From: Tenacibaculum tangerinum
Lineage (GTDB): Bacteria > Bacteroidota > Bacteroidia > Flavobacteriales > Flavobacteriaceae
DNA length: 64,000 nt
NCBI RefSeq assembly: GCF_029853675.1
Contig: NZ_CP122539.1
Span: 3,119,001-3,183,000 of the forward strand
Direction of reading: 5' to 3'
Shown here piece by piece: positions 1 to 64,000 of the stretch (within the stretch, counting starts at the first letter, position 1; each line of letters opens with the position of its first letter). The notes under the pieces are model-generated. The model was not told where the DNA came from. It was given only the letters and a program-made list of their open reading frames with translations, and did not search any database. Both the position numbers and the translations under genes were made by a program.

Positions 1-713
1 ATGGAGATGATGGATGGTATGTAGGAGATTTTAATGGAGATGGTAAAGATGATATCTTTAGATATGTTCCAGGTACTAGTGGAGCTGACGTATTTTTATC
101 TACTGGAAGTAGTTTTGTTCAGTCTGGAAGTTGGACAGGAGCTGGTAATGGAGATGATGGATGGTATGTAGGAGATTTTAATGGAGATGGTAGAGATGAT
201 ATCTTTAGATATGTTCCAGGTACTAGTGGAGCTGACGTATTTTTATCTACTGGAAGTAGTTTTGTTCAGTCTGGAAGTTGGACAGGAGCTCATAATGGAA
301 ATGCAGGATGGTATGTAGGAGATTTTAATGGAGATGGTAAAGATGATATCTTTAGATATGTTCCAGGTACTAGTGGAGCTGATGTATTCTTATCTACAGG
401 AAATAGTTTTGTTCAGTCTGGAAGTTGGACAGGAGCTGGTAATGGAGATGATGGATGGTATGTAGGAGATTTTAATGGAGATGGTAAAGATGATATCTTT
501 AGATATGTTCCAGGTACTAGTGGAGCTGACGTATTTTTATCTACTGGAAGTAGTTTTGTTCAGTCTGGAAGTTGGACAGGAGCTGGTAATGGAACTGATA
601 GATGGTACATTGGGAGTTTTAATGGAGATGGTAAAGATGATATTTTCAGATATATCCCTTGTGAAACAGGAGCAGATATGTTTCTTTCTACAGGTTCAGC
701 TTTTATGAATTAA
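1..713 (+). CDS. VCBS/FG-GAP repeat protein, C-terminal part
   Basis: The window opens inside this gene. The frame is open from base 3 to the TAA at 711-713, and the start lies upstream. The visible 236 residues are almost entirely four full copies and one shortened copy of a 49-residue unit. Each unit has the core DFNGDGKDDIFRY, an Asp/Asn/Gly-rich loop typical of VCBS/FG-GAP repeats, which bind calcium and fold as beta-propeller blades in secreted or surface proteins. The protein ends shortly after the last unit (LSTGSAFMN) with no visible type IX secretion C-terminal domain. What lies upstream (signal peptide, enzyme domain) cannot be seen, so the function beyond a surface or secreted repeat protein is unknown. 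Confidence 0.85.
   Translation, partial: GDDGWYVGDFNGDGKDDIFRYVPGTSGADVFLSTGSSFVQSGSWTGAGNGDDGWYVGDFNGDGRDDIFRYVPGTSGADVFLSTGSSFVQSGSWTGAHNGNAGWYVGDFNGDGKDDIFRYVPGTSGADVFLSTGNSFVQSGSWTGAGNGDDGWYVGDFNGDGKDDIFRYVPGTSGADVFLSTGSSFVQSGSWTGAGNGTDRWYIGSFNGDGKDDIFRYIPCETGADMFLSTGSAFMN
3..710 (+). repeat. 147-bp in-frame tandem repeat, 4.8 copies
   Basis: Copies start at 3, 150, 297, 444 and 591, giving an exact 147-bp period (49 codons). The first four differ by only a few bases; copy 3 begins with an Asn-Ala variant in place of Asp-Asp. The last copy is shorter and diverged (IPCETGADMF). Such near-identity between copies suggests recent duplication or gene conversion, and it is a place where short-read assemblies can collapse. 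Confidence 0.95.
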
Positions 714-757
714 TTATCATTATCAATAATAATTATAGTTTAAGAAAAAACAAAAAA

Positions 758-790
758 GCAAACCGATTTTTATATAATAAGTCGGTTTGC
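758..790 (+). terminator. Hairpin after the VCBS repeat gene
   Basis: A perfect 9-bp stem (gcaaaccga at 758-766 with tcggtttgc at 782-790) has a 15-base AT-rich loop and sits 45 bases after the stop codon. There is no clear T run downstream on the plus strand, but an A run precedes it, so it could work as a terminator in either direction or as a 3' end stabiliser. Confidence 0.55.
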
Positions 791-828
791 TAATCATTAA
801 ATTAAAAAACAACCTAAACTTTATACCA

Positions 829-1182
829 ATGAAAAAAATAATCATACTAAGAAACGAATACAATTCATTAGATACGCTTTACAATTATTTTAAAAACAAA
901 TCAACTTTAGATTGCGCTAAGGAATATGACAAATGGGAAATGAGAACTGAAGATAATGGACGAATAGCACAATGTATTGTACTTAAGAAAAGTGGAATGC
1001 ATGCTATAAAACTCCATTTTGTCGAAGATAATACAGTAAAAATAAATCATGTTATACCAAATTCGGTTATGAATGCTTATTTTGGCAAAAGCCAAGAGGC
1101 ACGACAAAATATTATTGAAATAATTACGGGCAAAATAAAAAGTGCTTTGTTAGCTTCTTCTCAGCAAAAAGCTTTTCAATAG
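829..1182 (+). CDS. Hypothetical protein, 117 aa
   Basis: I do not recognise a named family. The ATG at 829 (MKKIIILRNEYNSLDTLYNYF) is chosen over an upstream TTG at 787 because that TTG lies inside the preceding hairpin. The protein is soluble, with no signal peptide or membrane segment, mixed alpha/beta in composition, and ends in a Gln-rich tail. It stands alone between two intergenic regions. It may be a small conserved flavobacterial protein; the function is unknown. Confidence 0.6.
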   Translation: MKKIIILRNEYNSLDTLYNYFKNKSTLDCAKEYDKWEMRTEDNGRIAQCIVLKKSGMHAIKLHFVEDNTVKINHVIPNSVMNAYFGKSQEARQNIIEIITGKIKSALLASSQQKAFQ

Positions 1183-1325
1183 TTAGAAGCAGAAGTAAAT
1201 ACTTTAGCTATATAATTTTAATTAGATCCAATAGTTAAAAAACAACTGTTTTATTTAGTTGTGATTATGGATAGTATTTATTAATTAACAATAAATCATA
1301 ACAATTCTAGAAGAAAGCTAGAAAT

Positions 1326-1637
1326 ATGAAAAAGTTAAAACAAATTGCTATATACACTTTATGGACAATAGTTTCCATAGTGTTGGGTATAATGTATATG
1401 CGGATTGTTTTAGGGGCTAATAATATACCTAAAGAAGGATTGGGGTATTTAGCTCATATGTTTTACAACTGGGGACTATTTCATGTAGGGTTGATAATTG
1501 GACTCGTAATTACGTTGTTATTTATTCTTTTGGATGTTTTTTGCCTAAAAAAGAAGTTGAAAAATAATGGTAAACTAATTTCTATTCAGTTCGGAGCTCT
1601 TATGATAGTTACTGCTTTTGTGATAGTAGTACATTAG
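1326..1637 (+). CDS. Small three-helix membrane protein, 103 aa
   Basis: No family recognised. Three hydrophobic segments are visible: residues about 8-28 (IYTLWTIVSIVLGIMYM), about 50-72 (LFHVGLIIGLVITLLFILLD) and about 85-102 (ISIQFGALMIVTAFVIVV), separated by short Lys/Asn-rich loops. The start ATG has the gene-like N terminus MKKLKQ. It is followed at once by a decayed region, so it may be the last intact member of an eroding neighbourhood. Confidence 0.6.
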   Translation: MKKLKQIAIYTLWTIVSIVLGIMYMRIVLGANNIPKEGLGYLAHMFYNWGLFHVGLIIGLVITLLFILLDVFCLKKKLKNNGKLISIQFGALMIVTAFVIVVH

Positions 1638-1676
1638 CTGTTAGAAAAAGTGATTGATGTAATTTAAAAACAGTAA

Positions 1677-1922
1677 ATCATCAATAAGCAACTATATAAA
1701 ACCTTATTAGAATTTGCTGAACAAGGCAATTGTTTTAACGAAGAAGTTAGAAAAGTATTGTTTACTTTTAAAAACTCTGAAGGAACACAAAATATAGCTA
1801 TTGAAATATTAAAAACAATAAAAATTGAACATCCAGCCAACCAAACCCTGCAAGACGGAGCTGATGATATTTTAGATATGGTCACAGGATATTGTAATGC
1901 TACAATGCGTGTTTGGGAATAA
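1677..1922 (+). pseudogene. Start-less 81-codon reading frame, probable gene remnant
   Basis: The frame from ATC at 1677 to TAA at 1920-1922 reads as a convincing protein (QLYKTLLEFAEQGNCFNEEV at the front, DILDMVTGYCNATMRVWE at the end), but an in-frame TAA at 1674-1676 precedes it. The only in-frame ATGs lie near the C terminus. It is most likely the 3' part of a gene that lost its start. Amino-acid composition is much better on this strand than in the antisense frame over the same bases. Family not recognised. Confidence 0.5.
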
Positions 1923-2604
1923 ATAAGTTAGTAAAATGGAAATACTCGTTATCATTAATTTATTCTTATTCCTTGGTATAGGCATATTCCTACTCTAAAA
2001 ATTTTTAAAATGGATTATTGCTAAGAAAGAGAGAATTATTAGTACGTTATCAATACTGTTAATTACAATTATTAGTATAACTATTCATCAGATATTTTTT
2101 ATAAAAATGGAATTCATACAATCCAACGTATATCCCAATTTATATTTGGTAAAAAATGAAATTCAAAATCGTGACTCTTTGCAAATTATGATTAAAAACA
2201 AAGTGATTGACATAATAGATAAGAAGTTGATAAACACGAAAAAGTATACACAACTAACACCTATGAAGCTCCTTATGCTACATTGGCTTTTTACAACTAT
2301 TCTAAAAACTCTATGCTATTGGTCTTTCAAGATTATGGTACTGCCTATTTTATAGATCATGAAGAAGATTTAGGTAGTTTTTCGGTAGAGGATTTGAATA
2401 TGTATCAAAACGAAAAATTGACCACCTTTAATTATCCATCTATCTAAAAAAGACATTAAACATCACTACGGTGTATTGGAATATTATGAAACCTATACTT
2501 ATGTTTGTACCCCTTCAAATAGCAACACTGTAATAAAATCAAAAGGAGATGATAAATTTAATATCGGCGATTTACATCCAAAAGTACTAAAACAACTTAA
2601 ACTA

Positions 2605-3618
2605 ACGTGAGTTCGGGATAAAAAAGTTTTTTAATTACACGAAAAAAAGCGAAAAATTTAGTAAAGTAAAGTGCTGATTTTTAATTGTATAACTAAATTT
2701 TCCACTATGATTTCTGATTTTAAAATTACTGAATTTTTCTGTTTAATTGATGATTTTTGTACCGAAATTAATCAAGTTATTGATAAAAATGCTTTAGAAA
2801 CCTGTTCAAAGATAGTTAGACGAAGAAAGCCTAAACTCACCCAAAGTGAAATAATCACAATTATGGTGCTTTTCCATTTTAGTGGTTTTAGGTGTTTTAA
2901 ACACTTTTATATCGAATATGTTAGCAAACACTTGTCAAAAGAATTTCCAGATTTAGTTTCCTATAACCGATTTGTAGAATTGAAAAAGCGTTGTTCAGTG
3001 CCTATGATACTGTTTCTTCAAATGCACTGTTTAGGTCAATGTACAGGGATCTCCTTTTTAGATTCTACCACTATTAAAGTATGTCATTATAAAAGAGAAA
3101 AGCAGAACAAAGTTTTTAAAAACACCGCAAAAAAAGGGAAAGGAACCATGGGGTGGTTCTTTGGTTTTAAACTTCATATTATTATCAATGAAAAGGGCGA
3201 TATCGTTGACTTTTTAATTACGCAAGGTAATATAGATGACAGGCAACCACTTAAAGATAAAGCCTTTCATAATCGTGTGTTCGGAAAAATATTTGCCGAC
3301 AGAGGGTATGTAGGTAAAGAACTGTTTGAACAGCTTTTTGTAGATGGAATACATTTGGTTACAAAAATTAGAAAGAATATGAAAAATACTCTTATGCATA
3401 TCTATGATAAAATTATGCTTAGAAAAAGGGCTGTTATTGAAAGTGTGAATGATATTTTGAAAAACGTATGTCAAATAGAGCACACAAGACACAGAAGCTT
3501 CGATAACTTTATCTTAAATTTAGTCGCAGGGTTAATCGCTTATTCGTTTTATCCAACTAAACCTAATATCAATATCGATAACTTACAAAGAATAGGATAA
3601 ACTATCCCGAACTCACGT
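2605..3618 (+). mobile_element. IS982-family insertion sequence, copy 1 (complete)
   Basis: A 1014-bp element with terminal inverted repeats acgtgagttcgggata (left) and its complement (right, ending at 3618). It is flanked by a 7-bp direct repeat TAAACTA at 2598-2604 and 3619-3625, which is the target-site duplication. It carries one transposase gene. Two more copies lie in the window (44527-47202, interrupted; 61999-62435, truncated). It interrupts the pseudogene at 1936-3652. Confidence 0.93.
2707..3600 (+). CDS. IS982-family DDE transposase
   Basis: A 297-residue transposase that cuts and pastes the surrounding IS. The start is the ATG at 2707 (MISDFKITEFFCLIDDF); an upstream GTG at 2671 lies in the left end of the IS and is less likely. 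The N-terminal part is helical and basic (RRRKPKLTQSEI). The catalytic core shows the three acidic motifs expected for DDE enzymes of this family: FLDSTTIKVCH, KIFADRGYVG and RAVIESVND. Length matches the family. The protein looks identical to the copy at 44545-45438, which suggests recent transposition within this genome. Confidence 0.93.
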   Translation: MISDFKITEFFCLIDDFCTEINQVIDKNALETCSKIVRRRKPKLTQSEIITIMVLFHFSGFRCFKHFYIEYVSKHLSKEFPDLVSYNRFVELKKRCSVPMILFLQMHCLGQCTGISFLDSTTIKVCHYKREKQNKVFKNTAKKGKGTMGWFFGFKLHIIINEKGDIVDFLITQGNIDDRQPLKDKAFHNRVFGKIFADRGYVGKELFEQLFVDGIHLVTKIRKNMKNTLMHIYDKIMLRKRAVIESVNDILKNVCQIEHTRHRSFDNFILNLVAGLIAYSFYPTKPNINIDNLQRIG

Positions 3619-3969
3619 TAAACTATATATCCCTAAACTGTGCACAAACTAACACCGTAAAATGTCACTATAAGAAGCTGGAAAACTCATTCGTAAAGAA
3701 TATGAATTAGACGATGATTTAGATACGTTATTTAGATTGAGTGCCAATGTAGGTGAAAAATAAATTGCTAAGTTTCTACCAGTATTACAGTGCATATAAG
3801 AATACTATGCCAGCAAGACTGGCATAGAAAAAAATAGTGTATCAATTGTTTAGTATGAATGAAACTTTAAAAGCAAGTATGAGTCATTGGAAGAACACTT
3901 TTAAATGTGCCTCAGAGGTTAAAATATTAAAGTGAACCCTATGGGTATCCTAAACTCACATTAAATAGG
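3619..3969 (+). other. Decayed intergenic stretch with gene scraps
   Basis: About 350 bases with no intact gene. It begins with the last codons of the pseudogene that IS982 interrupted. A second scrap at 3662-3763 reads MSL, then an in-frame TAA, then EAGKLIRKEYELDDDLDTLF up to a TAA, so it is a nonsense-mutated or truncated small gene. A short inverted repeat (tgccag...ctggca, around 3810-3826) is followed by an A run. Nothing else is visible. Confidence 0.5.
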
Positions 3970-4158
3970 TTACTCTTTTACCTTAAAAACCTTGGTTAAA
4001 ATATCATCAAGTAAACACCATTTGGTTAACGATGATTGTAATAAGTTAGCACCAACAAAAGCAGTAAACCACAACCAATTGATATTTACTTTAATAGCTA
4101 AGATTAAACTGATGAGGATAAATGCTCCTGCAATACCACGTACAATTCTATTTTTCAT
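3970..4158 (-). CDS. DUF2892-type small membrane protein
   Basis: A 62-residue protein with the pattern of the DUF2892 (YgaP transmembrane) family: an N-terminal KNRIVRGIAGAFILISLILA helix, a Trp-containing turn (NINWLWFTAFVGANLL), then a cysteine-bearing amphipathic end (LTKWCLLDDIL). Such proteins are two-helix inner-membrane proteins often found with rhodanese or metal/sulfur genes. It is the last gene of the minus-strand efflux operon, 29 bases after the PII-like gene. Exact role unknown. Confidence 0.8.
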   Translation of the reverse strand: MKNRIVRGIAGAFILISLILAIKVNINWLWFTAFVGANLLQSSLTKWCLLDDILTKVFKVKE

Positions 4159-4187
4159 GGGGTTTGTCTTTTAAAGATTAATAATGA

Positions 4188-4493
4188 TTAAATATGTTTT
4201 TCTACAGGAACTACAATAGCTCGAATAGGATTATTGGTTTCTAAATTTGTATTGAATTTTGTAACTAATTTAAAGAACACTTCAATTTTTTCAGGTTCAG
4301 TAAATGAAAAGTACATATAAGAGCTTGTTGCTCTTTCATTGCCAGAAAACCAATCGTTTACCGAAACTACAGGGAAAGAGTTTCGAAACCCTTCAATATC
4401 TGAAGCACTAAAATTATTGATTCCTGCTTCTTTTAAGAGTTGAATAACTTCATTTTGTAGCCCTTCAACCACGGTTATAATTAATAACTTCAT
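4188..4493 (-). CDS. PII-like small protein of a metal/drug efflux operon
   Basis: A 101-residue protein. The ATG ending at 4493 (MKLLIITVVEGLQNEVIQLL) is preferred over an upstream TTG at 4517, which would overlap the pump gene. The beta-strand start and the amphipathic helix with NEVIQLLKEAG match the ferredoxin-like fold of PII/CutA/DUF3240-type proteins, which are often coded beside RND metal pumps. It follows the RND pump stop with a 1-base gap, so it is surely co-translated. A role in sensing or handling the pump substrate is inferred from fold and context only. Confidence 0.6.
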   Translation of the reverse strand: MKLLIITVVEGLQNEVIQLLKEAGINNFSASDIEGFRNSFPVVSVNDWFSGNERATSSYMYFSFTEPEKIEVFFKLVTKFNTNLETNNPIRAIVVPVEKHI

Positions 4494-4494
4494 G

Positions 4495-7400
4495 TTAGTT
4501 ATAGTTTTTACGTTCAATTAAATAATATACGAGCGGTACTACGAGTAATGTAAGCACGGTGGCAGTAATAGTACCTCCCATTAAAGAAATAGCCAATCCT
4601 TGAAAAATAGGATCAAATAAAATAACAAAAGCACCAATAACTACGGTACCAGCAGTTAATAAAATAGGCGTGGTACGAACGGCTCCCGCTTCAATAACCG
4701 CCTGTTTTAAAGGAATTCCTTCTGCCAAGCGTAAGTTAACGAAGTCAATAAGTAAGACGGAGTTTCGCACCATAATTCCAGCCAAAGCAATCATTCCTAT
4801 AAAAGAAGTTGCGGTAAAATAAGCATCTAGCATCCAGTGACCTAAAATAATTCCGACCATAGACAGCGGTATGGCAACCATCATTACTATCGGAGCTTTA
4901 AAGTTTTGAAACCATCCAACAATTAGCATATAAATAATAATAATTACTCCTAAAAAGGCAATTCCTAAATCTCTAAAAACTTCCAAAGTAATTTGCCACT
5001 CACCATCCCATTTCACGGTGTAATGATCTTCAAAATCGGGTTGTTTAATATACAGTTCATTCATTTCGTACCCCGCTGGAAGTGCAATTTGTTTTAATTG
5101 CTCTTCCATACCTAAAATAGCATAGGCAGGACTTTCTAGCTCACCAGCCATGTCAGCCATTACATATACCACGCGTTTTTGGTTTTTTCTATAAATACTC
5201 TTGGCACTATTTTTTTCTTCAATTCGAACCAAATCACTTATTGAAACCATGTTGCCATGTTGTGAGGTAATTTGTAACTGAGCGATATCGGCTATGGTAG
5301 ATTTTTCTTTTTCGTCTAAGGTAAATACAATGCCTACTTGCTGGGAAGCATTTTCATCATACAAGGTTGAAACAGGATTGTTAGACAATGCCATGTGTAA
5401 GGTATAAGCAATTTGTTGAGGTGCTACACCGTACAGCATTGCTTTTTCTTTATCAATTACCAATTCGTATTCGGTTTGGTTATCTTCAACCATCCAATCA
5501 ATATCCACCACATCTTCTGTGTTATGTAAAATGTTTTGTACCTCGTTGGCAATGGCTATTTGCTGTTCGTAATCAGGGCCATATACCTCTGCCACAATGG
5601 TTGATAGTACAGGAGGACCTGGCGGAACTTCTACTAATTTTACATTTGCATTAAACGGTTTGGCAATATTTTGAATCTCTGAGCGCATAGACTTGGCGAT
5701 GTCATGGCTTTGCTCACTTCGCTCTTTTTTATCGACTAAATTTACCTGAATATCTGCCATATTACTTCCACCACGTAAATCGTAATGACGCACCAATCCG
5801 TTAAACGTAATAGGCGCAGAAGTACCAACATAACTTTGGTAATTCACTACTTCTGACCTAGTTGCTAAGTACTGGGCTATTTCTTTTGTAACTGCATTAG
5901 TACGTTCTAAGGTCGACCCCTCAGGCATATCAATTACTACCTGAAATTCATTTTTATTATCAAAAGGCAACATTTTTACAGCAACCGATTTGGTAAAAAA
6001 TAACGACATAGAGCCTACCAATAATAGTATCGTAATTCCTAAGAACACCCAACGTTTGGTTTTATTTTCAATAAGCGGACGCTCAAAACGCTCATACAAT
6101 TTGTAAATTGACGTGCTTTGCATGGCTTTGGTTTCATCTTCTTCAAATTGCTCTTTGCTACCTTTTTTGTCTTTTTCACGTAAGAAGATATATCCTAAAT
6201 AAGGGGTAATGGTTAATGCTACAAATAATGATAAAATCATGGCAATAGAAGCACCAATAGGCATCGGACTCATATAAGGTCCCATTAAACCAGACACAAA
6301 TGCCATTGGCAATACCGAAGCAATAACGGTAAAGGTTGCCAATATGGTAGGATTTCCAACCTCGTTAATAGCATACAAAGCGGCTTGTTTAAACGGTAGT
6401 CGCCTCATTTTAAAGTGTCTATGCATGTTTTCGGCGATAATGATAGAATCATCTACCACAATACCTGTTACAAATACCAAGGCGAATAGGGTAATTCTGT
6501 TTAAGGTATAATCTAGCATGTAGTAACTTAACAAGGTAAGTGCAAAGGTAATGGGTACCGATAAGAATACAACCAATCCACCACGCCAGCCCATAGCTAG
6601 CATTACCACCAAAGTTACTGCGATAATTGCACCGATAAGGTGTAGTAGCAACTCAGATACTTTTTGTGAAGCCGTTTCACCATAATTACGCGTAACTTCT
6701 ACATGTACATCATCAGGAATTAAGTTACTACGTAAATGATTAACCTTGGCTAAAATTACATCGGCAATTTGCATCGCATCTGCCCCTTTTCGCTTGGCTA
6801 CCGAGATAGTTACTGCGGGGTATTCCGATGGGTAGGTGCTAGCATTATCACTCGCTTTTCCGTATCCAAAACTTACATAGTTTTTTGGAATTTCAGGACC
6901 GTCTATAACTTTGGCTACTTGTTTTAGGTAAATGGGTTGATTTTGCTGTACTCCAACAATCAGATTTTTTACTTCTTCGGAAGTTTGTAAAAACTTACCT
7001 GTTGAAACTAAAAATTCGGTATCGTTTTTTTGGTAGCTACCAGCACTTATTTGTTGGTTACTTGCCTTTAGCATTTCGGTAACTGATAAGAAATCCAATC
7101 CGCTAGCGGCCAGCTTATCTTTGTCAATTACCACACGAACCTCACGGTTTCTACCTCCAATTTTTTGAGTAACTGCCACATCGTTTACCTTTTCAATTTC
7201 GTTGGTAAGTTCCTGTGCGAGTTGCTTTAACTGGTAATCATCATAGGTTTCACTCCATAATGTTAAACCTAACATAGGAACATCGTCAATCGCACGTGTT
7301 TTTACCAAAGGCATGGTTACTCCTTTCGGCATTTGATCCATGTGCTTATTAATCTCGTTGTATAGCTTTACAAACGAACGTTCAATGTCTTCGCCTACAT

Positions 7401-7701
7401 AAAACTGAACAATTACCATTCCTTGCTCTTTCATAGAAGTAGAGTATACGTATTCTACACCTTTAATGTTAGAAATGAGCTTCTCTAAAGGTTTAATTAC
7501 CCGTGATTCTACCTCGGTAGGGCTAGCCCCTGGATATCCTACAAAAATATCAGCCATAGGCACATCAATTTGTGGCTCTTCCTCTCTAGGGATTAAAAAA
7601 GAGCTATATACGCCAATGACCATAAACACTACCATTAATAAAATGGTGAGTTTAGAGCCGATAAATCCTTTGGCTATTTTTCCTGCTAAACCTTCTTTCA
7701 T
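4495..7701 (-). CDS. RND efflux pump, AcrB/MexF-like inner-membrane subunit
   Basis: A 1068-residue proton-driven exporter of the resistance-nodulation-division superfamily. It has a first helix at about 13-33 (LTILLMVVFMVIGVYSSFLI), a porter domain with GYPGASPTEVESRVIKPLEK, helices from about 350 on with the relay motif VTGIVVDDSIIIAEN (paired Asp), a second porter half with PPGPPVLSTI, and a C-terminal helix set ending LLVVPLVYYLIERKNYN. Its length is normal. It forms a tripartite pump with the adaptor (7895-8968) and TolC protein (8989-10296) upstream. The paired Asp residues point to the hydrophobic/amphiphilic class rather than the metal class, but the substrate is not known. Confidence 0.93.
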   Translation of the reverse strand: MKEGLAGKIAKGFIGSKLTILLMVVFMVIGVYSSFLIPREEEPQIDVPMADIFVGYPGASPTEVESRVIKPLEKLISNIKGVEYVYSTSMKEQGMVIVQFYVGEDIERSFVKLYNEINKHMDQMPKGVTMPLVKTRAIDDVPMLGLTLWSETYDDYQLKQLAQELTNEIEKVNDVAVTQKIGGRNREVRVVIDKDKLAASGLDFLSVTEMLKASNQQISAGSYQKNDTEFLVSTGKFLQTSEEVKNLIVGVQQNQPIYLKQVAKVIDGPEIPKNYVSFGYGKASDNASTYPSEYPAVTISVAKRKGADAMQIADVILAKVNHLRSNLIPDDVHVEVTRNYGETASQKVSELLLHLIGAIIAVTLVVMLAMGWRGGLVVFLSVPITFALTLLSYYMLDYTLNRITLFALVFVTGIVVDDSIIIAENMHRHFKMRRLPFKQAALYAINEVGNPTILATFTVIASVLPMAFVSGLMGPYMSPMPIGASIAMILSLFVALTITPYLGYIFLREKDKKGSKEQFEEDETKAMQSTSIYKLYERFERPLIENKTKRWVFLGITILLLVGSMSLFFTKSVAVKMLPFDNKNEFQVVIDMPEGSTLERTNAVTKEIAQYLATRSEVVNYQSYVGTSAPITFNGLVRHYDLRGGSNMADIQVNLVDKKERSEQSHDIAKSMRSEIQNIAKPFNANVKLVEVPPGPPVLSTIVAEVYGPDYEQQIAIANEVQNILHNTEDVVDIDWMVEDNQTEYELVIDKEKAMLYGVAPQQIAYTLHMALSNNPVSTLYDENASQQVGIVFTLDEKEKSTIADIAQLQITSQHGNMVSISDLVRIEEKNSAKSIYRKNQKRVVYVMADMAGELESPAYAILGMEEQLKQIALPAGYEMNELYIKQPDFEDHYTVKWDGEWQITLEVFRDLGIAFLGVIIIIYMLIVGWFQNFKAPIVMMVAIPLSMVGIILGHWMLDAYFTATSFIGMIALAGIMVRNSVLLIDFVNLRLAEGIPLKQAVIEAGAVRTTPILLTAGTVVIGAFVILFDPIFQGLAISLMGGTITATVLTLLVVPLVYYLIERKNYN

Positions 7702-7894
7702 TTTGATTTATATTTTTTTGGGCGTTTTAACGGGCTATTCGCTATATCTTTTTACTTGTTCTCGTATCCTTCGACTTCGCTCAGTACACTCGAACTAACG
7801 TAAAAAGGATGCCGCTTCTATCCCTAACGCAACTTTTAACTGTGATTTATAATTTTAGTTTACAACTAACTGTACATTGTTTATTACTAACTGT
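7702..7894. repeat. Intra-operon spacer with dispersed repeats
   Basis: This 193-base spacer between the adaptor and pump genes is long for an operon. It holds ccttcgacttcgctcagta (about 7768-7786), a type of short repeat common between flavobacterial genes, and a run of degenerate AACTGT/TACTGTACA units around 7836-7905 that runs into the end of the adaptor gene. It may have been inserted after the operon formed; no terminator is evident. Confidence 0.45.
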
Positions 7895-8968
7895 TTACTG
7901 TACACTGATTTTCGCTCCGTTGTAAAGTTTTCCTTCTGAAGAAATGATATAGCTTTCGCCAGCATTCAACCCCGATAATATTTCAACATCACTGCCAAAA
8001 GTTCTTCCTAAGCGCAACCAACGTAGCAAAGCAGTATTGCTTTGACTTACCGTATAAATGCCTAATAATTGTCCTTTATGTACCAAAGCCTCAGTAGGAA
8101 CTAAAACCATAGCATTGCTTTGGGGTGTTTTCTCTACAGGGAATTGCACCGTAGCAAACATTCCTGATAAGAGTGGTACGTCTGTTTTATCCAAGTTAAT
8201 TTTAACTTGGTATTGTCCGCCTGTGTTTTTTGCTGAAGTACTTACTTCTGATACCGTACCTGTAACTGTTTTGTTGATGGATTTTATTAAAACATCCACC
8301 TTGGTGTTGCTCTTAATTTGAGCAATATCGTTTTCAGCCACTAGGGTAGTGACTTCAAATCCACCTTTTCCTTCTAATGACAAAAGTGGCATCCCAGGAT
8401 TTGCCATAGCACCTTTATCGATAAATTTGTTAGTTACTACTCCAGAAAAGGGTGCTCTAATATTGGTGTATGCAAATTGAGAGTTAATTTCATTTCTTAG
8501 TTGTTTTGCCGCTTCTAAGTTTGCTTTGGCTATGTTATAGTGTGCCGAGATATCATCAAACTCTTTTTGAGAGGCACTGTTTTGTTTAAATAAGTTTTTA
8601 AAACGATTGTAATCTTTTTCGGCACTTGAAAATCCCGCTTTAGCTTTGATAATATTGGCTTCTACTTGGGCTTTTTTAGCTTGTAAATCGCTGTTATTAA
8701 TAGCAAGTAAAAGCTGACCCTTGGTTACGTTATCACCAACTTTTACATATATATTGGTTACATAGCCCATCATACGAGTACTTAACTCAGCACTATTGGT
8801 AGCAGTTACCTTACCACTAGAGGTTACAAACGGATGGTTGTTATTAGGTGTTACTTTAGCAACCTTTACGGTAACTGCTGGCGAGCTATCGAGTTTGTCA
8901 GTTGTTTCTTTTTTGCCACAGCTTATCATTAAAAGAGATAAAAGAGCAATGGTATAGATGGTTTTCAT
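7895..8968 (-). CDS. RND efflux periplasmic adaptor (membrane fusion lipoprotein)
   Basis: A 357-residue HlyD/AcrA-type adaptor that links the inner-membrane pump to the TolC channel. The N terminus MKTIYTIALLSLLMISCGKK is a lipoprotein signal with Cys17 as the lipidation site. A split lipoyl-like domain (GYVTNIYVKVGDNVTKGQLL, and later NIRAPFSGVVTNKFIDKGAM) flanks a coiled-coil hairpin of about residues 95-160 rich in Ala/Lys/Gln. Beta-barrel and membrane-proximal domains follow. It lies 20 bases after the tolC gene in the same direction. Confidence 0.92.
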   Translation of the reverse strand: MKTIYTIALLSLLMISCGKKETTDKLDSSPAVTVKVAKVTPNNNHPFVTSSGKVTATNSAELSTRMMGYVTNIYVKVGDNVTKGQLLLAINNSDLQAKKAQVEANIIKAKAGFSSAEKDYNRFKNLFKQNSASQKEFDDISAHYNIAKANLEAAKQLRNEINSQFAYTNIRAPFSGVVTNKFIDKGAMANPGMPLLSLEGKGGFEVTTLVAENDIAQIKSNTKVDVLIKSINKTVTGTVSEVSTSAKNTGGQYQVKINLDKTDVPLLSGMFATVQFPVEKTPQSNAMVLVPTEALVHKGQLLGIYTVSQSNTALLRWLRLGRTFGSDVEILSGLNAGESYIISSEGKLYNGAKISVQ

Positions 8969-8988
8969 GTATTTGTTTTTAAGGTTGA

Positions 8989-10296
8989 TTATTCTTTGGT
9001 TAAAAAATCTAAATAAGCTTTGGTGTAGTTATATTGATATACGGTTTGGTAATATTCTAATTGTTTTTGAGCGTATTGGGTTTCAGTCATTAGCAAATCA
9101 GATGTTTTTTCTAGTCCTTCTTTATATCTGTTTTTTCTGATTCTTAGCGCTTCTTCTGATTGATGAAGCGCCAATTCAGTTAATTTCAAGCGTTCTTTTG
9201 CATCTGCCAATAACCTTTTTGTATTGTTTAATTCTAGCTCACTTTTAGATTTGTACTGCTCGTATGCTAGCTTCGATTTTTCGTACTGAGCTTTGCTTTT
9301 TTGAACTTTTCCGTAACGTTTTGAGCCTTTAAAAACGTCCCAAGTTAACTGCGCGCCTATTACATACCCACTAGCATCAGTACTAAAAAGAGCATCATCA
9401 TACAATTCGTAACTACCAAAAGCATTTAGGCGAGGTAGAAAATCCATTTTATTAGCCTTATACATTTTTTGATGGGCTTCAGAAGCTAACTCCATGGCTT
9501 TAATATCTGAACGGTTCTTAGAAAGAACAACATCAGAGGACTGATTTGTTAGCGTTACTTGTAAACTATCTGCAGGGATAAAAACCGTGTTTTGTGCTTC
9601 ATTCATTAAAAAAGAAAGGTAATTAGAAGCATTTTTTATAGTACTTTTTGCGGTTTGCAATTGGTTTTTTACTTCGGTAACTCGAACCTCTACTGCTAAA
9701 ACATCGGCACGTTGTAAATACCCTTGCTTAAAGTTGTTTTCTGCCATTTGTTGATTAGATTCTGCTGCTTTTAAGGCTTTCTCTAATACGATAACTCCTT
9801 TATGAGCCAACTGCAATTGCATATAAGCTTTTTCAACTTCAAGCGATAAAAATTCTTGTGTACGTTGTGTTTGTAGGGTAGTAGCTTCCATTTTTGTTTT
9901 GGCAGCCTTGCGTTGAAAAATACCATCTAGATTCACTAAAGGTTGTTGTATTTCAATTTTAGTGGCAAAATTTTGTGTTCGCTTAGGGTTGTTTAACAAA
10001 TCGGGGTTAAAATCGGCTTGCGTTAAAATTTCTTGATTTAACTTACTTCCAAATGCCATTAATGGATTAGTAGTTACAATTCCTGTATGAGAGGCAGTTA
10101 TATTAGGTAAGAAAATCGCATTGGTTTGCGTATAATCGGCCTTAGCTTCTTCATAGTTTTGTGCTGCTATTTTTAGAGAAGTATTGTGCTTTTGAACTTT
10201 TTGCAATACTTCTTCTTTTGAAATTTTAGTTTGCGCTTGGGAGCTAGCGACAATACATAGGGTAACTATAAGTATATTGAAATAAGGTATTTTCAT
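8989..10296 (-). CDS. TolC-family outer-membrane efflux protein
   Basis: A 435-residue outer-membrane channel of the efflux system. The start is the ATG ending at 10296 (MKIPYFNILIVTLCIVASSQ), because it gives a clean signal peptide ending at SSQA and lies just after a -7 promoter box; an in-frame TTG farther up would add a stretch across the promoter. Two internally repeated long helical regions typical of the family are visible (LQTQRTQEFLSLEVEKAYMQ and AYEQYKSKSELELNNTKRLL). First gene of the operon tolC-adaptor-pump-PII-DUF2892. Confidence 0.92.
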   Translation of the reverse strand: MKIPYFNILIVTLCIVASSQAQTKISKEEVLQKVQKHNTSLKIAAQNYEEAKADYTQTNAIFLPNITASHTGIVTTNPLMAFGSKLNQEILTQADFNPDLLNNPKRTQNFATKIEIQQPLVNLDGIFQRKAAKTKMEATTLQTQRTQEFLSLEVEKAYMQLQLAHKGVIVLEKALKAAESNQQMAENNFKQGYLQRADVLAVEVRVTEVKNQLQTAKSTIKNASNYLSFLMNEAQNTVFIPADSLQVTLTNQSSDVVLSKNRSDIKAMELASEAHQKMYKANKMDFLPRLNAFGSYELYDDALFSTDASGYVIGAQLTWDVFKGSKRYGKVQKSKAQYEKSKLAYEQYKSKSELELNNTKRLLADAKERLKLTELALHQSEEALRIRKNRYKEGLEKTSDLLMTETQYAQKQLEYYQTVYQYNYTKAYLDFLTKE

Positions 10297-10315
10297 TTGT
10301 ATGATTTTATAAAGA

Positions 10316-10323
10316 CAAAAGTA
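10316..10323 (-). promoter_or_regulatory. Bacteroidota -7 box for the efflux operon
   Basis: On the minus strand the sequence reads TACTTTTG, a match to the TAnnTTTG -7 element of Bacteroidota sigma factor, 20 bases before the tolC-type start. The transcription start would fall roughly 12-15 bases upstream of the ATG. I see no strong -33 TTG at ideal spacing. Confidence 0.5.
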
Positions 10324-10414
10324 GAGGCATATTAGGGAGTAGTCAGTAACTAATGTTACAATGAAAAAAAGCATCTTTTTACAGATGCTTTTAATTTGGG
10401 GAGAATGATACGTT

Positions 10415-10711
10415 TTAGGTATGTTGATTAATAGTTTGAATCATATCATTTTTGTACAACATTCCTGATTGCCTCCACAGCAACTTACCTTCTTTAAAAA
10501 GCATGAATGTGGGCACGCCTCTAATTTGATATTTTGTAGCTATTTGTGGATTCTTGTCAACATCTATTTTTAGAATGGTAATTTTTTCAGCTAACTCTTG
10601 TTTTACTTCTTTTAAAATAGGTGCCATCATTTTACAAGGTCCACACCATTCGGCGAAAAAATCAATTAAAACGGGTTTGTCGCCTTTTATTATTTCAGAA
10701 AAATTTCCCAT
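10415..10711 (-). CDS. trxA: Thioredoxin
   Basis: A 98-residue cytosolic thioredoxin. The active site [16 protein letters not shown] gives the classic WCGPC motif (Cys23 and Cys26), and the cis-proline loop is present ([13 protein letters not shown]). No signal peptide. It reduces protein disulfides with electrons from thioredoxin reductase. It lies 4 bases after the stop of the diheme lipoprotein gene, so the two are probably co-transcribed, and downstream of a Crp/Fnr regulator that may control both. One of several thioredoxin-like genes in the window, but the only one of the plain cytosolic type. Confidence 0.93.
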
Positions 10712-10715
10712 AATA

Positions 10716-11699
10716 TTAGTTTTTAAAGGTAATACTCCAGATTCCTCTTACTTGATTTGTGTCGTACCCTTGTGCTTTATCGGTAGGATATAGGCGAGCC
10801 AATTCTTGTAATGTTTCAGTTTTTATTTGTGTATTCGGAGCTCCATGACATTGCAAACACATCTTATTGGTGATGATTGGATAGTAAAATTTAGTGCCTT
10901 TTTCTATTTGTTTGGTTACAGGTTCAATACTTCCGTTATTATGTACCACTCTTTTGTATTCTTCAATGATGTTTAGTTCTTCGGCATTGGCCATGTTTTG
11001 TGGGTTTCTTGGTTTATCTGAAACTCTTTGTATAGTAGCTTTAAACCTTGTAGCCATACTATCGGTTAATGTGTAAGCATTTTGATTACAAAACTTTAAC
11101 GCGTTTATAGTACCACTGTTTTGAATGGTTCCCATTAAGTTTTTACCCAATAGTTTTTTAGTTTCCATGGCATAGTGCATTCCTATTTCTTCAGGAGTCT
11201 TGGCGGTTTTTTCTAAACTTACTTTTTTGCCAGAATTGATGTACGCTTTTCCTTTTTTAGACTCCCAATGTTCCTTAAACCAGGTTGGTTCTTCAATTTG
11301 ATAATTGTATAAATAAGAAGCAATCTTCTTTAGATCAGTGTCGTTAAATTTCTGATATGGCATTACACCAAATTTTCTTACAGCACCCTTCATTTTAGCT
11401 TTTTCTTTAGTTGGGTTTTGTAAAAACTGGAGAAAGTCATTCGTAAAATCTTCCTCAGAAGTGCCTTCGTCAATATAATGTGTTTTAATAGCAATCATTG
11501 GCGGAGCTACTCTTTCTTCGTGTGGTGTGGTAGGGTTATGACACACAAAACAATGAGTTTCTAAAAGTTTTTTACCCTCTGGAATCATCACTTTTTTTAC
11601 TGAAATATCTTCAGTATTTTTCTTGGAATCATCACTCTTTTGACTTTGATTACAGCCATAAAAGTATAGAATACTAAGTAAGAGTATAAGTTTTTTCAT
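10716..11699 (-). CDS. Diheme cytochrome c lipoprotein with DUF3365 domain
   Basis: A 327-residue periplasmic lipoprotein ([18 protein letters not shown], Cys16). The N-terminal half is a cytochrome c domain with the heme site CFVCH (about 50-54) and a distal Met in the MPYQKF segment. The C-terminal half is a DUF3365 (Tll0287-like) sensor-type domain with a second heme site CLQCH. Such proteins are thought to bind heme and sense redox state or gases. It sits beside thioredoxin and a Crp/Fnr regulator, which fits a redox or respiratory stress response (inference). Confidence 0.85.
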
Positions 11700-11764
11700 C
11701 GTTCGAAAATTTGATATAAAGATAGAACGATTCTCTTATAAAAATTGTAACACAAGTTACAGTT

Positions 11765-12397
11765 TTATAACTCTAAGACTTTTATTTGATTTCGATTTAA
11801 CGCTATTTTATGTTGTTTTTCAAGTGCTTTTAAAAGTCTAGATACCACCACTCTAGATGTATGTAAATCGTTTGCTATTTGCTGATGTGTAACATTTATT
11901 ACTTCATTTTGATTTACAAAAGCCTTATCTTTTAAATATTTAAAGAGGCGTTGATCCATATTTAAAAAAGCAATTGTGTCAATAGCTTCAATAAATTCTT
12001 GTAGCCTGCTATGATAACTGTACAAAATAAACTCTTGCCAACTTTTATACTTGCTTAACCATTCACTCATCTTTTGTTTAGGAATCATGAGCAATTCAGT
12101 ATCTGTTTCTGCGACAGCTTTTATCTGACTCTTCGTTTCTCCCATACAACACGATAAGGTCATCGCACAAGTATCACCTCGCTCAATATAATACAAAACC
12201 AAATCATCCCCTTCTTTATCTTCTCGCAATATTTTTATTGCACCACTTAGTAGTAAGGGAATAGAGGTAATGTAACTTCCTATATCAATAATTGTATCAT
12301 TTGCTTGTATTTCTTTAAAGGTAGCAACATCAGTTATTTCTTGTAATAAAGCTTCTTCAAATAAAAAGCCGTAGTGTTTTTGTAAATTTTCTAACAA
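11765..12397 (-). CDS. Crp/Fnr-family transcription regulator
   Basis: A 210-residue regulator with an N-terminal cyclic-nucleotide-binding-like domain (about 20-130; LLLSGAIKILREDKEGDDLV) and a C-terminal winged helix (about 150-205; THQQIANDLHTSRVVVSRLL). No ATG exists at the front; the TTG at 12397 is the best start, giving MLENLQKHYGF. There is no N-terminal Fnr-type cysteine cluster, but a CC pair (TLSCCMGETK) lies in the effector domain. It likely regulates the neighbouring cytochrome/thioredoxin genes and perhaps the divergent CBS gene. Confidence 0.88.
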   Translation of the reverse strand: MLENLQKHYGFLFEEALLQEITDVATFKEIQANDTIIDIGSYITSIPLLLSGAIKILREDKEGDDLVLYYIERGDTCAMTLSCCMGETKSQIKAVAETDTELLMIPKQKMSEWLSKYKSWQEFILYSYHSRLQEFIEAIDTIAFLNMDQRLFKYLKDKAFVNQNEVINVTHQQIANDLHTSRVVVSRLLKALEKQHKIALNRNQIKVLEL

Positions 12398-12458
12398 AAT
12401 GAAATGTATTTTTTGTAAAAATAACTAAATATTTGCACATCTATGTAGTCATAAAATA

Positions 12459-12481
12459 GATTAAAGTCTATGACTTTAATC
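12459..12481. promoter_or_regulatory. Perfect palindrome between divergent regulator and CBS gene
   Basis: GATTAAAGTC (12459-12468), spacer TAT, then GACTTTAATC (12472-12481): a perfect 10-bp inverted repeat with a 3-base spacer, the shape of a binding site for a dimeric regulator. It lies 62 bases upstream of the Crp/Fnr start and 65 bases upstream of the CBS-protein start, with no T run on either side, so an operator is more likely than a terminator. Autoregulation by the adjacent Crp/Fnr protein is a guess. Confidence 0.6.
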
Positions 12482-12545
12482 AGTTTTTGGTTATTATTTA
12501 TTTCAGAAATTTGGGGATAGATAGAAACACAAACTATACCTTAAG

Positions 12546-12965
12546 ATGAAAAAAAGAACACCAGTTTCAGTAATTATGACTAAAGATGTAATTACCTTGA
12601 GTAGTACAGACGATTTAGTAACTGCAGAGCGATTGTTTAAAAGAGAAAATATAAGACACATTCCTGTATTGATAGAAAATGAAATTAAAGGAATGTTAAG
12701 TTATACAGATTTACTTAGAATTAGTTTTGCCGATGCTATTTATGAAGATGAATCAGATGTAGATACTGTAGTGTATAACATGTTTACTATTAATCAGGTA
12801 ATGGCGAAAAATTTAACTACAGTAAGTTCTACAACTACCATAAAAGAAGTTGCTGAAATTTTAACAAAAAAAGAGTTTCATGCATTACCAGTAGTTGATA
12901 ATGGTGAACTGGTAGGTATTGTAACTACTACAGATTTAATTTACTATTTGTTAGAACAGTTTTAG
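12546..12965 (+). CDS. Tandem CBS-domain protein
   Basis: A 139-residue protein made of two CBS motifs and nothing else: residues about 6-60 (VSVIMTKDVITLSSTDDLVT, IRHIPVLIENEIKGMLSYTD) and about 80-138 (INQVMAKNLTTVSSTTTIKE, FHALPVVDNGELVGIVTTTD). CBS pairs bind adenine nucleotides and act as energy or redox sensors. It is transcribed away from the Crp/Fnr gene and shares with it the palindromic region. The partner that it regulates is not evident. Confidence 0.92.
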   Translation: MKKRTPVSVIMTKDVITLSSTDDLVTAERLFKRENIRHIPVLIENEIKGMLSYTDLLRISFADAIYEDESDVDTVVYNMFTINQVMAKNLTTVSSTTTIKEVAEILTKKEFHALPVVDNGELVGIVTTTDLIYYLLEQF

Positions 12966-13432
12966 CATAAGAACACTTATTGGTGTTTTTATTAAGGAAT
13001 AAAATTTTACTCTTATTACTTTTTTTCGATAGATTTATTTGAATGTATAGAACCACCGTCTTAGACGGTGGTCATTTTTTAGGCTTACTATGTAAAAACG
13101 AACTGTAAAAAATTAAGACACGTAGATTACAAGTGAGACAATCACCTTGTTTTTATGTAAAAATTCTGTTTTTGTGTTCTAGAAGAAAAGTTAAATTGTT
13201 TGATAGAACATAATCTACAGTGATTTATAGCTGTAAAATAGTAGAAATCATAGAGCAGTACAGCTATTTTAAGAGGTGTTAGCTATTTCTGAAAAGACTA
13301 AATATTATCTAGAAGGAATTGTAATTATATAAGTTTTAAGTTTTTTTTGTGTTTCTAAAGTTAGAAATAATTTTATTGGTATCACATTCAAATAATTATG
13401 TATATTTATATGGTCGTTTAACCAAATTTAAT
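12966..13432. other. Gap of about 470 bases after the CBS gene
   Basis: It holds a weak hairpin right after the CBS stop (aacac/gtgtt, 12972-12987), the strong terminator at 13052-13080, and then about 350 AT-rich bases up to the next small gene. A reading frame with a TTG/ATG at 13349 would extend the next gene, but its N terminus looks like translated intergenic DNA. No RNA gene was recognised. Confidence 0.5.
13052..13080 (+). terminator. Strong intrinsic terminator
   Basis: Perfect 9-bp GC-rich stem (accaccgtc, loop tta, gacggtggt) followed by catttttt. It is the strongest rho-independent signal in this part of the window and would end transcription coming from the CBS gene. Confidence 0.85.
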
Positions 13433-13630
13433 ATGTCAAGAATTAATCAGTTACGAAAGTATAAAAAACATTTAGAAGAAAGGTATCGTAGTTTGGTTGA
13501 GACGGCTAATGATTATAAATACGAAGATGAGTGTAAAAGTGATCGCTCTGCATTCAAAGCAATGAAAATATTGGAAAAGCTAAATAGAATTAAATATTTA
13601 GATGAAGATGTGTCAAATACAGTTATGTAA
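13433..13630 (+). CDS. Small conserved-looking basic protein, 65 aa
   Basis: Start at the ATG at 13433 (MSRINQLRKYKKHLEERYRS) rather than the track-length upstream start, because the upstream 28 codons are hydrophobic and unlike a protein N terminus. The protein is short, charged and helical, rich in Lys/Arg/Glu, and looks like a compact two-helix protein. It ends 18 bases inside the tail of the convergent binding-protein gene (stops overlap 13613-13630). Function unknown. Confidence 0.65.
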   Translation: MSRINQLRKYKKHLEERYRSLVETANDYKYEDECKSDRSAFKAMKILEKLNRIKYLDEDVSNTVM

Positions 13631-14314
13631 TTGTTTGAAGTAATCAAAAGCTGTTAGAAGTCTACTACCATACCAAGAAAAGTATTCGCCATCTATCAAG
13701 ATTGCCACAGTTGGTTTTATATATGTATTTACTTCTTTAATGTGTTTTTCTTTGAAAGGAAAAGGCTCAGAAGAGAGTAAGACTAACTCTGGTTTTTTGT
13801 GTTGTAGTTTCTCAATATCTATCTCAGGATAACGTTCTTTATTGCTATATACGTTTTCAAATTTGTTCAACTCTAGTAGATGATTGATAAACGTATTATT
13901 TGCTGCTACCATCCAAGGATTTTTCCATATAAAATAGGCCACTTTTTTAGGAGGGATATTTTTTACATAATTTTTAAAATCGATTATTTTAGCATCTAAT
14001 TCGCTAATCATTTTAAAAGCCGTTTCTTTTCTAGAGAAAAAACTCCCGTATAAAACGATTAACTCTTTTGCATCAGTAAGCGTGCAGATATCAGAAATAT
14101 GTGTAAAAGCTATGTTTTGGCAAGTTTCAACAATTTCTTTGGTGTTTTCTTCTTTATTGCATAAAATAATATCGGGTTGTAATTCTTTAATTTTTTCAAC
14201 CTTTATATTCTTTGTGCCACCTACAATAGTTTTTGTTTTTAAGAGATGTTTTGGGTGCACACAAAACTTGGTAATTCCTACAATGTTATCTTCTAGTCCC
14301 AAATCAACAAGCAA
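13613..14314 (-). CDS. Periplasmic-binding-type protein (helical backbone metal receptor, BtuF-like)
   Basis: The protein resembles cobalamin/metal-siderophore binding proteins of the helical-backbone type: DLGLEDNIVGITKFCVHPKH, then IKELQPDIILCNKEENTKEI, and a second lobe with PPKKVAYFIWKNPWMVAANN. The coordinates start at a TTG, but homology-like sequence clearly continues upstream in frame (TRIISLVPSQTELLVDLGLE) to the stop of the preceding gene at 14390-14392, with no ATG, GTG or TTG there. The true start is therefore a rare codon (ATC or ATT) near 14343-14386, or the start codon was lost. No signal peptide is seen. Confidence 0.75.
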   Translation of the reverse strand: MLVDLGLEDNIVGITKFCVHPKHLLKTKTIVGGTKNIKVEKIKELQPDIILCNKEENTKEIVETCQNIAFTHISDICTLTDAKELIVLYGSFFSRKETAFKMISELDAKIIDFKNYVKNIPPKKVAYFIWKNPWMVAANNTFINHLLELNKFENVYSNKERYPEIDIEKLQHKKPELVLLSSEPFPFKEKHIKEVNTYIKPTVAILIDGEYFSWYGSRLLTAFDYFKQLHNCI

Positions 14315-14389
14315 TTCTGTTTGACTTGGAACTAAAGAGATAATTCTTGTATGGTTTTTGTTAAAAACTAAGTTGTTAGGTTTGATAGT

Positions 14390-15634
14390 TTATTTAGTTA
14401 AGTTTTTAATAGCATCGCTATCGTATTCATAGGGGTATCCTCTCCAATAAAAGCCTCCTTTAACGTATTGCCAAACCAACTCTTTGTTTTTAGTGACTTC
14501 CCAATACCCGAAGTCGCCTTCTGTTATAATAGTATTTCCGTTTTTTGTTCTTTTAGCTCCAGAAACTTTAGCAGAATGAAGCGAAGGATCTGTATATGAC
14601 CATACCACTGTTGGGTTGGTTTTAAAATCAAATGTAGCAGGAATTTCTAACTCGTAAACAACAGATTGTTTATCGTTATTTCCATTATTGAAAATCAATA
14701 AGTTTCCGGCACCAGGCAGTCCATCTTCAATAATGTTACAATGATGATTATTATGAAAAAGTCTTTGGTTAGTGCTTTCAAAAGCAGAAGGGTTACCAAA
14801 CCTGTACACTAAATCACCTCCTTTATTATAGTTACCTCCCGTACTTGAAGCAGCTTCTTCTGTCGAAGTGCTGTGATCAATAACCCATACTTCATTGTAA
14901 AAATTAACACTAATAAAAATTAAATCATTTTTAGCATCATACTCAATAGCATTGGCATGCATAATATCACCGTGAGAAAAGTTGTTGTGATTTATATTAA
15001 TTCGTTGCGGATTTTTAGAGATAGCACCAAAATTTTTCTTTGTGTTATCATGTTCTTGTATAATGTGATTCCAAGAACTCCATTTCCATACAATCTCATC
15101 AGTAATAGGGTTTATTTCAATGACTGATTCAATAAAAATATCATCATCGCCATTATAACCATTTTCAACAGCCATTTCTAGTGTTTTTCGTTCCCATAAG
15201 AGAGCGATAATATTTCCATTTGGCAGCATTTCGATATCATGATGGAGGTTATATTCGTTTGTAGAATACTCAAATTTCCATTCAATACTGCTGTCTGGAT
15301 TTATAATTTGAATTTGCCCACCATATCCACCAAAATTTATAAAGTCATTATCTGTTTTTAAAAGAGCAAGAAGTTTTCCATTATCTTCTAAATGTATATC
15401 ATTTCCTGTATTATGTGAAAAATTCCATTTATGGAAAACAGAACCGTCCTTTCTTATTATTGAGGCTTCATTAGTATTAGCTTGAGTAATCAATACTAAA
15501 TCATCATTTAATTTATTTTTTTGGTATACTTTAATTTCATCTGTCACAGAGACTTCCTCTTCGGTTGGTGTTTCATCTTTTGTGCATGAGTATAAAGAAA
15601 TTAAAAGGTAGAATAAAACTGTTAGCTTTTTCAT
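14390..15634 (-). CDS. Arylsulfotransferase-like (ASST) lipoprotein
   Basis: A 414-residue secreted lipoprotein (MKKLTVLFYLLISLYSCTKD, Cys17) with the beta-propeller pattern of bacterial aryl-sulfate sulfotransferase: repeated Trp-containing blades (SSIEWKFEY, DEIVWKWSSWNHI, PTVVWSYTDP, KELVWQYVKGGFYW) and conserved histidines (NLHHDIEMLPNGN, SHGDIMHANAIEYD, FHNNHHCNII). ASST enzymes move sulfate between phenolic compounds through a His intermediate. The stop abuts the binding-protein frame, which suggests an operon. The substrate is unknown. Confidence 0.82.
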   Translation of the reverse strand: MKKLTVLFYLLISLYSCTKDETPTEEEVSVTDEIKVYQKNKLNDDLVLITQANTNEASIIRKDGSVFHKWNFSHNTGNDIHLEDNGKLLALLKTDNDFINFGGYGGQIQIINPDSSIEWKFEYSTNEYNLHHDIEMLPNGNIIALLWERKTLEMAVENGYNGDDDIFIESVIEINPITDEIVWKWSSWNHIIQEHDNTKKNFGAISKNPQRININHNNFSHGDIMHANAIEYDAKNDLIFISVNFYNEVWVIDHSTSTEEAASSTGGNYNKGGDLVYRFGNPSAFESTNQRLFHNNHHCNIIEDGLPGAGNLLIFNNGNNDKQSVVYELEIPATFDFKTNPTVVWSYTDPSLHSAKVSGAKRTKNGNTIITEGDFGYWEVTKNKELVWQYVKGGFYWRGYPYEYDSDAIKNLTK

Positions 15635-15702
15635 AAGTAATGATTTTTTTTGTTTAAGTATATTTTAAAAAAGAAATTGAACTTTAATAGTTTATTTTGA
15701 AA

Positions 15703-16518
15703 TTATAAATCGAGTATTTTTGCCATTTGCCGTTGTAACTCACGTGCTTTTTTAGTCGCAGCTTCTGCAAAATCATTACAGTTAGAAGCATAAATAATTC
15801 CACGAGAAGAGTTGATTAGCAAGCCTACAGTATCGGTCATTCCGTACTTGCAAACCTCCTCTAAACTCCCTCCTTGGGCACCAACTCCTGGAACTAATAA
15901 AAAACTATTAGGAATAATTTTTCTGATTGCTGCTAAATATTCAGCCTTAGTAGCCCCTACAACATACATTAAATTCTGAGAGTTTTTCCAAGTCTTAGAG
16001 GTTTCAATAACCTGTTTGTATAACTCTTTGTCATGAACAGTTTTCGTTTGAAAATCAAAAGCACCTTCGTTAGAAGTCAATGCCAACATAATGGTATGTT
16101 TGTCTTTAAAAGCTAAAAAAGGTTCTACAGAATCTTTTCCCATATACGGAGCGACCGTTACCGAGTCAAAAGCTAAATCTTCAAAAAAAGCCTTGGCATA
16201 CATGGTTGAGGTATTGCCGATATCACCACGTTTAGCATCGGCAATTGTAAAAATTTCAGGATGTTTTTCGTTTAAGTAATCAATTGTTTTCTGAAGAGAT
16301 TTCCAACCTTTAATTCCGTAAGCCTCATAAAAAGCAGTATTGGGTTTATAAGCGACACAAAGCTCATGCGTAGCATCAATAATGGCTTTGTTAAAGGCAA
16401 AAATAGGGTCTTCTTCTTGCAATAAATATGCTGGAATTTTGTTTAAATCAACATCCAAACCAATGCATAAAAACGATTTCTTTTTTTGAATTTCAGATAC
16501 AAGTTGTTGTGTTGTCAT
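15703..16518 (-). CDS. pyrF: Orotidine 5'-phosphate decarboxylase
   Basis: A 271-residue enzyme of the long (subfamily 2) PyrF type, which makes UMP from OMP in the last step of pyrimidine synthesis. The catalytic motif is [20 protein letters not shown] with the Asp-Lys-Asp set. The phosphate-binding loop region is [12 protein letters not shown] and [12 protein letters not shown]. Length is as expected. The start ATG at 16518 follows a TACTTTTG promoter box. It is divergent from the permease gene at 16582. Confidence 0.95.
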
Positions 16519-16538
16519 GTGTTGTTGTAAAAGTTAAG

Positions 16539-16546
16539 CAAAAGTA
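16539..16546 (-). promoter_or_regulatory. -7 box for pyrF
   Basis: Minus-strand TACTTTTG, matching TAnnTTTG, 20 bases before the pyrF start. It lies in the same 63-base divergent spacer as the permease box. Confidence 0.5.
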
Positions 16547-16567
16547 CATAAATTTAGCAGTTTCTGT

Positions 16568-16575
16568 TATCTTTG
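16568..16575 (+). promoter_or_regulatory. -7 box for the permease gene, giving a leaderless or near-leaderless message
   Basis: TATCTTTG matches TAnnTTTG and ends only 6 bases before the ATG at 16582, so transcription would begin at or a base or two before the start codon. Confidence 0.5.
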
Positions 16576-16581
16576 TTACAT

Positions 16582-17658
16582 ATGTTTCAGTATATCATTA
16601 ACAAAGTTTTTTACGGATTTTTAACGCTGTTTGGGGTAGTTACGGTAATTTTTTTACTGTTTAATATTTTGCCTGGCGACCCAGCACGTATGATGTTAGA
16701 CCAACGAGAAGATACCGAACAACTACAAAATATTCGAAAGAAATACGGATTCGATAAACCTGTATTTACACAGTACTTGTATTATTTGAACGATGTGTCT
16801 CCAGTATCTTTTCACAGTAAGAACAAAAACAATTATACCTTTTTGTCTGAAGGAAAATACAACGCACAACCCCTGTTTTCTATAGGAAATACAGAAGTGG
16901 TTCTCAAAACCCCTTATTTACGTCAATCCTTTCAAAAAAATGGAAAAAATGTTTCCGAAGTAATTCAAGAAACCTTGCCTAATACGGCTATTTTAGCGAT
17001 AGTTGCTATAACCATAGCCTTGCTTTTAGGGATTGTATTAGGAGTTTTTTCTGCGTTGTTAAAAGATACCTTTTTCGATAGAGTCATAGCAGTCGTTAGT
17101 ACTTTAGGTATGAGTGTTCCTTCGTTCTTTTCAGCCATATTGTTTGCTTGGTTGTTCGGATTTGTATTGCACAGATACACACATTTGGAAATGACGGGAA
17201 GTTTGTATGAAGTAGATGATTTTGGAGAAGGAACGTATATACAGTGGAAAAATTTGTTATTACCAGCAATAGTATTAGGAATTCGTCCGTTAGCTGTGGT
17301 AATTCAGTTAATGCGTAACTCATTGCTTGAAACGTTGAGTCAAGATTATATTCGAACAGCAAAGGCAAAGGGATTAACTATGTATCAGGTAATTCGAAAA
17401 CATGCCTTAAAAAACTCGCTGAACCCAGTAATAACTGCAATTTCTGGATGGTTTGCTTCGATGTTGGCTGGAGCAGTTTTTGTAGAATATATTTTTAACT
17501 GGAACGGATTAGGAAAAGAAATAGTAAACTCACTAAATACGCTCGATTTACCCGTTATCATGGGAGCGGTTTTAGTAGTAGCGACCTTATTTATAATTAT
17601 CAACATAGTGGTCGATGTTTTATATAGTTGGTTAGACCCAAGAATACGATTATCGTAG
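16582..17658 (+). CDS. ABC transporter permease, DppB/OppB type
   Basis: A 358-residue inner-membrane permease of the peptide/nickel importer family. The start is ATG 16582 (MFQYIINKVFYGFLTLFGVV), since the TTG at 16573 lies in the promoter box. The first helix (about 10-30) is followed by the typical LPGDPARMM loop, a periplasmic insert, five more helices, and the ATPase-contact EAA-like loop (LSQDYIRTAKAKGLTMYQVI). Partner permease, ATPase and binding protein are not next to it, so it is a lone subunit here; in Bacteroidota such single permeases are common. Substrate unknown. Confidence 0.88.
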   Translation: MFQYIINKVFYGFLTLFGVVTVIFLLFNILPGDPARMMLDQREDTEQLQNIRKKYGFDKPVFTQYLYYLNDVSPVSFHSKNKNNYTFLSEGKYNAQPLFSIGNTEVVLKTPYLRQSFQKNGKNVSEVIQETLPNTAILAIVAITIALLLGIVLGVFSALLKDTFFDRVIAVVSTLGMSVPSFFSAILFAWLFGFVLHRYTHLEMTGSLYEVDDFGEGTYIQWKNLLLPAIVLGIRPLAVVIQLMRNSLLETLSQDYIRTAKAKGLTMYQVIRKHALKNSLNPVITAISGWFASMLAGAVFVEYIFNWNGLGKEIVNSLNTLDLPVIMGAVLVVATLFIIINIVVDVLYSWLDPRIRLS

Positions 17659-17659
17659 C

Positions 17660-18142
17660 ATGAGAAATTTATATTTAATAATCGCTTTAGTTTTGTTGTC
17701 TGGTTGTGCTGTTTTTCAGCCCAAACAATTCACTGCTGCATCTTTGAATGAAGAATTGTTAACTTTAGAAAGAACCTCAATTTCATTTAAGGAAGTTTTA
17801 GAACAGAATAAAGGAAAGAAAACCTTTGTACAAATCTTTGCATCGTACTGCCCTTATAGCCAACGCAGTTTTGAAGATGTTTTGTTATTTCAGCAGAAGA
17901 ATCCAGCACTTGAGTATGTTTTTTTATCGGTAGACCATTCATACCATGATTGGAAAAGAGGTTTGGAAAGTATTCCTGTAAAAGGACAACATTATTATAT
18001 TCCAAAGAAAGGAAAAGGGGAACTAGGTGAGTTTTTAAAATTAAAAACGATTCCACGGTTTTTAATAATAGATGAAGAAGGAAAAATTAGCGTGTACAAA
18101 TCATCAAAAGTGTCAGATAAACTCCACAACAAAGCACAGTAA
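17660..18142 (+). CDS. Thioredoxin-like lipoprotein with CPYS site
   Basis: A 160-residue periplasmic lipoprotein (MRNLYLIIALVLLSGCAVFQ, Cys16) with a TlpA/ResA-like thioredoxin fold. The active-site position reads FASYCPYSQRSFED, so only the first cysteine of the CxxC is kept (Ser replaces the second). The cis-Pro loop is kept (KTIPRFLIIDEEG). A single-Cys site suggests an isomerase- or binding-type role, or loss of redox function. The gene starts 1 base after the permease stop and ends 1 base before its paralogue, so the three form an operon. Confidence 0.8.
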   Translation: MRNLYLIIALVLLSGCAVFQPKQFTAASLNEELLTLERTSISFKEVLEQNKGKKTFVQIFASYCPYSQRSFEDVLLFQQKNPALEYVFLSVDHSYHDWKRGLESIPVKGQHYYIPKKGKGELGEFLKLKTIPRFLIIDEEGKISVYKSSKVSDKLHNKAQ

Positions 18143-18143
18143 T

Positions 18144-18638
18144 ATGAAGAAAATAGTTCTAGTAGTTTTTATAGGAATAAGCATGTTAGGATGCTCAAAA
18201 GAAAATCCAGGTCAGTTTTCAACAGAAGCTTTGGAGGATGTTTTTATTTCTTTGGAAGGGAAAGAAAGTACGTTCAATACAATTTTAGAAAAACACAAAG
18301 GCAAAAAAATAGTGATAGATGTTTGGGCTTCTTGGTGCCCAGATTGTTTAAAAAGCATTCCCGAAATACAAAAAATTCAAGGAGAATATAAAGAAGCAGC
18401 CTATGTTTTTTTATCCTTAGACAGAAACAAAACAGATTGGAAGAACGGTATCGAACGCTTAAAAATAGAAGGAGACCATTATTTTATGCAATCAGGTTGG
18501 GAAGGGAGTTTTGGTAAGTTTTTAGACTTAAATTGGATTCCGAGATTTTTAGTAGTTAATGAGAACGGAAAAATAATTGTTTTCAATGCAACAAAAGCCA
18601 CCGATAATTTAATTCGTAAAAGCCTAGAAATAATGTAA
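18144..18638 (+). CDS. TlpA/ResA-like thiol-disulfide oxidoreductase lipoprotein
   Basis: A 164-residue lipoprotein (MKKIVLVVFIGISMLGCSKE, Cys17), tandem paralogue of the preceding gene but with a full redox site, VWASWCPDCLKSIPEIQ. The cis-Pro loop is LNWIPRFLVVNENG. ATG 18144 is used because it yields the lipoprotein signal; upstream in-frame starts overlap the previous gene. Acts in the periplasm, probably reducing or isomerising disulfides. Pairing of an active and a one-Cys copy suggests sub-functionalisation. Confidence 0.85.
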   Translation: MKKIVLVVFIGISMLGCSKENPGQFSTEALEDVFISLEGKESTFNTILEKHKGKKIVIDVWASWCPDCLKSIPEIQKIQGEYKEAAYVFLSLDRNKTDWKNGIERLKIEGDHYFMQSGWEGSFGKFLDLNWIPRFLVVNENGKIIVFNATKATDNLIRKSLEIM

Positions 18639-18643
18639 TTTTG
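18636..18643 (+). promoter_or_regulatory. -7 box upstream of tpiA
   Basis: TAATTTTG, matching TAnnTTTG, overlaps the stop of the thioredoxin-like gene and lies 38 bases before the GTG of tpiA. It gives tpiA-prmA-clpS its own promoter. Confidence 0.45.
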
Positions 18644-18681
18644 CACACATATAATTAGTAACCAGAAAAAAAACAATAGAC

Positions 18682-19440
18682 GTGAGACAAAAAATAGTAG
18701 CAGGTAACTGGAAAATGAATAAAAACCTTAGTGAAGCAAAAGAACTTATTAAGGAGATAAAGAAGGAAGTAAAAACAGGTTTAGAAGAAAATACCAGAGT
18801 AATTATTGCCCCAAGTTTTGTAAATCTACATAATGCAGTAAAAAAAACTAAAAAGTCAGCTATAGAAGTAGCAGCGCAAAATATGCACCAATCTAAAAAT
18901 GGCGCTTTTACAGGAGAAATTTCTGCCGATATGTTAACAGGTTTAGGTGTTGGTATTATAATTCTAGGACACTCTGAGCGTAGAGAGTACTTTGGAGAAA
19001 CCGATGAGCTATTGGCTCAAAAGGTAGCAGCTGCTTTAGAAAATGAGTTAGAGGTTATTTTTTGTTTTGGAGAACTATTAGAAGATAGAAAATCTGAAAA
19101 TCATTTTACAATTGTTGAAAATCAGCTTAAAAAAGCATTATTTCATCTAAAAGCAGAAGATTTTAAACATATTATTTTGGCTTATGAGCCTGTTTGGGCG
19201 ATTGGAACAGGAGAAACAGCATCGCCAGAACAAGCGCAAGAAATGCATGCTTTTGTAAGAGAACTGTTTACCAAAGCGTATGGAGCTGAAACAGCCGATG
19301 CTATTTCAATTTTATATGGGGGTAGCGTGAAACCAGCAAATGCAAAAGAAATTTTTTCTAAGCCAGATGTCGATGGAGGCTTAATTGGTGGAGCAGCCCT
19401 AAAAGCAGAGGATTTTGCAGCAATCGTTAAATCAATTTAA
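18682..19440 (+). CDS. tpiA: Triosephosphate isomerase
   Basis: A 252-residue glycolytic enzyme interconverting dihydroxyacetone phosphate and glyceraldehyde 3-phosphate. Starts at GTG 18682 (reads RQKIVAGNWKMNKN right after), as no ATG precedes the conserved N terminus. Catalytic residues: Lys in GNWKMN, His in ILGHSERREYFGE, Glu in AYEPVWAIGTGE. Phosphate loop ILYGGSVKPAN and GLIGGAAL. Its stop overlaps the prmA start (TAATG). Confidence 0.97.
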   Translation: MRQKIVAGNWKMNKNLSEAKELIKEIKKEVKTGLEENTRVIIAPSFVNLHNAVKKTKKSAIEVAAQNMHQSKNGAFTGEISADMLTGLGVGIIILGHSERREYFGETDELLAQKVAAALENELEVIFCFGELLEDRKSENHFTIVENQLKKALFHLKAEDFKHIILAYEPVWAIGTGETASPEQAQEMHAFVRELFTKAYGAETADAISILYGGSVKPANAKEIFSKPDVDGGLIGGAALKAEDFAAIVKSI

Positions 19441-20273
19441 TGGATAATATTTATATAGAATATACTTTTAAAACAAGTCCTAAAGAACCCACAACCGAAA
19501 TCTTAATAGCTGAGTTAGGGGGCGTAGGATTTGAAAGTTTTGTAGAAAATGAAGATGGAGTGGTTGCGTATATTCAAAAAAATGACTGGACTCCTACTAT
19601 TTTAGAGGATGTATTTGTATTAAATTCTAAAGAATTTTCTATTCAATACGAGCATAAAGAAATTGAACAAACAAACTGGAATGCAGAATGGGAAAAAAAC
19701 TTTAACCCCATTCAGGTCGATAATTTAGTAAGTATTAGAGCGCCATTTCATGAAAATCCGAATTTACCATACGATATAGTTATCGAACCCAAAATGAGTT
19801 TTGGTACAGGGCATCATGAAACCACACACATGATGGTACAACACTTGCTAAATATAGATGTAACTGGTAAAAAAGTGCTCGATATGGGGTGTGGAACAGG
19901 AATTTTAGCAATTTTTGCTGAAATGAAAGGGGCGCAACCTATTGATGCTATTGATATTGATAGTTGGTGTTACGAAAATTCGATAGAAAATGTTAAGAGG
20001 AATAGGTGCAAACATATTTCAGTGTACGAAGGAGATGCAGCGCTTTTAGAAGGAAAAAAATACGATATTATCATAGCAAATATTAATCGCAATATTTTGT
20101 TAAATGACATGCAAACCTATACAAGTTGTTTAAACGAAAAAGGAGTATTATTATTAAGTGGATTTTACAGTGAAGATATCCCAGTAATTGATAATGAGGT
20201 TTCTAAATATGGTTTAACATTAAAAAATACCATAAAAAGAAATAATTGGGTAGCTTTGCAATATCAAAAATAA
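19440..20273 (+). CDS. prmA: Ribosomal protein L11 methyltransferase
   Basis: A 277-residue SAM-dependent methyltransferase of the PrmA type. An N-terminal substrate-recognition part (about 1-110) is followed by a Rossmann-fold domain with motif I VLDMGCGTGILAIFAEMKGA, the upstream PKMSFGTGHHETT signature, and the catalytic-loop motif IIIANINRNILL. The ATG overlaps the tpiA stop codon by one base, showing translational coupling. Modifies L11 lysines and the N terminus. Confidence 0.95.
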   Translation: MDNIYIEYTFKTSPKEPTTEILIAELGGVGFESFVENEDGVVAYIQKNDWTPTILEDVFVLNSKEFSIQYEHKEIEQTNWNAEWEKNFNPIQVDNLVSIRAPFHENPNLPYDIVIEPKMSFGTGHHETTHMMVQHLLNIDVTGKKVLDMGCGTGILAIFAEMKGAQPIDAIDIDSWCYENSIENVKRNRCKHISVYEGDAALLEGKKYDIIIANINRNILLNDMQTYTSCLNEKGVLLLSGFYSEDIPVIDNEVSKYGLTLKNTIKRNNWVALQYQK

Positions 20274-20278
20274 AACAA

Positions 20279-20554
20279 ATGAGTACGATAGAAAAAATTC
20301 AAGAAGAGCTTGATGTTTTATTAAATGAAACAAGAAAGCACGAAATTGTTTTGCACAATGATGATGTAAATACCTTTGACTTTGTAATTGATAGTCTTGT
20401 AACAGTGTGTGACCATACTTTAGAGCAAGCAGAACAATGTACTATGTTAGTACATTATAAAGGAAAGTGTTCGGTTAAAACAGGAGAATACAAAGATTTA
20501 GAACCTAGATGCACTAAATTATTAGAGTTAGGTTTATCAGCAGAGATTGTGTAA
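20279..20554 (+). CDS. clpS: ClpS, ATP-dependent Clp protease adaptor
   Basis: A 91-residue adaptor that delivers N-degron proteins to ClpAP. The start is ATG 20279 (MSTIEKIQEELDVLLNETRK); an earlier start would overlap prmA. The N-degron pocket signature is HEIVLHNDDVNTFDFVIDSL, with the second conserved stretch CTMLVHYKGKCSVKTGEYKD. Five bases follow the prmA stop, so same operon. Confidence 0.95.
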   Translation: MSTIEKIQEELDVLLNETRKHEIVLHNDDVNTFDFVIDSLVTVCDHTLEQAEQCTMLVHYKGKCSVKTGEYKDLEPRCTKLLELGLSAEIV

Positions 20555-20556
20555 GA

Positions 20557-20829
20557 ATGGAAAACGTTTTTAAGTATTACGAATTTTCAGCATTTTTTAA
20601 AGACAATTCTGGTACATTTCAGGGAGATGAAATTAGTTTTTCAGAATTAAATGAGCAGCATTTTTTAATTTTTGAAAAAAATAAGTCAACATATAATTTA
20701 TATATTTCAAAATATACATCAAAAGAATATATAGGTAAAGAACCTCCAGAAATACTAGAGTTATTGGTTAGTAACTACGATAAATCGATACCAGAACACC
20801 GAATAATTTTAAAAAAATATTTGTATTAA
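20557..20829 (+). CDS. Hypothetical protein, 90 aa
   Basis: Unrecognised small cytosolic protein starting two bases after the clpS stop and ending at a strong terminator, so it is the last gene of the tpiA-prmA-clpS operon. Rich in Phe, Tyr, Glu and Lys (YYEFSAFFKDNSGTFQGDE at the front, PEHRIILKKYLY at the end). No signal peptide or known motif. Confidence 0.7.
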   Translation: MENVFKYYEFSAFFKDNSGTFQGDEISFSELNEQHFLIFEKNKSTYNLYISKYTSKEYIGKEPPEILELLVSNYDKSIPEHRIILKKYLY

Positions 20830-20865
20830 AAAAACTCAAAAAAAAACTTTTTTGAGTTTTTTTTT
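20828..20865 (+). terminator. Intrinsic terminator of the tpiA operon
   Basis: A long A/T-flanked stem around ACTC/GAGT (about 14 bp, 20830-20843 with 20848-20861, 4-base loop) ending in nine T residues, directly after the stop codon. Confidence 0.9.
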
Positions 20866-21301
20866 GCCGTTACGTGACCAAATAAAAAATAGTGTGTCTT
20901 AATAGTGTAGACAAAAATAAAGAAGTTATAAAATATACCCCTTTTAAAAACAAAACTTCTCTTTGACAGTTACAATTGAAAGGAGAAGTTTTTACAGGGT
21001 TAAAAATAGTAGTAGTTAGTTTTTATACTAAGTTTGGTTAGACGAAAAGGCCTTAAGTGAAAGCTTAAGGTCTTTTTTAATTGTTTATTTTTTAACTAAA
21101 AAATATTAGAATCCTGTAAAAAAAGAATGAAAAATAATGTATCATTATGTAGGTAGAATAGTAATGACAAAAGCCTATGTAATATCATTTTCTTTAAATA
21201 CCACGAGCATCGCTAAAAGCTAGTTTTTGCTAAAAGAGGCTTGGACTTGTTGTGGTTAATTTCCAAGATAAGAAGTTTGTTGATTAAAAATTTTAAAGAA
21301 G
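20866..21301. other. Gap of about 435 bases with two strong hairpins
   Basis: No protein frame of merit. Two stem-loops stand out: aaaacttctc/gagaagtttt at 20952-20992, and ccttaag/cttaagg at 21051-21070 followed by tctttttt, a good plus-strand terminator. A transcript between about 20900 and 21080 ending at the second hairpin could be a small RNA; no promoter box was clear. Confidence 0.45.
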
Positions 21302-21631
21302 ATGAAATACACAATTGTAAAAACTGTTTTTATATTATTTGTTGGAGTAAGTTTCGCTCTAACTACGAAGCAAAATAAATTTATTGACCCTATAAAAATT
21401 GTTGCAACTTTTCAAGGTTACGACGAGTATGGTTATACTTTTTCATTTGAAAACGAAGAGGGCGATGAAGACGTAATTACCTTTGAAACAATATCAGAAG
21501 AACTATTAAAAGTACATAATTTACAAGATGATACTTTTATAGGTGAGGTGTTTGAAATTACGTATGACTTCAAAGTGTTAGACGATGAAGTTGAAACCCC
21601 TGTACTTCAATCAATAAAAAAGATAGAATAA
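21302..21631 (+). CDS. Exported hypothetical protein, 109 aa
   Basis: Unrecognised. It has a signal peptide (MKYTIVKTVFILFVGVSFAL) and a single acidic beta-rich domain (VATFQGYDEYGYTFSFENEE ... EVFEITYDF). The domain matches, residue pattern for residue pattern, the protein coded on the other strand at 22096-22356 (GVYQGYTNGYYVFELENGD ... NFEITYKE), so the two are paralogues, one exported and one cytosolic. Start ATG 21302. The TerB-like gene follows after 2 bases. Confidence 0.72.
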   Translation: MKYTIVKTVFILFVGVSFALTTKQNKFIDPIKIVATFQGYDEYGYTFSFENEEGDEDVITFETISEELLKVHNLQDDTFIGEVFEITYDFKVLDDEVETPVLQSIKKIE

Positions 21632-21633
21632 TT

Positions 21634-22059
21634 ATGAGTATTGTAGATTTATACGAGTCGAGTAACCACAGAAATAATATAGCACATTTTAGTGCTATTG
21701 TTAATTTAGCTACCATTGATGGTGATTTGAATGATGATGAGAAAAAATTGGTAAACAGGTTTGCAAGAAAGTTAGATATAACCGAAGCAGAATATAAAGA
21801 AATAACAAAAAATTCTAAAAAATACCCTGTAGTACCTCAAGCAAAAACAGATGATAGATTAGAGCGTTTGCTTGATTTATTTAAAATAATTTATTCAGAT
21901 CATGAAATAGATGAGACTGAGTTGAAATTAATTTTAAGGTATGCGATTCAGCTTGGTTTTTCACAACAAAAGGCAGAGGAGATTATTGCTAAAACCACAC
22001 GAATTTTTAGTGGTAAAATTGATTTAGACGAGTATAAATTGATACTGAATATCTTATAA
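21634..22059 (+). CDS. TerB-family protein
   Basis: A 141-residue all-helical protein of the TerB (tellurite-resistance B-like) fold: LATIDGDLNDDEKKLVNRFA and IIYSDHEIDETELKLILRYA give the two acidic DGxLxxxE-type repeats known to bind metal ions at membranes in stress responses. Follows the exported protein after 2 bases and ends in a bidirectional terminator. No other ter genes nearby, so the function may differ from tellurite resistance. Confidence 0.82.
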   Translation: MSIVDLYESSNHRNNIAHFSAIVNLATIDGDLNDDEKKLVNRFARKLDITEAEYKEITKNSKKYPVVPQAKTDDRLERLLDLFKIIYSDHEIDETELKLILRYAIQLGFSQQKAEEIIAKTTRIFSGKIDLDEYKLILNIL

Positions 22060-22064
22060 AAAGT

Positions 22065-22097
22065 AAAATCCCATTCTTCTCAGAATGGGATTTTTTT
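22065..22097. terminator. Bidirectional terminator
   Basis: Perfect 13-bp stem (aaaatcccattct, 4-base loop, agaatgggatttt) with T runs on both strands. It separates the convergent TerB gene and the small minus-strand gene whose stop codon is at 22096. Confidence 0.92.
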
Positions 22098-22356
22098 AAA
22101 GCAACTGTAAATTTTCTAGCTTAAAAATTACAAGATCTTCATCATCTAAATCGTCAAAAATTTCTTTATAAGTAATTTCAAAATTTTTGTTTTTGTATGT
22201 TGATGATTTCAAATCCCAATGCTCAAGATTTTTTTTATTGATTTGTTCAAAATCAATAATGTCTCCGTTTTCTAGTTCAAAAACATAATAGCCGTTTGTG
22301 TATCCTTGATAAACGCCGACTAATGTAACTGTTTGTTGTGAGTTATAATAAGCCAT
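22096..22356 (-). CDS. Hypothetical protein, cytosolic paralogue of 21302-21631
   Basis: An 86-residue acidic beta-rich protein without a signal peptide. Its core (VYQGYTNGYYVFELENGDII ... NKNFEITYKEIFDDLDDED) parallels the exported protein on the other strand. Short spacing (21 bases) from the upstream acidic protein gene suggests it is the last gene of that minus-strand group. Function unknown. Confidence 0.68.
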   Translation of the reverse strand: MAYYNSQQTVTLVGVYQGYTNGYYVFELENGDIIDFEQINKKNLEHWDLKSSTYKNKNFEITYKEIFDDLDDEDLVIFKLENLQLL

Positions 22357-22377
22357 GGTTTACATACAATTTACTAT

Positions 22378-22665
22378 TTATTCTTTATCAAAATCATCTG
22401 TTATTTCTATTTCATCAAAAGTATCATCGTCACCGTCATCACTATCATCACCATCATAATCTTCCATGGTTTGTTGTAACTGAGAACTTATTTTTACTAA
22501 AAAAAGAGTGTCTTCAGTATTTACTTCTACAGCTTTTACTGTTTCTCCTTTACTATTTTTAAAGGAAATAATGTCTGAATGATCGTACCCGTCAGGATAC
22601 CTCTCTACCAATAAATCTAAAATATCGGTAGTTAACTTAGCATAGTCTACAATAACTCTTTTCAT
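22378..22665 (-). CDS. Conserved-type hypothetical protein with acidic tail, 95 aa
   Basis: Not assigned to a function. Residues 1-60 look folded (KLTTDILDLLVERYPDGYDH, then EVNTEDTLFLVKISSQLQQT), while about 65-95 are nearly all Asp/Glu (DYDGDDSDDGDDDTFDEIEI). It lies 4 bases downstream of the deoxyhypusine synthase-like gene and so belongs to the polyamine operon transcript. Similar flavobacterial proteins have sometimes been labelled DNA primase without support; I do not adopt that. Confidence 0.7.
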   Translation of the reverse strand: MKRVIVDYAKLTTDILDLLVERYPDGYDHSDIISFKNSKGETVKAVEVNTEDTLFLVKISSQLQQTMEDYDGDDSDDGDDDTFDEIEITDDFDKE

Positions 22666-22669
22666 AAGG

Positions 22670-23638
22670 TTACATTTTTAATAAATAAGCAAATATTAAC
22701 GGAGCAACAATCGTTGCATCACTTTCTATAATAAACTTAGGAGTGTCAATATCTAGTTTTCCCCAAGTAATTTTCTCGTTCGGAACTGCTCCTGAGTACG
22801 AACCATAACTGGTGGTAGAATCTGAAATTTGACAGAAATAACTCCAAAACGGAGTGTCTTCTCTTTCTAAATCTTGGTATAACATGGGCACTACACAAAT
22901 TGGGAAATCTCCAGCGATTCCTCCTCCAATTTGGAAAAATCCGATCCCATTTTCTGAGTTTTCAGTATACCAATCTGCTAAGAATGTCATGTATTCGATT
23001 CCTGATTTTACAGTAGAAGCTTTTAACTCTCCTTTTACTATATAGGAAGCAAAAATATTTCCCATAGTACTATCTTCCCATCCTGGAACAACAATAGGCA
23101 AGTTTTTTTCTGCTGCGGCATACATCCAAGAGTCTTTCAAATCGATTTCGTAATATTCTTCTAAAACTCCAGAAAGTAACAGTTTGTACATAAATTCGTG
23201 CGGAAAATAACGTTCACCAGCTTCTTCGGCATCTTTCCAAATCTTGAAAATATGCTTTTGCAAGCGTCTAAACGCCTCTTCTTCAGGAATGCAGGTGTCG
23301 GTAACGCGATTTAACCCTTTTAATAACAAGTCCCACTCGTCTTGTGGAGTTAAATCACGATAGTTTGGCACTCTTTTATAGTGTGAGTGGGCTACCAGAT
23401 TCATAATGTCTTCTTCAAGATTGGCTCCTGTACACGAAATAATATGTACTTTATCTTGACGAATCATTTCAGCAAAAATTTTCCCTAACTCTGCTGTACT
23501 CATAGCACCAGCCAATGATACTAACATTTTAGAGCCTTGCTCTAGTTGTGCTTCATACCCTTTGGCAGCATCTACCAACGCTGCAGCATTAAAGTGTAAG
23601 AAGTATTTTTCTATAAAATTAGTTATAGGTTTGTTCAT
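22670..23638 (-). CDS. Deoxyhypusine synthase-like enzyme
   Basis: A 322-residue NAD-dependent enzyme of the deoxyhypusine/homospermidine synthase family. Visible signatures: MLVSLAGAMSTAELGKIFAE at the front, the NAD-binding HIISCTGANLEEDIMNL, and GFFQIGGGIAGDFPI. The catalytic lysine region is EKITWGKLDID, matching the WGK lysine of eukaryotic enzymes. Bacteria lack eIF5A, so the likely reaction is moving an aminobutyl group between polyamines (homospermidine-type). Fourth gene of speA-speB-RMD1-DHS, which fits polyamine synthesis. Confidence 0.88.
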   Translation of the reverse strand: MNKPITNFIEKYFLHFNAAALVDAAKGYEAQLEQGSKMLVSLAGAMSTAELGKIFAEMIRQDKVHIISCTGANLEEDIMNLVAHSHYKRVPNYRDLTPQDEWDLLLKGLNRVTDTCIPEEEAFRRLQKHIFKIWKDAEEAGERYFPHEFMYKLLLSGVLEEYYEIDLKDSWMYAAAEKNLPIVVPGWEDSTMGNIFASYIVKGELKASTVKSGIEYMTFLADWYTENSENGIGFFQIGGGIAGDFPICVVPMLYQDLEREDTPFWSYFCQISDSTTSYGSYSGAVPNEKITWGKLDIDTPKFIIESDATIVAPLIFAYLLKM

Positions 23639-23648
23639 TGTATGTTTT

Positions 23649-24428
23649 TTAAATTAATTTTTCAACAATAACTTGTATCACTTCAAAGAGGATTAAAATA
23701 ATAATAATCCACTCTAACATGCTACTATATTTGTGCTGTAGTATATCGTTGAACAAATCTAAATTTTCTTTAATTACATTTAAACTATTTTCAATTCCTT
23801 GATGACGTTTTACGATGTCTAATTCATCTTTTAACTTGTAATCTAAATCAGACAAATCTTTGTTATTCCAAGCGACATCTGGTGAGTCAAAAACAAACAG
23901 ATTTTCAGCAATGTTGTTTTTTAAATTCATGGTTTTACCAATGAATTTTCTCATTTGAATTTTAGAAAGTTTAAAACTTCCTGTTTTTTCTAATTGCTTT
24001 GAATACACTAAAGTTTTGTCGTGTAAATCAGATGTTTTATTTACATAATTCATCAATGCTACCGATTGTGCTAGGTTTAGCATAATGATATGTGCCACAT
24101 CATCGTTTAATTCTTTAATTTGAATAGTTCCAAAGTCAACTTCAATCGTTTCAGAAAAAGAGATTTGGTACTTTTCTGAAGGTAAATTATTGATAACTGA
24201 CTTTTCTTTGTTGATTAAAAAACGAACAGTTTGATGTATGAAATCATCTGCACAGTTCATAAAAACAACACTTCCGTAATCTTTTATATAAATATACGAG
24301 TTGTTTGTAATTTTATATAGCAAAAAAGAATGTTCTCTTTTTATTAGCTCATACGATTCAAACTGTGAGCGAATAGCACCAAGTGCTATTCGTTTTTCAA
24401 GATGATATGCAATTGTTTGCAAGTACAT
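23649..24428 (-). CDS. RMD1/DUF155-family membrane protein
   Basis: A 259-residue protein with the DUF155 pattern: an N-terminal mixed domain (YIYIKDYGSVVFMNCADDF), a long helical middle part with coiled-coil character (about 175-230), and one C-terminal helix (EWIIIILILFEVIQVIVEKL). Eukaryotic relatives include Rmd1 and RMND1, which act at mitochondrial membranes and ribosomes; the bacterial role is not settled. It sits between speB and the deoxyhypusine synthase-like gene (1 and 10 base gaps), so co-expression with polyamine genes is clear. Confidence 0.8.
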   Translation of the reverse strand: MYLQTIAYHLEKRIALGAIRSQFESYELIKREHSFLLYKITNNSYIYIKDYGSVVFMNCADDFIHQTVRFLINKEKSVINNLPSEKYQISFSETIEVDFGTIQIKELNDDVAHIIMLNLAQSVALMNYVNKTSDLHDKTLVYSKQLEKTGSFKLSKIQMRKFIGKTMNLKNNIAENLFVFDSPDVAWNNKDLSDLDYKLKDELDIVKRHQGIENSLNVIKENLDLFNDILQHKYSSMLEWIIIILILFEVIQVIVEKLI

Positions 24429-24429
24429 T

Positions 24430-25368
24430 TTAATAATCGTCGTCGTCGCTTTTAAACTTTGCTAATTTGTTAAATGGAGAGTTTTCGTCATCATCGTAAT
24501 CTTCTTCATCTTCCATGGTAGAAGAGAATTTATAACTCAGCATTTTATAGTATAATTTAGCAGCTAAAAAGTCTGATGATTTCTCATTTTCATTAGGGCA
24601 TAGCTCTACAATATCAAAACCAACGACATTTCTTTGGGTAAAAACTCTTCTTAAAAACTCTAAGGTTTCGTAGTAAAATAACCCTCCTGGTTCTGGTGTT
24701 CCTGTACTTGGCAATAGTGATGGGTCGATAGCATCTAAATCAAACGTGATAAAAACATTACCAGTTAATTGGTCGATAACTTCATCCATCCAATATTCAT
24801 TTACTGCCATATCGTGTGCAAAAAAGACTTTGTCTGTGTTCATAGAAGACTTTTCTGATATGTCCATACTACGAATACCTACTTGTACTAAATTGGTCGT
24901 TTGACTTGCTTCATATACAGCACAAGCATGGTTGCATGAACTACCTTCGTATTCTTTGCGTAAATCGGCATGCGCATCGATATGTAACACTGTTAAGTTG
25001 TTAAAACATTCGTTAAAAGCACGGATAGTACCGATAGAAATAGAATGTTCTCCACCAAAAAGTGTTACAAACTTATTTTTGTTAATGTATTTTTTAGTTG
25101 CTGTATGTACTGCTTCTACCATAGCTTCAGGAGAAGCGTTTTCTGTAACAGCATCGGCTAAATAAATTCCTTCTTTATATACTTCGCTATCGGTTTCTAT
25201 ATCGTATAATTCCATATTTTCAGAGGCATCTAAAAATGCATCTGGACCTTTGTCAGCTCCTTTTTGCCAAGTACTAGTTCCGTCGTAAGGAACTGGAATT
25301 AATACTACTTTGGCGTTTTCTAATTTTGCGTATTGGTCAGGTATTCCTGCGTAGTTTCTTTTTTTCAT
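24430..25368 (-). CDS. speB: Agmatinase (ureohydrolase family)
   Basis: A 312-residue ureohydrolase that splits agmatine to putrescine and urea. The two-manganese site is complete: GGEHS, then IDAHADLRKEYEGSSCNHAC, and FDLDAIDPSLLPSTGTPEPG. A poly-acidic C-terminal tail (about 285-312; MEDEEDYDDDENSPFNKLAK) is an extra not needed for catalysis. Lies 13 bases downstream of the arginine decarboxylase gene, so arginine to agmatine to putrescine is coded in order. Confidence 0.93.
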   Translation of the reverse strand: MKKRNYAGIPDQYAKLENAKVVLIPVPYDGTSTWQKGADKGPDAFLDASENMELYDIETDSEVYKEGIYLADAVTENASPEAMVEAVHTATKKYINKNKFVTLFGGEHSISIGTIRAFNECFNNLTVLHIDAHADLRKEYEGSSCNHACAVYEASQTTNLVQVGIRSMDISEKSSMNTDKVFFAHDMAVNEYWMDEVIDQLTGNVFITFDLDAIDPSLLPSTGTPEPGGLFYYETLEFLRRVFTQRNVVGFDIVELCPNENEKSSDFLAAKLYYKMLSYKFSSTMEDEEDYDDDENSPFNKLAKFKSDDDDY

Positions 25369-25381
25369 GTTAATGTTTTTA

Positions 25382-26773
25382 CTAGTATCCTAAAATTGAT
25401 AATAACTCTTCGCTTTTTTGTTGTTCTTTAAATAATTTAGTGGTTAAATCACCATTTTCGTTTTTGTCAATTAATATATGTTTCGGGGTTGGTATTAAAC
25501 AGTGTTGTAATCCGCCAAAACCACCTATAGTTTCTTGATAAGCACCTGTGTTAAAAAAACCGATGTATAGCGGACTCTCTTTTTCGTATACAGGTAAGTA
25601 AATTCCGTTTATATGCTGCTCTGAGTTGTAGTAGTCATCACTATCACAAGTTAAACCGCCTAATAAAACGCGTTCGTATCGATGATTCCATTTGTTAAGA
25701 GGAAGCATGATAAAACGTTTGTTAATCGCCCAAGAATCGGGTAAGGTGGTAATGAAAGATGAGTTAATCATATTCCATTTTTCACGATCGTTTTGTTTTT
25801 TTTGGTATAGTACTTCATAGACAGCCCCTCCTGATTCACCTACGGTAAAACTACCAAATTCAGTAAAAATATTAGGAACCTCTACACCAGCTTCTTTACA
25901 AGCTAGGTTTATTTGGTTAATAATTTCATCGACCATATACGCATAGTCGTAATCAAATGCTAGAGAGTTTTTAATAGGAAAGCCTCCGCCAATATTTAAG
26001 CTGTCTAAACTAGGGCATACTTCTTTAAGTTTGGTATATACTCGTAGACATTTTGATAGCTCATTCCAGTAATAAGCATTGTCTCTAATACCTGTATTGA
26101 TAAAGAAGTGTAACATCTTCAATTCTACTTGCGGATTGTTGGCAATTTCACGTTCGTAGAAAGATACAATATTTTTGTAACCAATTCCTAAGCGACTGGT
26201 ATAAAATTCAAACTTAGGTTCTTCTTCAGAAGCGATGCGAATTCCTACATTAAATTTACTTCTAGTTTCATCTAGCAGTAGATTCAATTCCTCATAATTG
26301 TCTATTATAGGGATGCAATTTGTGTGTCCGCCATCAATTAAGCTCACGATATTGGCAATGTATTGGTCGCGTTTAAAACCGTTACACAATACATAAGCAT
26401 CGTCGCTTAGTTTTCCTTCTTTTTTTAATGATTTTACAATATCAATATCAAAAGCAGACGATGTTTCAATGTGGATGTCATTTTTTAAAGCTTCGTCTAA
26501 CACATATTTAAAGTGCGAGCTTTTAGTACAGTAGCTGTAGTTGTATACACCTTGATAGTTGTGCTTTTTTATAGCTTCGTTGAACCAGTTTTTAGCCCTG
26601 TTTATATTTTCTGATATTTTAGGTAAGTAGGTGAATTTTAACGGAGCTCCGTATTGCTTCACCAATTCCATCATATCGATGTCGTGAAAAAATAAATTAT
26701 TGTTTACTGTATGAAATTCCTCTTGCGGAAAATCAAATGTTTGTTCTATTAAGTCTTTATATTTAGTATTCAT
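25382..26773 (-). CDS. speA: Biosynthetic arginine decarboxylase
   Basis: A 463-residue PLP enzyme of fold type III (alanine-racemase-like barrel). Start is the ATG ending at 26773 (MNTKYKDLIEQTFDFPQEEF); upstream in-frame sequence lies in the leader. The PLP lysine region is NYSYCTKSSHFKYVL, the phosphate loop NIGGGFPIKNS, and the C-terminal substrate motif LTCDSDDYY with GAYQ. At 463 residues it is the shorter Bacteroidota form, not the 630-650-residue enterobacterial SpeA. First gene of the polyamine operon. Confidence 0.92.
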   Translation of the reverse strand: MNTKYKDLIEQTFDFPQEEFHTVNNNLFFHDIDMMELVKQYGAPLKFTYLPKISENINRAKNWFNEAIKKHNYQGVYNYSYCTKSSHFKYVLDEALKNDIHIETSSAFDIDIVKSLKKEGKLSDDAYVLCNGFKRDQYIANIVSLIDGGHTNCIPIIDNYEELNLLLDETRSKFNVGIRIASEEEPKFEFYTSRLGIGYKNIVSFYEREIANNPQVELKMLHFFINTGIRDNAYYWNELSKCLRVYTKLKEVCPSLDSLNIGGGFPIKNSLAFDYDYAYMVDEIINQINLACKEAGVEVPNIFTEFGSFTVGESGGAVYEVLYQKKQNDREKWNMINSSFITTLPDSWAINKRFIMLPLNKWNHRYERVLLGGLTCDSDDYYNSEQHINGIYLPVYEKESPLYIGFFNTGAYQETIGGFGGLQHCLIPTPKHILIDKNENGDLTTKLFKEQQKSEELLSILGY

Positions 26774-27168
26774 TATTATTTTAGTTGAATCTGTATGTTC
26801 GATACAGAAAATCATTCAGTAGTTAAGGTGTGTGCCAAAACTTTTAAATAAGATGTATAACAAGCTTTGTCGGATTGTAACAAAGTGTTAAAACCAAAAT
26901 AAATGGAATAGTCAGACTCTTAAAGCTAAACAATCACCGCACTGTTTATAAAAATTCAGTGGTAGAGAGTATTGAGAGTAGGAAGAAACCTTAATTTTTC
27001 GGTTGTGTTTCTCAAACACTAAATAACTTACTATCTTCCTGTAAAAGCTATTGCCGAAATAAGTAAAACATAACATTTTGACTTATATAATAAGATGAGG
27101 TAAATGTAAACTATTTTTTAATACCACAAACTTTTTTTTATTTTTTTAAAAAATTAACTTACAGCTGT
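26774..27168. other. Gap of about 395 bases upstream of speA
   Basis: Between speA and the MscS-type gene, both on the minus strand. I see no open frame, only AT-rich DNA, with a possible weak hairpin (gagaaac.../...gtttctc-like elements near 26975-27015) and some A/T tracts. It should hold the speA promoter and leader; polyamine-responsive leader structure is possible but not shown. Confidence 0.4.
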
Positions 27169-27696
27169 TTAGCTATTTTTTTGTTTCTTTATTAACTCAA
27201 TTCCTTTATACAAAATAATGGTGTTTGGTATGGTAATTTCTCTTTTTTCATCAGGCATATATAACAAAACATAAAAGCCAGTTATGTTTTTAACGGTACC
27301 TTGCAAGTCGAAATCTTTATCTATAATTTTTATGGTGTCACCTATGCGCATAGGATGATAAAAAAATAAAATAATACTCGCTGTTAGATTGGATAAAATA
27401 GACCATTGCGCAAAAAAACCAACTCCCAACACGGCAAGTATTGAAGATGCAAAAACAATCACCTCTTTAAAATTGATACCAAAAATAATTAATGAAATAA
27501 AGAGAGCTAGGGTATAATATAAAAAGTAACTGAGGTTCAAGATTAATTTTCTCCTATGAGGCTCAATAGCATTTTTTACAATATACGATCGCGTAAGCTT
27601 TTTAGTAAGATGAATTAAAAAAAACAGTACAATTATTAAAAGTAAGAATTGTAAAAATGGACTGTAGATAGAGAATTCTGAAAAACGATTTTTCAT
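27169..27696 (-). CDS. Small mechanosensitive-channel (MscS) family protein
   Basis: A 175-residue protein; start at the ATG ending at 27696 (MKNRFSEFSIYSPFLQFLLL). It has three hydrophobic helices (about 12-32, 52-70, 75-100), the last being the pore-type helix with small residues (LAVLGVGFFAQWSILSNLTA), and the short beta domain (MRIGDTIKIIDKDFDLQGTV). It lacks the large C-terminal vestibule, so it is a minimal MscS. Releases solutes at low osmolarity (family role). Confidence 0.85.
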   Translation of the reverse strand: MKNRFSEFSIYSPFLQFLLLIIVLFFLIHLTKKLTRSYIVKNAIEPHRRKLILNLSYFLYYTLALFISLIIFGINFKEVIVFASSILAVLGVGFFAQWSILSNLTASIILFFYHPMRIGDTIKIIDKDFDLQGTVKNITGFYVLLYMPDEKREITIPNTIILYKGIELIKKQKNS

Positions 27697-27757
27697 TATA
27701 GTTTTTTTAATACAAATATACTTTTGGTTTTGTAAATACAATCTCAAAATAAAAAAT

Positions 27758-27765
27758 TATATTTG
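27758..27765 (+). promoter_or_regulatory. -7 box upstream of the UspA gene
   Basis: TATATTTG matches TAnnTTTG, 26 bases before the ATG at 27792. A TTTG lies 25 bases upstream of it, somewhat far for the -33 element. Confidence 0.4.
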
Positions 27766-27791
27766 GTAGAAAACCATAATTATACATCATT

Positions 27792-28625
27792 ATGAAAAAT
27801 ATTTTAATACCCTATAATTTTTCTGGAGCAGCAATCAATGCGTTGAATTATACAAAACAACTGTTTAAAGAAGTTGAGGTAAATATTTGCCTACTAAACG
27901 TATATGTAAGTCAGCCCTCAGAAATGTTAAGTGATGAAGAAAATGAGAAGTGGTTTAATGAAATGGATAATGAAATTGAAGAGGAATTGAAGTATTTAAT
28001 TGACGTTTTAAAAAGAGAAGGTGCTAATTTTAATTACGATTATGTTGTAGCGTCTAATTCATTAACCAAAGCAGTAAAGAATACAGTAAGAGAAAAGAAT
28101 ATTGATGTTATTATTGCAGGTACCAAAGGGGCAAAGGGTTTAGCTGAAACATTTATTGGTACCAATGCCATGAAAATAATTAATACAATTAATGAATGTC
28201 CAATATTGGTGGTGCCCATGCATTACAAGTACAAACCATTACACCAAATAGTATTCTCTACTAATTTTAAAAGAAAATTTACAATAAAAGAGTTACAATT
28301 CTTAATTAATTTATGCGTGCTTAAAAAGTGTATGCTGGAGGTTGTAAGTTTGTCAGAAGAAAATTTTTTGTCTGAAAACCAGCAGCGAAATAAAGTCAAG
28401 TTAAGAGAGTTGTTACAAGAGTTGAATGTTGTGTATGAAAAGTTAGACTGGAAAGATTCTGAAACAATAACACTAGAAGAACATATAGAAGAAACAGAAA
28501 GTGAGTTGTTGGTTTTAATAAATCATAAGCACAATTTTTTTAATCGTTTGTTAGATGAAAACGTGCTAAAAAAATCGGCATTTCACAGTAAAATACCTAT
28601 ATTGATCTTGCCTGAAATAGTGTAA
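27792..28625 (+). CDS. Universal stress protein, tandem UspA domains
   Basis: A 277-residue cytosolic protein with two Usp folds. The first domain (1-145) has the start NILIPYNFSGAAINALNYTK and an ATP-loop-like stretch IIAGTKGAKGLAETFIGTNA followed by CPILVVPM. The second (about 150-277) is more diverged (QIVFSTNFKRKFTIKELQFL ... LVLINHKHNFFNRLLDENVL). Followed after 2 bases by a small helical protein and then corA, so likely one operon with ion and stress functions. Confidence 0.88.
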   Translation: MKNILIPYNFSGAAINALNYTKQLFKEVEVNICLLNVYVSQPSEMLSDEENEKWFNEMDNEIEEELKYLIDVLKREGANFNYDYVVASNSLTKAVKNTVREKNIDVIIAGTKGAKGLAETFIGTNAMKIINTINECPILVVPMHYKYKPLHQIVFSTNFKRKFTIKELQFLINLCVLKKCMLEVVSLSEENFLSENQQRNKVKLRELLQELNVVYEKLDWKDSETITLEEHIEETESELLVLINHKHNFFNRLLDENVLKKSAFHSKIPILILPEIV

Positions 28626-28627
28626 TT

Positions 28628-29005
28628 ATGAAGTTTACAGAAGAATTTTATAAAAGTATAGCGAACCTGTTTTATGCAGTTTCTATGGCCGATAAAAACA
28701 TGAGTATAGAAGAAAAAAAGAGCATTGTTAAAAGAGTACAGCTCAATTGGGCTGCTTCAGAAAATAAATCAGACAGCGAATTAATTTATGAAACGCTAAG
28801 AGCGTTGATTCGAGAAAAAACAACGTCGAAAGAGGCTTATCAAAATTTTAAAACATACTATGTAACGCATCAAGAGGAGTTTTCTAAAAAAATAATTCAC
28901 GATTTAGTAGCCGCATCACATGAAATTGCAGGCTCTTTTGCAAGAAAAAACAAGTCAGAGCTTATTATTCTGGCAAGATTACACAAATTATTTAAACTTG
29001 TATAA
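28628..29005 (+). CDS. Small helical (TerB-like) protein, 125 aa
   Basis: All-helical protein without signal peptide. The front half (FYAVSMADKNMSIEEKKSIV) resembles the first repeat of TerB-like proteins (acidic DxxMxxxE after a helix), the rest is helical and basic (HDLVAASHEIAGSFARKNKS). Assigned to this fold only tentatively. It lies between uspA and corA with 2- and 8-base gaps. Confidence 0.6.
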   Translation: MKFTEEFYKSIANLFYAVSMADKNMSIEEKKSIVKRVQLNWAASENKSDSELIYETLRALIREKTTSKEAYQNFKTYYVTHQEEFSKKIIHDLVAASHEIAGSFARKNKSELIILARLHKLFKLV

Positions 29006-29013
29006 GTAGCAAT

Positions 29014-30078
29014 ATGACAAGGTTTATAGCCAAACAAAATAACACCAAAGATGTAGCTCCAGGAAATCCAGTTTTTGTTGGAAATCAAAAAGAAGAAACA
29101 ACTAAAATACAATTCATAGGGTATGATGAACACGAGTTTGTAGAGATTGAATTGACAACCATAGATGAGCTGAAAACGTACTTTAATACGTATAAAAAAA
29201 ATTGGATTAACATAGATGGATTGCATGATATAGCGTTGATTGAAGAAATAGGAAAGCTATTTAATATTCATACACTCGTTTTAGAAGATATAGTAAACAC
29301 AGACCAAAGACCAAAAGTTGATATTGAAGAAGAGTATATTTTTACCAGTATAAAAATGATGTTTTTACACAAAGACAAACAACAACTAGAAGCAGAGCAA
29401 GTTTCTATGTATTTGTTGAAAAATGTATTGATTACTTTTCAAGAACGACATGGAGATGTTTTTGAGTCGGTAAGAGAACGATTGCGACATAAAAAAGGAA
29501 GAGTTCGAAGCTATAACGTGACCTATTTAAACTACTGTTTACTGGATGTAATTGTAGATAATTATAACTTTTTGATGGAAACTTTTGGAGAAAAAGTGGA
29601 GGATTTAGAAGATAAAATTTTACTAGAACCGAACAAAAATATTCTACAAGAAATCAACAAATATAAAATGGAACTGAATTATTTCAGAAAAGCCATAAGA
29701 CCGGCTCGAGAGGGAATAAATAGTTTTAGAGCATTGAAAACCGAATTAATAACAAAAAAAGAACAACCCTTTTTTAATGATTTGAACGACCTCATTCAAC
29801 GAAGTCACGATTCTGTAGAAAACTACAAAAGTATGCTGACGGAACAACTTACGGTATATTCAACGAACGTAAACAACCGCTTGAACGACATCATGAAAAT
29901 TCTCACTATATTTTCAGTAGTATTTATACCCATTAGCTTCATAGCAGGTATTTATGGTACAAATTTCGAATATATACCAGAACTAAGGTATCGTGGCGGG
30001 TACTTTGCAATGTGGGGTGTTATTTTACTAATAGTAATAGGCATGTTAGGGTATTTTAAATATAAAAAATGGTTTTAA
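29014..30078 (+). CDS. corA: CorA-type magnesium/cobalt transporter
   Basis: A 354-residue divalent-cation channel. A cytosolic N-terminal domain (1-285, long helices from about 200; SYNVTYLNYCLLDVIVDNYN) is followed by two C-terminal helices. The family signature at the first pore helix end is IAGIYGTNFEYIPELRYRGG, giving the GxN selectivity motif as YGTN. Ends with a Lys-rich cytosolic tail (KYKKWF). Third gene of the uspA group. Confidence 0.93.
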   Translation: MTRFIAKQNNTKDVAPGNPVFVGNQKEETTKIQFIGYDEHEFVEIELTTIDELKTYFNTYKKNWINIDGLHDIALIEEIGKLFNIHTLVLEDIVNTDQRPKVDIEEEYIFTSIKMMFLHKDKQQLEAEQVSMYLLKNVLITFQERHGDVFESVRERLRHKKGRVRSYNVTYLNYCLLDVIVDNYNFLMETFGEKVEDLEDKILLEPNKNILQEINKYKMELNYFRKAIRPAREGINSFRALKTELITKKEQPFFNDLNDLIQRSHDSVENYKSMLTEQLTVYSTNVNNRLNDIMKILTIFSVVFIPISFIAGIYGTNFEYIPELRYRGGYFAMWGVILLIVIGMLGYFKYKKWF

Positions 30079-30109
30079 GAATTACTTAAACTTTTGAAAT
30101 TTAATTTTT

Positions 30110-30123
30110 TGTACTTTTGTACA
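30110..30123 (+). promoter_or_regulatory. -7 box and inverted repeat before the copper locus
   Basis: TGTACTTTTGTACA: the middle eight bases TACTTTTG (30112-30119) match the -7 element, and the whole is an inverted repeat TGTAC-TTTT-GTACA. A repressor binding here would cover the promoter. About 90 bases of leader precede the ATG at 30219. Confidence 0.45.
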
Positions 30124-30218
30124 GTTAAAATAACCACGATTATAATTTCTGGTTTTTAAGAAAAGCAGTTAAAAGTAAATAATCGTTAGATAAATTTTTA
30201 ATAAACTCACTGAGTGAG

Positions 30219-30638
30219 ATGAAAAAAGCATTTCATAAAATAACATCCATCACAATGGCATTCATTGTAGTTTTTTCTACAATGTCATTTACGGTTAACA
30301 GTCACTTTTGTGGAGATATGTTAGTGGGTACAAGTTATTTTGTAAAAGCTGAATCTTGCGGCATGGATATGAAGCGAGAAACAAAGTCTGAAGATTGCTC
30401 AGTAATGAAAAAGAACTGTTGTCAAGATGTGGCTTCAGTAGTTGAAGGACAAGATACCTTAAAAATTACTTCTTTCGATGCATTGTCTTTCAATCAGCAA
30501 GTATTTATTGCATCGTTTTACCACTATTATGTTACTTTATTCGAAGGAACTCACGATAAAGTAATTTCTTTTAAAAATTACAAGCCTCCGCTGGTCGTCA
30601 GGGATATTCACGTACTTGATGAAGTATACTTAATATGA
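30219..30638 (+). CDS. HYC_CC_PP-type exported protein
   Basis: A 139-residue exported protein typical of the start of Bacteroidota copper-efflux loci. A signal helix (about 10-28) is followed by HFCGDMLVGTSYF, a cysteine set including DCSVMKKNCCQD (the CC pair) and the late NYKPPLVVRDIHVL (the PP). Met, Cys and His residues (SCGMDMKRE) could bind copper. Family role is not established experimentally as far as I know; location 107 bases before cusA supports copper handling. Confidence 0.8.
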   Translation: MKKAFHKITSITMAFIVVFSTMSFTVNSHFCGDMLVGTSYFVKAESCGMDMKRETKSEDCSVMKKNCCQDVASVVEGQDTLKITSFDALSFNQQVFIASFYHYYVTLFEGTHDKVISFKNYKPPLVVRDIHVLDEVYLI

Positions 30639-30745
30639 TTTTTTAAACAATAACTAGTTGTCCTTTTTGAAGATTTCAATCGGATGATTTGTTGTATTCG
30701 ATGTTTTATAAACATCCATGTTTAATTGTTTAAAATCATTTCTTT

Positions 30746-33700
30746 ATGCTCAATAAAAGCATCAAATTTTTAATAGAAAACAAACTGGTAGCAGTTATTT
30801 TACTCATTTTATTTGTAGGATGGGGAACAGTAAACGCACCTTTTAATTTAGATACGGGCTTTTTACCAAGTAACCCTGTAGCCGTTGATGCCATACCAGA
30901 TATTGGAGAAAACCAACAAATTGTTTTTACCAAGTGGGACGGACAATCGCCACAAGATATAGAAGACCAAATTACCTACCCATTAACCACCTCTTTATTA
31001 GGAATTTCAGGAGTAAAAACCATTCGTAGTTCTTCCATGTTTGGCTTGTCGAGCATCTATGTGATTTTTGATGAAGGTGTCGATTTTTATTGGAGTCGCT
31101 CTCGAATTCTTGAAAAACTAAATTCATTACCAAATAACGTATTGCCAGAAGGCGTAAGTCCATCTCTTGGACCAGACGCAACAGGTTTGGGACAAATTTT
31201 TTGGTATACCCTAGAAGGACATGATGAAGAGGGCAATGTAACGGGAGGTTGGGATTTAAACGAATTACGTAGCGTACAAGATTACTATGTAAAATACGCA
31301 CTATCTTCTGCAAATGGTGTATCTGAAGTAAGTTCCATCGGAGGCTATGTTCAAGAATATCAAATAGACGTTCAGCCAGAATTGATGCGTCAGTACAATA
31401 TCAGTCTACAACAAATTGTAGGCGCTGTAAAGCAAAGTAATCAAGATATTGGAGCACAAACGATAGAAATCAATCAAGCAGAATATTTAGTCCGTGGTTT
31501 AGGGTACGTAAAATCAATAGCAGATATTGAAAATGCCGTAGTAAGAGCTAAAGATTATACTTCCATACGAATAAAAGACGTCGCAAAAGTATCGTTAGGA
31601 GCAGAACCACGTAGAGGAATTTTAGATAAAGAAGGAGCCGAGGTCGTAGGAGGGGTGGTGGTTGCACGTTACGGAGCCAACCCTTTAGAAGTAATAACCA
31701 ATGTAAAAGCGAAGATTCAAGAGTTAAGTGCAGGTTTACCAAGTAAAAAACTCAAAGACGGCAGCACTTCTCAATTAACGATTGTTGCTTTTTATGATCG
31801 AACAGAGTTGATTCATGAAACCTTAGACACGTTGAATGAGGCACTAACATTAGAAATATTGATTACCATTTTGGTAATCGTAGTGATGGTCTTTAATTTA
31901 CGAGCTTCAGTATTAATATCGGGTTTGTTGCCTGTGGCAGTATTGATGGTGTTTATCGCCATGAAAGCCTTCGGAGTCGATGCTAATATCGTAGCCTTGT
32001 CGGGTATTGCGATTGCTATCGGAACCATGGTAGACGTTGGCGTCATACTATCCGAAAATATCATCAGTCACATAGAGAAAAGAGAGAAGAGAGAAGAGAG
32101 GAGAGAGAAGAGAGGAAATGACCACAGTATTGCGACACAATTAGATACGAACGACGAGGAACCGCTCTCTCTGAATCAAATAGTTTACAATGCTACCGCC
32201 GAGGTTTCAGGTGCTATTGTAACTGCGGTAATGACAACAATTATTAGTTTTATACCCGTATTTACCATGATTGGTGCCGAAGGAAAACTATTCCGCCCAC
32301 TGGCATTTACCAAAACGTTTGCTTTAATAGCAGCTATTGTAGTAGCCTTGTTTTTAATACCACCCTTTGCAGCTGTTCTGTTTAAGAAAAAGGAGTTGAC
32401 GAAAAATGGGAAATACCTTATAAATGTCGTTTTAATAGCCTTAGGTATTACCGCTGTTTTTTACGGATATTGGTTAGGCATTGTACTCGTGGCTTTCGGA
32501 GCTGTACAATTATGGAGTAATTATTCAGGAAAAAATACGGTGCATGCTTCGTTTTCTAACCATCATTTTTCACTGCCAGTCAATACCATCAATATCATTA
32601 TAACTTCCTTGGCAATTGTTGGTTTGTTAGCAGAATATTGGAGACCTTTAGGAGTAGATAAAAGCATAATTACCAATCTTTTGTTTGTAGGATTGATTTG
32701 CTTCGGATTACTAGGCTTTTTCAGTTTGCTTCAAAAAAAGTACGACCAGATATTAAGATGGGCATTGAACCATAAATTATTGTTTTTAACCATTCCGTTA
32801 ACAGTGTTAATTGGCGGATTCCTTATTTTTAAAAACACCGGAAAAGAATTCATGCCTTCGTTAAATGAAGGATCATTTTTATTGATGCCCACTTCCATGC
32901 CCCATTCGGGAGTTGAAGAAAACAAACGAGTATTACAGCAGTTAGACATGGCAGTGGCGAATATTCCTGAAATAGCCACGGTAGTAGGTAAGGCAGGAAG
33001 AACAGATTCAGCGTTAGACCCCGCACCTTTATCCATGTATGAAAACGTAATTAACTACAAGCCAGAATATGCGTTAAATTCTGAAGGAGAACGTCAACGT
33101 TATAGAGTGAACGAGGATGGATTATTTGTATTGAAAAATGGTAAGACGGTAGCAAATCCTAGTTTAACAGATAAGACGTCAGAAGTTGCCTTTTATGAGG
33201 TTTCTTCAAATGAATTAATAGAAGATGAAGACGGTGAGTTTTATCGTAATTGGCGACCAAATATCAAGTCGCCTAACGATATTTGGAATGAAATCGTAAA
33301 AGTAACCAAGTTACCAGGAGTAACGTCGGCGCCTAAATTGCAACCTATTGAAACACGATTGGTCATGTTGCAAACAGGAATGCGCGCTCCTATGGGAATT
33401 AAAGTAAAAGGACAAGATTTAAAACAAATTGAAGCGTTTGGAGTAGCACTCGAAGGCGTTTTAAAAGAGGTTGAAGGTGTTAAAAAAGAAGCTGTTTTTG
33501 CTGATAGAATTGTAGGAAAACCGTATTTGTTAATAGATATTGACAGAGAGAAATTAGCGCGCTACGGAATTGCTATTCAAACCGTGCAAGATGTTTTGAA
33601 AGTAGCGGTAGGAGGAATGCAACTCTCGCAAACAGTAGAAGGAAGAGAACGTTACGGAATTCGAGTTCGGTATCCTAGAGAATTACGCTCGAATCCAACG

Positions 33701-34570
33701 GATTTAGAACGTATTTATATACCCGTTGCTAAAGGAAGACCAATTCCGTTAAGTGAAGTAGCAACGATTCGCTATGAGCAAGGGCCGCAAATGATTAAAA
33801 GTGAAGATACTTTTTTAATCGGGTATGTGCTGTTTGATAAGTTAGATGGCAATGCTGAAGTCAATGTGGTGGAAGCTGCCCAAAAAGCAATTCAACAAAA
33901 AATAGACTCAGGAGAACTGATTGTTCCTAAAGGAATATCGTATCAGTTTACAGGAACGTACGAAAATCAATTGCGAGCAGAAAAAACACTATCGGTAGTG
34001 GTGCCGCTCGCCTTGCTAATTATCTTTTTAATTCTGTATTTTCAGTTCCGTTCAGTAGCCACTTCATTAATGGTATTTACAGGAATTACGGTAGCTTTTG
34101 CAGGTGGATTTATCATGATGTGGCTATACGGACAAGACTGGTTTTTAAATTTTAGTGTCTTTGGAGAAAACTTGCGAGAACTGTTTCAAATGCATCCCAT
34201 TAATTTAAGTGTCGCAGTTTGGGTAGGATTCATCGCTTTATTCGGAATCGCAACCGACGACGGGGTGGTAATGGCAACATATTTAACGCAAACCTTTAAA
34301 AGAGATAAACCCCAAACAATCGAAGCCATTCGTGCCTCCGCATTGTATGGAGGAAACAAGCGTATACGAGCCTGTTTAATGACCACCGCAACCACTATTT
34401 TAGCCCTGCTGCCAATATTGACTTCAACAGGAAGAGGAAGCGATATTATGATTCCAATGGCAATTCCTGCTTTTGGAGGAATGATTATAGATGTAACGTC
34501 GTATTTTATCGTACCCGTATTGTACAGTTGGAGAGAAGAATTTTTATTAAAACAGAAAGCGAAAAGCTAA
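30746..34570 (+). CDS. cusA: CusA/CzcA heavy-metal RND pump
   Basis: A 1274-residue metal exporter of the HME-RND class, about 220 residues longer than E. coli CusA. The N terminus has WDGQSPQDIEDQITYPLTTS; the helix-4 relay region is IGTMVDVGVILSENIISHIE; and the C-terminal half has the proton-relay FGIATDDGVVMATYL. Extra segments: a charged run EKREKREERREKRG (about residues 446-459) before NQIVYNATAEVSGAIV, additional hydrophobic helices near 560-650, and an insert with ENVINYKPEYALNSEGE around 765-850. The last two are usual in Bacteroidota; the charged run looks like a local DNA repeat. Works with CusB (39468) and the TolC protein (34965). Confidence 0.93.
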   Translation: MLNKSIKFLIENKLVAVILLILFVGWGTVNAPFNLDTGFLPSNPVAVDAIPDIGENQQIVFTKWDGQSPQDIEDQITYPLTTSLLGISGVKTIRSSSMFGLSSIYVIFDEGVDFYWSRSRILEKLNSLPNNVLPEGVSPSLGPDATGLGQIFWYTLEGHDEEGNVTGGWDLNELRSVQDYYVKYALSSANGVSEVSSIGGYVQEYQIDVQPELMRQYNISLQQIVGAVKQSNQDIGAQTIEINQAEYLVRGLGYVKSIADIENAVVRAKDYTSIRIKDVAKVSLGAEPRRGILDKEGAEVVGGVVVARYGANPLEVITNVKAKIQELSAGLPSKKLKDGSTSQLTIVAFYDRTELIHETLDTLNEALTLEILITILVIVVMVFNLRASVLISGLLPVAVLMVFIAMKAFGVDANIVALSGIAIAIGTMVDVGVILSENIISHIEKREKREERREKRGNDHSIATQLDTNDEEPLSLNQIVYNATAEVSGAIVTAVMTTIISFIPVFTMIGAEGKLFRPLAFTKTFALIAAIVVALFLIPPFAAVLFKKKELTKNGKYLINVVLIALGITAVFYGYWLGIVLVAFGAVQLWSNYSGKNTVHASFSNHHFSLPVNTINIIITSLAIVGLLAEYWRPLGVDKSIITNLLFVGLICFGLLGFFSLLQKKYDQILRWALNHKLLFLTIPLTVLIGGFLIFKNTGKEFMPSLNEGSFLLMPTSMPHSGVEENKRVLQQLDMAVANIPEIATVVGKAGRTDSALDPAPLSMYENVINYKPEYALNSEGERQRYRVNEDGLFVLKNGKTVANPSLTDKTSEVAFYEVSSNELIEDEDGEFYRNWRPNIKSPNDIWNEIVKVTKLPGVTSAPKLQPIETRLVMLQTGMRAPMGIKVKGQDLKQIEAFGVALEGVLKEVEGVKKEAVFADRIVGKPYLLIDIDREKLARYGIAIQTVQDVLKVAVGGMQLSQTVEGRERYGIRVRYPRELRSNPTDLERIYIPVAKGRPIPLSEVATIRYEQGPQMIKSEDTFLIGYVLFDKLDGNAEVNVVEAAQKAIQQKIDSGELIVPKGISYQFTGTYENQLRAEKTLSVVVPLALLIIFLILYFQFRSVATSLMVFTGITVAFAGGFIMMWLYGQDWFLNFSVFGENLRELFQMHPINLSVAVWVGFIALFGIATDDGVVMATYLTQTFKRDKPQTIEAIRASALYGGNKRIRACLMTTATTILALLPILTSTGRGSDIMIPMAIPAFGGMIIDVTSYFIVPVLYSWREEFLLKQKAKS

Positions 34571-34612
34571 AAGTGAAAAGCGAAAAGTGAAGAGCGAAAA
34601 GTGTAAAGGTTT
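34558..34612 (+). repeat. AAAAGYGAAAAGYG simple repeat
   Basis: The end of cusA and the spacer consist of about five imperfect 10-11-base units of the type gcgaaaagtgaaaag. Related sequence on the other strand recurs at 35045-35092, inside the signal-peptide region of the next TolC gene, so this A/G-rich repeat flanks the four-helix-bundle gene on both sides. Confidence 0.6.
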
Positions 34613-34617
34613 TAAGT

Positions 34618-34968
34618 ATGGGTGTTTTAAAAGATAAAAGTTACGAATTTGCGTTAGAAACTGTAAGACTTTCTCAGTACTTAGTTTCCGATAAAAAGGA
34701 GTTTGTTTTAAGTAAACAGCTTTTAAGAAGTGGCACTGCGATAGGAGCTTTGATACGAGAAGCTGAATTTGCCCAAAGTAAGAAAGATTTTATCCATAAA
34801 ATGAGTATTTCTCTAAAAGAAGCTAACGAAACTTTATATTGGTTAGACATTTTAAAAGATACCAAGTATATGGAAGAAAAGAGATATAAATTATTATATA
34901 CCACGTGTAAGGAATTAGTAGCCATGTTGGTAAGTACCATAAAAACCGCAAAGAAATCAATATCATGA
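34618..34968 (+). CDS. Four-helix-bundle protein (23S rRNA intervening-sequence protein family)
   Basis: A 116-residue protein matching the S23/IVP four-helix-bundle family: KSYEFALETVRLSQYL, then the conserved turn QLLRSGTAIGALIREAEFAQ, and ISLKEANETLYWLDILKDT. First described from intervening sequences in 23S rRNA genes and related to Avd accessory proteins, but its cellular role is unclear. It is oddly placed in the copper operon, bounded by A/G-rich repeats; it overlaps the next gene start by 4 bases (ATGA). Probably a later insertion into cusA-cusC. Confidence 0.88.
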   Translation: MGVLKDKSYEFALETVRLSQYLVSDKKEFVLSKQLLRSGTAIGALIREAEFAQSKKDFIHKMSISLKEANETLYWLDILKDTKYMEEKRYKLLYTTCKELVAMLVSTIKTAKKSIS

Positions 34969-36251
34969 AACAATTTTTAACAGTCATTTTTCATGTAATA
35001 AAGAAAAGTAGTTTTACACTCATAACTTTTCCCTTACAAAGGGGACTCGTTTTTAGTTGTTCACTTTTAGTTTTTCACTTTTCAAGCGCACAAGATTTAC
35101 AAGAATACATCAACATAGCTTTAGAAAACAATCCTGAAGTACAACAGTTTGATACCAAGTATAAGCGCATTTCAGAGAGAAAAGAAGCCGTAAACACCTT
35201 ACCCAATACCGAGTTTGGAGCAGGATATTTTCTAAGTACCCCAGAAACACGTACAGGTCCGCAGCAATTCAAGTTATCTGTAAAACAAATGATTCCTTTT
35301 TTCGGAACTATCACAGCAAGAGAAAATTACGTATCTTCATTGGCAGATGCAGCCTATCAAGATATGGTTGTAGTAAAACGAAAGCTAGCAACATCGGTGG
35401 CACAATCGTATTACAAACTTTATGAAGTGAGAACAAAACAAAAAGTGGTAGACGAAAATATAGTTTTACTTCAAACCTATGAAAAGTTAGCCTTAACTTC
35501 TGTGGAAGTAGGAAAAGCTTCAGTCGTCGATGTGTTGAGGTTACAAATACGACAAAACGAGCTAGCACAAGAAAAAGAAGTATTAGAAGAAACTTTTGTA
35601 GGAATGCAAAAAGCATTTAACAAACTATTAAATCAAGATGTTAACACACCTATTTCGGTAATTGATAGTTTACCCATGCCAACCAGAGCAAATAACATAC
35701 AAGCAAACAGCTTAAAACTACATCCAGAATTGGTAAAGTTTGATAAGTTATACACATCTGTAGCACAATCAGAATTGGTAAATCAAAAAGAAAAACAACC
35801 GATGATTGGTTTTGGTCTCGATTATGTTAATGTTGGTAAACGAACAGATATGAATGTACCAGACAACGGAAAAGATATTGTAATGCCCATGCTATCTTTA
35901 TCAATTCCTATTTTCAACAAGAAAAACAACTCTATCAGCAAGCAAAATAAACTACAACAAGAAGAGATTTTATCGCAAAAAGAACAACGCTATAATGCGC
36001 TAGAATCAGTATTGTACAGAGCTGTTTCAGATAGAAACGCATCTGTAATTAGTTATCGCACACAACTTAAAAATTTAGAGCGCGCAAAAAAAGCAGAGCA
36101 AATTTTAGTAAAAAGTTACGAGACAGGAACTATCGATTTTAACGATGTGTTAGCGATTCAAGAGTTACAATTAAAATTTCAAATGAATAAAATTACATCA
36201 GCGGTAAATTATTATACACAAAGCACTATTATTAACTACCTAACTCAATAA
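34965..36251 (+). CDS. TolC-family outer-membrane protein of the copper pump (CusC-like)
   Basis: A 428-residue channel for the CusAB pump. The mature part starts around SSAQDLQEYINIALENNPEV. The family repeats are LKLHPELVKFDKLYTSVAQS and KVGKASVVDVLRLQIRQNEL-like stretches. The N-terminal 42 residues are unusual: the signal region is long and contains translated copies of the dispersed GAAAAGTGAAAA-type repeat (LLVFHFSSAQ end), so the true start may differ or the signal peptide was expanded by repeat insertion. Confidence 0.88.
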   Translation: MKQFLTVIFHVIKKSSFTLITFPLQRGLVFSCSLLVFHFSSAQDLQEYINIALENNPEVQQFDTKYKRISERKEAVNTLPNTEFGAGYFLSTPETRTGPQQFKLSVKQMIPFFGTITARENYVSSLADAAYQDMVVVKRKLATSVAQSYYKLYEVRTKQKVVDENIVLLQTYEKLALTSVEVGKASVVDVLRLQIRQNELAQEKEVLEETFVGMQKAFNKLLNQDVNTPISVIDSLPMPTRANNIQANSLKLHPELVKFDKLYTSVAQSELVNQKEKQPMIGFGLDYVNVGKRTDMNVPDNGKDIVMPMLSLSIPIFNKKNNSISKQNKLQQEEILSQKEQRYNALESVLYRAVSDRNASVISYRTQLKNLERAKKAEQILVKSYETGTIDFNDVLAIQELQLKFQMNKITSAVNYYTQSTIINYLTQ

Positions 36252-36253
36252 AA

Positions 36254-38752
36254 ATGAAACATATATATCATATACACGGAATGATTTGTAACGGATGCCG
36301 CAGTCATGTTGAAGAAAGACTGTCTAAGGTTTCAGGAGTTTCTAAAGTAACGGTTGATTTGAAAAGAGCAGAGGCAACTATCGAAATGACTACTCATATT
36401 CCCATCGAAGTTTTTAAGGAAGCACTAAAAAATGATGGAGAAGGGTATAGCATTCATAGTCTAGAACATTTACCTCCTATAAAAAAAGAAAAAAAGAAGA
36501 AACCAAAAGGTGTTGGTACAGGAACCTTTTATTGTCCAATGCAATGCGAAGGCGATAAAACATACAACAAACCTGGCGACTGCCCTGTATGTGGAATGGA
36601 TTTAGTTGAAGAGCAAAAAATAGGAGCAACTACCGCACAAGAATGGACTTGTCCGATGCACCCAGAAGTGGTAAAAGACGCATCTGGAGCTTGCCCGATT
36701 TGCGGAATGGATTTAGTGCCTGTAGCACCAAGTATTTCCGCAGAAGAGAAAACCTATAAAGACTTGTTGAAGAAATTCAAACTGGCGGTTGCTTTTACAT
36801 TGCCCATATTTTTGATAGCCATGAGCGAAATGATTCCAAACAATCCATTATATAAAATTATGGATCAGAAATATTGGAATTGGGTACAGTTTGCATTGTC
36901 TATTCCTGTGGTGTTTCACGCAACTTGGATGTTTTTTGAAAGAGGCTATAGAAGTATCAAAACAGGAAACCTGAATATGTTTACCCTAATTGCTATCGGA
37001 GCAGGTGTTTCTTGGCTGTTTAGTGTTTTTGGAATGCTATTCCCCGATTTTTTTCCAGCGCAATTTAAAACTGAATCAGGAGCAGTACATGTGTATTTTG
37101 AAGCGGCCACGGTTATTTTAACCCTAGTACTATTAGGGCAGTTGTTAGAAGCACGAGCGCATAGCAAGACCAATTCCGCAGTAAAAGAATTGTTAAAATT
37201 AGCCCCAAATAAAGCTATAAAAATTGAAGATGGAGAAGAGGTTGAAGTATCGATCGATACCATAGTTATTGGAGATATTTTAAAAGTAAAGCCAGGAGAT
37301 AAAATACCTGTAGACGGAAAATTAACAGAGGGAAGCACCACGGTAGATGAGTCGATGATTACAGGGGAACCTATTCCAGTAAATAAAGAGGTTGGCGATG
37401 CGGTAAGTAGCGGAACTATTAATGGAAACCAGACTTTTTTAATGAAAGCAGAGAAGGTGGGAAGCGACACTTTATTGTCTCAAATCATTGATATGGTAAA
37501 CAGCGCCAGCAGAAGTCGTGCCCCTATTCAGAATTTAGCTGATAAAGTATCTGCTTATTTTGTGCCTATAGTAATCGTTATTTCAATCCTTACCTTTATA
37601 GTTTGGGCTATTTGGGGACCAGAACCATCGTATGTATATGGTTTTGTGAATGCCATCGCTGTATTAATCATTGCATGCCCCTGTGCATTAGGTTTGGCAA
37701 CTCCAATGTCAGTAACTGTTGGTGTGGGTAAAGGAGCACAAAACGGTGTGCTGATAAAAAATGCAGAAGCCTTACAAAAAATGGATGCCGTCGATACGCT
37801 TATTATTGATAAAACAGGAACCATTACCGAAGGAAAACCGACGGTAGAAAAAGTGGGGTCATTTAACACGATTACCAGCGAGAAAGAAGTACTTCAATAC
37901 ATCGTTTCTCTGAATAGCAATAGCGAACATCCACTAGCAGAAGCAACCGTAAAATATGCAAAAGAGCAAGAAGTAGCGGCACTAAAAGCAACTGAGTTCA
38001 GTGCGGTAACGGGCAAAGGAGTGGAAGGAATGGTAAACGGTCAAAAAATTGTTCTTGGAAATGCAAAAATGATGGCGTATGGCAATGCGAACCTCACTGA
38101 TGAAATGCTTAAAGAAGGCGAAAAGTATCAGAAACAAGGGAAAACAGTTTCCTTTTTGGCGGTAGACAGCACCGTGGTAGGATATGTGGTGATTGGCGAT
38201 AAAATAAAAGAAACCAGTGCCAAGGCCATTCAAGAACTACAAGAGAAAGGAATCGATGTAATTATGCTTACTGGCGATAATGAAAATACAGCACAAGCCG
38301 TTGCTACTGAATTACAATTAGCCGACTTTAAAGCAGGTATGCTACCAAAAGATAAACTAAAAGAAGTAGAAGAGTTGCAGCAAAAAGGCAACATCGTTGC
38401 CATGGCAGGCGATGGTATTAACGATGCACCTGCCTTAGCAAAAAGCGACGTGGGGATAGCTATGGGTACAGGAACCGATGTCGCTATTGAAAGTGCCATG
38501 ATAACCTTAGTAAAAGGCGATTTACAAGGAATTGTAAAAGCAAGAAACCTAAGTCATGCAGTTATGAAAAACATCAAACAAAACCTGTTTTTTGCTATGA
38601 TTTATAACACGCTAGGAATTCCCATCGCAGCTGGGTTGTTATATCCTTTCTTCGGAATGTTATTATCGCCAATGATTGCAGCATTGGCTATGAGTTTTAG
38701 TTCGGTTTCAGTAATTGCCAATGCATTACGATTACGAAATGTTAAAATATAA
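36254..38752 (+). CDS. copA: Copper-exporting P1B-type ATPase
   Basis: An 832-residue copper pump. Order: an HMA domain with GMICNGCRSHVEERL (about 8-22), two heavy-metal-binding YHS-like modules (YCPMQCEGD...CPVCGMDL, about 92-122, and WTCPMHPEV...CPICGMDL, about 132-162), membrane helices, actuator TGEP (DESMITGEPIPVNK), the membrane copper site CPC at about Cys475 (IACPCALGLATP), phosphorylation DKTGT at about Asp519, HP motif NSEHPLAEA and hinge GDGINDAPALAKSDVG. Spaced 2 bases after the TolC gene. Exports Cu(I) from the cytosol to the periplasm, where CusAB-TolC takes over. Confidence 0.95.
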   Translation: MKHIYHIHGMICNGCRSHVEERLSKVSGVSKVTVDLKRAEATIEMTTHIPIEVFKEALKNDGEGYSIHSLEHLPPIKKEKKKKPKGVGTGTFYCPMQCEGDKTYNKPGDCPVCGMDLVEEQKIGATTAQEWTCPMHPEVVKDASGACPICGMDLVPVAPSISAEEKTYKDLLKKFKLAVAFTLPIFLIAMSEMIPNNPLYKIMDQKYWNWVQFALSIPVVFHATWMFFERGYRSIKTGNLNMFTLIAIGAGVSWLFSVFGMLFPDFFPAQFKTESGAVHVYFEAATVILTLVLLGQLLEARAHSKTNSAVKELLKLAPNKAIKIEDGEEVEVSIDTIVIGDILKVKPGDKIPVDGKLTEGSTTVDESMITGEPIPVNKEVGDAVSSGTINGNQTFLMKAEKVGSDTLLSQIIDMVNSASRSRAPIQNLADKVSAYFVPIVIVISILTFIVWAIWGPEPSYVYGFVNAIAVLIIACPCALGLATPMSVTVGVGKGAQNGVLIKNAEALQKMDAVDTLIIDKTGTITEGKPTVEKVGSFNTITSEKEVLQYIVSLNSNSEHPLAEATVKYAKEQEVAALKATEFSAVTGKGVEGMVNGQKIVLGNAKMMAYGNANLTDEMLKEGEKYQKQGKTVSFLAVDSTVVGYVVIGDKIKETSAKAIQELQEKGIDVIMLTGDNENTAQAVATELQLADFKAGMLPKDKLKEVEELQQKGNIVAMAGDGINDAPALAKSDVGIAMGTGTDVAIESAMITLVKGDLQGIVKARNLSHAVMKNIKQNLFFAMIYNTLGIPIAAGLLYPFFGMLLSPMIAALAMSFSSVSVIANALRLRNVKI

Positions 38753-38754
38753 CT

Positions 38755-39465
38755 ATGGTTAACAGATACACAGCGTTAAAAATTAGAAAAGCACATCGCT
38801 ATTTGGGACTGTTTTTAGGAATTCAGTTTTTAATGTGGACGATTAGTGGATTGTATTTCAGTTGGACGGACATTGATGAAATTCATGGAGATCATTTTAA
38901 AAATCTGGAATACAAACCCAAATCATTCAGTAATTTAATAAGTCCTTCAAAACTTAAAACATCAGAAGAAATACATACGATCGAGTTAAGAGATATTGCC
39001 AAGGTACCTTATTATTGGGTAAATAAGAAAAGCCTTTACAATGCACACGATGGTAGTGTAAAGAAAGGAATTACAAAAAAGGAAGCCCTGTGCATTGCAA
39101 ACAATCGCATGAAAAACAATTTAGAGGTTGCTTCTGTAGCGCAGATTACTGAAGTAGGTAAACACCATGAGTACAGAGAAAAGTTGCTTCCAGCCTATGT
39201 AATTTCTTATAAAGCTGATGAAAATATCAAAGCATACGTGTCTGTTAATGACGGAAAATTTCAAACAGTCAGACATCGAAGTTGGCGATGGTTCGATTTT
39301 CTATGGATGACGCACACCATGGATTATGAAGGTAGAGATGATTTTAATACTACCATTCTACGAACATTTTCATTGTTAGGTTTGGTAACAGTATTGAGTG
39401 GTTTTTTACTATGGTACACCAGTTCTCCTTCTGTTAGAAGACTCATCAAAAAGAAACATAAATAG
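38755..39465 (+). CDS. PepSY-associated membrane protein
   Basis: A 236-residue membrane protein with an N-terminal helix (YLGLFLGIQFLMWTISGLYF), a periplasmic PepSY-like domain (about 85-180; ITKKEALCIANNRMKNNLEV), the conserved SWRWFDFLWMTHTMDYEGRD loop and a C-terminal helix (TFSLLGLVTVLSGFLLWYTS). PepSY_TM proteins often accompany metal transport and may move electrons or bind cofactors (the His residues). Two bases from both neighbours, so translationally coupled between copA and cusB. Confidence 0.85.
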   Translation: MVNRYTALKIRKAHRYLGLFLGIQFLMWTISGLYFSWTDIDEIHGDHFKNLEYKPKSFSNLISPSKLKTSEEIHTIELRDIAKVPYYWVNKKSLYNAHDGSVKKGITKKEALCIANNRMKNNLEVASVAQITEVGKHHEYREKLLPAYVISYKADENIKAYVSVNDGKFQTVRHRSWRWFDFLWMTHTMDYEGRDDFNTTILRTFSLLGLVTVLSGFLLWYTSSPSVRRLIKKKHK

Positions 39466-39467
39466 AA

Positions 39468-41168
39468 ATGAAAAAATATATAATTTATATAGGAATTTTA
39501 ATTGCTGGGGTACTATTAGGGTGGTTGCTTTCTGGAGGTTCATCAAGCAATGAAAAAGAGCATAATCACACAACAACAGCAACCAAAAAAATGTGGACTT
39601 GTTCGATGCATCCACAAATTATGCAGCCCGAAGCGGGAGATTGTCCTATTTGTGGTATGGATTTAATTCCTGCCGAAGCTTGGGCAGAAGGATTGGCAGC
39701 CAATCAATTTAAATTAACCAAAAACGCAATGGCATTAGCCAATGTACAAACCACCGTGGTTGGCAACGCAAAGAGTACTGATGGTGTTATTACGCTTTCA
39801 GGAAAAATAGCCGAAAACGAGCAATCAAATGCGGTACAAGTAAGTTATTTTGCAGGCAGAATAGAACGCTTATATGTAAATTTTACAGGAGAGAAAATAA
39901 ACAAAGGGCAGTTGTTGGCTACGGTTTATTCTCCAGAGTTGGTAAAAGCGCAGCAAGAACTGTTAACAGCAGTTTCTTTAAAAGAAAGTCAACCGGCTTT
40001 ATATAAGGCTGTTAGAAATAAGTTGAAATTGTGGAAGCTGTCTGAAAATCAAATCAATCAAATTGAAAAAACAAGTAAGGTAAAAGAAAACTTTCCCGTG
40101 TACGCTATGGTGTCAGGAACAGTTTCAGAAAAATTGGTCGAGCAAGGAGATTATGTAAGTCAAGGACAAGCCTTGTTAAAAATAGCCAATTTAAGTTCGG
40201 TATGGGCAAATTTTGATGTGTACGAAAATCAAATTAGTAATTTTAAGTTGGGACAACAGATATCAATTACTACCAATGCTTATCCGAATGAAACATTTAA
40301 AGCAAAAGTTTCGTTTATTGACCCTATTTTAAATCCTGAAACAAGAACCGTAATTGTACGCGCTGTATTGAAGAATAGTAACCAAAAGTTTAAGCCAGGA
40401 ATGTTCGTAACAGGCAAGGTAGCAGCTAAACAAGCAGCTGCAGAGGAAGAGTTAAGTATTCCTGCTACCTCAGTTTTATGGACAGGGAAACGCTCGGTAG
40501 TCTATGTAAAACCAGAATCAGAGAAGCCTGTTTTTGAAATGCGTGAAGTGATTTTAGGGAAAAAAGTAGGAGAAAATTATCAAATAACAAAAGGGTTGAA
40601 TTCGGGAGAAGAAATTGTTACTAACGGAGTGTTCACCATAGATGCATCGGCACAGTTACAAGGGAAAAAATCTATGATGAACCATACCAAAGAAATAGTT
40701 ACGTCGTTTACAGTTCCCGAAAAATTCAAAGAACAATTGCAAAAAGCCTACAATAGTTATATCGACTTAAAAGATGCCTTGGTAAAAACGGATGCAGACG
40801 CAGCAAAAACAAGAGCAGAAAATTTACAAAAAGATTTAGCATTGGTTGATATGAAGTTGCTTACAGATGAAGAAGCACATCAACAGTGGATGCAATTAAT
40901 TCATAGGTTAAAGTCAAGCAGCACAGAAATAGCAAAAACAACCGATGTGGCAGTACAACGAACCTATTTTAAAACATTATCTGACAATTTTATTACAGCA
41001 GTTCAGTTTTTTGGAATCAATGAGGTTACTTATAAACAATATTGTCCTATGGCAGATAGCGACAAAGGAGCCTATTGGTTAAGTAAAGAAAAACAAGTAT
41101 TAAATCCGTATTTTGGCGATATGATGCTAAAATGTGGAGAAGTAAAAGAAACAATAAACTCTAATTAA
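39468..41168 (+). CDS. cusB: CusB-type efflux adaptor with metal-binding module
   Basis: A 566-residue periplasmic adaptor of the copper pump. N-terminal membrane anchor (IIYIGILIAGVLLGWLLSGG), then a heavy-metal-binding module WTCSMHPQIMQPEAGDCPICGMDL, then barrel/lipoyl/hairpin domains (SYFAGRIERLYVNFTGEKIN, AMVSGTVSEKLVEQGDYVSQ), and a C-terminal DUF3347-like helical domain (about 425-560; QYCPMADSDKGAYWLSKEKQ) with another CPM motif. Domain makeup equals Bacteroidota CusB proteins. Confidence 0.93.
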   Translation: MKKYIIYIGILIAGVLLGWLLSGGSSSNEKEHNHTTTATKKMWTCSMHPQIMQPEAGDCPICGMDLIPAEAWAEGLAANQFKLTKNAMALANVQTTVVGNAKSTDGVITLSGKIAENEQSNAVQVSYFAGRIERLYVNFTGEKINKGQLLATVYSPELVKAQQELLTAVSLKESQPALYKAVRNKLKLWKLSENQINQIEKTSKVKENFPVYAMVSGTVSEKLVEQGDYVSQGQALLKIANLSSVWANFDVYENQISNFKLGQQISITTNAYPNETFKAKVSFIDPILNPETRTVIVRAVLKNSNQKFKPGMFVTGKVAAKQAAAEEELSIPATSVLWTGKRSVVYVKPESEKPVFEMREVILGKKVGENYQITKGLNSGEEIVTNGVFTIDASAQLQGKKSMMNHTKEIVTSFTVPEKFKEQLQKAYNSYIDLKDALVKTDADAAKTRAENLQKDLALVDMKLLTDEEAHQQWMQLIHRLKSSSTEIAKTTDVAVQRTYFKTLSDNFITAVQFFGINEVTYKQYCPMADSDKGAYWLSKEKQVLNPYFGDMMLKCGEVKETINSN

Positions 41169-41181
41169 ATATCAATTCAAC

Positions 41182-41628
41182 ATGAAAAAAGTAGTTTTAG
41201 GAGTAGCTATATTGGCTACTATTGGCTTAACAAGTTGTAAAAACGAAGCTAAAAAAGACACCGATGTAAACAACGCACAAACAGAGCAAACTTCAACCCC
41301 TGAAGTAGCCATGACCACGGCAACTTTTGGAGTACGAGGTAACTGCGGTATGTGTAAAAATACCATTGAAAAGGCAGTAAATGAAGTAGAAGGGGTAGCA
41401 TCAGCAGATTGGGATAAACTAAGAAAACAAATAAACGTATCGTTTGATGATTCTAAAACCAATTTAGATGCCATTCACAATGCTATTGCAGCTTCGGGTT
41501 ACGATACCGATAAAGTTGCTGGTAGTGAAGAAGCTTATAGCAATTTACCAAACTGTTGTCAATACGATCACGATATGGAAATGAGTTTACAAGGTGAGGT
41601 AAAAGCAGACGAAACTTCGAATCACTAA
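41182..41628 (+). CDS. Heavy-metal-associated-domain lipoprotein
   Basis: A 148-residue lipoprotein (MKKVVLGVAILATIGLTSCK, Cys19) carrying one HMA domain (about 46-112) with the metal motif GNCGMCKNTIEKAVNEVEGV. A C-terminal tail has NCCQYDHDMEM, further potential copper ligands. It acts in the periplasm or on the outer membrane inner face, probably as a copper chaperone to CusAB. Last gene of the copper locus; a strong terminator follows. Confidence 0.9.
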   Translation: MKKVVLGVAILATIGLTSCKNEAKKDTDVNNAQTEQTSTPEVAMTTATFGVRGNCGMCKNTIEKAVNEVEGVASADWDKLRKQINVSFDDSKTNLDAIHNAIAASGYDTDKVAGSEEAYSNLPNCCQYDHDMEMSLQGEVKADETSNH

Positions 41629-41632
41629 CACA

Positions 41633-41671
41633 AAAAAAGTGTAACACCATAAAATTTTGTTACACTTTTTT
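41633..41671 (+). terminator. Terminator of the copper locus
   Basis: Stem aaaaaagtgtaaca with tgttacactttttt (14 bp, about 11-base loop) ending in a T run, 5 bases after the HMA lipoprotein stop. Confidence 0.92.
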
Positions 41672-42027
41672 GTTTTCATAAAGGTAAAAAAAGAAACCCC
41701 GTTTTTGAATCATATTGGTCATTTTCGGGGTTTTGTTTCTATGATTTATACAGTTAACAAATAATTTTTTCGTATACCGTCAGTTCGAGTAATTTTTAAG
41801 AATGGGAATGATTTAAAAATTGTACTTTGGTCATACTCAGCAAAGCTATCGAGAATCAACCGATTCACTTCTCGGCTCAAAATGATTTCCGTTTCAAACA
41901 ATTTTACTCGAAGAGATAATAGACAAAAAGTCGAAAAGATAAAGCATCTATTGTATAAACTGTTACAGAAGTATGATTTTTTTATCATTTGCGACAGACG
42001 TCCACAAACTATTCAAATTCATTCATT

Positions 42028-42035
42028 TACATTTG
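42028..42035 (+). promoter_or_regulatory. -7 box before the response regulator
   Basis: TACATTTG matches TAnnTTTG, 20 bases before the ATG at 42055. Confidence 0.45.
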
Positions 42036-42054
42036 TAGAAATTAAAATCGAAAA

Positions 42055-42699
42055 ATGAAAGTTTTTTTAGTAGACGATCATCCTGTGGTGATAGAAGGTT
42101 ATAAAGTGCTTTTAAAAGCTAGTGGAATAACTGTCGTAGGTTCTTCTACTGACGGGCATGGACTCATCGATTGGCTTGAAAATAATTATTGCGATGTGTT
42201 ATTGCTCGATATATCAATGCCTTATTTTAACGGACTCGATGTGCTAAAATATTTGCAAAAAAAAGAAAGCAGTGTAAAAACTATTATGGTTACAAGTTAT
42301 TGCGAAGCAGCCATTATTCAGAAGGTAATAGAACTCGGTGCTAAAGGGTATGTGTTAAAAGACGAATCTGCCAGTTGCATTGTAGATGCTATTAAAGCTG
42401 TTTATAACGGAAAAACGTATTTTTCTGAACTCGCTCGTGATGCAATTATAGACATGCAGCTAGAAACCAAAGAGGAGGTTTTAATTACGGATGTTTTGTC
42501 AAAAAAAGAAACGGAAGTTTTAAAGCTTTTAGTTGAAGGCTTTAATACCGATGATATTTGTAGCCAAATGGAAATAAAGCCTTCTACCTTTAGAACGTAT
42601 AAAGAACGGATAAGAAAAAATTTAGGAGTAAACGGAGACATACAAATGGCCCTTGTAGCTATAAAGCACAAGACCAGATTATTTATGAGCAAGAAGTAA
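42055..42699 (+). CDS. LuxR/NarL-type response regulator
   Basis: A 214-residue two-component regulator. Receiver domain 1-120: VDDHPVVIEGYKVLL (acidic pocket), LLLDISMPYFNGLDVL (phospho-Asp at about 52), TIMVTSY and a Lys in GYVLKDESA. C-terminal LuxR helix-turn-helix about 145-205: LSKKETEVLKLLVEGFNTDD then KPSTFRTYKERIRKNLGVNG. No sensor kinase lies next to it, so the input is unknown. The last codons are part of a duplicated block that recurs at 44119. Confidence 0.92.
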   Translation: MKVFLVDDHPVVIEGYKVLLKASGITVVGSSTDGHGLIDWLENNYCDVLLLDISMPYFNGLDVLKYLQKKESSVKTIMVTSYCEAAIIQKVIELGAKGYVLKDESASCIVDAIKAVYNGKTYFSELARDAIIDMQLETKEEVLITDVLSKKETEVLKLLVEGFNTDDICSQMEIKPSTFRTYKERIRKNLGVNGDIQMALVAIKHKTRLFMSKK

Positions 42700-42900
42700 T
42701 ATTGCTAATTCGCGTAGCTACTAAATTATTGTATTTTTATTTTTTAAAATAAAAATACATATCATGAAAAATTTATTTAAAGTTATCGCATTAGTTTTAG
42801 TAATAGGTTTTGCTTCTTGTACCGATGAAAATAAGGTGGTGCCTACAGCTAAAGAACAACAATTACATGAGCAAGAATTATTCGGAACAAACAAAGAAGA
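42691..42900 (+). repeat. Duplicated block, copy A
   Basis: About 210 bases, from the last two codons of the response regulator (aagaagtaat) through the first two thirds of the small lipoprotein gene, are repeated with roughly 85-90 percent identity at 44119-44322. It includes the spacer and start region, so promoter or leader sequence was copied too. Confidence 0.9.
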
Positions 42901-42955
42901 CTCAACAACAGATCAATCTGAAGGAGCAGAAAACCCTACGATGGACGAGGATTAA
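42764..42955 (+). CDS. Small lipoprotein A, 63 aa
   Basis: Unrecognised family. Lipoprotein signal NLFKVIALVLVIGFASCTDE (Cys19) followed by a short acidic, Gln-rich tail (KEQQLHEQELFGTNKED) without folded-domain features. A paralogue lies at 44187-44378. The 3' part overlaps, out of frame, the reading frame of the membrane protein that follows, so the two are translationally linked in some way. Confidence 0.7.
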   Translation: MKNLFKVIALVLVIGFASCTDENKVVPTAKEQQLHEQELFGTNKEDSTTDQSEGAENPTMDED

Positions 42956-43631
42956 AAAATTTTCCTTTAGTGTATTAATTATTGTATCTATACTCTTTTT
43001 CTATTTTTCTTACCGAGGTATTGTTCCATTCAACAAAGACTACTATACTCACGGTAAAGAGTTTAAATCGGCTAAGAGCAAGTCTACTATTGCATTAAAT
43101 AAAGTAAAAGATTATACAAAAGGAAAGCCAGTACATGATAATTATTTGAAAGCAAGAAAAAACCAGAAACTTGCTTTCGATGTTTATACAGCAACAATTG
43201 AGGATAATAAATTTTTTGGGTTTGACTCTTTTCACTTTTTCTGGGAACGATTTGGTAAAACAACAGTTAATTTTATTTTTTGCCTTTGGGTTGTATACGT
43301 TTTTTTATTTGCGCCAAAGGTTCATGATAAGTTTACACTCTATTGTAGGTTAGCTGTTTGTGTTACATATCTTTTTGTGCAGATGTTTACATATTTCTGG
43401 ATTTTACAAAAATTTCAAGATTTTAGTCAAGCTGAATATGTATTTACAGCATTTGCTTTCTCTTTTGTAATCGTATATATATTGTATAAACTCTTGAAAA
43501 ATAAAAGAACAAAAGAAGAGTTACTACATCAAAATCTCATGAAAGTAGCCAAGTTCACTTTTAAGAATACCAAACCAGAAAAGAGAGAAGAAATGCTCGA
43601 TATGATAAAAAAAATAGCAAAAAATAACTAG
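42867..43631 (+). CDS. Membrane protein overlapping lipoprotein A
   Basis: Four hydrophobic segments are visible after an N-terminal stretch: SVLIIVSILFFYFSY, VNFIFCLWVVYVFLF, LYCRLAVCVTYLFVQMFTYF and YVFTAFAFSFVIVYILYKLL, then a Lys/Glu-rich cytosolic tail. The frame opens inside the lipoprotein gene in another frame. The only ATG before the first helix is at 42867 (an 89-base overlap), but the residues it adds are the out-of-frame reading of the lipoprotein, so the real start may be a rare ATT at about 42951 or a ribosomal frameshift product. No family recognised. Confidence 0.55.
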   Translation: MSKNYSEQTKKTQQQINLKEQKTLRWTRIKKFSFSVLIIVSILFFYFSYRGIVPFNKDYYTHGKEFKSAKSKSTIALNKVKDYTKGKPVHDNYLKARKNQKLAFDVYTATIEDNKFFGFDSFHFFWERFGKTTVNFIFCLWVVYVFLFAPKVHDKFTLYCRLAVCVTYLFVQMFTYFWILQKFQDFSQAEYVFTAFAFSFVIVYILYKLLKNKRTKEELLHQNLMKVAKFTFKNTKPEKREEMLDMIKKIAKNN

Positions 43632-43999
43632 AGTCCCCTACGTTAAACTCATTTGCAAATTCTCCGAAATCATTTTTTGTACGCTATGTTTTTATACACT
43701 AGGGTACAATGTTCTATGTTCATTTTACGACCACTCTTTCAAGTTTTATAAAACCATCGCTAAGTCATATTCGTTCTTAACCTAAAGTCTTGGCTTTTTT
43801 ATTTCGTTAACTCAATTTAAAAGAGGATCTTAATAAAATCTAGGTTTTTGCTAAAAGTAAAAACCCACTCTAAAGATAAAGAGTGGGAAAATTGCTATGA
43901 AAAAGAAAAAGTATCTCTAAACGTCTTCAGAGATATTCAAAGATAGTTAAAAAATAGTTGATTTTTTTAAAATTTATTGAGATTTAAAAATAAAATTTA
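43632..43999. other. Gap of about 370 bases
   Basis: No gene seen. It contains a hairpin ccactct/agagtgg at 43870-43888 beside an imperfect gtttttgct/agtaaaaac repeat, and otherwise AT-rich sequence with a tacgctatg region. It may end transcription of the membrane protein. Confidence 0.4.
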
Positions 44000-44116
44000 A
44001 TGATAAAAGGAGAAGATAAAGATTTCGATTATGATTCAGTTAATGAGGATATTAAAGGAGTGCTTTTTCATGTAAGTTATGCGGAGAAAGGACTTAAAGG
44101 CTATTATTGTTTGTAA
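44000..44116 (+). CDS. Very short reading frame, 38 aa
   Basis: ATG at 44000 to TAA at 44114-44116, coding an acidic peptide (KGEDKDFDYDSVNEDIKGVL then KGLKGYYCL). No RBS or homology support; it may be the stump of a gene lost when the block at 44119 was duplicated. Kept at low confidence. Confidence 0.25.
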   Translation: MIKGEDKDFDYDSVNEDIKGVLFHVSYAEKGLKGYYCL

Positions 44117-44118
44117 TT

Positions 44119-44322
44119 AAGAAGTAATGTTGCTAATTCGTGTGGCTTCTAAATTGTTGTATTTTTATTTTTTAAAATTAAAATACATGAAGAGTTTATT
44201 TAAAGTTATCACATTAGTTTTAGTAATAGGTTTCGCTTCTTGTACTAATGAAAACAAGGTGGTGCCTACAGCAAAAGAACAACAGTTGCATGAGCAAGAA
44301 CTATTCGGAACAAACAAAGAAG
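44119..44322 (+). repeat. Duplicated block, copy B
   Basis: Second copy of the block at 42691-42900. It starts with aagaagtaat, the former end of the response regulator, now following an unrelated short frame, which shows the direction of duplication: A is the source, B the copy. Confidence 0.9.
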
Positions 44323-44378
44323 ATGTTAATAACCCAGGAGGTTCAGGAGAAGAAGACCCTGACTATACTGAAGGCTAG
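44187..44378 (+). CDS. Small lipoprotein B, 63 aa
   Basis: Paralogue of lipoprotein A with the same signal (MKSLFKVITLVLVIGFASCT) and the same KEQQLHEQELFGTNKED core, but a changed acidic tail (NPGGSGEEDPDYTEG). Start ATG 44187. Its frame also overlaps a following membrane-protein frame, here cut off by IS982 copy 2 150 bases further on. Confidence 0.68.
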   Translation: MKSLFKVITLVLVIGFASCTNENKVVPTAKEQQLHEQELFGTNKEDVNNPGGSGEEDPDYTEG

Positions 44379-44532
44379 AACTTTCTTTACATATAGTATC
44401 GCATTAGTTTGCTTTACCTCATTATTTTCATTGGAGTTTATTAATGATTATAGTGAAGGATTTTTTATTGCTAAAAATGAATATCAAAAAGAGATAGATA
44501 GCATAACAGAAATAGTATCTAAAATAACGTGA
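44323..44532 (+). pseudogene. Membrane-protein remnant cut by IS982 copy 2
   Basis: Counterpart of the membrane protein at 42867-43631. It overlaps lipoprotein B out of frame, has one helix (FFTYSIALVCFTSLFSLEFI) and then FINDYSEGFFIAKNEYQKEI. The IS begins at 44527, and the frame ends on a TGA formed by the first bases of the IS, so about three quarters of the protein is missing. Confidence 0.7.
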
Positions 44533-44544
44533 GTTCGGGATAGT

Positions 44545-45438
44545 TTATCCTATTCTTTGTAAGTTATCGATATTGATATTAGGTTTAGTTGGATAAAACG
44601 AATAAGCGATTAACCCTGCGACTAAATTTAAGATAAAGTTATCGAAGCTTCTGTGTCTTGTATGCTCTATTTGACATACGTTTTTCAAAATATCATTTAC
44701 ACTTTCAATAACAGCCCTTTTTCTAAGCATAATTTTATCATAGATATGCATAAGAGTATTTTTCATATTCTTTCTAATTTTTGTAACCAAATGTATTCCA
44801 TCTACAAAAAGCTGTTCAAACAGTTCTTTACCTACATACCCTCTGTCGGCAAATATTTTTCCGAACACACGATTATGAAAGGCTTTATCTTTAAGTGGTT
44901 GCCTGTCATCTATATTACCTTGCGTAATTAAAAAGTCAACGATATCGCCCTTTTCATTGATAATAATATGAAGTTTAAAACCAAAGAACCACCCCATGGT
45001 TCCTTTCCCTTTTTTTGCGGTGTTTTTAAAAACTTTGTTCTGCTTTTCTCTTTTATAATGACATACTTTAATAGTGGTAGAATCTAAAAAGGAGATCCCT
45101 GTACATTGACCTAAACAGTGCATTTGAAGAAACAGTATCATAGGCACTGAACAACGCTTTTTCAATTCAACAAATCGGTTATAGGAAACTAAATCTGGAA
45201 ATTCTTTTGACAAGTGTTTGCTAACATATTCGATATAAAAGTGTTTAAAACACCTAAAACCACTAAAATGGAAAAGCACCATAATTGTGATTATTTCACT
45301 TTGGGTGAGTTTAGGCTTTCTTCGTCTAACTATCTTTGAACAGGTTTCTAAAGCATTTTTATCAATAACTTGATTAATTTCGGTACAAAAATCATCAATT
45401 AAACAGAAAAATTCAGTAATTTTAAAATCAGAAATCAT
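44545..45438 (-). CDS. IS982-family DDE transposase, copy 2
   Basis: 297 residues, same protein as at 2707-3600 as far as I can compare (MISDFKITEFFCLIDDF ... IDNLQRIG), with only a few silent base changes between copies. Catalytic motifs FLDSTTIKVCH, ADRGYVG and RAVIESVND are intact, but the promoter end of the IS has been separated by the nested element, so expression may be lost or driven from the inserted IS. Confidence 0.93.
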   Translation of the reverse strand: MISDFKITEFFCLIDDFCTEINQVIDKNALETCSKIVRRRKPKLTQSEIITIMVLFHFSGFRCFKHFYIEYVSKHLSKEFPDLVSYNRFVELKKRCSVPMILFLQMHCLGQCTGISFLDSTTIKVCHYKREKQNKVFKNTAKKGKGTMGWFFGFKLHIIINEKGDIVDFLITQGNIDDRQPLKDKAFHNRVFGKIFADRGYVGKELFEQLFVDGIHLVTKIRKNMKNTLMHIYDKIMLRKRAVIESVNDILKNVCQIEHTRHRSFDNFILNLVAGLIAYSFYPTKPNINIDNLQRIG

Positions 45439-45504
45439 AGTGGAAAATTTAGTTACACAATTAAAAATCAGTACTTTAATTTACTAAATTTTTCGCTTTT
45501 TTTC

Positions 45505-47160
45505 GGCACTTTCATAAAATAGAAATCCCTTGTTTTTACAGGGGATTTGTTGTACCTTATCTTCAAAACAAACCCCGAAAATCACCTAAAAAGGCAAAAA
45601 ACGGGGTTTTCACATTACTTAATTATGAAAATACGAAGAATTTCTGAAATGCAACACCGTATTTCAATTTTTTCCCCTAAGCGAGAATTATGATGCTCAT
45701 TATGCACGTTTTTTAGAGGGAGATTTAGGCAAAATCCATGCTGCTATTCCTTGGGATGATTTGGTAAATACTTTTGGTATCCACGAACAATCAACAGGGC
45801 GAAACTATCTTTTTAGTCCTAAAGGGAGGCTTGGTTTAATGTTTTTGAAGCATTACGCTAATTGTTCAGATAAGAAATTAATAGAGCAATTAAATTCTAA
45901 TCTTGATTATCAATTTTTTTGTGATATTGAACTAGGATTTGAACGTTTGACCAATTATAAAATAGTAAGTCAAATACGTTGTGAATTATCAGAGAAATTA
46001 GAGATTAGTTCAGTTGAAAAAGTTCTTTTTTCTTTTTGGAAAGGTCAAATAGAGAGCGCCAATCAAATAGTTATGGATGCAACTTGTTATGAGAGTGAAC
46101 TATCTTATCCTAGCATTCAAAAATTACTTTGGCAGTCTGCGCATTGGCTTTATAAACAACTACAAAAAACCTGCTCAGTGTTAGGAGTTAAAATGATTCG
46201 AAGTAAGTATTTGAAATGGAAGAAACGGTATCAAGGGTTTAGTAAAATGCGAAGAAAAACCAAATCAAAACGAATCTCATTAACTAGAGCATTATTAAAA
46301 TTACTATTGAAGTTTATCAATTTTGAAAAAGAACTACAAATCCATTCTAACCTAGAGTTTACCCCACAATATTATAAGAGAATAACTACAATTCAAAAGA
46401 TTTACGAGCAACAAAAGCATCACTTTGATACAGGAGAGAAAATAAAGGATAGAATTGTGAGTATTCATAAGGATTATATTCGTCCTATTGTCAGGGGAAA
46501 AGAAGTAAAACCTGTTGAATTTGGAGCAAAAGTGAACAAAGTTCAAATAGACGGGATTAGTTTTATAGAACACATCAATTTTAATGCTTTTCACGAGGGA
46601 AATCGTTTTATACAAACGGTTCAAAAAGTGCAAGGATTAACTCGAAAGAAAGTAAAAATAGCTGGAGCAGATAAAATTTATGCCACCAATAAAAACAGAA
46701 AATACTGTAGTTCTAAAGCTATACAAACAGACTTTATTCCTAAGGGGAAAAAATCTAAAAACCACAAAGAAAAACAGAAACTTAGAGCTATTATTTCCAA
46801 AGAAAGAGCTACAAGATTAGAAGGGTCTTTTGGTAAGGATAAAGAACATTATCATTTAAAAAAGATAAAGGCTAAAACTAAAAAAAATGAGATTCTTTGG
46901 ATTTTCTTTGGAATACACACAGGGAACGCACTTGAAATTGGTCGTAGAAAAGCGAGAGAAATAGACAAAAAAACAGCCTAATTTTAAAGCCCAAAAATAA
47001 GGTTAATGAGAGAGGTATGTCTTGTCGGATCTTTTTCCTAAAATTTTACCTTGAAGAAACTCAAAAAAGCCACTAAAATCAAAAATCGGGATTAAATTTG
47101 TAAAATTCGAATACCGATTTTTCTTAAATCTCAGAAAACAATCTGTTTTCTGAAAGTGCC
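45505..47160 (+). mobile_element. Second IS (about 1.66 kb) nested in IS982 copy 2
   Basis: Ends: ggcactttca at 45505 and tgaaagtgcc ending at 47160, imperfect inverted repeats that continue inward for about 25 bases. A 6-bp direct repeat TTTTTC flanks it (45499-45504 and 47161-47166), inside the run of T in the IS982 terminus. It carries a transposase with an early frameshift. Family placement IS1182/ISNCY-like is tentative. Confidence 0.85.
45625..46981 (+). pseudogene. Transposase of the nested IS with an early frameshift
   Basis: The main frame (45761 to TAA 46979-46981, 406 residues from a TTG) contains a DUF772-like front (SPKGRLGLMFLKHYANCSDK) and a DDE-like core (QIVMDATCYESELSYPS, KIAGADKIYATNKNRKYC, ATRLEGSFGKDKEHYHLKKI). 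Homologous-looking sequence continues upstream in the same frame (NTVFQFFPLSENYDAHYARF, then EGDLGKIHAAIPWDD), but the ATG at 45625 is in another frame (ATGAAAATACG). Removing one A would give a full protein starting MKYEEFLKCNTVF. So this copy looks disabled by a one-base insertion. Confidence 0.75.
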
Positions 47161-47202
47161 TTTTTCGTGTAATTAAAAAACTTTTTTATCCCGAACTCAC
47201 GT

Positions 47203-47395
47203 TATTCATCAAAACCACGAGTAGGATAGGCTTCTGTTAGCTCACTGAGTTTATCAATAACTTCACTATCATCCCTTTTACTCTGGTAGTACCACATTGA
47301 ACGTGTAAGTCCTACAACTTTACAAGCACGTATTACAGGTACTAAATACTCTTTGACCAAATAGTTTACTCGAACTCTTTTCTCGGAAGGTCTTA
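47203..47395 (-). pseudogene. IS3-family transposase OrfB, N-terminal fragment
   Basis: Read in the -1 frame from the orfA end: SEKRVRVNYLVKEYLVPVIR, then ACKVVGLTRSMWYYQSKRDD up to AYPTRGFDE, where IS982 sequence begins. The catalytic DDE part is missing. Confidence 0.8.
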
Positions 47396-47659
47396 AAACT
47401 TTTTTGATAAAATGTCTTTTAGCATCTTATTATCAAGACTTATATCCGCATACATCTGTTTGAGTCGTAGATTCTCAGCTTCTAAGTCTTTTAGACGTTT
47501 GAGTTCCTGCTTTTCCATGCCGCCATATTTCTTGCGCCAGTAATAAAATGTACTCTTATCAATACCTAATTCTCTGGATAAATCTCCTACAGATCTTCCT
47601 TGTTCATTCTCCTTGAGAGCCTTAATGATTGGACTCTCGCTAAATTTGCTGATTTTCAT
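47393..47659 (-). CDS. IS3-family transposase OrfA
   Basis: 88 residues with the helix-turn-helix of IS3 OrfA (GRSVGDLSRELGIDKSTFYY then WRKKYGGM) and the leucine zipper (ELKRLKDLEAENLRLKQMYA). Similar in layout to the OrfA at 63370-63636 but clearly a different element. Part of a dead IS. Confidence 0.88.
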   Translation of the reverse strand: MKISKFSESPIIKALKENEQGRSVGDLSRELGIDKSTFYYWRKKYGGMEKQELKRLKDLEAENLRLKQMYADISLDNKMLKDILSKKF

Positions 47660-47727
47660 AATGACAGTTTGAATTTAAAGTTAGTAAATTCGAATTTATA
47701 ACTGTCCTGTTTTTCGGTAAGCCTACA

Positions 47728-47973
47728 ATTTATTTTAAGTAATAGTTCTACATCCTCAGGAATAACATAATTGAAGTAAAAAAGGTATACCATTTCTTGC
47801 ACTTCTTCCGCAGTATGTCCACATAGAAAAAGAGGGTTTTCAGAAACATATTCGAATCCTTTTTTTTCATAATCTATTACATAGATACTTTTATAGGTAG
47901 TTCTAGCAAAGGCTTTAATTGTTTCTAAATAATTAGCCGTTTGCTTGCGTTCATTTTCAGAAATGTTGGTCAC
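47728..47973 (-). pseudogene. PAS-type (LuxR-family) regulator, truncated by IS3
   Basis: The N-terminal 82 residues (TARTTYKSIYVIDY-type start: RTTYKSIYVIDYEKKGFEYV, then SENPLFLCGHTAEEVQEM) look like the PAS sensor domain of a Bacteroidota LuxR-type regulator. At 47727 the frame enters the IS3 terminus and runs out, so the DNA-binding C terminus is lost. It reads away from the broken gene at 48156-48827. Family call is from pattern memory and is moderate. Confidence 0.6.
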
Positions 47974-48155
47974 GGTATTTCGTGAAGAAAAAAAATCATT
48001 AACATCCGCCAGAGCTCAAATCGTTAAAATTCAAATGTAGCCATTTTAAACTAAAATGGGAGTCTCTATATTAATTAGAATACGGTTTTTAATTACATTT
48101 CTACTACTACTATTACTAATTTGTGTAGTGCTTTGAATGGGTTAACTATATAGTT

Positions 48156-48827
48156 TTGAGAGTAAAACATTATACTATTATACTCACAAAAAACTATTTA
48201 GAAAGATTAACTACAAATGAAGTGTATAACTTATCAAAATTTATAGTTGAAGAAAACCTCAATCATCACACAAAAAAGGATGATTTTAAAAGTATTAAAA
48301 GAGATATTTTATCTGTCTATGAAGAAGAAATTTAATATGTGCAAAATTCCAAAATATTTGTTAGTAGGGATAATTTAGGAAAAATTACTTGGTCCATTAG
48401 GGTTTTAATATGGAACTTTATAGATAAACTACCCATACAGAGTTTGTTTGGGATAAATCCATTACTAACTATCGAAGATAAACCTTTTAATGATATATGG
48501 CATATTGATAGGTTTACCATTAAAAAAGTGGTATAAGACGCAAACCTGTTTAAAAAACTAATGGTTTGTGCAATCTCACCAGTATGTAGCCATACTGAAA
48601 ATATTGCTTTTGCAGAATGTGATAGCAAATTATTAAGAGAGATGTCATTACTAGGAATTAAAGCTAAAGTAGTCGGTAAATCAATTAATTACTTAGGTTA
48701 TGAAACTATTCCTGTAAGCTTTTCTTACACTGATCTTATAAGGTTTTATGAACAGAATAAATACTTAATATCTAAACAAAGTCTTCTTGAAGAAACGACT
48801 TTTGATAAAAACTACACTTTTGTGTAG
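48156..48827 (+). pseudogene. Broken gene with two in-frame TAA codons, possibly acyltransferase-like
   Basis: One frame from TTG 48156 to TAG 48825-48827 reads as a single protein of about 223 codons with internal TAA at 48333-48335 and 48534-48536. The parts are TTNEVYNLSKFIVEENLNHH, then SKIFVSRDNLGKITWSIRVL and FNDIWHIDRFTIKK, then AISPVCSHTENIAFAECDSK and GIKAKVVGKSINYLGYETIP. The W-IR...IDRF pattern and overall size recall N-acyl amino acid or autoinducer synthase-type GNAT folds, but this is a weak recognition. If TAA were reassigned it would be intact; nothing else supports that, so decay is the simple reading. Confidence 0.6.
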
Positions 48828-48878
48828 TAGGAGTATAGCTTTAATAATATAGGTTTATATTTTAAAAATTGAACTTTA

Positions 48879-51269
48879 ATGAATTCACCAAGAATTACAT
48901 TTATCATTGTACTTTTTTCTTATTCCTCTTATGCTCAAATAGAACTAAAAGGAATTGTAAAAGATTCTTCAAATGTTGCTATAGAGTTTGCTAATGTTGT
49001 ACTGACCAATGAAAAAAATGAAATTGTTAAAGGAGTAATTACTGATGAAAAGGGAGAATTTAGTTTATCAGCTAAAAAAGGGACATATAAACTATCAATT
49101 AGTTTTTTAGGGTATAAGGATTGGGTAAAAAAAGTAACTTTAGATGATAGTTTTGACTTTGGAATTGTAATTCTTGAAGAAAGTCAGAATAATTTAGATG
49201 AAGTTGTAGTTGCTGGAAGAAAAAAAATAATTGAACGAAAAGGGGATAGAATAATATTTAATGTACAAAATAGTATCCTAGCTAATGGCATTAGTGGTAT
49301 TGATCTTCTGAAGAATGTTCCTAGAATTGACCCTACATCTGAGGGCCTAAGAATAATTGGGAAAAGCAATGTCCAGGTATTGATTAACGGTAAAATTTTA
49401 AATATTGACGGTGTTGATTTAAAAAATTATCTAAACTCATTACGTTCGGATAATATAGAAAAAATTGAAGTTATTACCAGTCCTTCCTCAAAATATGATG
49501 CATCTGGTAATAGTGGACTTATAAATATTTTGCTTAAAAAAAAGTCTGTTTTAGGTTTTGATGGTAGTATTACATCTTCCTATATTCAAAGAACCAAACC
49601 AACGAATAATCAATCTTTGAATTTAAGTTACTCTAATAAAAAACTCATTATTGGTTATAATGTTTTTTTAGGTAAGGAAAATAGAGTTTCCGAAAAGAAT
49701 AACGAATATTTTTTTCTAAATGAAACAAGAAGCTCATCTGAGAATTCCAAAAGAAACAATGAGGGTTTGAGTAATACTTTTAATTTAGACTACAAACTAA
49801 CTAAAAATTCCAATTTTGGTTTTTATTTAAATTTTAACAAATGGAATAATGATGTAGATTACCTTTCAACTGTTAAATTTATAGAAAATAATACCACAAG
49901 TAAAGCACAAGTTCTTTCTTCAATTATTGATGGTAAATATAACTTTGTTTCGGTATCTCCTTATTATGATATTAAGTTAGACTCCATTGGGAAAGTCATA
50001 AAATTAAGATACAACTTCATAAAAAGTGAAACAGATAATAGCAGCAATTTAAGTTCAGAAAATTACATGGGTAGTTTTCAAACTCTGGAAGAAACTTCAT
50101 CATCTAGAAATGATATAGAAAACGATTTTACTGTTAATTCTGTAGGTGTTGATGTTGAATTGCCCTTAAAAAGTATGAAAATAGAGTTTGGAGCAAAATA
50201 TTTAAAATTTGATGCGGATAATAATGTCCATTTTTTTAACACTAGCTCAGGAATAGATGTAATTGATAGTGATTTAACTAATAATTTTAGGTATCACGAA
50301 CAAATTATAGCGACTTATTTTAGTGGTAATAAAAGTTTTGGTGAAAAAGTTTATACCTCAGTTGGGTTAAGATTTGAAAGTACTGAAGTAAATGGTAATT
50401 TGATAAGTCATGATGCCTTCTTTATAAATAACTACAATAATTTATTTCCAAATATTTTTATTTCCTATGATCCTAACGACAATCATTCTTATTCTCTTTC
50501 GTACAACAGAAGAATTTTTAGACCAACATTAACAGATCTTAATCCTTTTAGAGTATATCAAGATGAATTTAATTATAGCGTTGGAAATCCAAATTTAATG
50601 CCTAGGCTTAGCGATAATGTTGAGATTGGTTATACATATAAAGGAGAGCTTTCTATAGCTATGTATGTATCAAGAACTTCAGATAACATAGCCATAATAA
50701 CTACTCCCTCCAATGATAATCAAACCATAATTACCCAACCACTAAATGCTTTAACTACCTATGATTTTGGCAGCGATATAAGTTGTTATTGGAAAATAAA
50801 TAACAATTTAAGGTCTTTTAACAGTTTTAATTTAACATATCAAAAATCAACATCTTCGGATGCCAACCTTCCTGATGATGATTTAAAAGGGTTAAATGCT
50901 TCAATATCTTCAAACACAACGTATGTTTTTAATAGTGAGAAAGATCATAAATTTTTTCTCAACGCATTTTACGCGTTTCCTGGAGTTGAAGAGGCTTATG
51001 TATCTAAAAATATTTTCTTTCTTAAACTTGGTGCCAATTTAAACTTCCTTAATAAAAAGATTAATATTAATTGCTATATAGGCGATTTATTCAATACCAC
51101 TATAGCGAGGAATACGGTAAATTTTCAAACATTTTTATTTAAGAATAGGATTTTTAATGACAATAGACAATTCAATATATCTCTAACGTATAAGTTTGGA
51201 AATAATAAATCTAAAAAAGCAAGAGACATTAATTTCTCTGAAAAAGATAGATTAAAAAAGGAGCAATAA
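48879..51269 (+). CDS. Outer-membrane beta-barrel protein (TonB-receptor-like, OMP_b-brl_3)
   Basis: A 796-residue outer-membrane protein. Signal peptide (ITFIIVLFSYSSYAQ), then a carboxypeptidase-regulatory-like domain (about 22-105; IELKGIVKDSSNVAIEFANV), a plug-like region (NVPRIDPTSEGLRIIGKSNV, with NIEKIEVITSPSSKYDASGN) and a C-terminal barrel ending NISLTYKFGNNKSKKARDIN. It matches Bacteroidota barrel proteins often paired with peptide-export clusters. Start 1 base before the next gene's spacer; it heads the peptide locus and may carry the product across the outer membrane or bind it (inference). Confidence 0.85.
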   Translation: MNSPRITFIIVLFSYSSYAQIELKGIVKDSSNVAIEFANVVLTNEKNEIVKGVITDEKGEFSLSAKKGTYKLSISFLGYKDWVKKVTLDDSFDFGIVILEESQNNLDEVVVAGRKKIIERKGDRIIFNVQNSILANGISGIDLLKNVPRIDPTSEGLRIIGKSNVQVLINGKILNIDGVDLKNYLNSLRSDNIEKIEVITSPSSKYDASGNSGLINILLKKKSVLGFDGSITSSYIQRTKPTNNQSLNLSYSNKKLIIGYNVFLGKENRVSEKNNEYFFLNETRSSSENSKRNNEGLSNTFNLDYKLTKNSNFGFYLNFNKWNNDVDYLSTVKFIENNTTSKAQVLSSIIDGKYNFVSVSPYYDIKLDSIGKVIKLRYNFIKSETDNSSNLSSENYMGSFQTLEETSSSRNDIENDFTVNSVGVDVELPLKSMKIEFGAKYLKFDADNNVHFFNTSSGIDVIDSDLTNNFRYHEQIIATYFSGNKSFGEKVYTSVGLRFESTEVNGNLISHDAFFINNYNNLFPNIFISYDPNDNHSYSLSYNRRIFRPTLTDLNPFRVYQDEFNYSVGNPNLMPRLSDNVEIGYTYKGELSIAMYVSRTSDNIAIITTPSNDNQTIITQPLNALTTYDFGSDISCYWKINNNLRSFNSFNLTYQKSTSSDANLPDDDLKGLNASISSNTTYVFNSEKDHKFFLNAFYAFPGVEEAYVSKNIFFLKLGANLNFLNKKININCYIGDLFNTTIARNTVNFQTFLFKNRIFNDNRQFNISLTYKFGNNKSKKARDINFSEKDRLKKEQ

Positions 51270-51270
51270 A

Positions 51271-52691
51271 ATGAAAATTATTCAAAGCTTTTGGACAGGA
51301 AAACATCAAAATCTGAATTTTGGTTTTGGTTGGAGTTCAGCTAAATATAATTATTTGAGCTGGATTTTAAGTGCTTGTCAATTACGGAAATATTATGATG
51401 AATTAGAGCTCTTTACGGATAAGTTGGGATATAATTTGCTCATTGAAAAACTAAACTTACCGTATACAAAAGTTCATGTTGTATTAGATGAGCTTAATAA
51501 ATATGATGACAATTTATGGGCCTTAGCAAAGATAAAGGCTTATAGTGTAATGAAAGAACCTTTTTTACATGTAGATGGTGATGTATTTATTTTTGAAGCA
51601 TTTGATGATGATTTAATTTCCAGAGGAGTTATTACTCAAAATATTGAAACTACAAGTAATTATTATTGGGAGATGTGGACAAAAATAAAGCCTCAACTAA
51701 CTTTCATCCCTGAGTGTATTGCAAATTATGATCAAAAAATACATAGTAAAGCTTATAATATGGGGATTTTTGGAGGTCATAATTTATCATTTATAAATGA
51801 GTATGCCAAAACTTCTTTCAACTTTGTTAATGAGAATAAGAATAATTTATCTAAAAGAAATGCCTATAACTTCAACATATTTTTTGAACAAGTATTACTA
51901 TATGAATTAACTAATCAAAAAAAATTGAAGTAGATTTTCTGATAAATGAAGATATAAAAGATAATGAATATGAGGGCTTGGGGAATTTTGAAGAAGTTCC
52001 AAATAAGAGAAAATATCTTCATCTGTTAGGTTTTTATAAACAACAAAACTTAGCCTGTAATAAGATGGATGTTTATGTTCAGAAATTTTATCCCAAATTT
52101 TACAACCACCTTGAAAACTTATTGAATTTAAAACCTAAATTATCTTCATTTGGGTTCAGGTATAAGAGTAGTGATTTAGTTAATTTAACCAATTCTTACT
52201 TAAGCAAAATAATTTTAGAAGATAATATATCACAACTAAGTAAAACTCAAAAAATATACTCAAAAAACGTATTATCTGAGGGTGCTTTAACTACGTTTTT
52301 AAATTATATTAAAAATAAGGAGGATTTTTATTTGATAAAATTAACAAACTACTCATTTGAAGCTGAATCTGAAAATTTGACTATTGAGCAACTACATGAA
52401 GAATGTTATAAAATAAAGCTTCTAGCAATTGATTATGTCATTTTCGACATTATAAATTCTAATATTAAATATTCTGATTTTGAAGATAGAGCTGTTAAGT
52501 ATATCGATGATGATTTTCCAAAAGAAGAAATCGATAATTTTCTTGAAGTCCTCTCAAAGAGAATTTCAATTTTTATTTCGTTTGGAATTTTTTATCCATT
52601 ACATATAAACAAATACAAAAAAATATTGCGCAATAATAGTTTTCCTACTTTTCTCAAAAATGGGCAGGAAGAAGTGGATGCCTGTATCTAA
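51271..52691 (+). pseudogene. DUF6734-like, glycosyltransferase-type protein, frameshifted
   Basis: Two adjacent frames (51271-51933 and 51978-52691) join into one protein of about 473 residues: the A run at 51917-51924 has eight A where nine would continue LTNQKK into IEVDFLINEDIKDNEYEG and GNFEEVPNKRKYLHLLGF. The front (KIIQSFWTGKHQNLNFGFGW) and the DxD-like FLHVDGDVFIFE are like small glycosyltransferases/DUF6734. Either a real mutation, a phase-variable A tract, or a sequencing error. Placed in the peptide locus directly after the barrel gene (1-base gap), so a role in modifying the product is plausible. Confidence 0.7.
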
Positions 52692-52725
52692 AAAACACAA
52701 TTGTTTAATTTTAAATTACTTTAAA

Positions 52726-52887
52726 ATGAAAAAAATAAATTTAAAAGAATTTAAACAGGATCAGTTAACCGTTAGCAAACTACTTGAAACTAAAGGAGGA
52801 TCTTGTAATACGAGTGGTACAAAATACTGTAGCACTAAATCTTGTGGAGGTGATTCAGACTCAAAGAGTTGTGATTCAGACTTCTAA
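52726..52887 (+). CDS. gwsA1: Peptide precursor 1 (grasp-with-spasm type), 53 aa
   Basis: Start ATG 52726 with good spacing in an AT-rich leader. Leader MKKINLKEFKQDQLTVSKLL, then ETKGG, the double-glycine site for the C39 exporter at residues 24-25. The 28-residue core starts SCNTSGTKYC and has five Cys, many Ser, and a C-terminal Asp/Ser stretch (GGDSDSKSCDSDF). Carboxylate and hydroxyl residues are what ATP-grasp ligases join; the Cys could form disulfides. The leader closely matches that of the next precursor. Confidence 0.9.
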   Translation: MKKINLKEFKQDQLTVSKLLETKGGSCNTSGTKYCSTKSCGGDSDSKSCDSDF

Positions 52888-52900
52888 TTCACATTAGTTT

Positions 52901-52934
52901 GAAGTCATCTCTTGAAAAGTCTAGAGATGACTTC
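52901..52934 (+). promoter_or_regulatory. Hairpin after precursor 1
   Basis: Perfect 12-bp stem gaagtcatctct/agagatgacttc with a 10-base loop, 13 bases after the stop. No T run follows, so it is more likely an mRNA-stabilising or processing element, or a leaky terminator that raises precursor levels over the enzymes. Confidence 0.75.
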
Positions 52935-52965
52935 TCCATTACTTTAATTTATTAATTTTTTTAAA

Positions 52966-53130
52966 ATGAGAAAAATAAGCTTAAAAGAGTTTGAAACTTC
53001 TGAAGTTGAAGTTAAGAAACTCCTAGAAGTAAAAGGAGGTAGTTCTTGTGTTACTGGATCTCCAGGTTGTTCAACTAATGTTGCAACTAAAGATGGGGAC
53101 AATAGAAGATGCGATAGTTACTTCTGTTAG
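52966..53130 (+). CDS. gwsA2: Peptide precursor 2 (grasp-with-spasm type), 54 aa
   Basis: Start ATG 52966, preceded by the same ttttttaaaatgaraaaaataa context as precursor 1. Leader MRKISLKEFETSEVEVKKLL then EVKGG at residues 24-25. The core (29 residues, SSCVTGSPGCSTNVATKDGD then NRRCDSYFC) has four Cys and Asp/Thr/Ser/Lys/Arg residues, and ends in Cys. Only the leader and the Cys-x-spacing (GxPGC/TKYC) resemble precursor 1, so the cores diverged quickly, as is common in such peptides. Confidence 0.9.
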   Translation: MRKISLKEFETSEVEVKKLLEVKGGSSCVTGSPGCSTNVATKDGDNRRCDSYFC

Positions 53131-53139
53131 TTTAAAAAT

Positions 53140-53169
53140 CTAGATAAGGATTGTTTAATTCTTGTCTAG
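53140..53169 (+). promoter_or_regulatory. Hairpin after precursor 2
   Basis: Stem ctagataagga/ttcttgtctag (11 bp with two G-U pairs, 8-base loop), 10 bases after the stop. Same position and style as the hairpin after precursor 1 but of different sequence, which suggests a conserved function. Confidence 0.6.
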
Positions 53170-53200
53170 GTTGTTAATGTAAAAAATGAAATAAAAATAT

Positions 53201-54217
53201 ATGATAATAATATTTACAAGTGAAAATGAACTATCAACATTACAAGTTGCAAAGTTATTAAGATATTATAAAAAAGAGTTTTATATAGTAAATCCAGATG
53301 AAGATGTTTTTAAGTTTAGTCGTTTAAATCAAGAAGGAATATTTTTTTATCATTCCGTTTTAAAAAAAGAAATTAATTTTTTAAAAGTTACAGCATGCTG
53401 GTGGAGAAGAACAGGTTTGGGGATTAACAATTTTATAAAATCTCATAAATATTCTGAAAAAATTGTTAAGAATAAGAATCATAATTTCAAAGAATTAATT
53501 AATGGAAAAGAAAATCCTTTAAGTTCTGAATTTAAAGATTTGAGAGAATACATTTTTCAGAGAGTATTTGAAACAGCTGAAATAAATTTAGGTCACCCTA
53601 AACTTTTTGGATTAAACAGGTTGAATATTTTGAATTTGGCAAATAATTATGGATTGAAAGCACCGAATTATGAAGTTGTGAGTAATGCAAATCAAATTCC
53701 AAAATCCAAGTTTATAGGCAATCTTTTTGTAACTAAAGCCATCTCTAATGGGTTATACAATTTAGTTGATGGTAAGTCATACTATACCTATACAGAACTC
53801 CAATCTAAAAATGCTTTTAAGGGTAAAAATATAAATTTATTTCCCTCATTATTGATGGAGGTAATAGAGAAAAAGTTTGAAATAAGATCTTTTTATATTG
53901 ATGGGAAATTTTATAGTATGGCCATTTTTTCGCAATCTAATGAACAAACAGAAGTAGATTTCAGAAAGTATAGTGAAACTAAACCAAATAAAACAGAGCC
54001 CTACAAATTGCCCGATGAAATTGAAATTAAACTGGATAAATTATTTAAACAGATTGGTTTAAATACTGGTTCAGTGGATTTAATTGTGGATAATAATAAT
54101 GAATATGTATTTCTTGAAATAAACCCAGTTGGTCAATATGGTATGACAAGTGAGCCTTGTAACTATAACTTAGATAATGTAATTGCAAATTTTTTAATAT
54201 ATGGAACTATTAGTTAA
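53201..54217 (+). CDS. gwsG: ATP-grasp peptide ligase of the grasp-with-spasm system
   Basis: A 338-residue ATP-grasp enzyme matching the GwsG type: TACWWRRTGLGINNF near the front, HPKLFGLNRLNILNLANNYG, the ATP-binding LFVTKAISNGLYNLV, EVIEKKFEIRSFYIDGKFYS and the metal-binding end LIVDNNNEYVFLEINPVGQY. By family it activates Asp/Glu side chains with ATP and links them to Ser/Thr/Lys (ester or amide), as in graspetides; the precursors' D/S/T/K-rich cores fit. 71 bases after precursor 2; overlaps the next small gene. Confidence 0.92.
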   Translation: MIIIFTSENELSTLQVAKLLRYYKKEFYIVNPDEDVFKFSRLNQEGIFFYHSVLKKEINFLKVTACWWRRTGLGINNFIKSHKYSEKIVKNKNHNFKELINGKENPLSSEFKDLREYIFQRVFETAEINLGHPKLFGLNRLNILNLANNYGLKAPNYEVVSNANQIPKSKFIGNLFVTKAISNGLYNLVDGKSYYTYTELQSKNAFKGKNINLFPSLLMEVIEKKFEIRSFYIDGKFYSMAIFSQSNEQTEVDFRKYSETKPNKTEPYKLPDEIEIKLDKLFKQIGLNTGSVDLIVDNNNEYVFLEINPVGQYGMTSEPCNYNLDNVIANFLIYGTIS

Positions 54218-54431
54218 AAAAATTGAACTAAAAATAGAAGATTTAGAGAATTTACCTTTATTTTTTAAAGTAATTTATTTTAATGAAATGTCTGATCTTG
54301 AAGATGAAAACAAGTTAATGAAATTTAATAAGAGTTTAAATGCTATACAAATGAGGCATTATGAACCTAGTAGAGTAATCTGTAATTCTATAAATACTAA
54401 TTATTTTAAACCTAACCAAGATGAATTATAA
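54201..54431 (+). CDS. Small protein linking gwsG and gwsS, 76 aa
   Basis: Unrecognised. It overlaps the end of the ATP-grasp gene by 17 bases and the start of the SPASM gene by 11 bases, so all three are translationally coupled. Sequence is helical and charged (LKIEDLENLPLFFKVIYFNE) with a Cys near the end (RVICNSINTNYF). It could be a partner or specificity subunit of the maturases. Confidence 0.68.
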   Translation: MELLVKKIELKIEDLENLPLFFKVIYFNEMSDLEDENKLMKFNKSLNAIQMRHYEPSRVICNSINTNYFKPNQDEL

Positions 54432-55464
54432 TTTAACCAATTATTTTATATTATCTTCTAGTTGTAGTATAACCAAAGGAGCAAAAAGAAGTTTAATTCA
54501 AGATTTTATTAGAGGAACATCTAATTTAATCTCAAATGAATACTTTGATTTGATAAATTACATTAATCGTAAAAGAATTAATGATGTTTTGAAAGAAATT
54601 GACGATAGTTCTTCAAAATTTTTTTTTGATTTTCTCAACTTTATGTATGAAAACGAATATGCTTTTTTTGTTGATGAAATAACTTCTTTCCCCGAAAAAT
54701 CTAATATACTTTACGATGAGCACGTAGTGCTCAAAGATTGTATAATTGAAGTAGAAAAAGATGATTTTGATTTAAATATATTTAAGTCAAATATAAAACA
54801 ACTTGATAGTATAATGTGTCAAGATATTCAGTTGTGGTTTAAAGATGAAATTGATTCTTGTTTGTTATTAGATATTATCAATTTTACTAGTAGTTTTGAT
54901 TTTCAATGTATAGAGCCTTATTTTAACCATTCTCAGCTTTTTGAAGAAGAATTTTATTTAAAGATAATTGATGAGCACCCTTGTATAAGCAAAATATGTT
55001 TATTTAATGCCGAAAGTTCTTACGTACATGATATAATGAGTATTCATGAGAATAAACATCCTATGCTGATGGGGCAGTTAATTTATATTAGTCATCCTTT
55101 AAGCTCAAATAATTGTGGAATTATAAATTTTGAAAGTCTCTCATTTGGCGATGAAAATCAATTTAGGGCTAATAAAAAATTTAATAGCTGTCTATATAAG
55201 AAGCTAACAATAGACTCGAAAGGAAATTTAAAAAACTGTCCACATTTAACTACAAACAGTAACGATAATACAATTGCTAATGTGGTTAGTAACCCTGATT
55301 TTCAGAAGATGTGGCTCATAAAAAAAGATGATATTGAAATATGTAAAGACTGCGAGTTTAGATACAATTGTAATGATTGTAGAGCTTTTACTGTAAAAGC
55401 AAACTATGTGTATTCTAAACCATTAAAATGTACTTATAACCCTTATACAAACGAATGGGCTTGA
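54421..55464 (+). CDS. gwsS: SPASM-domain peptide maturase of the grasp-with-spasm system
   Basis: A 347-residue protein matching the GwsS type: an N-terminal part without the radical-SAM CxxxCxxC motif and a C-terminal SPASM-like cysteine set, seen as Cys257, Cys273 (FNSCLYKKLT; KNCPHLTT) and Cys308/311/317/320 (ICKDCEFRYNCNDC), with a later LKCTYNPYTNEW. Such proteins likely hold iron-sulfur clusters but their reaction is not established. Overlaps the ABC exporter start by 10 bases (ATGGGCTTGA). Confidence 0.92.
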   Translation: MNYNLTNYFILSSSCSITKGAKRSLIQDFIRGTSNLISNEYFDLINYINRKRINDVLKEIDDSSSKFFFDFLNFMYENEYAFFVDEITSFPEKSNILYDEHVVLKDCIIEVEKDDFDLNIFKSNIKQLDSIMCQDIQLWFKDEIDSCLLLDIINFTSSFDFQCIEPYFNHSQLFEEEFYLKIIDEHPCISKICLFNAESSYVHDIMSIHENKHPMLMGQLIYISHPLSSNNCGIINFESLSFGDENQFRANKKFNSCLYKKLTIDSKGNLKNCPHLTTNSNDNTIANVVSNPDFQKMWLIKKDDIEICKDCEFRYNCNDCRAFTVKANYVYSKPLKCTYNPYTNEWA

Positions 55465-57668
55465 AAAGTTTTTTGAAAAAATTCCCTCATGTTTCTCAAC
55501 ATGATCATATGGACTGTGGTCCAGCATGTTTAGCTATTATTTCAAAATATTATGGCAAAGAATATTCTATACAAGAATTAAGAGAATATTGTTCTTTGGC
55601 TAGAGATGGAGTTACAATGTTAGGCATTGAAGATGGAGCGTTAGAGATAGGCTTTGAAACAATTGCGGTACAAATTTCTACACAAGATTTAATAATAAAG
55701 AATCCTCTACCTTGTATTTTATATTGGGATAATAATCATTTTGTTGTATTATACAAAATAACTAAATCTATTTTTACAAATAATTATTATTTTCATATTT
55801 CTGATCCAGCCTTTGGAAGAATAAAAATAAAACAATCTGATTTTGAAAAAGTATGGTTAAATAATAATAGTAAGGGTATTGCTTTAATTCTTAATACAAA
55901 AGATTCTTTTTTTGAAAAGACACCTAAATACGTTAATAAGTTTACTTTTTCGAATATTATTAATATAATAAAACCGAACAAAAAAGAGTTTTTTATACTC
56001 CTGTTTGGGTTTTTATTTAGTAGTTTCTTTACTCTAATATTTCCATACCTAACACAAGCATTAATTGATATTGGAATCAGTGACAAAAACCTAAACTACA
56101 TTTTTTTAATATTACTGGCACAACTTTTTCTGTTTTTTGGTACAACAATAATAGACGTAGTCAGAAGTTGGGTTTTAATGTTTGTCAACTCAATGATTAA
56201 TATTCAGATTATTGCAGATTTTTTAAATAAGATAATAAAGTTACCTTTTCATTTTTTTGACACAAAACAATTAGGTGATTTCACATCAAGAATTCAAGAT
56301 CATCATAGGATTCAAGAGTTTTTAACCTCGCAAAGTCTTATAGTTGTTTTTTCATCATTCAATTTTATTATTTACTTCTTTGTTTTGTCTTTTTATGATC
56401 CTAAAATTCTTATTATATATTTATCTCTAACATTGATATCAATAATTTGGTCTTTATATTTTCTTAAGAAAATTGAACGGCTAGACTATAATAGGTTTAG
56501 TTATTTAAAAGCAGCCCAACAAAATGTTTTTGAATTAGTCAACGGAATTGTAGAAATAAAACTAAATAATACCGAAGAATATAAAGTTAATAAATGGCAA
56601 GCTAATCAGTCAAAGCTTTTCTCTGTAGACTTTGAATCTTTAAAAGTTACCCAATACCAAAACTTAGGTTTTGAATTTATTAATCAACTTAAAAATATAT
56701 TAATAATTTTCATTGCTGCTCGAGAAGTGATTATCGGAAATATTACATTGGGAACATTACTAGCGATTAGCTACATCATTGGAATGATGAATAACCCCCT
56801 TAGCCAATTGATAGAGTTTTTAAAATCTTGGCAATTTGCAAAACTAAGTTTTTTTAGATTGAATGAAGTTCAATTAATGGAAAATGAAGATAATAAATCC
56901 GATATTTTAGTTTCAGATTTTTCACAGAATAGTTTTATTGAGATTTCTAACTTAGACTTTCATTATCATGGTTTTCGTTCTCCAAAAGTTATTAATAATT
57001 TAAGTATTAAAATCCCGTTTGGAAAAACTACAGCTATAGTTGGTGAAAGTGGTAGTGGTAAAACCACACTTATGAAGCTTTTGTTAAAATTTTATTCGCC
57101 ATCAAAAGGTGAAATTAATTATTCAGGTTTTCCTATAAGTGATATTTCAGCAAAGGACTTAAGAAAAAACTGTGGTGTAGTGATGCAAGACGGTTATATA
57201 TTTTCAGATACATTAGAAAGGAATATTGCAACTGGTTCTGAAGAGATAGATAATTCTAAACTTGAAAATGCTGTTAAAATAGCCAATTTACAAGATTATG
57301 TAGATAGTTTACCTCAAGGATATAAAACTATGTTAGGGTCTGGAGGGAATGGTGTTTCTGGAGGGCAAAAACAAAGAATTTTAATAGCAAGAGCTGTTTA
57401 TAAGAATCCTAAATTCATATTTTTCGATGAAGCTACATCTTCTTTAGATGCTGAAAATGAAAAAATAATATATGATAATTTGGATTTGTTTTTTAAGGGA
57501 AAAACAGTCGTGAAAATTGCTCATAGATTATCTACGGTAAAGAATGCAAATCAAATTATCGTAATTAAAAAAGGTAAAATTGTTGAAATAGGAAATCATA
57601 AAAAATTAGTATCCAATAAAGGAGTGTATTACAATTTAGTGAAAAATCAATTAGAATTAAGTGTTTAG
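55455..57668 (+). CDS. Peptidase-containing ABC exporter (PCAT, C39 type)
   Basis: A 737-residue exporter that cuts the leader after GG and secretes the peptide. The C39 peptidase domain (1-135) has catalytic Cys21 (HMDCGPACLAIIS), His95 (WDNNHFVVLY) and Asp117 (ISDPAFG). The membrane domain is about 165-450; the ATPase has Walker A GESGSGKTT at about 530, signature NGVSGGQKQRILIA and Walker B KFIFFDEATSSLD, ending HRLSTVKNANQIIV. It is complete and overlaps the SPASM gene. Confidence 0.95.
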   Translation: MGLKSFLKKFPHVSQHDHMDCGPACLAIISKYYGKEYSIQELREYCSLARDGVTMLGIEDGALEIGFETIAVQISTQDLIIKNPLPCILYWDNNHFVVLYKITKSIFTNNYYFHISDPAFGRIKIKQSDFEKVWLNNNSKGIALILNTKDSFFEKTPKYVNKFTFSNIINIIKPNKKEFFILLFGFLFSSFFTLIFPYLTQALIDIGISDKNLNYIFLILLAQLFLFFGTTIIDVVRSWVLMFVNSMINIQIIADFLNKIIKLPFHFFDTKQLGDFTSRIQDHHRIQEFLTSQSLIVVFSSFNFIIYFFVLSFYDPKILIIYLSLTLISIIWSLYFLKKIERLDYNRFSYLKAAQQNVFELVNGIVEIKLNNTEEYKVNKWQANQSKLFSVDFESLKVTQYQNLGFEFINQLKNILIIFIAAREVIIGNITLGTLLAISYIIGMMNNPLSQLIEFLKSWQFAKLSFFRLNEVQLMENEDNKSDILVSDFSQNSFIEISNLDFHYHGFRSPKVINNLSIKIPFGKTTAIVGESGSGKTTLMKLLLKFYSPSKGEINYSGFPISDISAKDLRKNCGVVMQDGYIFSDTLERNIATGSEEIDNSKLENAVKIANLQDYVDSLPQGYKTMLGSGGNGVSGGQKQRILIARAVYKNPKFIFFDEATSSLDAENEKIIYDNLDLFFKGKTVVKIAHRLSTVKNANQIIVIKKGKIVEIGNHKKLVSNKGVYYNLVKNQLELSV

Positions 57669-57673
57669 AGTTT

Positions 57674-57838
57674 ATGAAAAAAGAATTTATTAATAGGAAA
57701 GACTTTTTTATTGTGAATTATGGTTTGTACATAATCATAATTGCCTCTTTAATAATTATAATTACGCTTCTTATTATCAAGTTTGATGATAAATCTGTTC
57801 TGGAAAGAGTTTTGGATTATTATTTAAATAAAAAATAA
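57674..57838 (+). CDS. Small single-helix membrane protein, 54 aa
   Basis: ATG 57674, 5 bases after the exporter stop. One central helix (YIIIIASLIIIITLLIIKF) with short charged ends (KKEFINRK; LERVLDYYLNKK). No family. Same operon as the exporter, so it may be an accessory, an immunity protein, or an anchor for HlyD-type export, but nothing in the sequence decides. Confidence 0.68.
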   Translation: MKKEFINRKDFFIVNYGLYIIIIASLIIIITLLIIKFDDKSVLERVLDYYLNKK

Positions 57839-57893
57839 AGAAGGTAAAAGTTGACACCTAAAAAATGTAATTGACAATTAAAATTTCATAGTT

Positions 57894-58068
57894 ATGAAAA
57901 CAAAAAAAATAATCTCTTAGAGTTAAAAATCCAAAGTTTAGAAATTAGTAAAATCTTAGAAGTTAAGGAGTGTCATGTTCAAGAGGAGCCACAACCTCTA
58001 GAAAGTTTGTAACGCATTCAAGTAGTTATGAAAGTGATCCTGCAAGTAGATATGATAATGACTATTAA
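57894..58068 (+). pseudogene. Third peptide precursor, degenerate
   Basis: From ATG 57894 the frame stops at once, but with an added base in the A tract after MKTK it reads a leader NLLELKIQSLEISKILEVK, and after a second shift at AAGGAG (lost GG region) it reads GVSCSRGATTSRKFVTHSSS then YESDPASRYDNDY and TAA. So it is a precursor like the other two (LLEVKGG-type leader end, Ser/Thr/Asp/Arg-rich core, one Cys) that decayed by frameshifts, or its A tracts vary. Unlike the other two it has no hairpin after it. Confidence 0.78.
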
Positions 58069-58080
58069 AACAATTAAAAA

Positions 58081-58464
58081 ATGAAAAATTCAATTAAAAT
58101 ATTATTGACTTTAATTTCTCTAACAATTTATTTATCAATGTATAAGCCAAAAAAAGAGAGTAACTATGAAATTAGATTTCATTATAATCATGGTGCTATA
58201 GGGTTATTATGTGATAATGATTGTTCTTGGACTGATTTATATATACGTAAAAAATCATTTTATATAAATGAGCATGGTATGGTGGATATAAAAAGCGACT
58301 TAGATGCTTTAAAACAATCAACCTTTTTATTTTCTGTCGAGAAAAAAGGAAATAAAATTCATTTAAAATCCTTAAAGGGATCTGACTGGGAAGATCTGTC
58401 ATTTATAATCCCTAGGAATAAAAATAATTCAATTGTTGTTAATAGTAAAGGAATAGAAGAATAA
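58081..58464 (+). CDS. Exported hypothetical protein in the peptide locus, 127 aa
   Basis: Start ATG 58081. N-terminal hydrophobic signal or anchor (KILLTLISLTIYLSMYK), then a mostly beta domain (EIRFHYNHGAIGLLCDNDCS, YIRKKSFYINEHGMVDIKSD). Two Cys in LLCDNDCSW could pair. Three bases before the VKOR-thioredoxin gene. Candidate immunity or carrier protein; no family recognised. Confidence 0.65.
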   Translation: MKNSIKILLTLISLTIYLSMYKPKKESNYEIRFHYNHGAIGLLCDNDCSWTDLYIRKKSFYINEHGMVDIKSDLDALKQSTFLFSVEKKGNKIHLKSLKGSDWEDLSFIIPRNKNNSIVVNSKGIEE

Positions 58465-58467
58465 AGT

Positions 58468-60027
58468 ATGGATTATCATAAAATTACTACCTTATTAAAG
58501 GAGTATAATTATTTTATAATTAAGGAAGATTGGGATAAGTCTGTTAAGGATCATCCAGATTTTCCTCAGTTAAATTCTATTGCTGATATTTTTAATCAAT
58601 ATGGAATTGACAACTATATAGCCCAAGTTCCCAAAGAATTATTTGATGATTTACCAGAGATTTTTATCGGGATGGTTGATTTTGATGGAAGTATAGAAAC
58701 CTTAATAGTTAATATTAGCGATAAAAGTAGTATTAATTTAATTTTTTTCGATTCTGTTAGTCAAGTAACAAAAGATGAATTTTTGAGAATTTGGAATGGT
58801 TACATTTTAGTTATTGAAGAAAACGAACAAACGATAGACACTCCAAAAAAAATAATAGATTTTAAACCTTATTTCTCGAAACTACTCCTCTTATTAGTTT
58901 TCATTTCATTCTCAATAATGGGATATTACTTCAATTTTTTAAACTATAAATCTGCTTCTTTATTGTTTATAAATAGTTTGGGCATATTCTTAAGTTTTTT
59001 AGCAGTAAAAGAAAGTTTAGGTTTTGGTAATAAACATACGTTCAAAGTATGCTCAACAATAAAAAATGGAAATTGTAACCAAGTCATAAAGTCAGAAAGT
59101 GCACATCTGTTTTTAGGAATTACTTATAGTGATCTATCTCTCATCTTTTTTCTTTTTTCATTCATTATTAGTCTATTTGTTAAAAATCATCCTGAAGTTC
59201 TTAGTTTAAACTTTGTTATATTACCTCTAACTATTGGGGTAATCATTTTATCAATATATCAACAAAAGAACATTTTAAAAAAATGGTGTATAATTTGTTT
59301 AGGAATTTCATTTCTTGCTTTAATCCAATCTCTAATTATTATTTCTTCTTTTGAAGTTAATATTATTACAAGCTTTCGAAGTTTGTTTTTTTCTTTTTTT
59401 ATTTACCTATTAGTATTTACCCTTTTTTACAATGTAAAACCACTGCTAAATAAACTTAGTGATTTAACATTTGAAAAATATCAGAGAGGAGAAATCTATA
59501 AAAACAAGGAAGTTTTTGATTTATTTTCAAAAAATGAGATTTTGATTCCTAAAAAAGATTATGAAGATTTGTTTTCAATTAAATTGAATAATATTGAATC
59601 AAAAAACACACTTACTTTAGTTTTATCTCTTGACTGCAGTTATTGTAAATCAGTATATAATAGCTTTAGAAACCTCTTTTTTTATTATAAGAATAAAGTT
59701 AATTTTAAAGTAATATTCAATTTTGAAAAGGATAAAATGGATGAACATAATATAGAAATAATCAATAGAATATATAGCTTTAGGCATGATGTTAAAAAAG
59801 CTACGCAATCTTTGGATGAATTTTTATTGATGAATTACACAAGTCATAAGTGGTTAAGAAAATGGAAGAAGAAAGATTCATCTTTTACTGAAAAAATTTT
59901 AAAAAATATCGAAATACTTGAATCGAATAATTTAACAGATACTCCATGTTTACTGATTAATAATCGATTGTGCCCAAAAGAATACAGAGTTGAAGATATA
60001 AAGTATTTTTTAAATTCAATAATTTAG
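58468..60027 (+). CDS. VKOR-thioredoxin fusion with C39-like front domain
   Basis: A 519-residue membrane protein. A soluble N-terminal domain (1-130; FPQLNSIADIFNQYGIDNYI) resembles an inactive C39-like fold with catalytic Cys missing. A VKOR domain (about 136-345) has several helices and the four redox cysteines Cys195, Cys203 (CSTIKNGNC) and Cys274/277 (WCIIC). The C-terminal thioredoxin-like domain has CSYC (Cys390/393) and the cis-Pro region TPCLLINNRL. VKOR-Trx proteins make disulfides at the periplasmic side, so this enzyme likely oxidises the Cys-rich peptides during export. Confidence 0.88.
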   Translation: MDYHKITTLLKEYNYFIIKEDWDKSVKDHPDFPQLNSIADIFNQYGIDNYIAQVPKELFDDLPEIFIGMVDFDGSIETLIVNISDKSSINLIFFDSVSQVTKDEFLRIWNGYILVIEENEQTIDTPKKIIDFKPYFSKLLLLLVFISFSIMGYYFNFLNYKSASLLFINSLGIFLSFLAVKESLGFGNKHTFKVCSTIKNGNCNQVIKSESAHLFLGITYSDLSLIFFLFSFIISLFVKNHPEVLSLNFVILPLTIGVIILSIYQQKNILKKWCIICLGISFLALIQSLIIISSFEVNIITSFRSLFFSFFIYLLVFTLFYNVKPLLNKLSDLTFEKYQRGEIYKNKEVFDLFSKNEILIPKKDYEDLFSIKLNNIESKNTLTLVLSLDCSYCKSVYNSFRNLFFYYKNKVNFKVIFNFEKDKMDEHNIEIINRIYSFRHDVKKATQSLDEFLLMNYTSHKWLRKWKKKDSSFTEKILKNIEILESNNLTDTPCLLINNRLCPKEYRVEDIKYFLNSII

Positions 60028-60136
60028 TTAATGCTAATCAAAGTAAAATGTTGTTACTCTATTATTCTATGATTTTTTATTTAGTTTTCCCTTTTTTGGA
60101 AAACTACTATTGGAATAAATATTTAAATTAAAATTG

Positions 60137-61150
60137 ATGAATAAAGTTTCGTTTTGTATGGTTTGTATGAATAGATTGGAAAACCTAAGAAAAACCATTA
60201 AAAAAAATATTGAGGACAATATTAATTATCCGAATGTAGAGTTTATTTTACTAGACTATAATTCAAAAGACGGATTAGAGAATTGGGTTAAACAGAATTT
60301 AAATAATTATCTTGATTCTGGGATTTTAAAGTATTATAAAACTATTAAACCTAAATATTTTCATAGATCACATTCTAGAAATGTAGCTTTTAAGTTAGCA
60401 ACAGGAGACATTTTATGCAATCTTGATGCTGATAATTTTTTAGGAAAAGAATTTGCCCACTATATAAATTATCACTTTAGTTTCAGAGATGATATTTTTT
60501 TAATTTCAGGAAAAAAGGATGGTTCATATGGAAGAGTTTGTGTAAAAAGGAGAGATTTTTTTAGTATTAGGGGATATGATGAAAGAATGTCTGGTTGGGG
60601 GTTTGAAGATGATGATTTATATCATAGACTAGAAATGTTAGGTTTACAAAAAATCAAAATTTTCAAATCAAAATTTTTAAATTCAATTGAGCACGAGAGT
60701 AATGCTTCTTTTAGTAATGATAAAGAAGTACTTTCTGTAAAGCATATTTTAATCCATCATATAAATCGTCTTGAAAGTCATGTAATCTATTTGTTCGATA
60801 CGGGAAAATATAACATGGGTAGAGTTTTTAGAAAAAATGAATTTGAGTTAGATGAAATTCATTTAGATGAAGCATGGGAAGAAGGAACTTTTGTTAAAAA
60901 AAATAATTTTTTATTGCTGAAATCCGATACAACAAATCTAAAATTATTGGTTATAGATGAATTTAAGTCTTTTAAAAATTCAGAAGGAAAGATTTATAAG
61001 AAAATTTTTGAGAAAGAGTTGTTAGATTTTCTACTTATACAATTAACATCACTCAAAAATAAAAACATATTCCAATCGACGATAAAAAATGCAAAGGTAC
61101 AAGCTAATACTGAAAATAATTGGGGTCTTTCTAAATTAATTAAATCGTAA
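60137..61150 (+). CDS. Family 2 glycosyltransferase
   Basis: A 337-residue GT-A glycosyltransferase starting at ATG 60137 (an upstream TTG at 60134 is adjacent). Motifs: the opening VSFCMVCMNRLENLRKTI, acceptor loop HRSHSRNVAFKLATGDI, the metal-binding NLDADNFL, and GYDERMSGWGFEDDDLYHRL typical of galactosyltransferase-like proteins. It lies in the peptide locus, so glycosylation of the peptide or a carrier is the natural inference. Confidence 0.88.
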   Translation: MNKVSFCMVCMNRLENLRKTIKKNIEDNINYPNVEFILLDYNSKDGLENWVKQNLNNYLDSGILKYYKTIKPKYFHRSHSRNVAFKLATGDILCNLDADNFLGKEFAHYINYHFSFRDDIFLISGKKDGSYGRVCVKRRDFFSIRGYDERMSGWGFEDDDLYHRLEMLGLQKIKIFKSKFLNSIEHESNASFSNDKEVLSVKHILIHHINRLESHVIYLFDTGKYNMGRVFRKNEFELDEIHLDEAWEEGTFVKKNNFLLLKSDTTNLKLLVIDEFKSFKNSEGKIYKKIFEKELLDFLLIQLTSLKNKNIFQSTIKNAKVQANTENNWGLSKLIKS

Positions 61151-61152
61151 TT

Positions 61153-61995
61153 ATGATAATAAGATTCTCCATTTTTCTAGATAAAAAACTATTAACTAAC
61201 GTTATAGTTGACTTTTTAGAACCTTTAACAAGCAGGTTAATTCAATCTAATCAAGTAAAGTATGTTGATTATTCTATAAACTTTGAAGGTCTCTGGGTAC
61301 TTTTTTCTATTAATTCACATAAAATTAGAGAAGAGATTATCAATGATATTAGTAGTTCGTGGGAAACCTTTTCATCAAGCTTTAAAACAAATTTTAATTA
61401 TAATGAAGCTATAATTAATACATTATTCTTAAAATACCCTAATGGTTATTTAAAATTTTATAACTATAACATTAATGAAGCGGATCAAGAACTTTCTCCA
61501 AGAATATCGAAGTTTACTATGGGGAACATTCAAATTCTGAAATATTTTAATGATAATAAGGATGAAGAAAATAAAATTATTTTATTTTTTATTTTTTTGT
61601 ACTGTATAGGGGGCTATTCTTTTTTTGAAATAAATAAAATCTGTAGTGTTTTGATAGATTCATTTTCATTCAATAATGAAAATAAAAAAAACATAGTTGT
61701 CAGGGCTAAGAATGTAGTCAATAAAAACTATAAAGAGCTTAAAAGATATTTTGATGATTGTTTTTTCGAACTTTCTAAATTTAATCAAGATTCTAGTTTA
61801 GTGAGTAGTGATTGGCAACTAGTGTCCAAATGGAAATTTTTTTATGGCAACCTTATTAATACAGATAGTATTAAAGAAGAAGATAGATTAATAAATTTAT
61901 TTGATAAATATAAAAATCAATTAATGATCAGCTCAGGAGAAGCATATTTTATTTTAGAAATTATACATCAGACTGTGGGAGAGAGTATTTCCTAA
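61153..61995 (+). CDS. Unrecognised protein at the end of the peptide locus, 280 aa
   Basis: Not assigned. Soluble, rich in Phe, Tyr, Asn and Ile, with two Cys (CIGGYSFFEINKICS, DDCFFELSK). It starts 2 bases after the glycosyltransferase stop. The C-terminal end GESIS followed by TAA lies 3 bases before IS982 copy 3, and whether the native gene was longer is unclear. I considered a lantibiotic dehydratase/thiopeptide-type partner but the RYGG-type motif is missing. Confidence 0.6.
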   Translation: MIIRFSIFLDKKLLTNVIVDFLEPLTSRLIQSNQVKYVDYSINFEGLWVLFSINSHKIREEIINDISSSWETFSSSFKTNFNYNEAIINTLFLKYPNGYLKFYNYNINEADQELSPRISKFTMGNIQILKYFNDNKDEENKIILFFIFLYCIGGYSFFEINKICSVLIDSFSFNNENKKNIVVRAKNVVNKNYKELKRYFDDCFFELSKFNQDSSLVSSDWQLVSKWKFFYGNLINTDSIKEEDRLINLFDKYKNQLMISSGEAYFILEIIHQTVGESIS

Positions 61996-61998
61996 ATA

Positions 61999-62435
61999 AC
62001 GTGAGTTCGGGATAAAAAATTTTTTTAATTACACGAAAAAAAGCGAAAAATTTAGTAAATTAAAGTACTGATTTTTAATTGTATAACTAAATTTTCCACT
62101 ATGGTTTCTGATTTTAAAATTACTGAATTTTTCTGTTTAATTGATGATTTTTGTACCGAAATTAATCAAGTTATTGATAAAAATGCTTTAGAAACCTGTT
62201 CAAAGATAGTTAGACGAAGAAAGCCTAAACTCACCCAAAGTGAAATAATCACAATTATGGTGCTTTTCCATTTTAGTGGTTTTAGGTGTTTTAAACACTT
62301 TTATATCGAATATGTTAGCAAACACTTGTCAAAAGAATTTCCAGATTTAGTTTCCTATAACCGATTTGTTGAATTGAAAAAGCGTTGTTCAGTGCCTATG
62401 ATACTGTTTCTTCAAATGCACTATTTAGGTCAATG
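61999..62435 (+). mobile_element. IS982-family element, copy 3, 3'-truncated
   Basis: The left end acgtgagttcggg and the first 437 bases match copies 1 and 2 with a few differences (start codon region ATGGTTTCTG, and a Cys-to-Tyr change in LQMHYLGQC). The right half is gone: an IS3 element begins at 62436, and its far side is not IS982 sequence, so a deletion followed or accompanied the IS3 insertion. Confidence 0.93.
62101..62435 (+). pseudogene. IS982 transposase, N-terminal fragment
   Basis: Residues 1-111 of the transposase (MVSDFKITEFFCLIDDF ... LQMHYLGQC), then the frame runs into the IS3 terminus and ends. All catalytic motifs are missing. Confidence 0.9.
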
Positions 62436-62536
62436 TGTAGGCTTCCCTATTTTAGAACTGTTTGTTAATCCAAATATATGGTTTTCCGTTTTAAAATAGA
62501 TTGGCTTTCCTTTCATATTATTGCTTAAAAGCCAAT

Positions 62537-63295
62537 TTATTTTAAAATGAGCCTAGCGGCAGCGTCATGTTGCTTTTGAGCATATTTTACAGGTGGAATT
62601 TTACCCAAAGCATCGTGTGGCCTATGATTGTTATAATCATCCATCCATATCTGTGTTTGTTCTCTTACTTGATCTATATTCTCAAAAATATATTTATTGA
62701 GTACACCTCTTCGATAGGAACCGTTGAATCGCTCCACAAATGCATTTTGAGTTGGTTTTCCAGGCTGTATGTACTTAAATTCAATATCGTGCATCCTACT
62801 CCATTCATTGGTTATATGTGCGATAAATTCAGTACCATTATCCATTCTGATCTTTGTAGGTTTTCCTTTTTTATTGATAAGGTGATTAAGTACCCATACA
62901 ATACGATTACTGGTTAAGGAAAAGTCGATCTCTATATGCAGCGCTTCTCTGTTATAATCATCGATAATATTAAATGCCCTAAAGCGTCTTTTATTTTCTA
63001 AAACGTCTGTTACGAAGTCCATACTCCAAGTATGGTTGATTTGTTGAGGAACTTCAAGTGGTTCTTTTATTCTTGCTGGTAATCGTTTCTTTGCTTTTGG
63101 TCTTAAAGGAAGCCCTAATGCTACATATACTCTGTGCATACGCTTATGATTCCAAGATTTCCCTTCATTGCGTAATCTGTCGTAAGCTTTCCAAAACCCT
63201 TCTTCTGAATGTTGTTCTGCTTTTTGCTTCAATGCCTGTTCTACTTCAGAATCGTCCTTAACCAATGGCTTATAATAGTAAACGCTCTTACTCAT
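62537..63295 (-). CDS. IS3-family transposase OrfB (DDE)
   Basis: 252 residues from the ATG at 63295; the frame is open further upstream (KAIKPCRKRSITKELIHYGI, RACRVLK) and is joined to orfA by a -1 ribosomal frameshift at GAAAAAAAGC. DDE motifs: WSMDFVTDVL, IRMDNGTEFIAH and PTQNAFVERFNGSYR. Last part NNHRPHDALGKIPPVKYA is typical of IS3. It looks active. Confidence 0.93.
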   Translation of the reverse strand: MSKSVYYYKPLVKDDSEVEQALKQKAEQHSEEGFWKAYDRLRNEGKSWNHKRMHRVYVALGLPLRPKAKKRLPARIKEPLEVPQQINHTWSMDFVTDVLENKRRFRAFNIIDDYNREALHIEIDFSLTSNRIVWVLNHLINKKGKPTKIRMDNGTEFIAHITNEWSRMHDIEFKYIQPGKPTQNAFVERFNGSYRRGVLNKYIFENIDQVREQTQIWMDDYNNHRPHDALGKIPPVKYAQKQHDAAARLILK

Positions 63296-63369
63296 TTTAA
63301 GAACACGGCACGCCCTGCTGATGCCGTAATGAATAAGTTCTTTCGTAATACTTCGCTTACGACAAGGCT

Positions 63370-63636
63370 TTATAGCTTTTTTTCTATAATCTCCTTTGCC
63401 ATTTGATGGTCAAGAGCAAGTGTGGCATACATTTGCTTAAGTTTACGGTTTTCTTCTTCCAATTCTTTTAAACGCTTAAGCTCCTTGGAGTTCATACCTG
63501 CATACTTACTTCTCCATTTGTAAAAGGCCGCAGCACTTACACCATGTTCACGAGTAATCTCTGGCACTGGCTTACCGTTATCAAACTCCTTTAAAATCTT
63601 TGCGATTTGTGTCGGACTAAATTTACTTTTTCTCAT
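63370..63636 (-). CDS. IS3-family transposase OrfA
   Basis: 88 residues with helix-turn-helix (GKPVPEITREHGVSAAAFYK then WRSKYAGM) and leucine zipper (ELKRLKELEEENRKLKQMYA). Ends KEIIEKKL at the slippery A7G run. Confidence 0.93.
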   Translation of the reverse strand: MRKSKFSPTQIAKILKEFDNGKPVPEITREHGVSAAAFYKWRSKYAGMNSKELKRLKELEEENRKLKQMYATLALDHQMAKEIIEKKL

Positions 63637-63697
63637 AATTACTGTTTAAAATTAAGCTTTTTATTCTACTTTTAAACAGTTCGGTTTTTAGGGAAGC

Positions 63698-64000
63698 TTA
63701 CATTAGTGAGTCAGATGATTCTTGTTTGATTTCATTAAATGTTTTACATACTATTACAATTAAACTATCCAGTTCGGATATTTTGCATGTCAAAGAAATA
63801 ATAAGTTGCTCTGGAGAGTTTGAATAGTTGTAATCTTTACCAAAATTTGAAAAGTCTTTTTTAAGAATATTTTTTAAATTATGGATTGGATAACTCTTTT
63901 CTTTTTTTAAACTATCTCTTGAAATACTTAAAACATTATTGCGCTTTATAAATATAGGATAACATTTGCCAAAAGTTGTTGATACTAGAACGTTATATCT
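63698..64000 (-). pseudogene. C-terminal piece of an unknown gene, cut by the IS3
   Basis: The minus-strand frame runs through the window end and into the IS3 terminus, where TAA (63698-63700) stops it. Visible part: RYNVLVSTTFGKCYPIFIKR, then NNVLSISRDSLKKEKSYPIH and ISLTCKISELDSLIVIVCKT. Native codons end with QESSDSL at about 63703. Not recognised; possibly a further accessory or peptide-locus gene. Confidence 0.55.

Follow-up and report, generated by a model that had tools for sequence, protein, structure and literature searches.

The window is the whole stretch of 64 000 nucleotides analysed here from Tenacibaculum tangerinum, whose genome (3.61 Mb, single contig) also contains a second, different Gws locus (L023). 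The paper PMC8939145, referred to throughout, is taken by us to be Makarova et al. (2022). The genes under study form one operon on the forward strand and are listed in order, with the basis of each assignment in parentheses.

48879–51269, + strand: outer-membrane β-barrel protein, PF14905 with CarboxypepD_reg (Pfam, 282.6 bits for PF14905; same position in Kordia L074)
51271–52691, + strand: DUF6734 gene in two frames, 51271–51933 and 51978–52691 (Pfam; sequence at the break; fold of the Kordia ortholog)
52726–52887, + strand: precursor 1, GG leader, core with four cysteines and DxD[ST]x3DxD (sequence; TIGR04149)
52901–52934, + strand: RNA hairpin 3′ of precursor 1 (z −4.1)
52966–53130, + strand: precursor 2, GG leader, core with four cysteines (sequence; TIGR04149)
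53132–53177, + strand: RNA hairpin 3′ of precursor 2 (z −6.2)
53201–54217, + strand: GwsG, ATP-grasp ligase (TIGR04192; conserved residues; PDB relatives)
54201–54431, + strand: LPL-family 76-aa protein, ENLPLFF (open reading frame; LPL motif by eye; definition from part of PMC8939145)
54421–55464, + strand: GwsS, predicted RRE, pseudo-radical-SAM barrel and seven-cysteine SPASM domain, without CX3CX2C (TIGR04193; predicted structure)
55455–57668, + strand: C39 peptidase–ABC exporter, catalytic residues kept (profile; sequence)
57674–57838, + strand: 54-aa protein with one hydrophobic stretch (HlyD-like gene at the corresponding place in L025 and L084)
∼57894–58068, + strand: third precursor, decayed, the leader-like segment being out of frame with the core-like one (by eye; resembles the Kordia precursor)
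58081–58464, + strand: 127-aa protein with an N-terminal hydrophobic stretch (open reading frame)
58468–60027, + strand: VKOR–thioredoxin oxidase with an N-terminal pseudo-C39 domain (Pfam; profile comparison; sequence)
60137–61150, + strand: GT2/GT7-like glycosyltransferase (Pfam; partial PDB sequence match; Kordia homolog)
61153–61995, + strand: 280-aa protein, probably a diverged stand-alone Lant_dehydr_C-like protein (profile comparison)

Neighbours among the GwsG, LPL, GwsS and ABC genes overlap by 10–17 bases, and it is to these that the overlapping starts and stops described in the earlier note apply; other neighbours in the window lie 3 (127-aa/VKOR), 109 (VKOR/GT2) and 2 bases (GT2/280-aa) apart. 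The oxidase and sugar genes are on the same strand as the Gws core, in agreement with their placement in the operon by that note. The frameshifted glycosyltransferase-like gene and the barrel that it assigned to 52726–61995 both exist, as the DUF6734 and PF14905 genes, and are located upstream of this interval; the 76-aa LPL gene and the decayed third precursor did not figure in it. No relative of the 127-aa protein was found in the 60 other stretches compared, and a search for the Bacteroidetes promoter pattern gave 0 matches. Transposase-like ORFs (type assigned by eye) are situated directly downstream of the operon.

Grasp-with-spasm core and precursors

The TIGR04192 profile had matches in 12 of 97 genomes searched in the genus, 11 of them over the cut-off, and TIGR04193 in 26 of 397 genomes of the family (17 over the cut-off) and in 30 of 395 of the phylum (12 over the cut-off), the T. 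tangerinum genome being counted in each case. The stronger matches provided 56 Gws stretches, none longer than 20 kb; the comparison set consisted of 57 loci with both GwsG and GwsS, the window included. A search for related loci with GwsS alone confirmed no relative.

The window GwsG scored 355.9 bits against TIGR04192 (cut-off 230) and GwsS 291 bits against TIGR04193 (cut-off 175), which bears out the family assignment proposed earlier. The Gws gene arrangement is present, with a GG-leader precursor upstream of GwsG and an LPL protein directly upstream of GwsS; LPL-family homologs were detected by profile in 7/57 Gws loci, window included. Judged from sequence, the window locus is a grasp-with-spasm graspetide locus. 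Residues K179, E227, R229, D253, S291, D293, N308, G311 and Q312 of GwsG are kept in 57/57 sequences, and AMdnB and CdnC are its PDB relatives. The exporter, whose C39 type had already been recognized, retains the cysteine of CGPAC, the histidine of NNHF and the aspartate of DPAFG (read from the sequence), which we take to be the C39 catalytic motif. In print, the ATP-grasp/SPASM grouping appears in part of PMC8939145 as ‘branch 5’ (190 loci), with PF14905 among the graspetide-associated families of Table 1, and a SPASM-containing group 14 appears in part of Carter et al. (2026; PMC13097080); from the common SPASM protein we infer that group 14 is branch 5.

Both GG-leader precursors of the earlier note were recovered, with weak matches to TIGR04149 (17.2 bits for precursor 1 and 20.7 for precursor 2, below the cut-off of 25), and their cores hold the Ser/Thr/Lys and Asp/Glu residues expected of a graspetide. 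The acidic tail D-x-D-[ST]-x3-D-x-D, or a sequence near it, occurs in precursor 1 and in the precursors of L074, L025 and L084; a looser pattern fits precursor 2 and also the L042 precursors. In the GwsG tree (57 rows) the window, L074, L025 and L084 were joined at 100/100, with the window and Kordia as sisters at 97/71. Four cysteines are found in each window core, one in that of Kordia, one in that of L025 and one and none in two L084 cores, a further L084 ORF without a strict GG having three; among Gws loci generally, several precursors are free of cysteine and many cores contain it. Hairpins were also located 3′ of the Kordia and L025 precursors (z −5.7 and −5.1) and after one of two L084 precursors (z −4.8; none after the other, z +1.0); a separate L084 stretch gave none, but was not positioned after a stop. 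Values of z < −3 in the 100 nt downstream were obtained for 34/76 candidate precursors, some of which are surely spurious, versus 19/121 control stretches.

Sugar and oxidase genes

The glycosyltransferase named in the earlier note scored above the cut-offs of PF00535, PF10111 and PF02709, and its PDB sequence matches were partial, to β-1,4-galactosyltransferase and chondroitin sulfate synthase (E 4e-7 to 3e-4). No useful match came from PDB sequence searches with DUF6734, VKOR and the Lant_dehydr_C-like set, where one match to a polyketide-type synthase (1.4e-4) was taken as chance. Relatives of the GT2 at E ≤ 1e-10 were present in 3/299 family, 2/166 genus and 1/11 Kordia-genus genomes, which combine to five genomes with the window counted once. 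A contig scan gave nine loci, with near full-length matches in Kordia and SCGC AAA160-P02 (48–50%) and partial matches only in the other seven (22–47%).

The neighbourhood comparison recommended in the earlier note placed the sugar genes at corresponding positions in Kordia algicida OT-1 (L074 = L147, NZ_DS544873.1); their presence is therefore not accidental, and the extra genes, being found in Kordia too, are members of a conserved cluster. The Kordia order is barrel, open DUF6734, precursor, GwsG, LPL, GwsS and ABC, then a 55-aa TM protein, GT2 (49% identity to that of the window) and a relative of the 280-aa protein (28%). L025 and L084 contain barrel, precursor, Gws core, C39-ABC and an HlyD-like gene, and no sugar genes were seen in their viewed stretches. 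We infer that DUF6734, GT2 and the 280-aa gene were added to an ancestral barrel–precursor–Gws–ABC–HlyD cluster in the lineage of the window and Kordia, and that the window later gained VKOR and cysteine-rich cores while a Kordia-like third precursor and DUF6734 decayed.

The relatives in Kordia and SCGC AAA160-P02 rule out the 280-aa protein as an ORFan; with phmmer it matched only itself among 599 candidates. Neither the window nor the Kordia protein matched Pfam Lant_dehydr_C (PF14028), which was passed by two of four profile-found proteins (P0002, 25.5 bits; P0005, 26.0 bits; cut-off 24.4; P0003 and P0004 below). Alignment to Lant_dehydr_C with hhalign, using a profile built from at most 21 collected entries, among them copies of one gene, gave E 4.3e-4 (33.9%) in local and 2.7e-6 (76.1%) in global mode; four unrelated control profiles gave 0.03–0.45, and a smaller four-sequence profile was not significant against the 280-aa protein (0.12). 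On this profile evidence a distant relationship of the window protein to Lant_dehydr_C is probable.

The two pieces of the broken DUF6734 gene scored 285.4 and 29.1 bits (cut-off 27); the frame being broken, one glycosyltransferase gene of the window is intact. The Kordia ortholog is open (456 aa) and its predicted fold is GT-A, glycogenin-like, with a DxD motif, the fold matches spanning residues 1–286 only. The C-terminal part shows a strand–helix order resembling the RRE of GwsS in the predicted models; hhalign gave no match (E 0.72) and RRE identity is therefore not claimed. Among window ORFs of at least 200 aa there are 14 A/T runs of at least 8, of which 11 are separated by more than 200 bases from the stop of an open frame that follows them and three (43607, 46880 and, in DUF6734, 51917) by about 100 bases or less from a following stop (distances by hand); the DUF6734 break may be real or may stem from an assembly error. 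Around the high-scoring DUF6734 subfamily a GG-leader peptide was found within 5 kb in 14/16 loci (controls 0/20), mostly without Gws genes on the examined stretch. The family was named in no open-licence PMC full text; its probable function is peptide glycosylation, by which DUF6734 gains a testable role.

The VKOR–thioredoxin fusion reported earlier was recovered, with PF07884 at 42.4 bits (cut-off 27.5), CIIC at residue 274 and CSYC at 390; its Thioredoxin_4 match (17.6 bits) is below the cut-off of 23.2. In 14 VKOR proteins the first 150 residues, compared as a profile, proved related to the exporter C39 domains (97.3%, E 1.8e-11), the alignment beginning downstream of the catalytic-cysteine segment. 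The window protein has no cysteine before residue 195; the L159 protein carries one at residue 4, close to where the catalytic residue is expected, so not every such domain need be dead. Pfam C39 was above cut-off in 7/10 VKOR proteins, the window protein not among them. It is plausible from these comparisons that a catalytically dead C39 domain holds GG leaders near the oxidase. VKOR was present in 7/57 Gws loci, at several separate places of the GwsG tree. Its association with cysteine-rich Gws precursors was discarded as a general rule, many VKOR-free loci having 2–5 cysteines (no formal test); as the presence of VKOR does not visibly follow the number of cysteines, the disulfide claim depends on the window locus and the DUF6734 loci.

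Taken together, the operon would be a graspetide operon of short secreted peptides joined to a glycosylation/disulfide module, a reading given a probability of about 0.6. It is only tentatively suggested that the products are graspetide–glycocin hybrids (linked, disulfide-braced and glycosylated), with GwsS as a non-radical scaffold that reads the leader, VKOR as a second reader of that leader through its dead C39 domain and DUF6734 as a new, glycogenin-like glycosyltransferase family specialized for GG-leader peptides of Flavobacteriaceae.

The locus might instead be a plain Gws graspetide locus beside a neighbouring system (surface sugar or another bacteriocin), whose glycosyltransferases, VKOR and 280-aa protein do not touch the precursors. 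Most Gws loci indeed lack the extras (GT2 in 2/57), and some relatives of the GT2 are glycosyltransferases whose names refer to cell wall or capsule. Moreover, three of the five GT2 genomes (SCGC AAA160-P02, L146; Algibacter pacificus, L158; Croceivirga radicis, L159) have one stretch on which the GT2 is accompanied by VKOR, a GG precursor, a 280-aa-like gene and C39-ABC, the last being in pieces in L158; the GT2 and 280-aa piece of L146 are at opposite ends of an 11-kb contig. No Gws gene was seen on these stretches, and the genomes, presumably all among those searched, had no match in the Gws searches. In Kordia, however, sugar genes stand on either side of the Gws core, all on one strand, with overlaps or gaps of at most 11 bases from GwsG to the 280-aa gene; the window extras follow the exporter on its strand at the small spacings given above, and the GG rule found no precursors beyond Gws-type ones in either operon. 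A separate system is thus considered unlikely. More doubtful still is a decaying cluster whose product is no longer made: DUF6734 and the third precursor are broken and transposase remnants flank the operon, but the reading frames of the ten other genes and of the two remaining precursors are uninterrupted, the window GwsG lacks none of the residues invariant in 57/57 sequences and the GwsS, C39 and VKOR motifs are kept.

Role of GwsS and proposed maturation

The predicted structure of GwsS comprises an RRE leader-binding domain (PqqD-like winged helix), a radical-SAM-like barrel and a SPASM domain; against the PDB, the GwsS profile matched a chain named OT3 at 4.7e-5. The SPASM protein had been described as lacking a radical-SAM core: the CX3CX2C motif is indeed absent from GwsS (0/57, window included), but a degenerate radical-SAM-like barrel is predicted. 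That GwsS is a true radical-SAM-type maturase with unusual cluster binding, forming thioether or C–C links, is the least probable alternative, and a very improbable one: a GwsS-type protein is named a radical SAM enzyme and thioether chemistry is proposed in part of PMC8939145, the model still shows a barrel and a SPASM fold, the SPASM cysteines are conserved across the family (seven in the window) and many cores contain cysteine, but the cluster motif is lost throughout, several precursors have no cysteine and a relaxed C-x(2-5)-C-x(2-3)-C in residues 86–245 occurs in 1/57 sequences only (L138), because a shortened 268-aa reading frame puts the SPASM region inside this interval. GwsS is taken as non-radical because of its predicted structure and the motif loss; the evidence favours a leader-binding partner, and the ‘SPASM reaction’ of the earlier note was probably the wrong frame.

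For the joined graspetide and glycosylation/disulfide operon, four maturation steps are predicted from the computed gene content, radical-motif loss, predicted folds and module recurrence. (i) The RRE domain of GwsS would bind the GG leader and GwsS would hold the substrate, with LPL as a second small partner. (ii) GwsG would phosphorylate Asp of the acidic tail (DxD[ST]x3DxD) and link it to an upstream Ser/Thr or Lys, as expected from the family. (iii) The GT2/GT7-like enzyme may add hexose to the core or its product, possibly with the glycogenin-like DUF6734 and Lant_dehydr_C-like proteins, which recur with GT2 beside GG-leader peptides; DUF6734 being broken in the window, at most part of the sugar would be added there. 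(iv) The VKOR–thioredoxin protein, steered by its dead C39 domain, would oxidize the four core cysteines, after which C39-ABC would cut at GG and export the peptide.

Gws is a large, poorly characterized graspetide group. Should GwsS prove to be a pseudo-radical-SAM partner with an RRE, looking for radical chemistry would be the wrong course, and GwsG, GwsS and LPL should be reconstituted together; the Kordia cluster, being open, is a ready test bed.

Comparison with known systems

Sublancin-type glycocins combine a cysteine-rich GG-leader peptide, a glycosyltransferase, a C39-ABC exporter and a thiol-disulfide enzyme. The same four components are present in the window, as judged from genes alone; unlike glycocins, it also encodes an ATP-grasp ligase and a SPASM protein, and its glycosyltransferases are GT7-like and glycogenin-like. 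Glycocin examples in part of PMC9576775 are from Bacillota. Rosaritide (part of PMC13097080) shares the idea of a partner protein needed by the graspetide synthetase, which there is MirC in a PPIase-associated cluster and in the window would be the RRE–pseudo-radical-SAM–SPASM protein with LPL.

Grasp-with-spasm loci in print (parts of PMC8939145 and PMC13097080) resemble the window in ATP-grasp, LPL directly upstream of the SPASM protein, upstream GG-leader precursors, C39-ABC and barrel; the window differs in also encoding a VKOR oxidase, a Lant_dehydr_C-like protein and two proteins of glycosyltransferase type. The words glycosyl, VKOR and disulfide occur in the main text of neither paper, and thioredoxin is likewise absent from that of PMC8939145. 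Full-text searches of open-licence PMC papers gave none with the combination of Gws, glycosyltransferase and disulfide, none on VKOR with double-glycine peptides in Bacteroidetes and none using the term grasp-with-spasm. The introduction of PMC13097080 does not list sugar or dedicated disulfides among known secondary modifications of graspetides; these would be gained if the present reading is true.

The closest system is that of Kordia algicida OT-1, which has the barrel, DUF6734, precursor, GwsG, LPL, GwsS, C39-ABC, TM protein, GT2 and 280-aa genes in the same order as the window, but no VKOR or 127-aa gene on the examined stretch, one precursor with a single core cysteine and an open DUF6734. 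The operon belongs to a known family and its combination of genes is new; the view of the SPASM protein is corrected, and DUF6734 is assigned a probable function.

Position behind the exporter and downstream edge

The gene next after the ABC exporter was HlyD-like at two related Gws loci (L025 and L084). HlyD was absent from the clusters of the window and of Kordia algicida OT-1 (L074), where a hydrophobic protein of 54–55 aa occupied this position; it looks as if HlyD had been cut down to its anchor. Transposase-like genes, with types assigned by eye, lay beyond the operon.

L025:4976-5767, HlyD-like gene
L084:5925-7217, HlyD-like gene
window 57674-57838, hydrophobic protein
L074:6812-6979, hydrophobic protein
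window 62101-62499, short transposase-like ORF directly 3' of the operon
window 62537-63636, IS3-type transposase pair after the operon

Lant_dehydr_C neighbours and plasmid copies

A Lant_dehydr_C gene was located within 10 kb in 9/57 Gws loci (for example L025:13384-16457) versus 0/20 control stretches and was opposite in strand to GwsG in eight of these nine. gwsS was also carried by the Elizabethkingia anophelis plasmids NZ_CP071549.1 and NZ_CP016375.1.

Other precursors and DUF6734 loci

A single Gws locus (L042:6100-9450) contained a tandem array of more than ten precursor-like ORFs, and the motif DSRRNDS occurred in many of them. In three further stretches (L183:6444-6969, L186:4071 and L187:4141), double-glycine-leader (GG) peptides adjoined VKOR and DUF6734; these peptides contain Cys-Tyr motifs such as YYCANVNP and possibly constitute a separate peptide family.

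A second, lower-scoring DUF6734 subfamily was represented by L128, L129, L191 and L192 (also L189 and L190). GG peptides were not found at these loci using our GG rule, and the surrounding gene sets resemble phage-tail-like or contractile injection sets.
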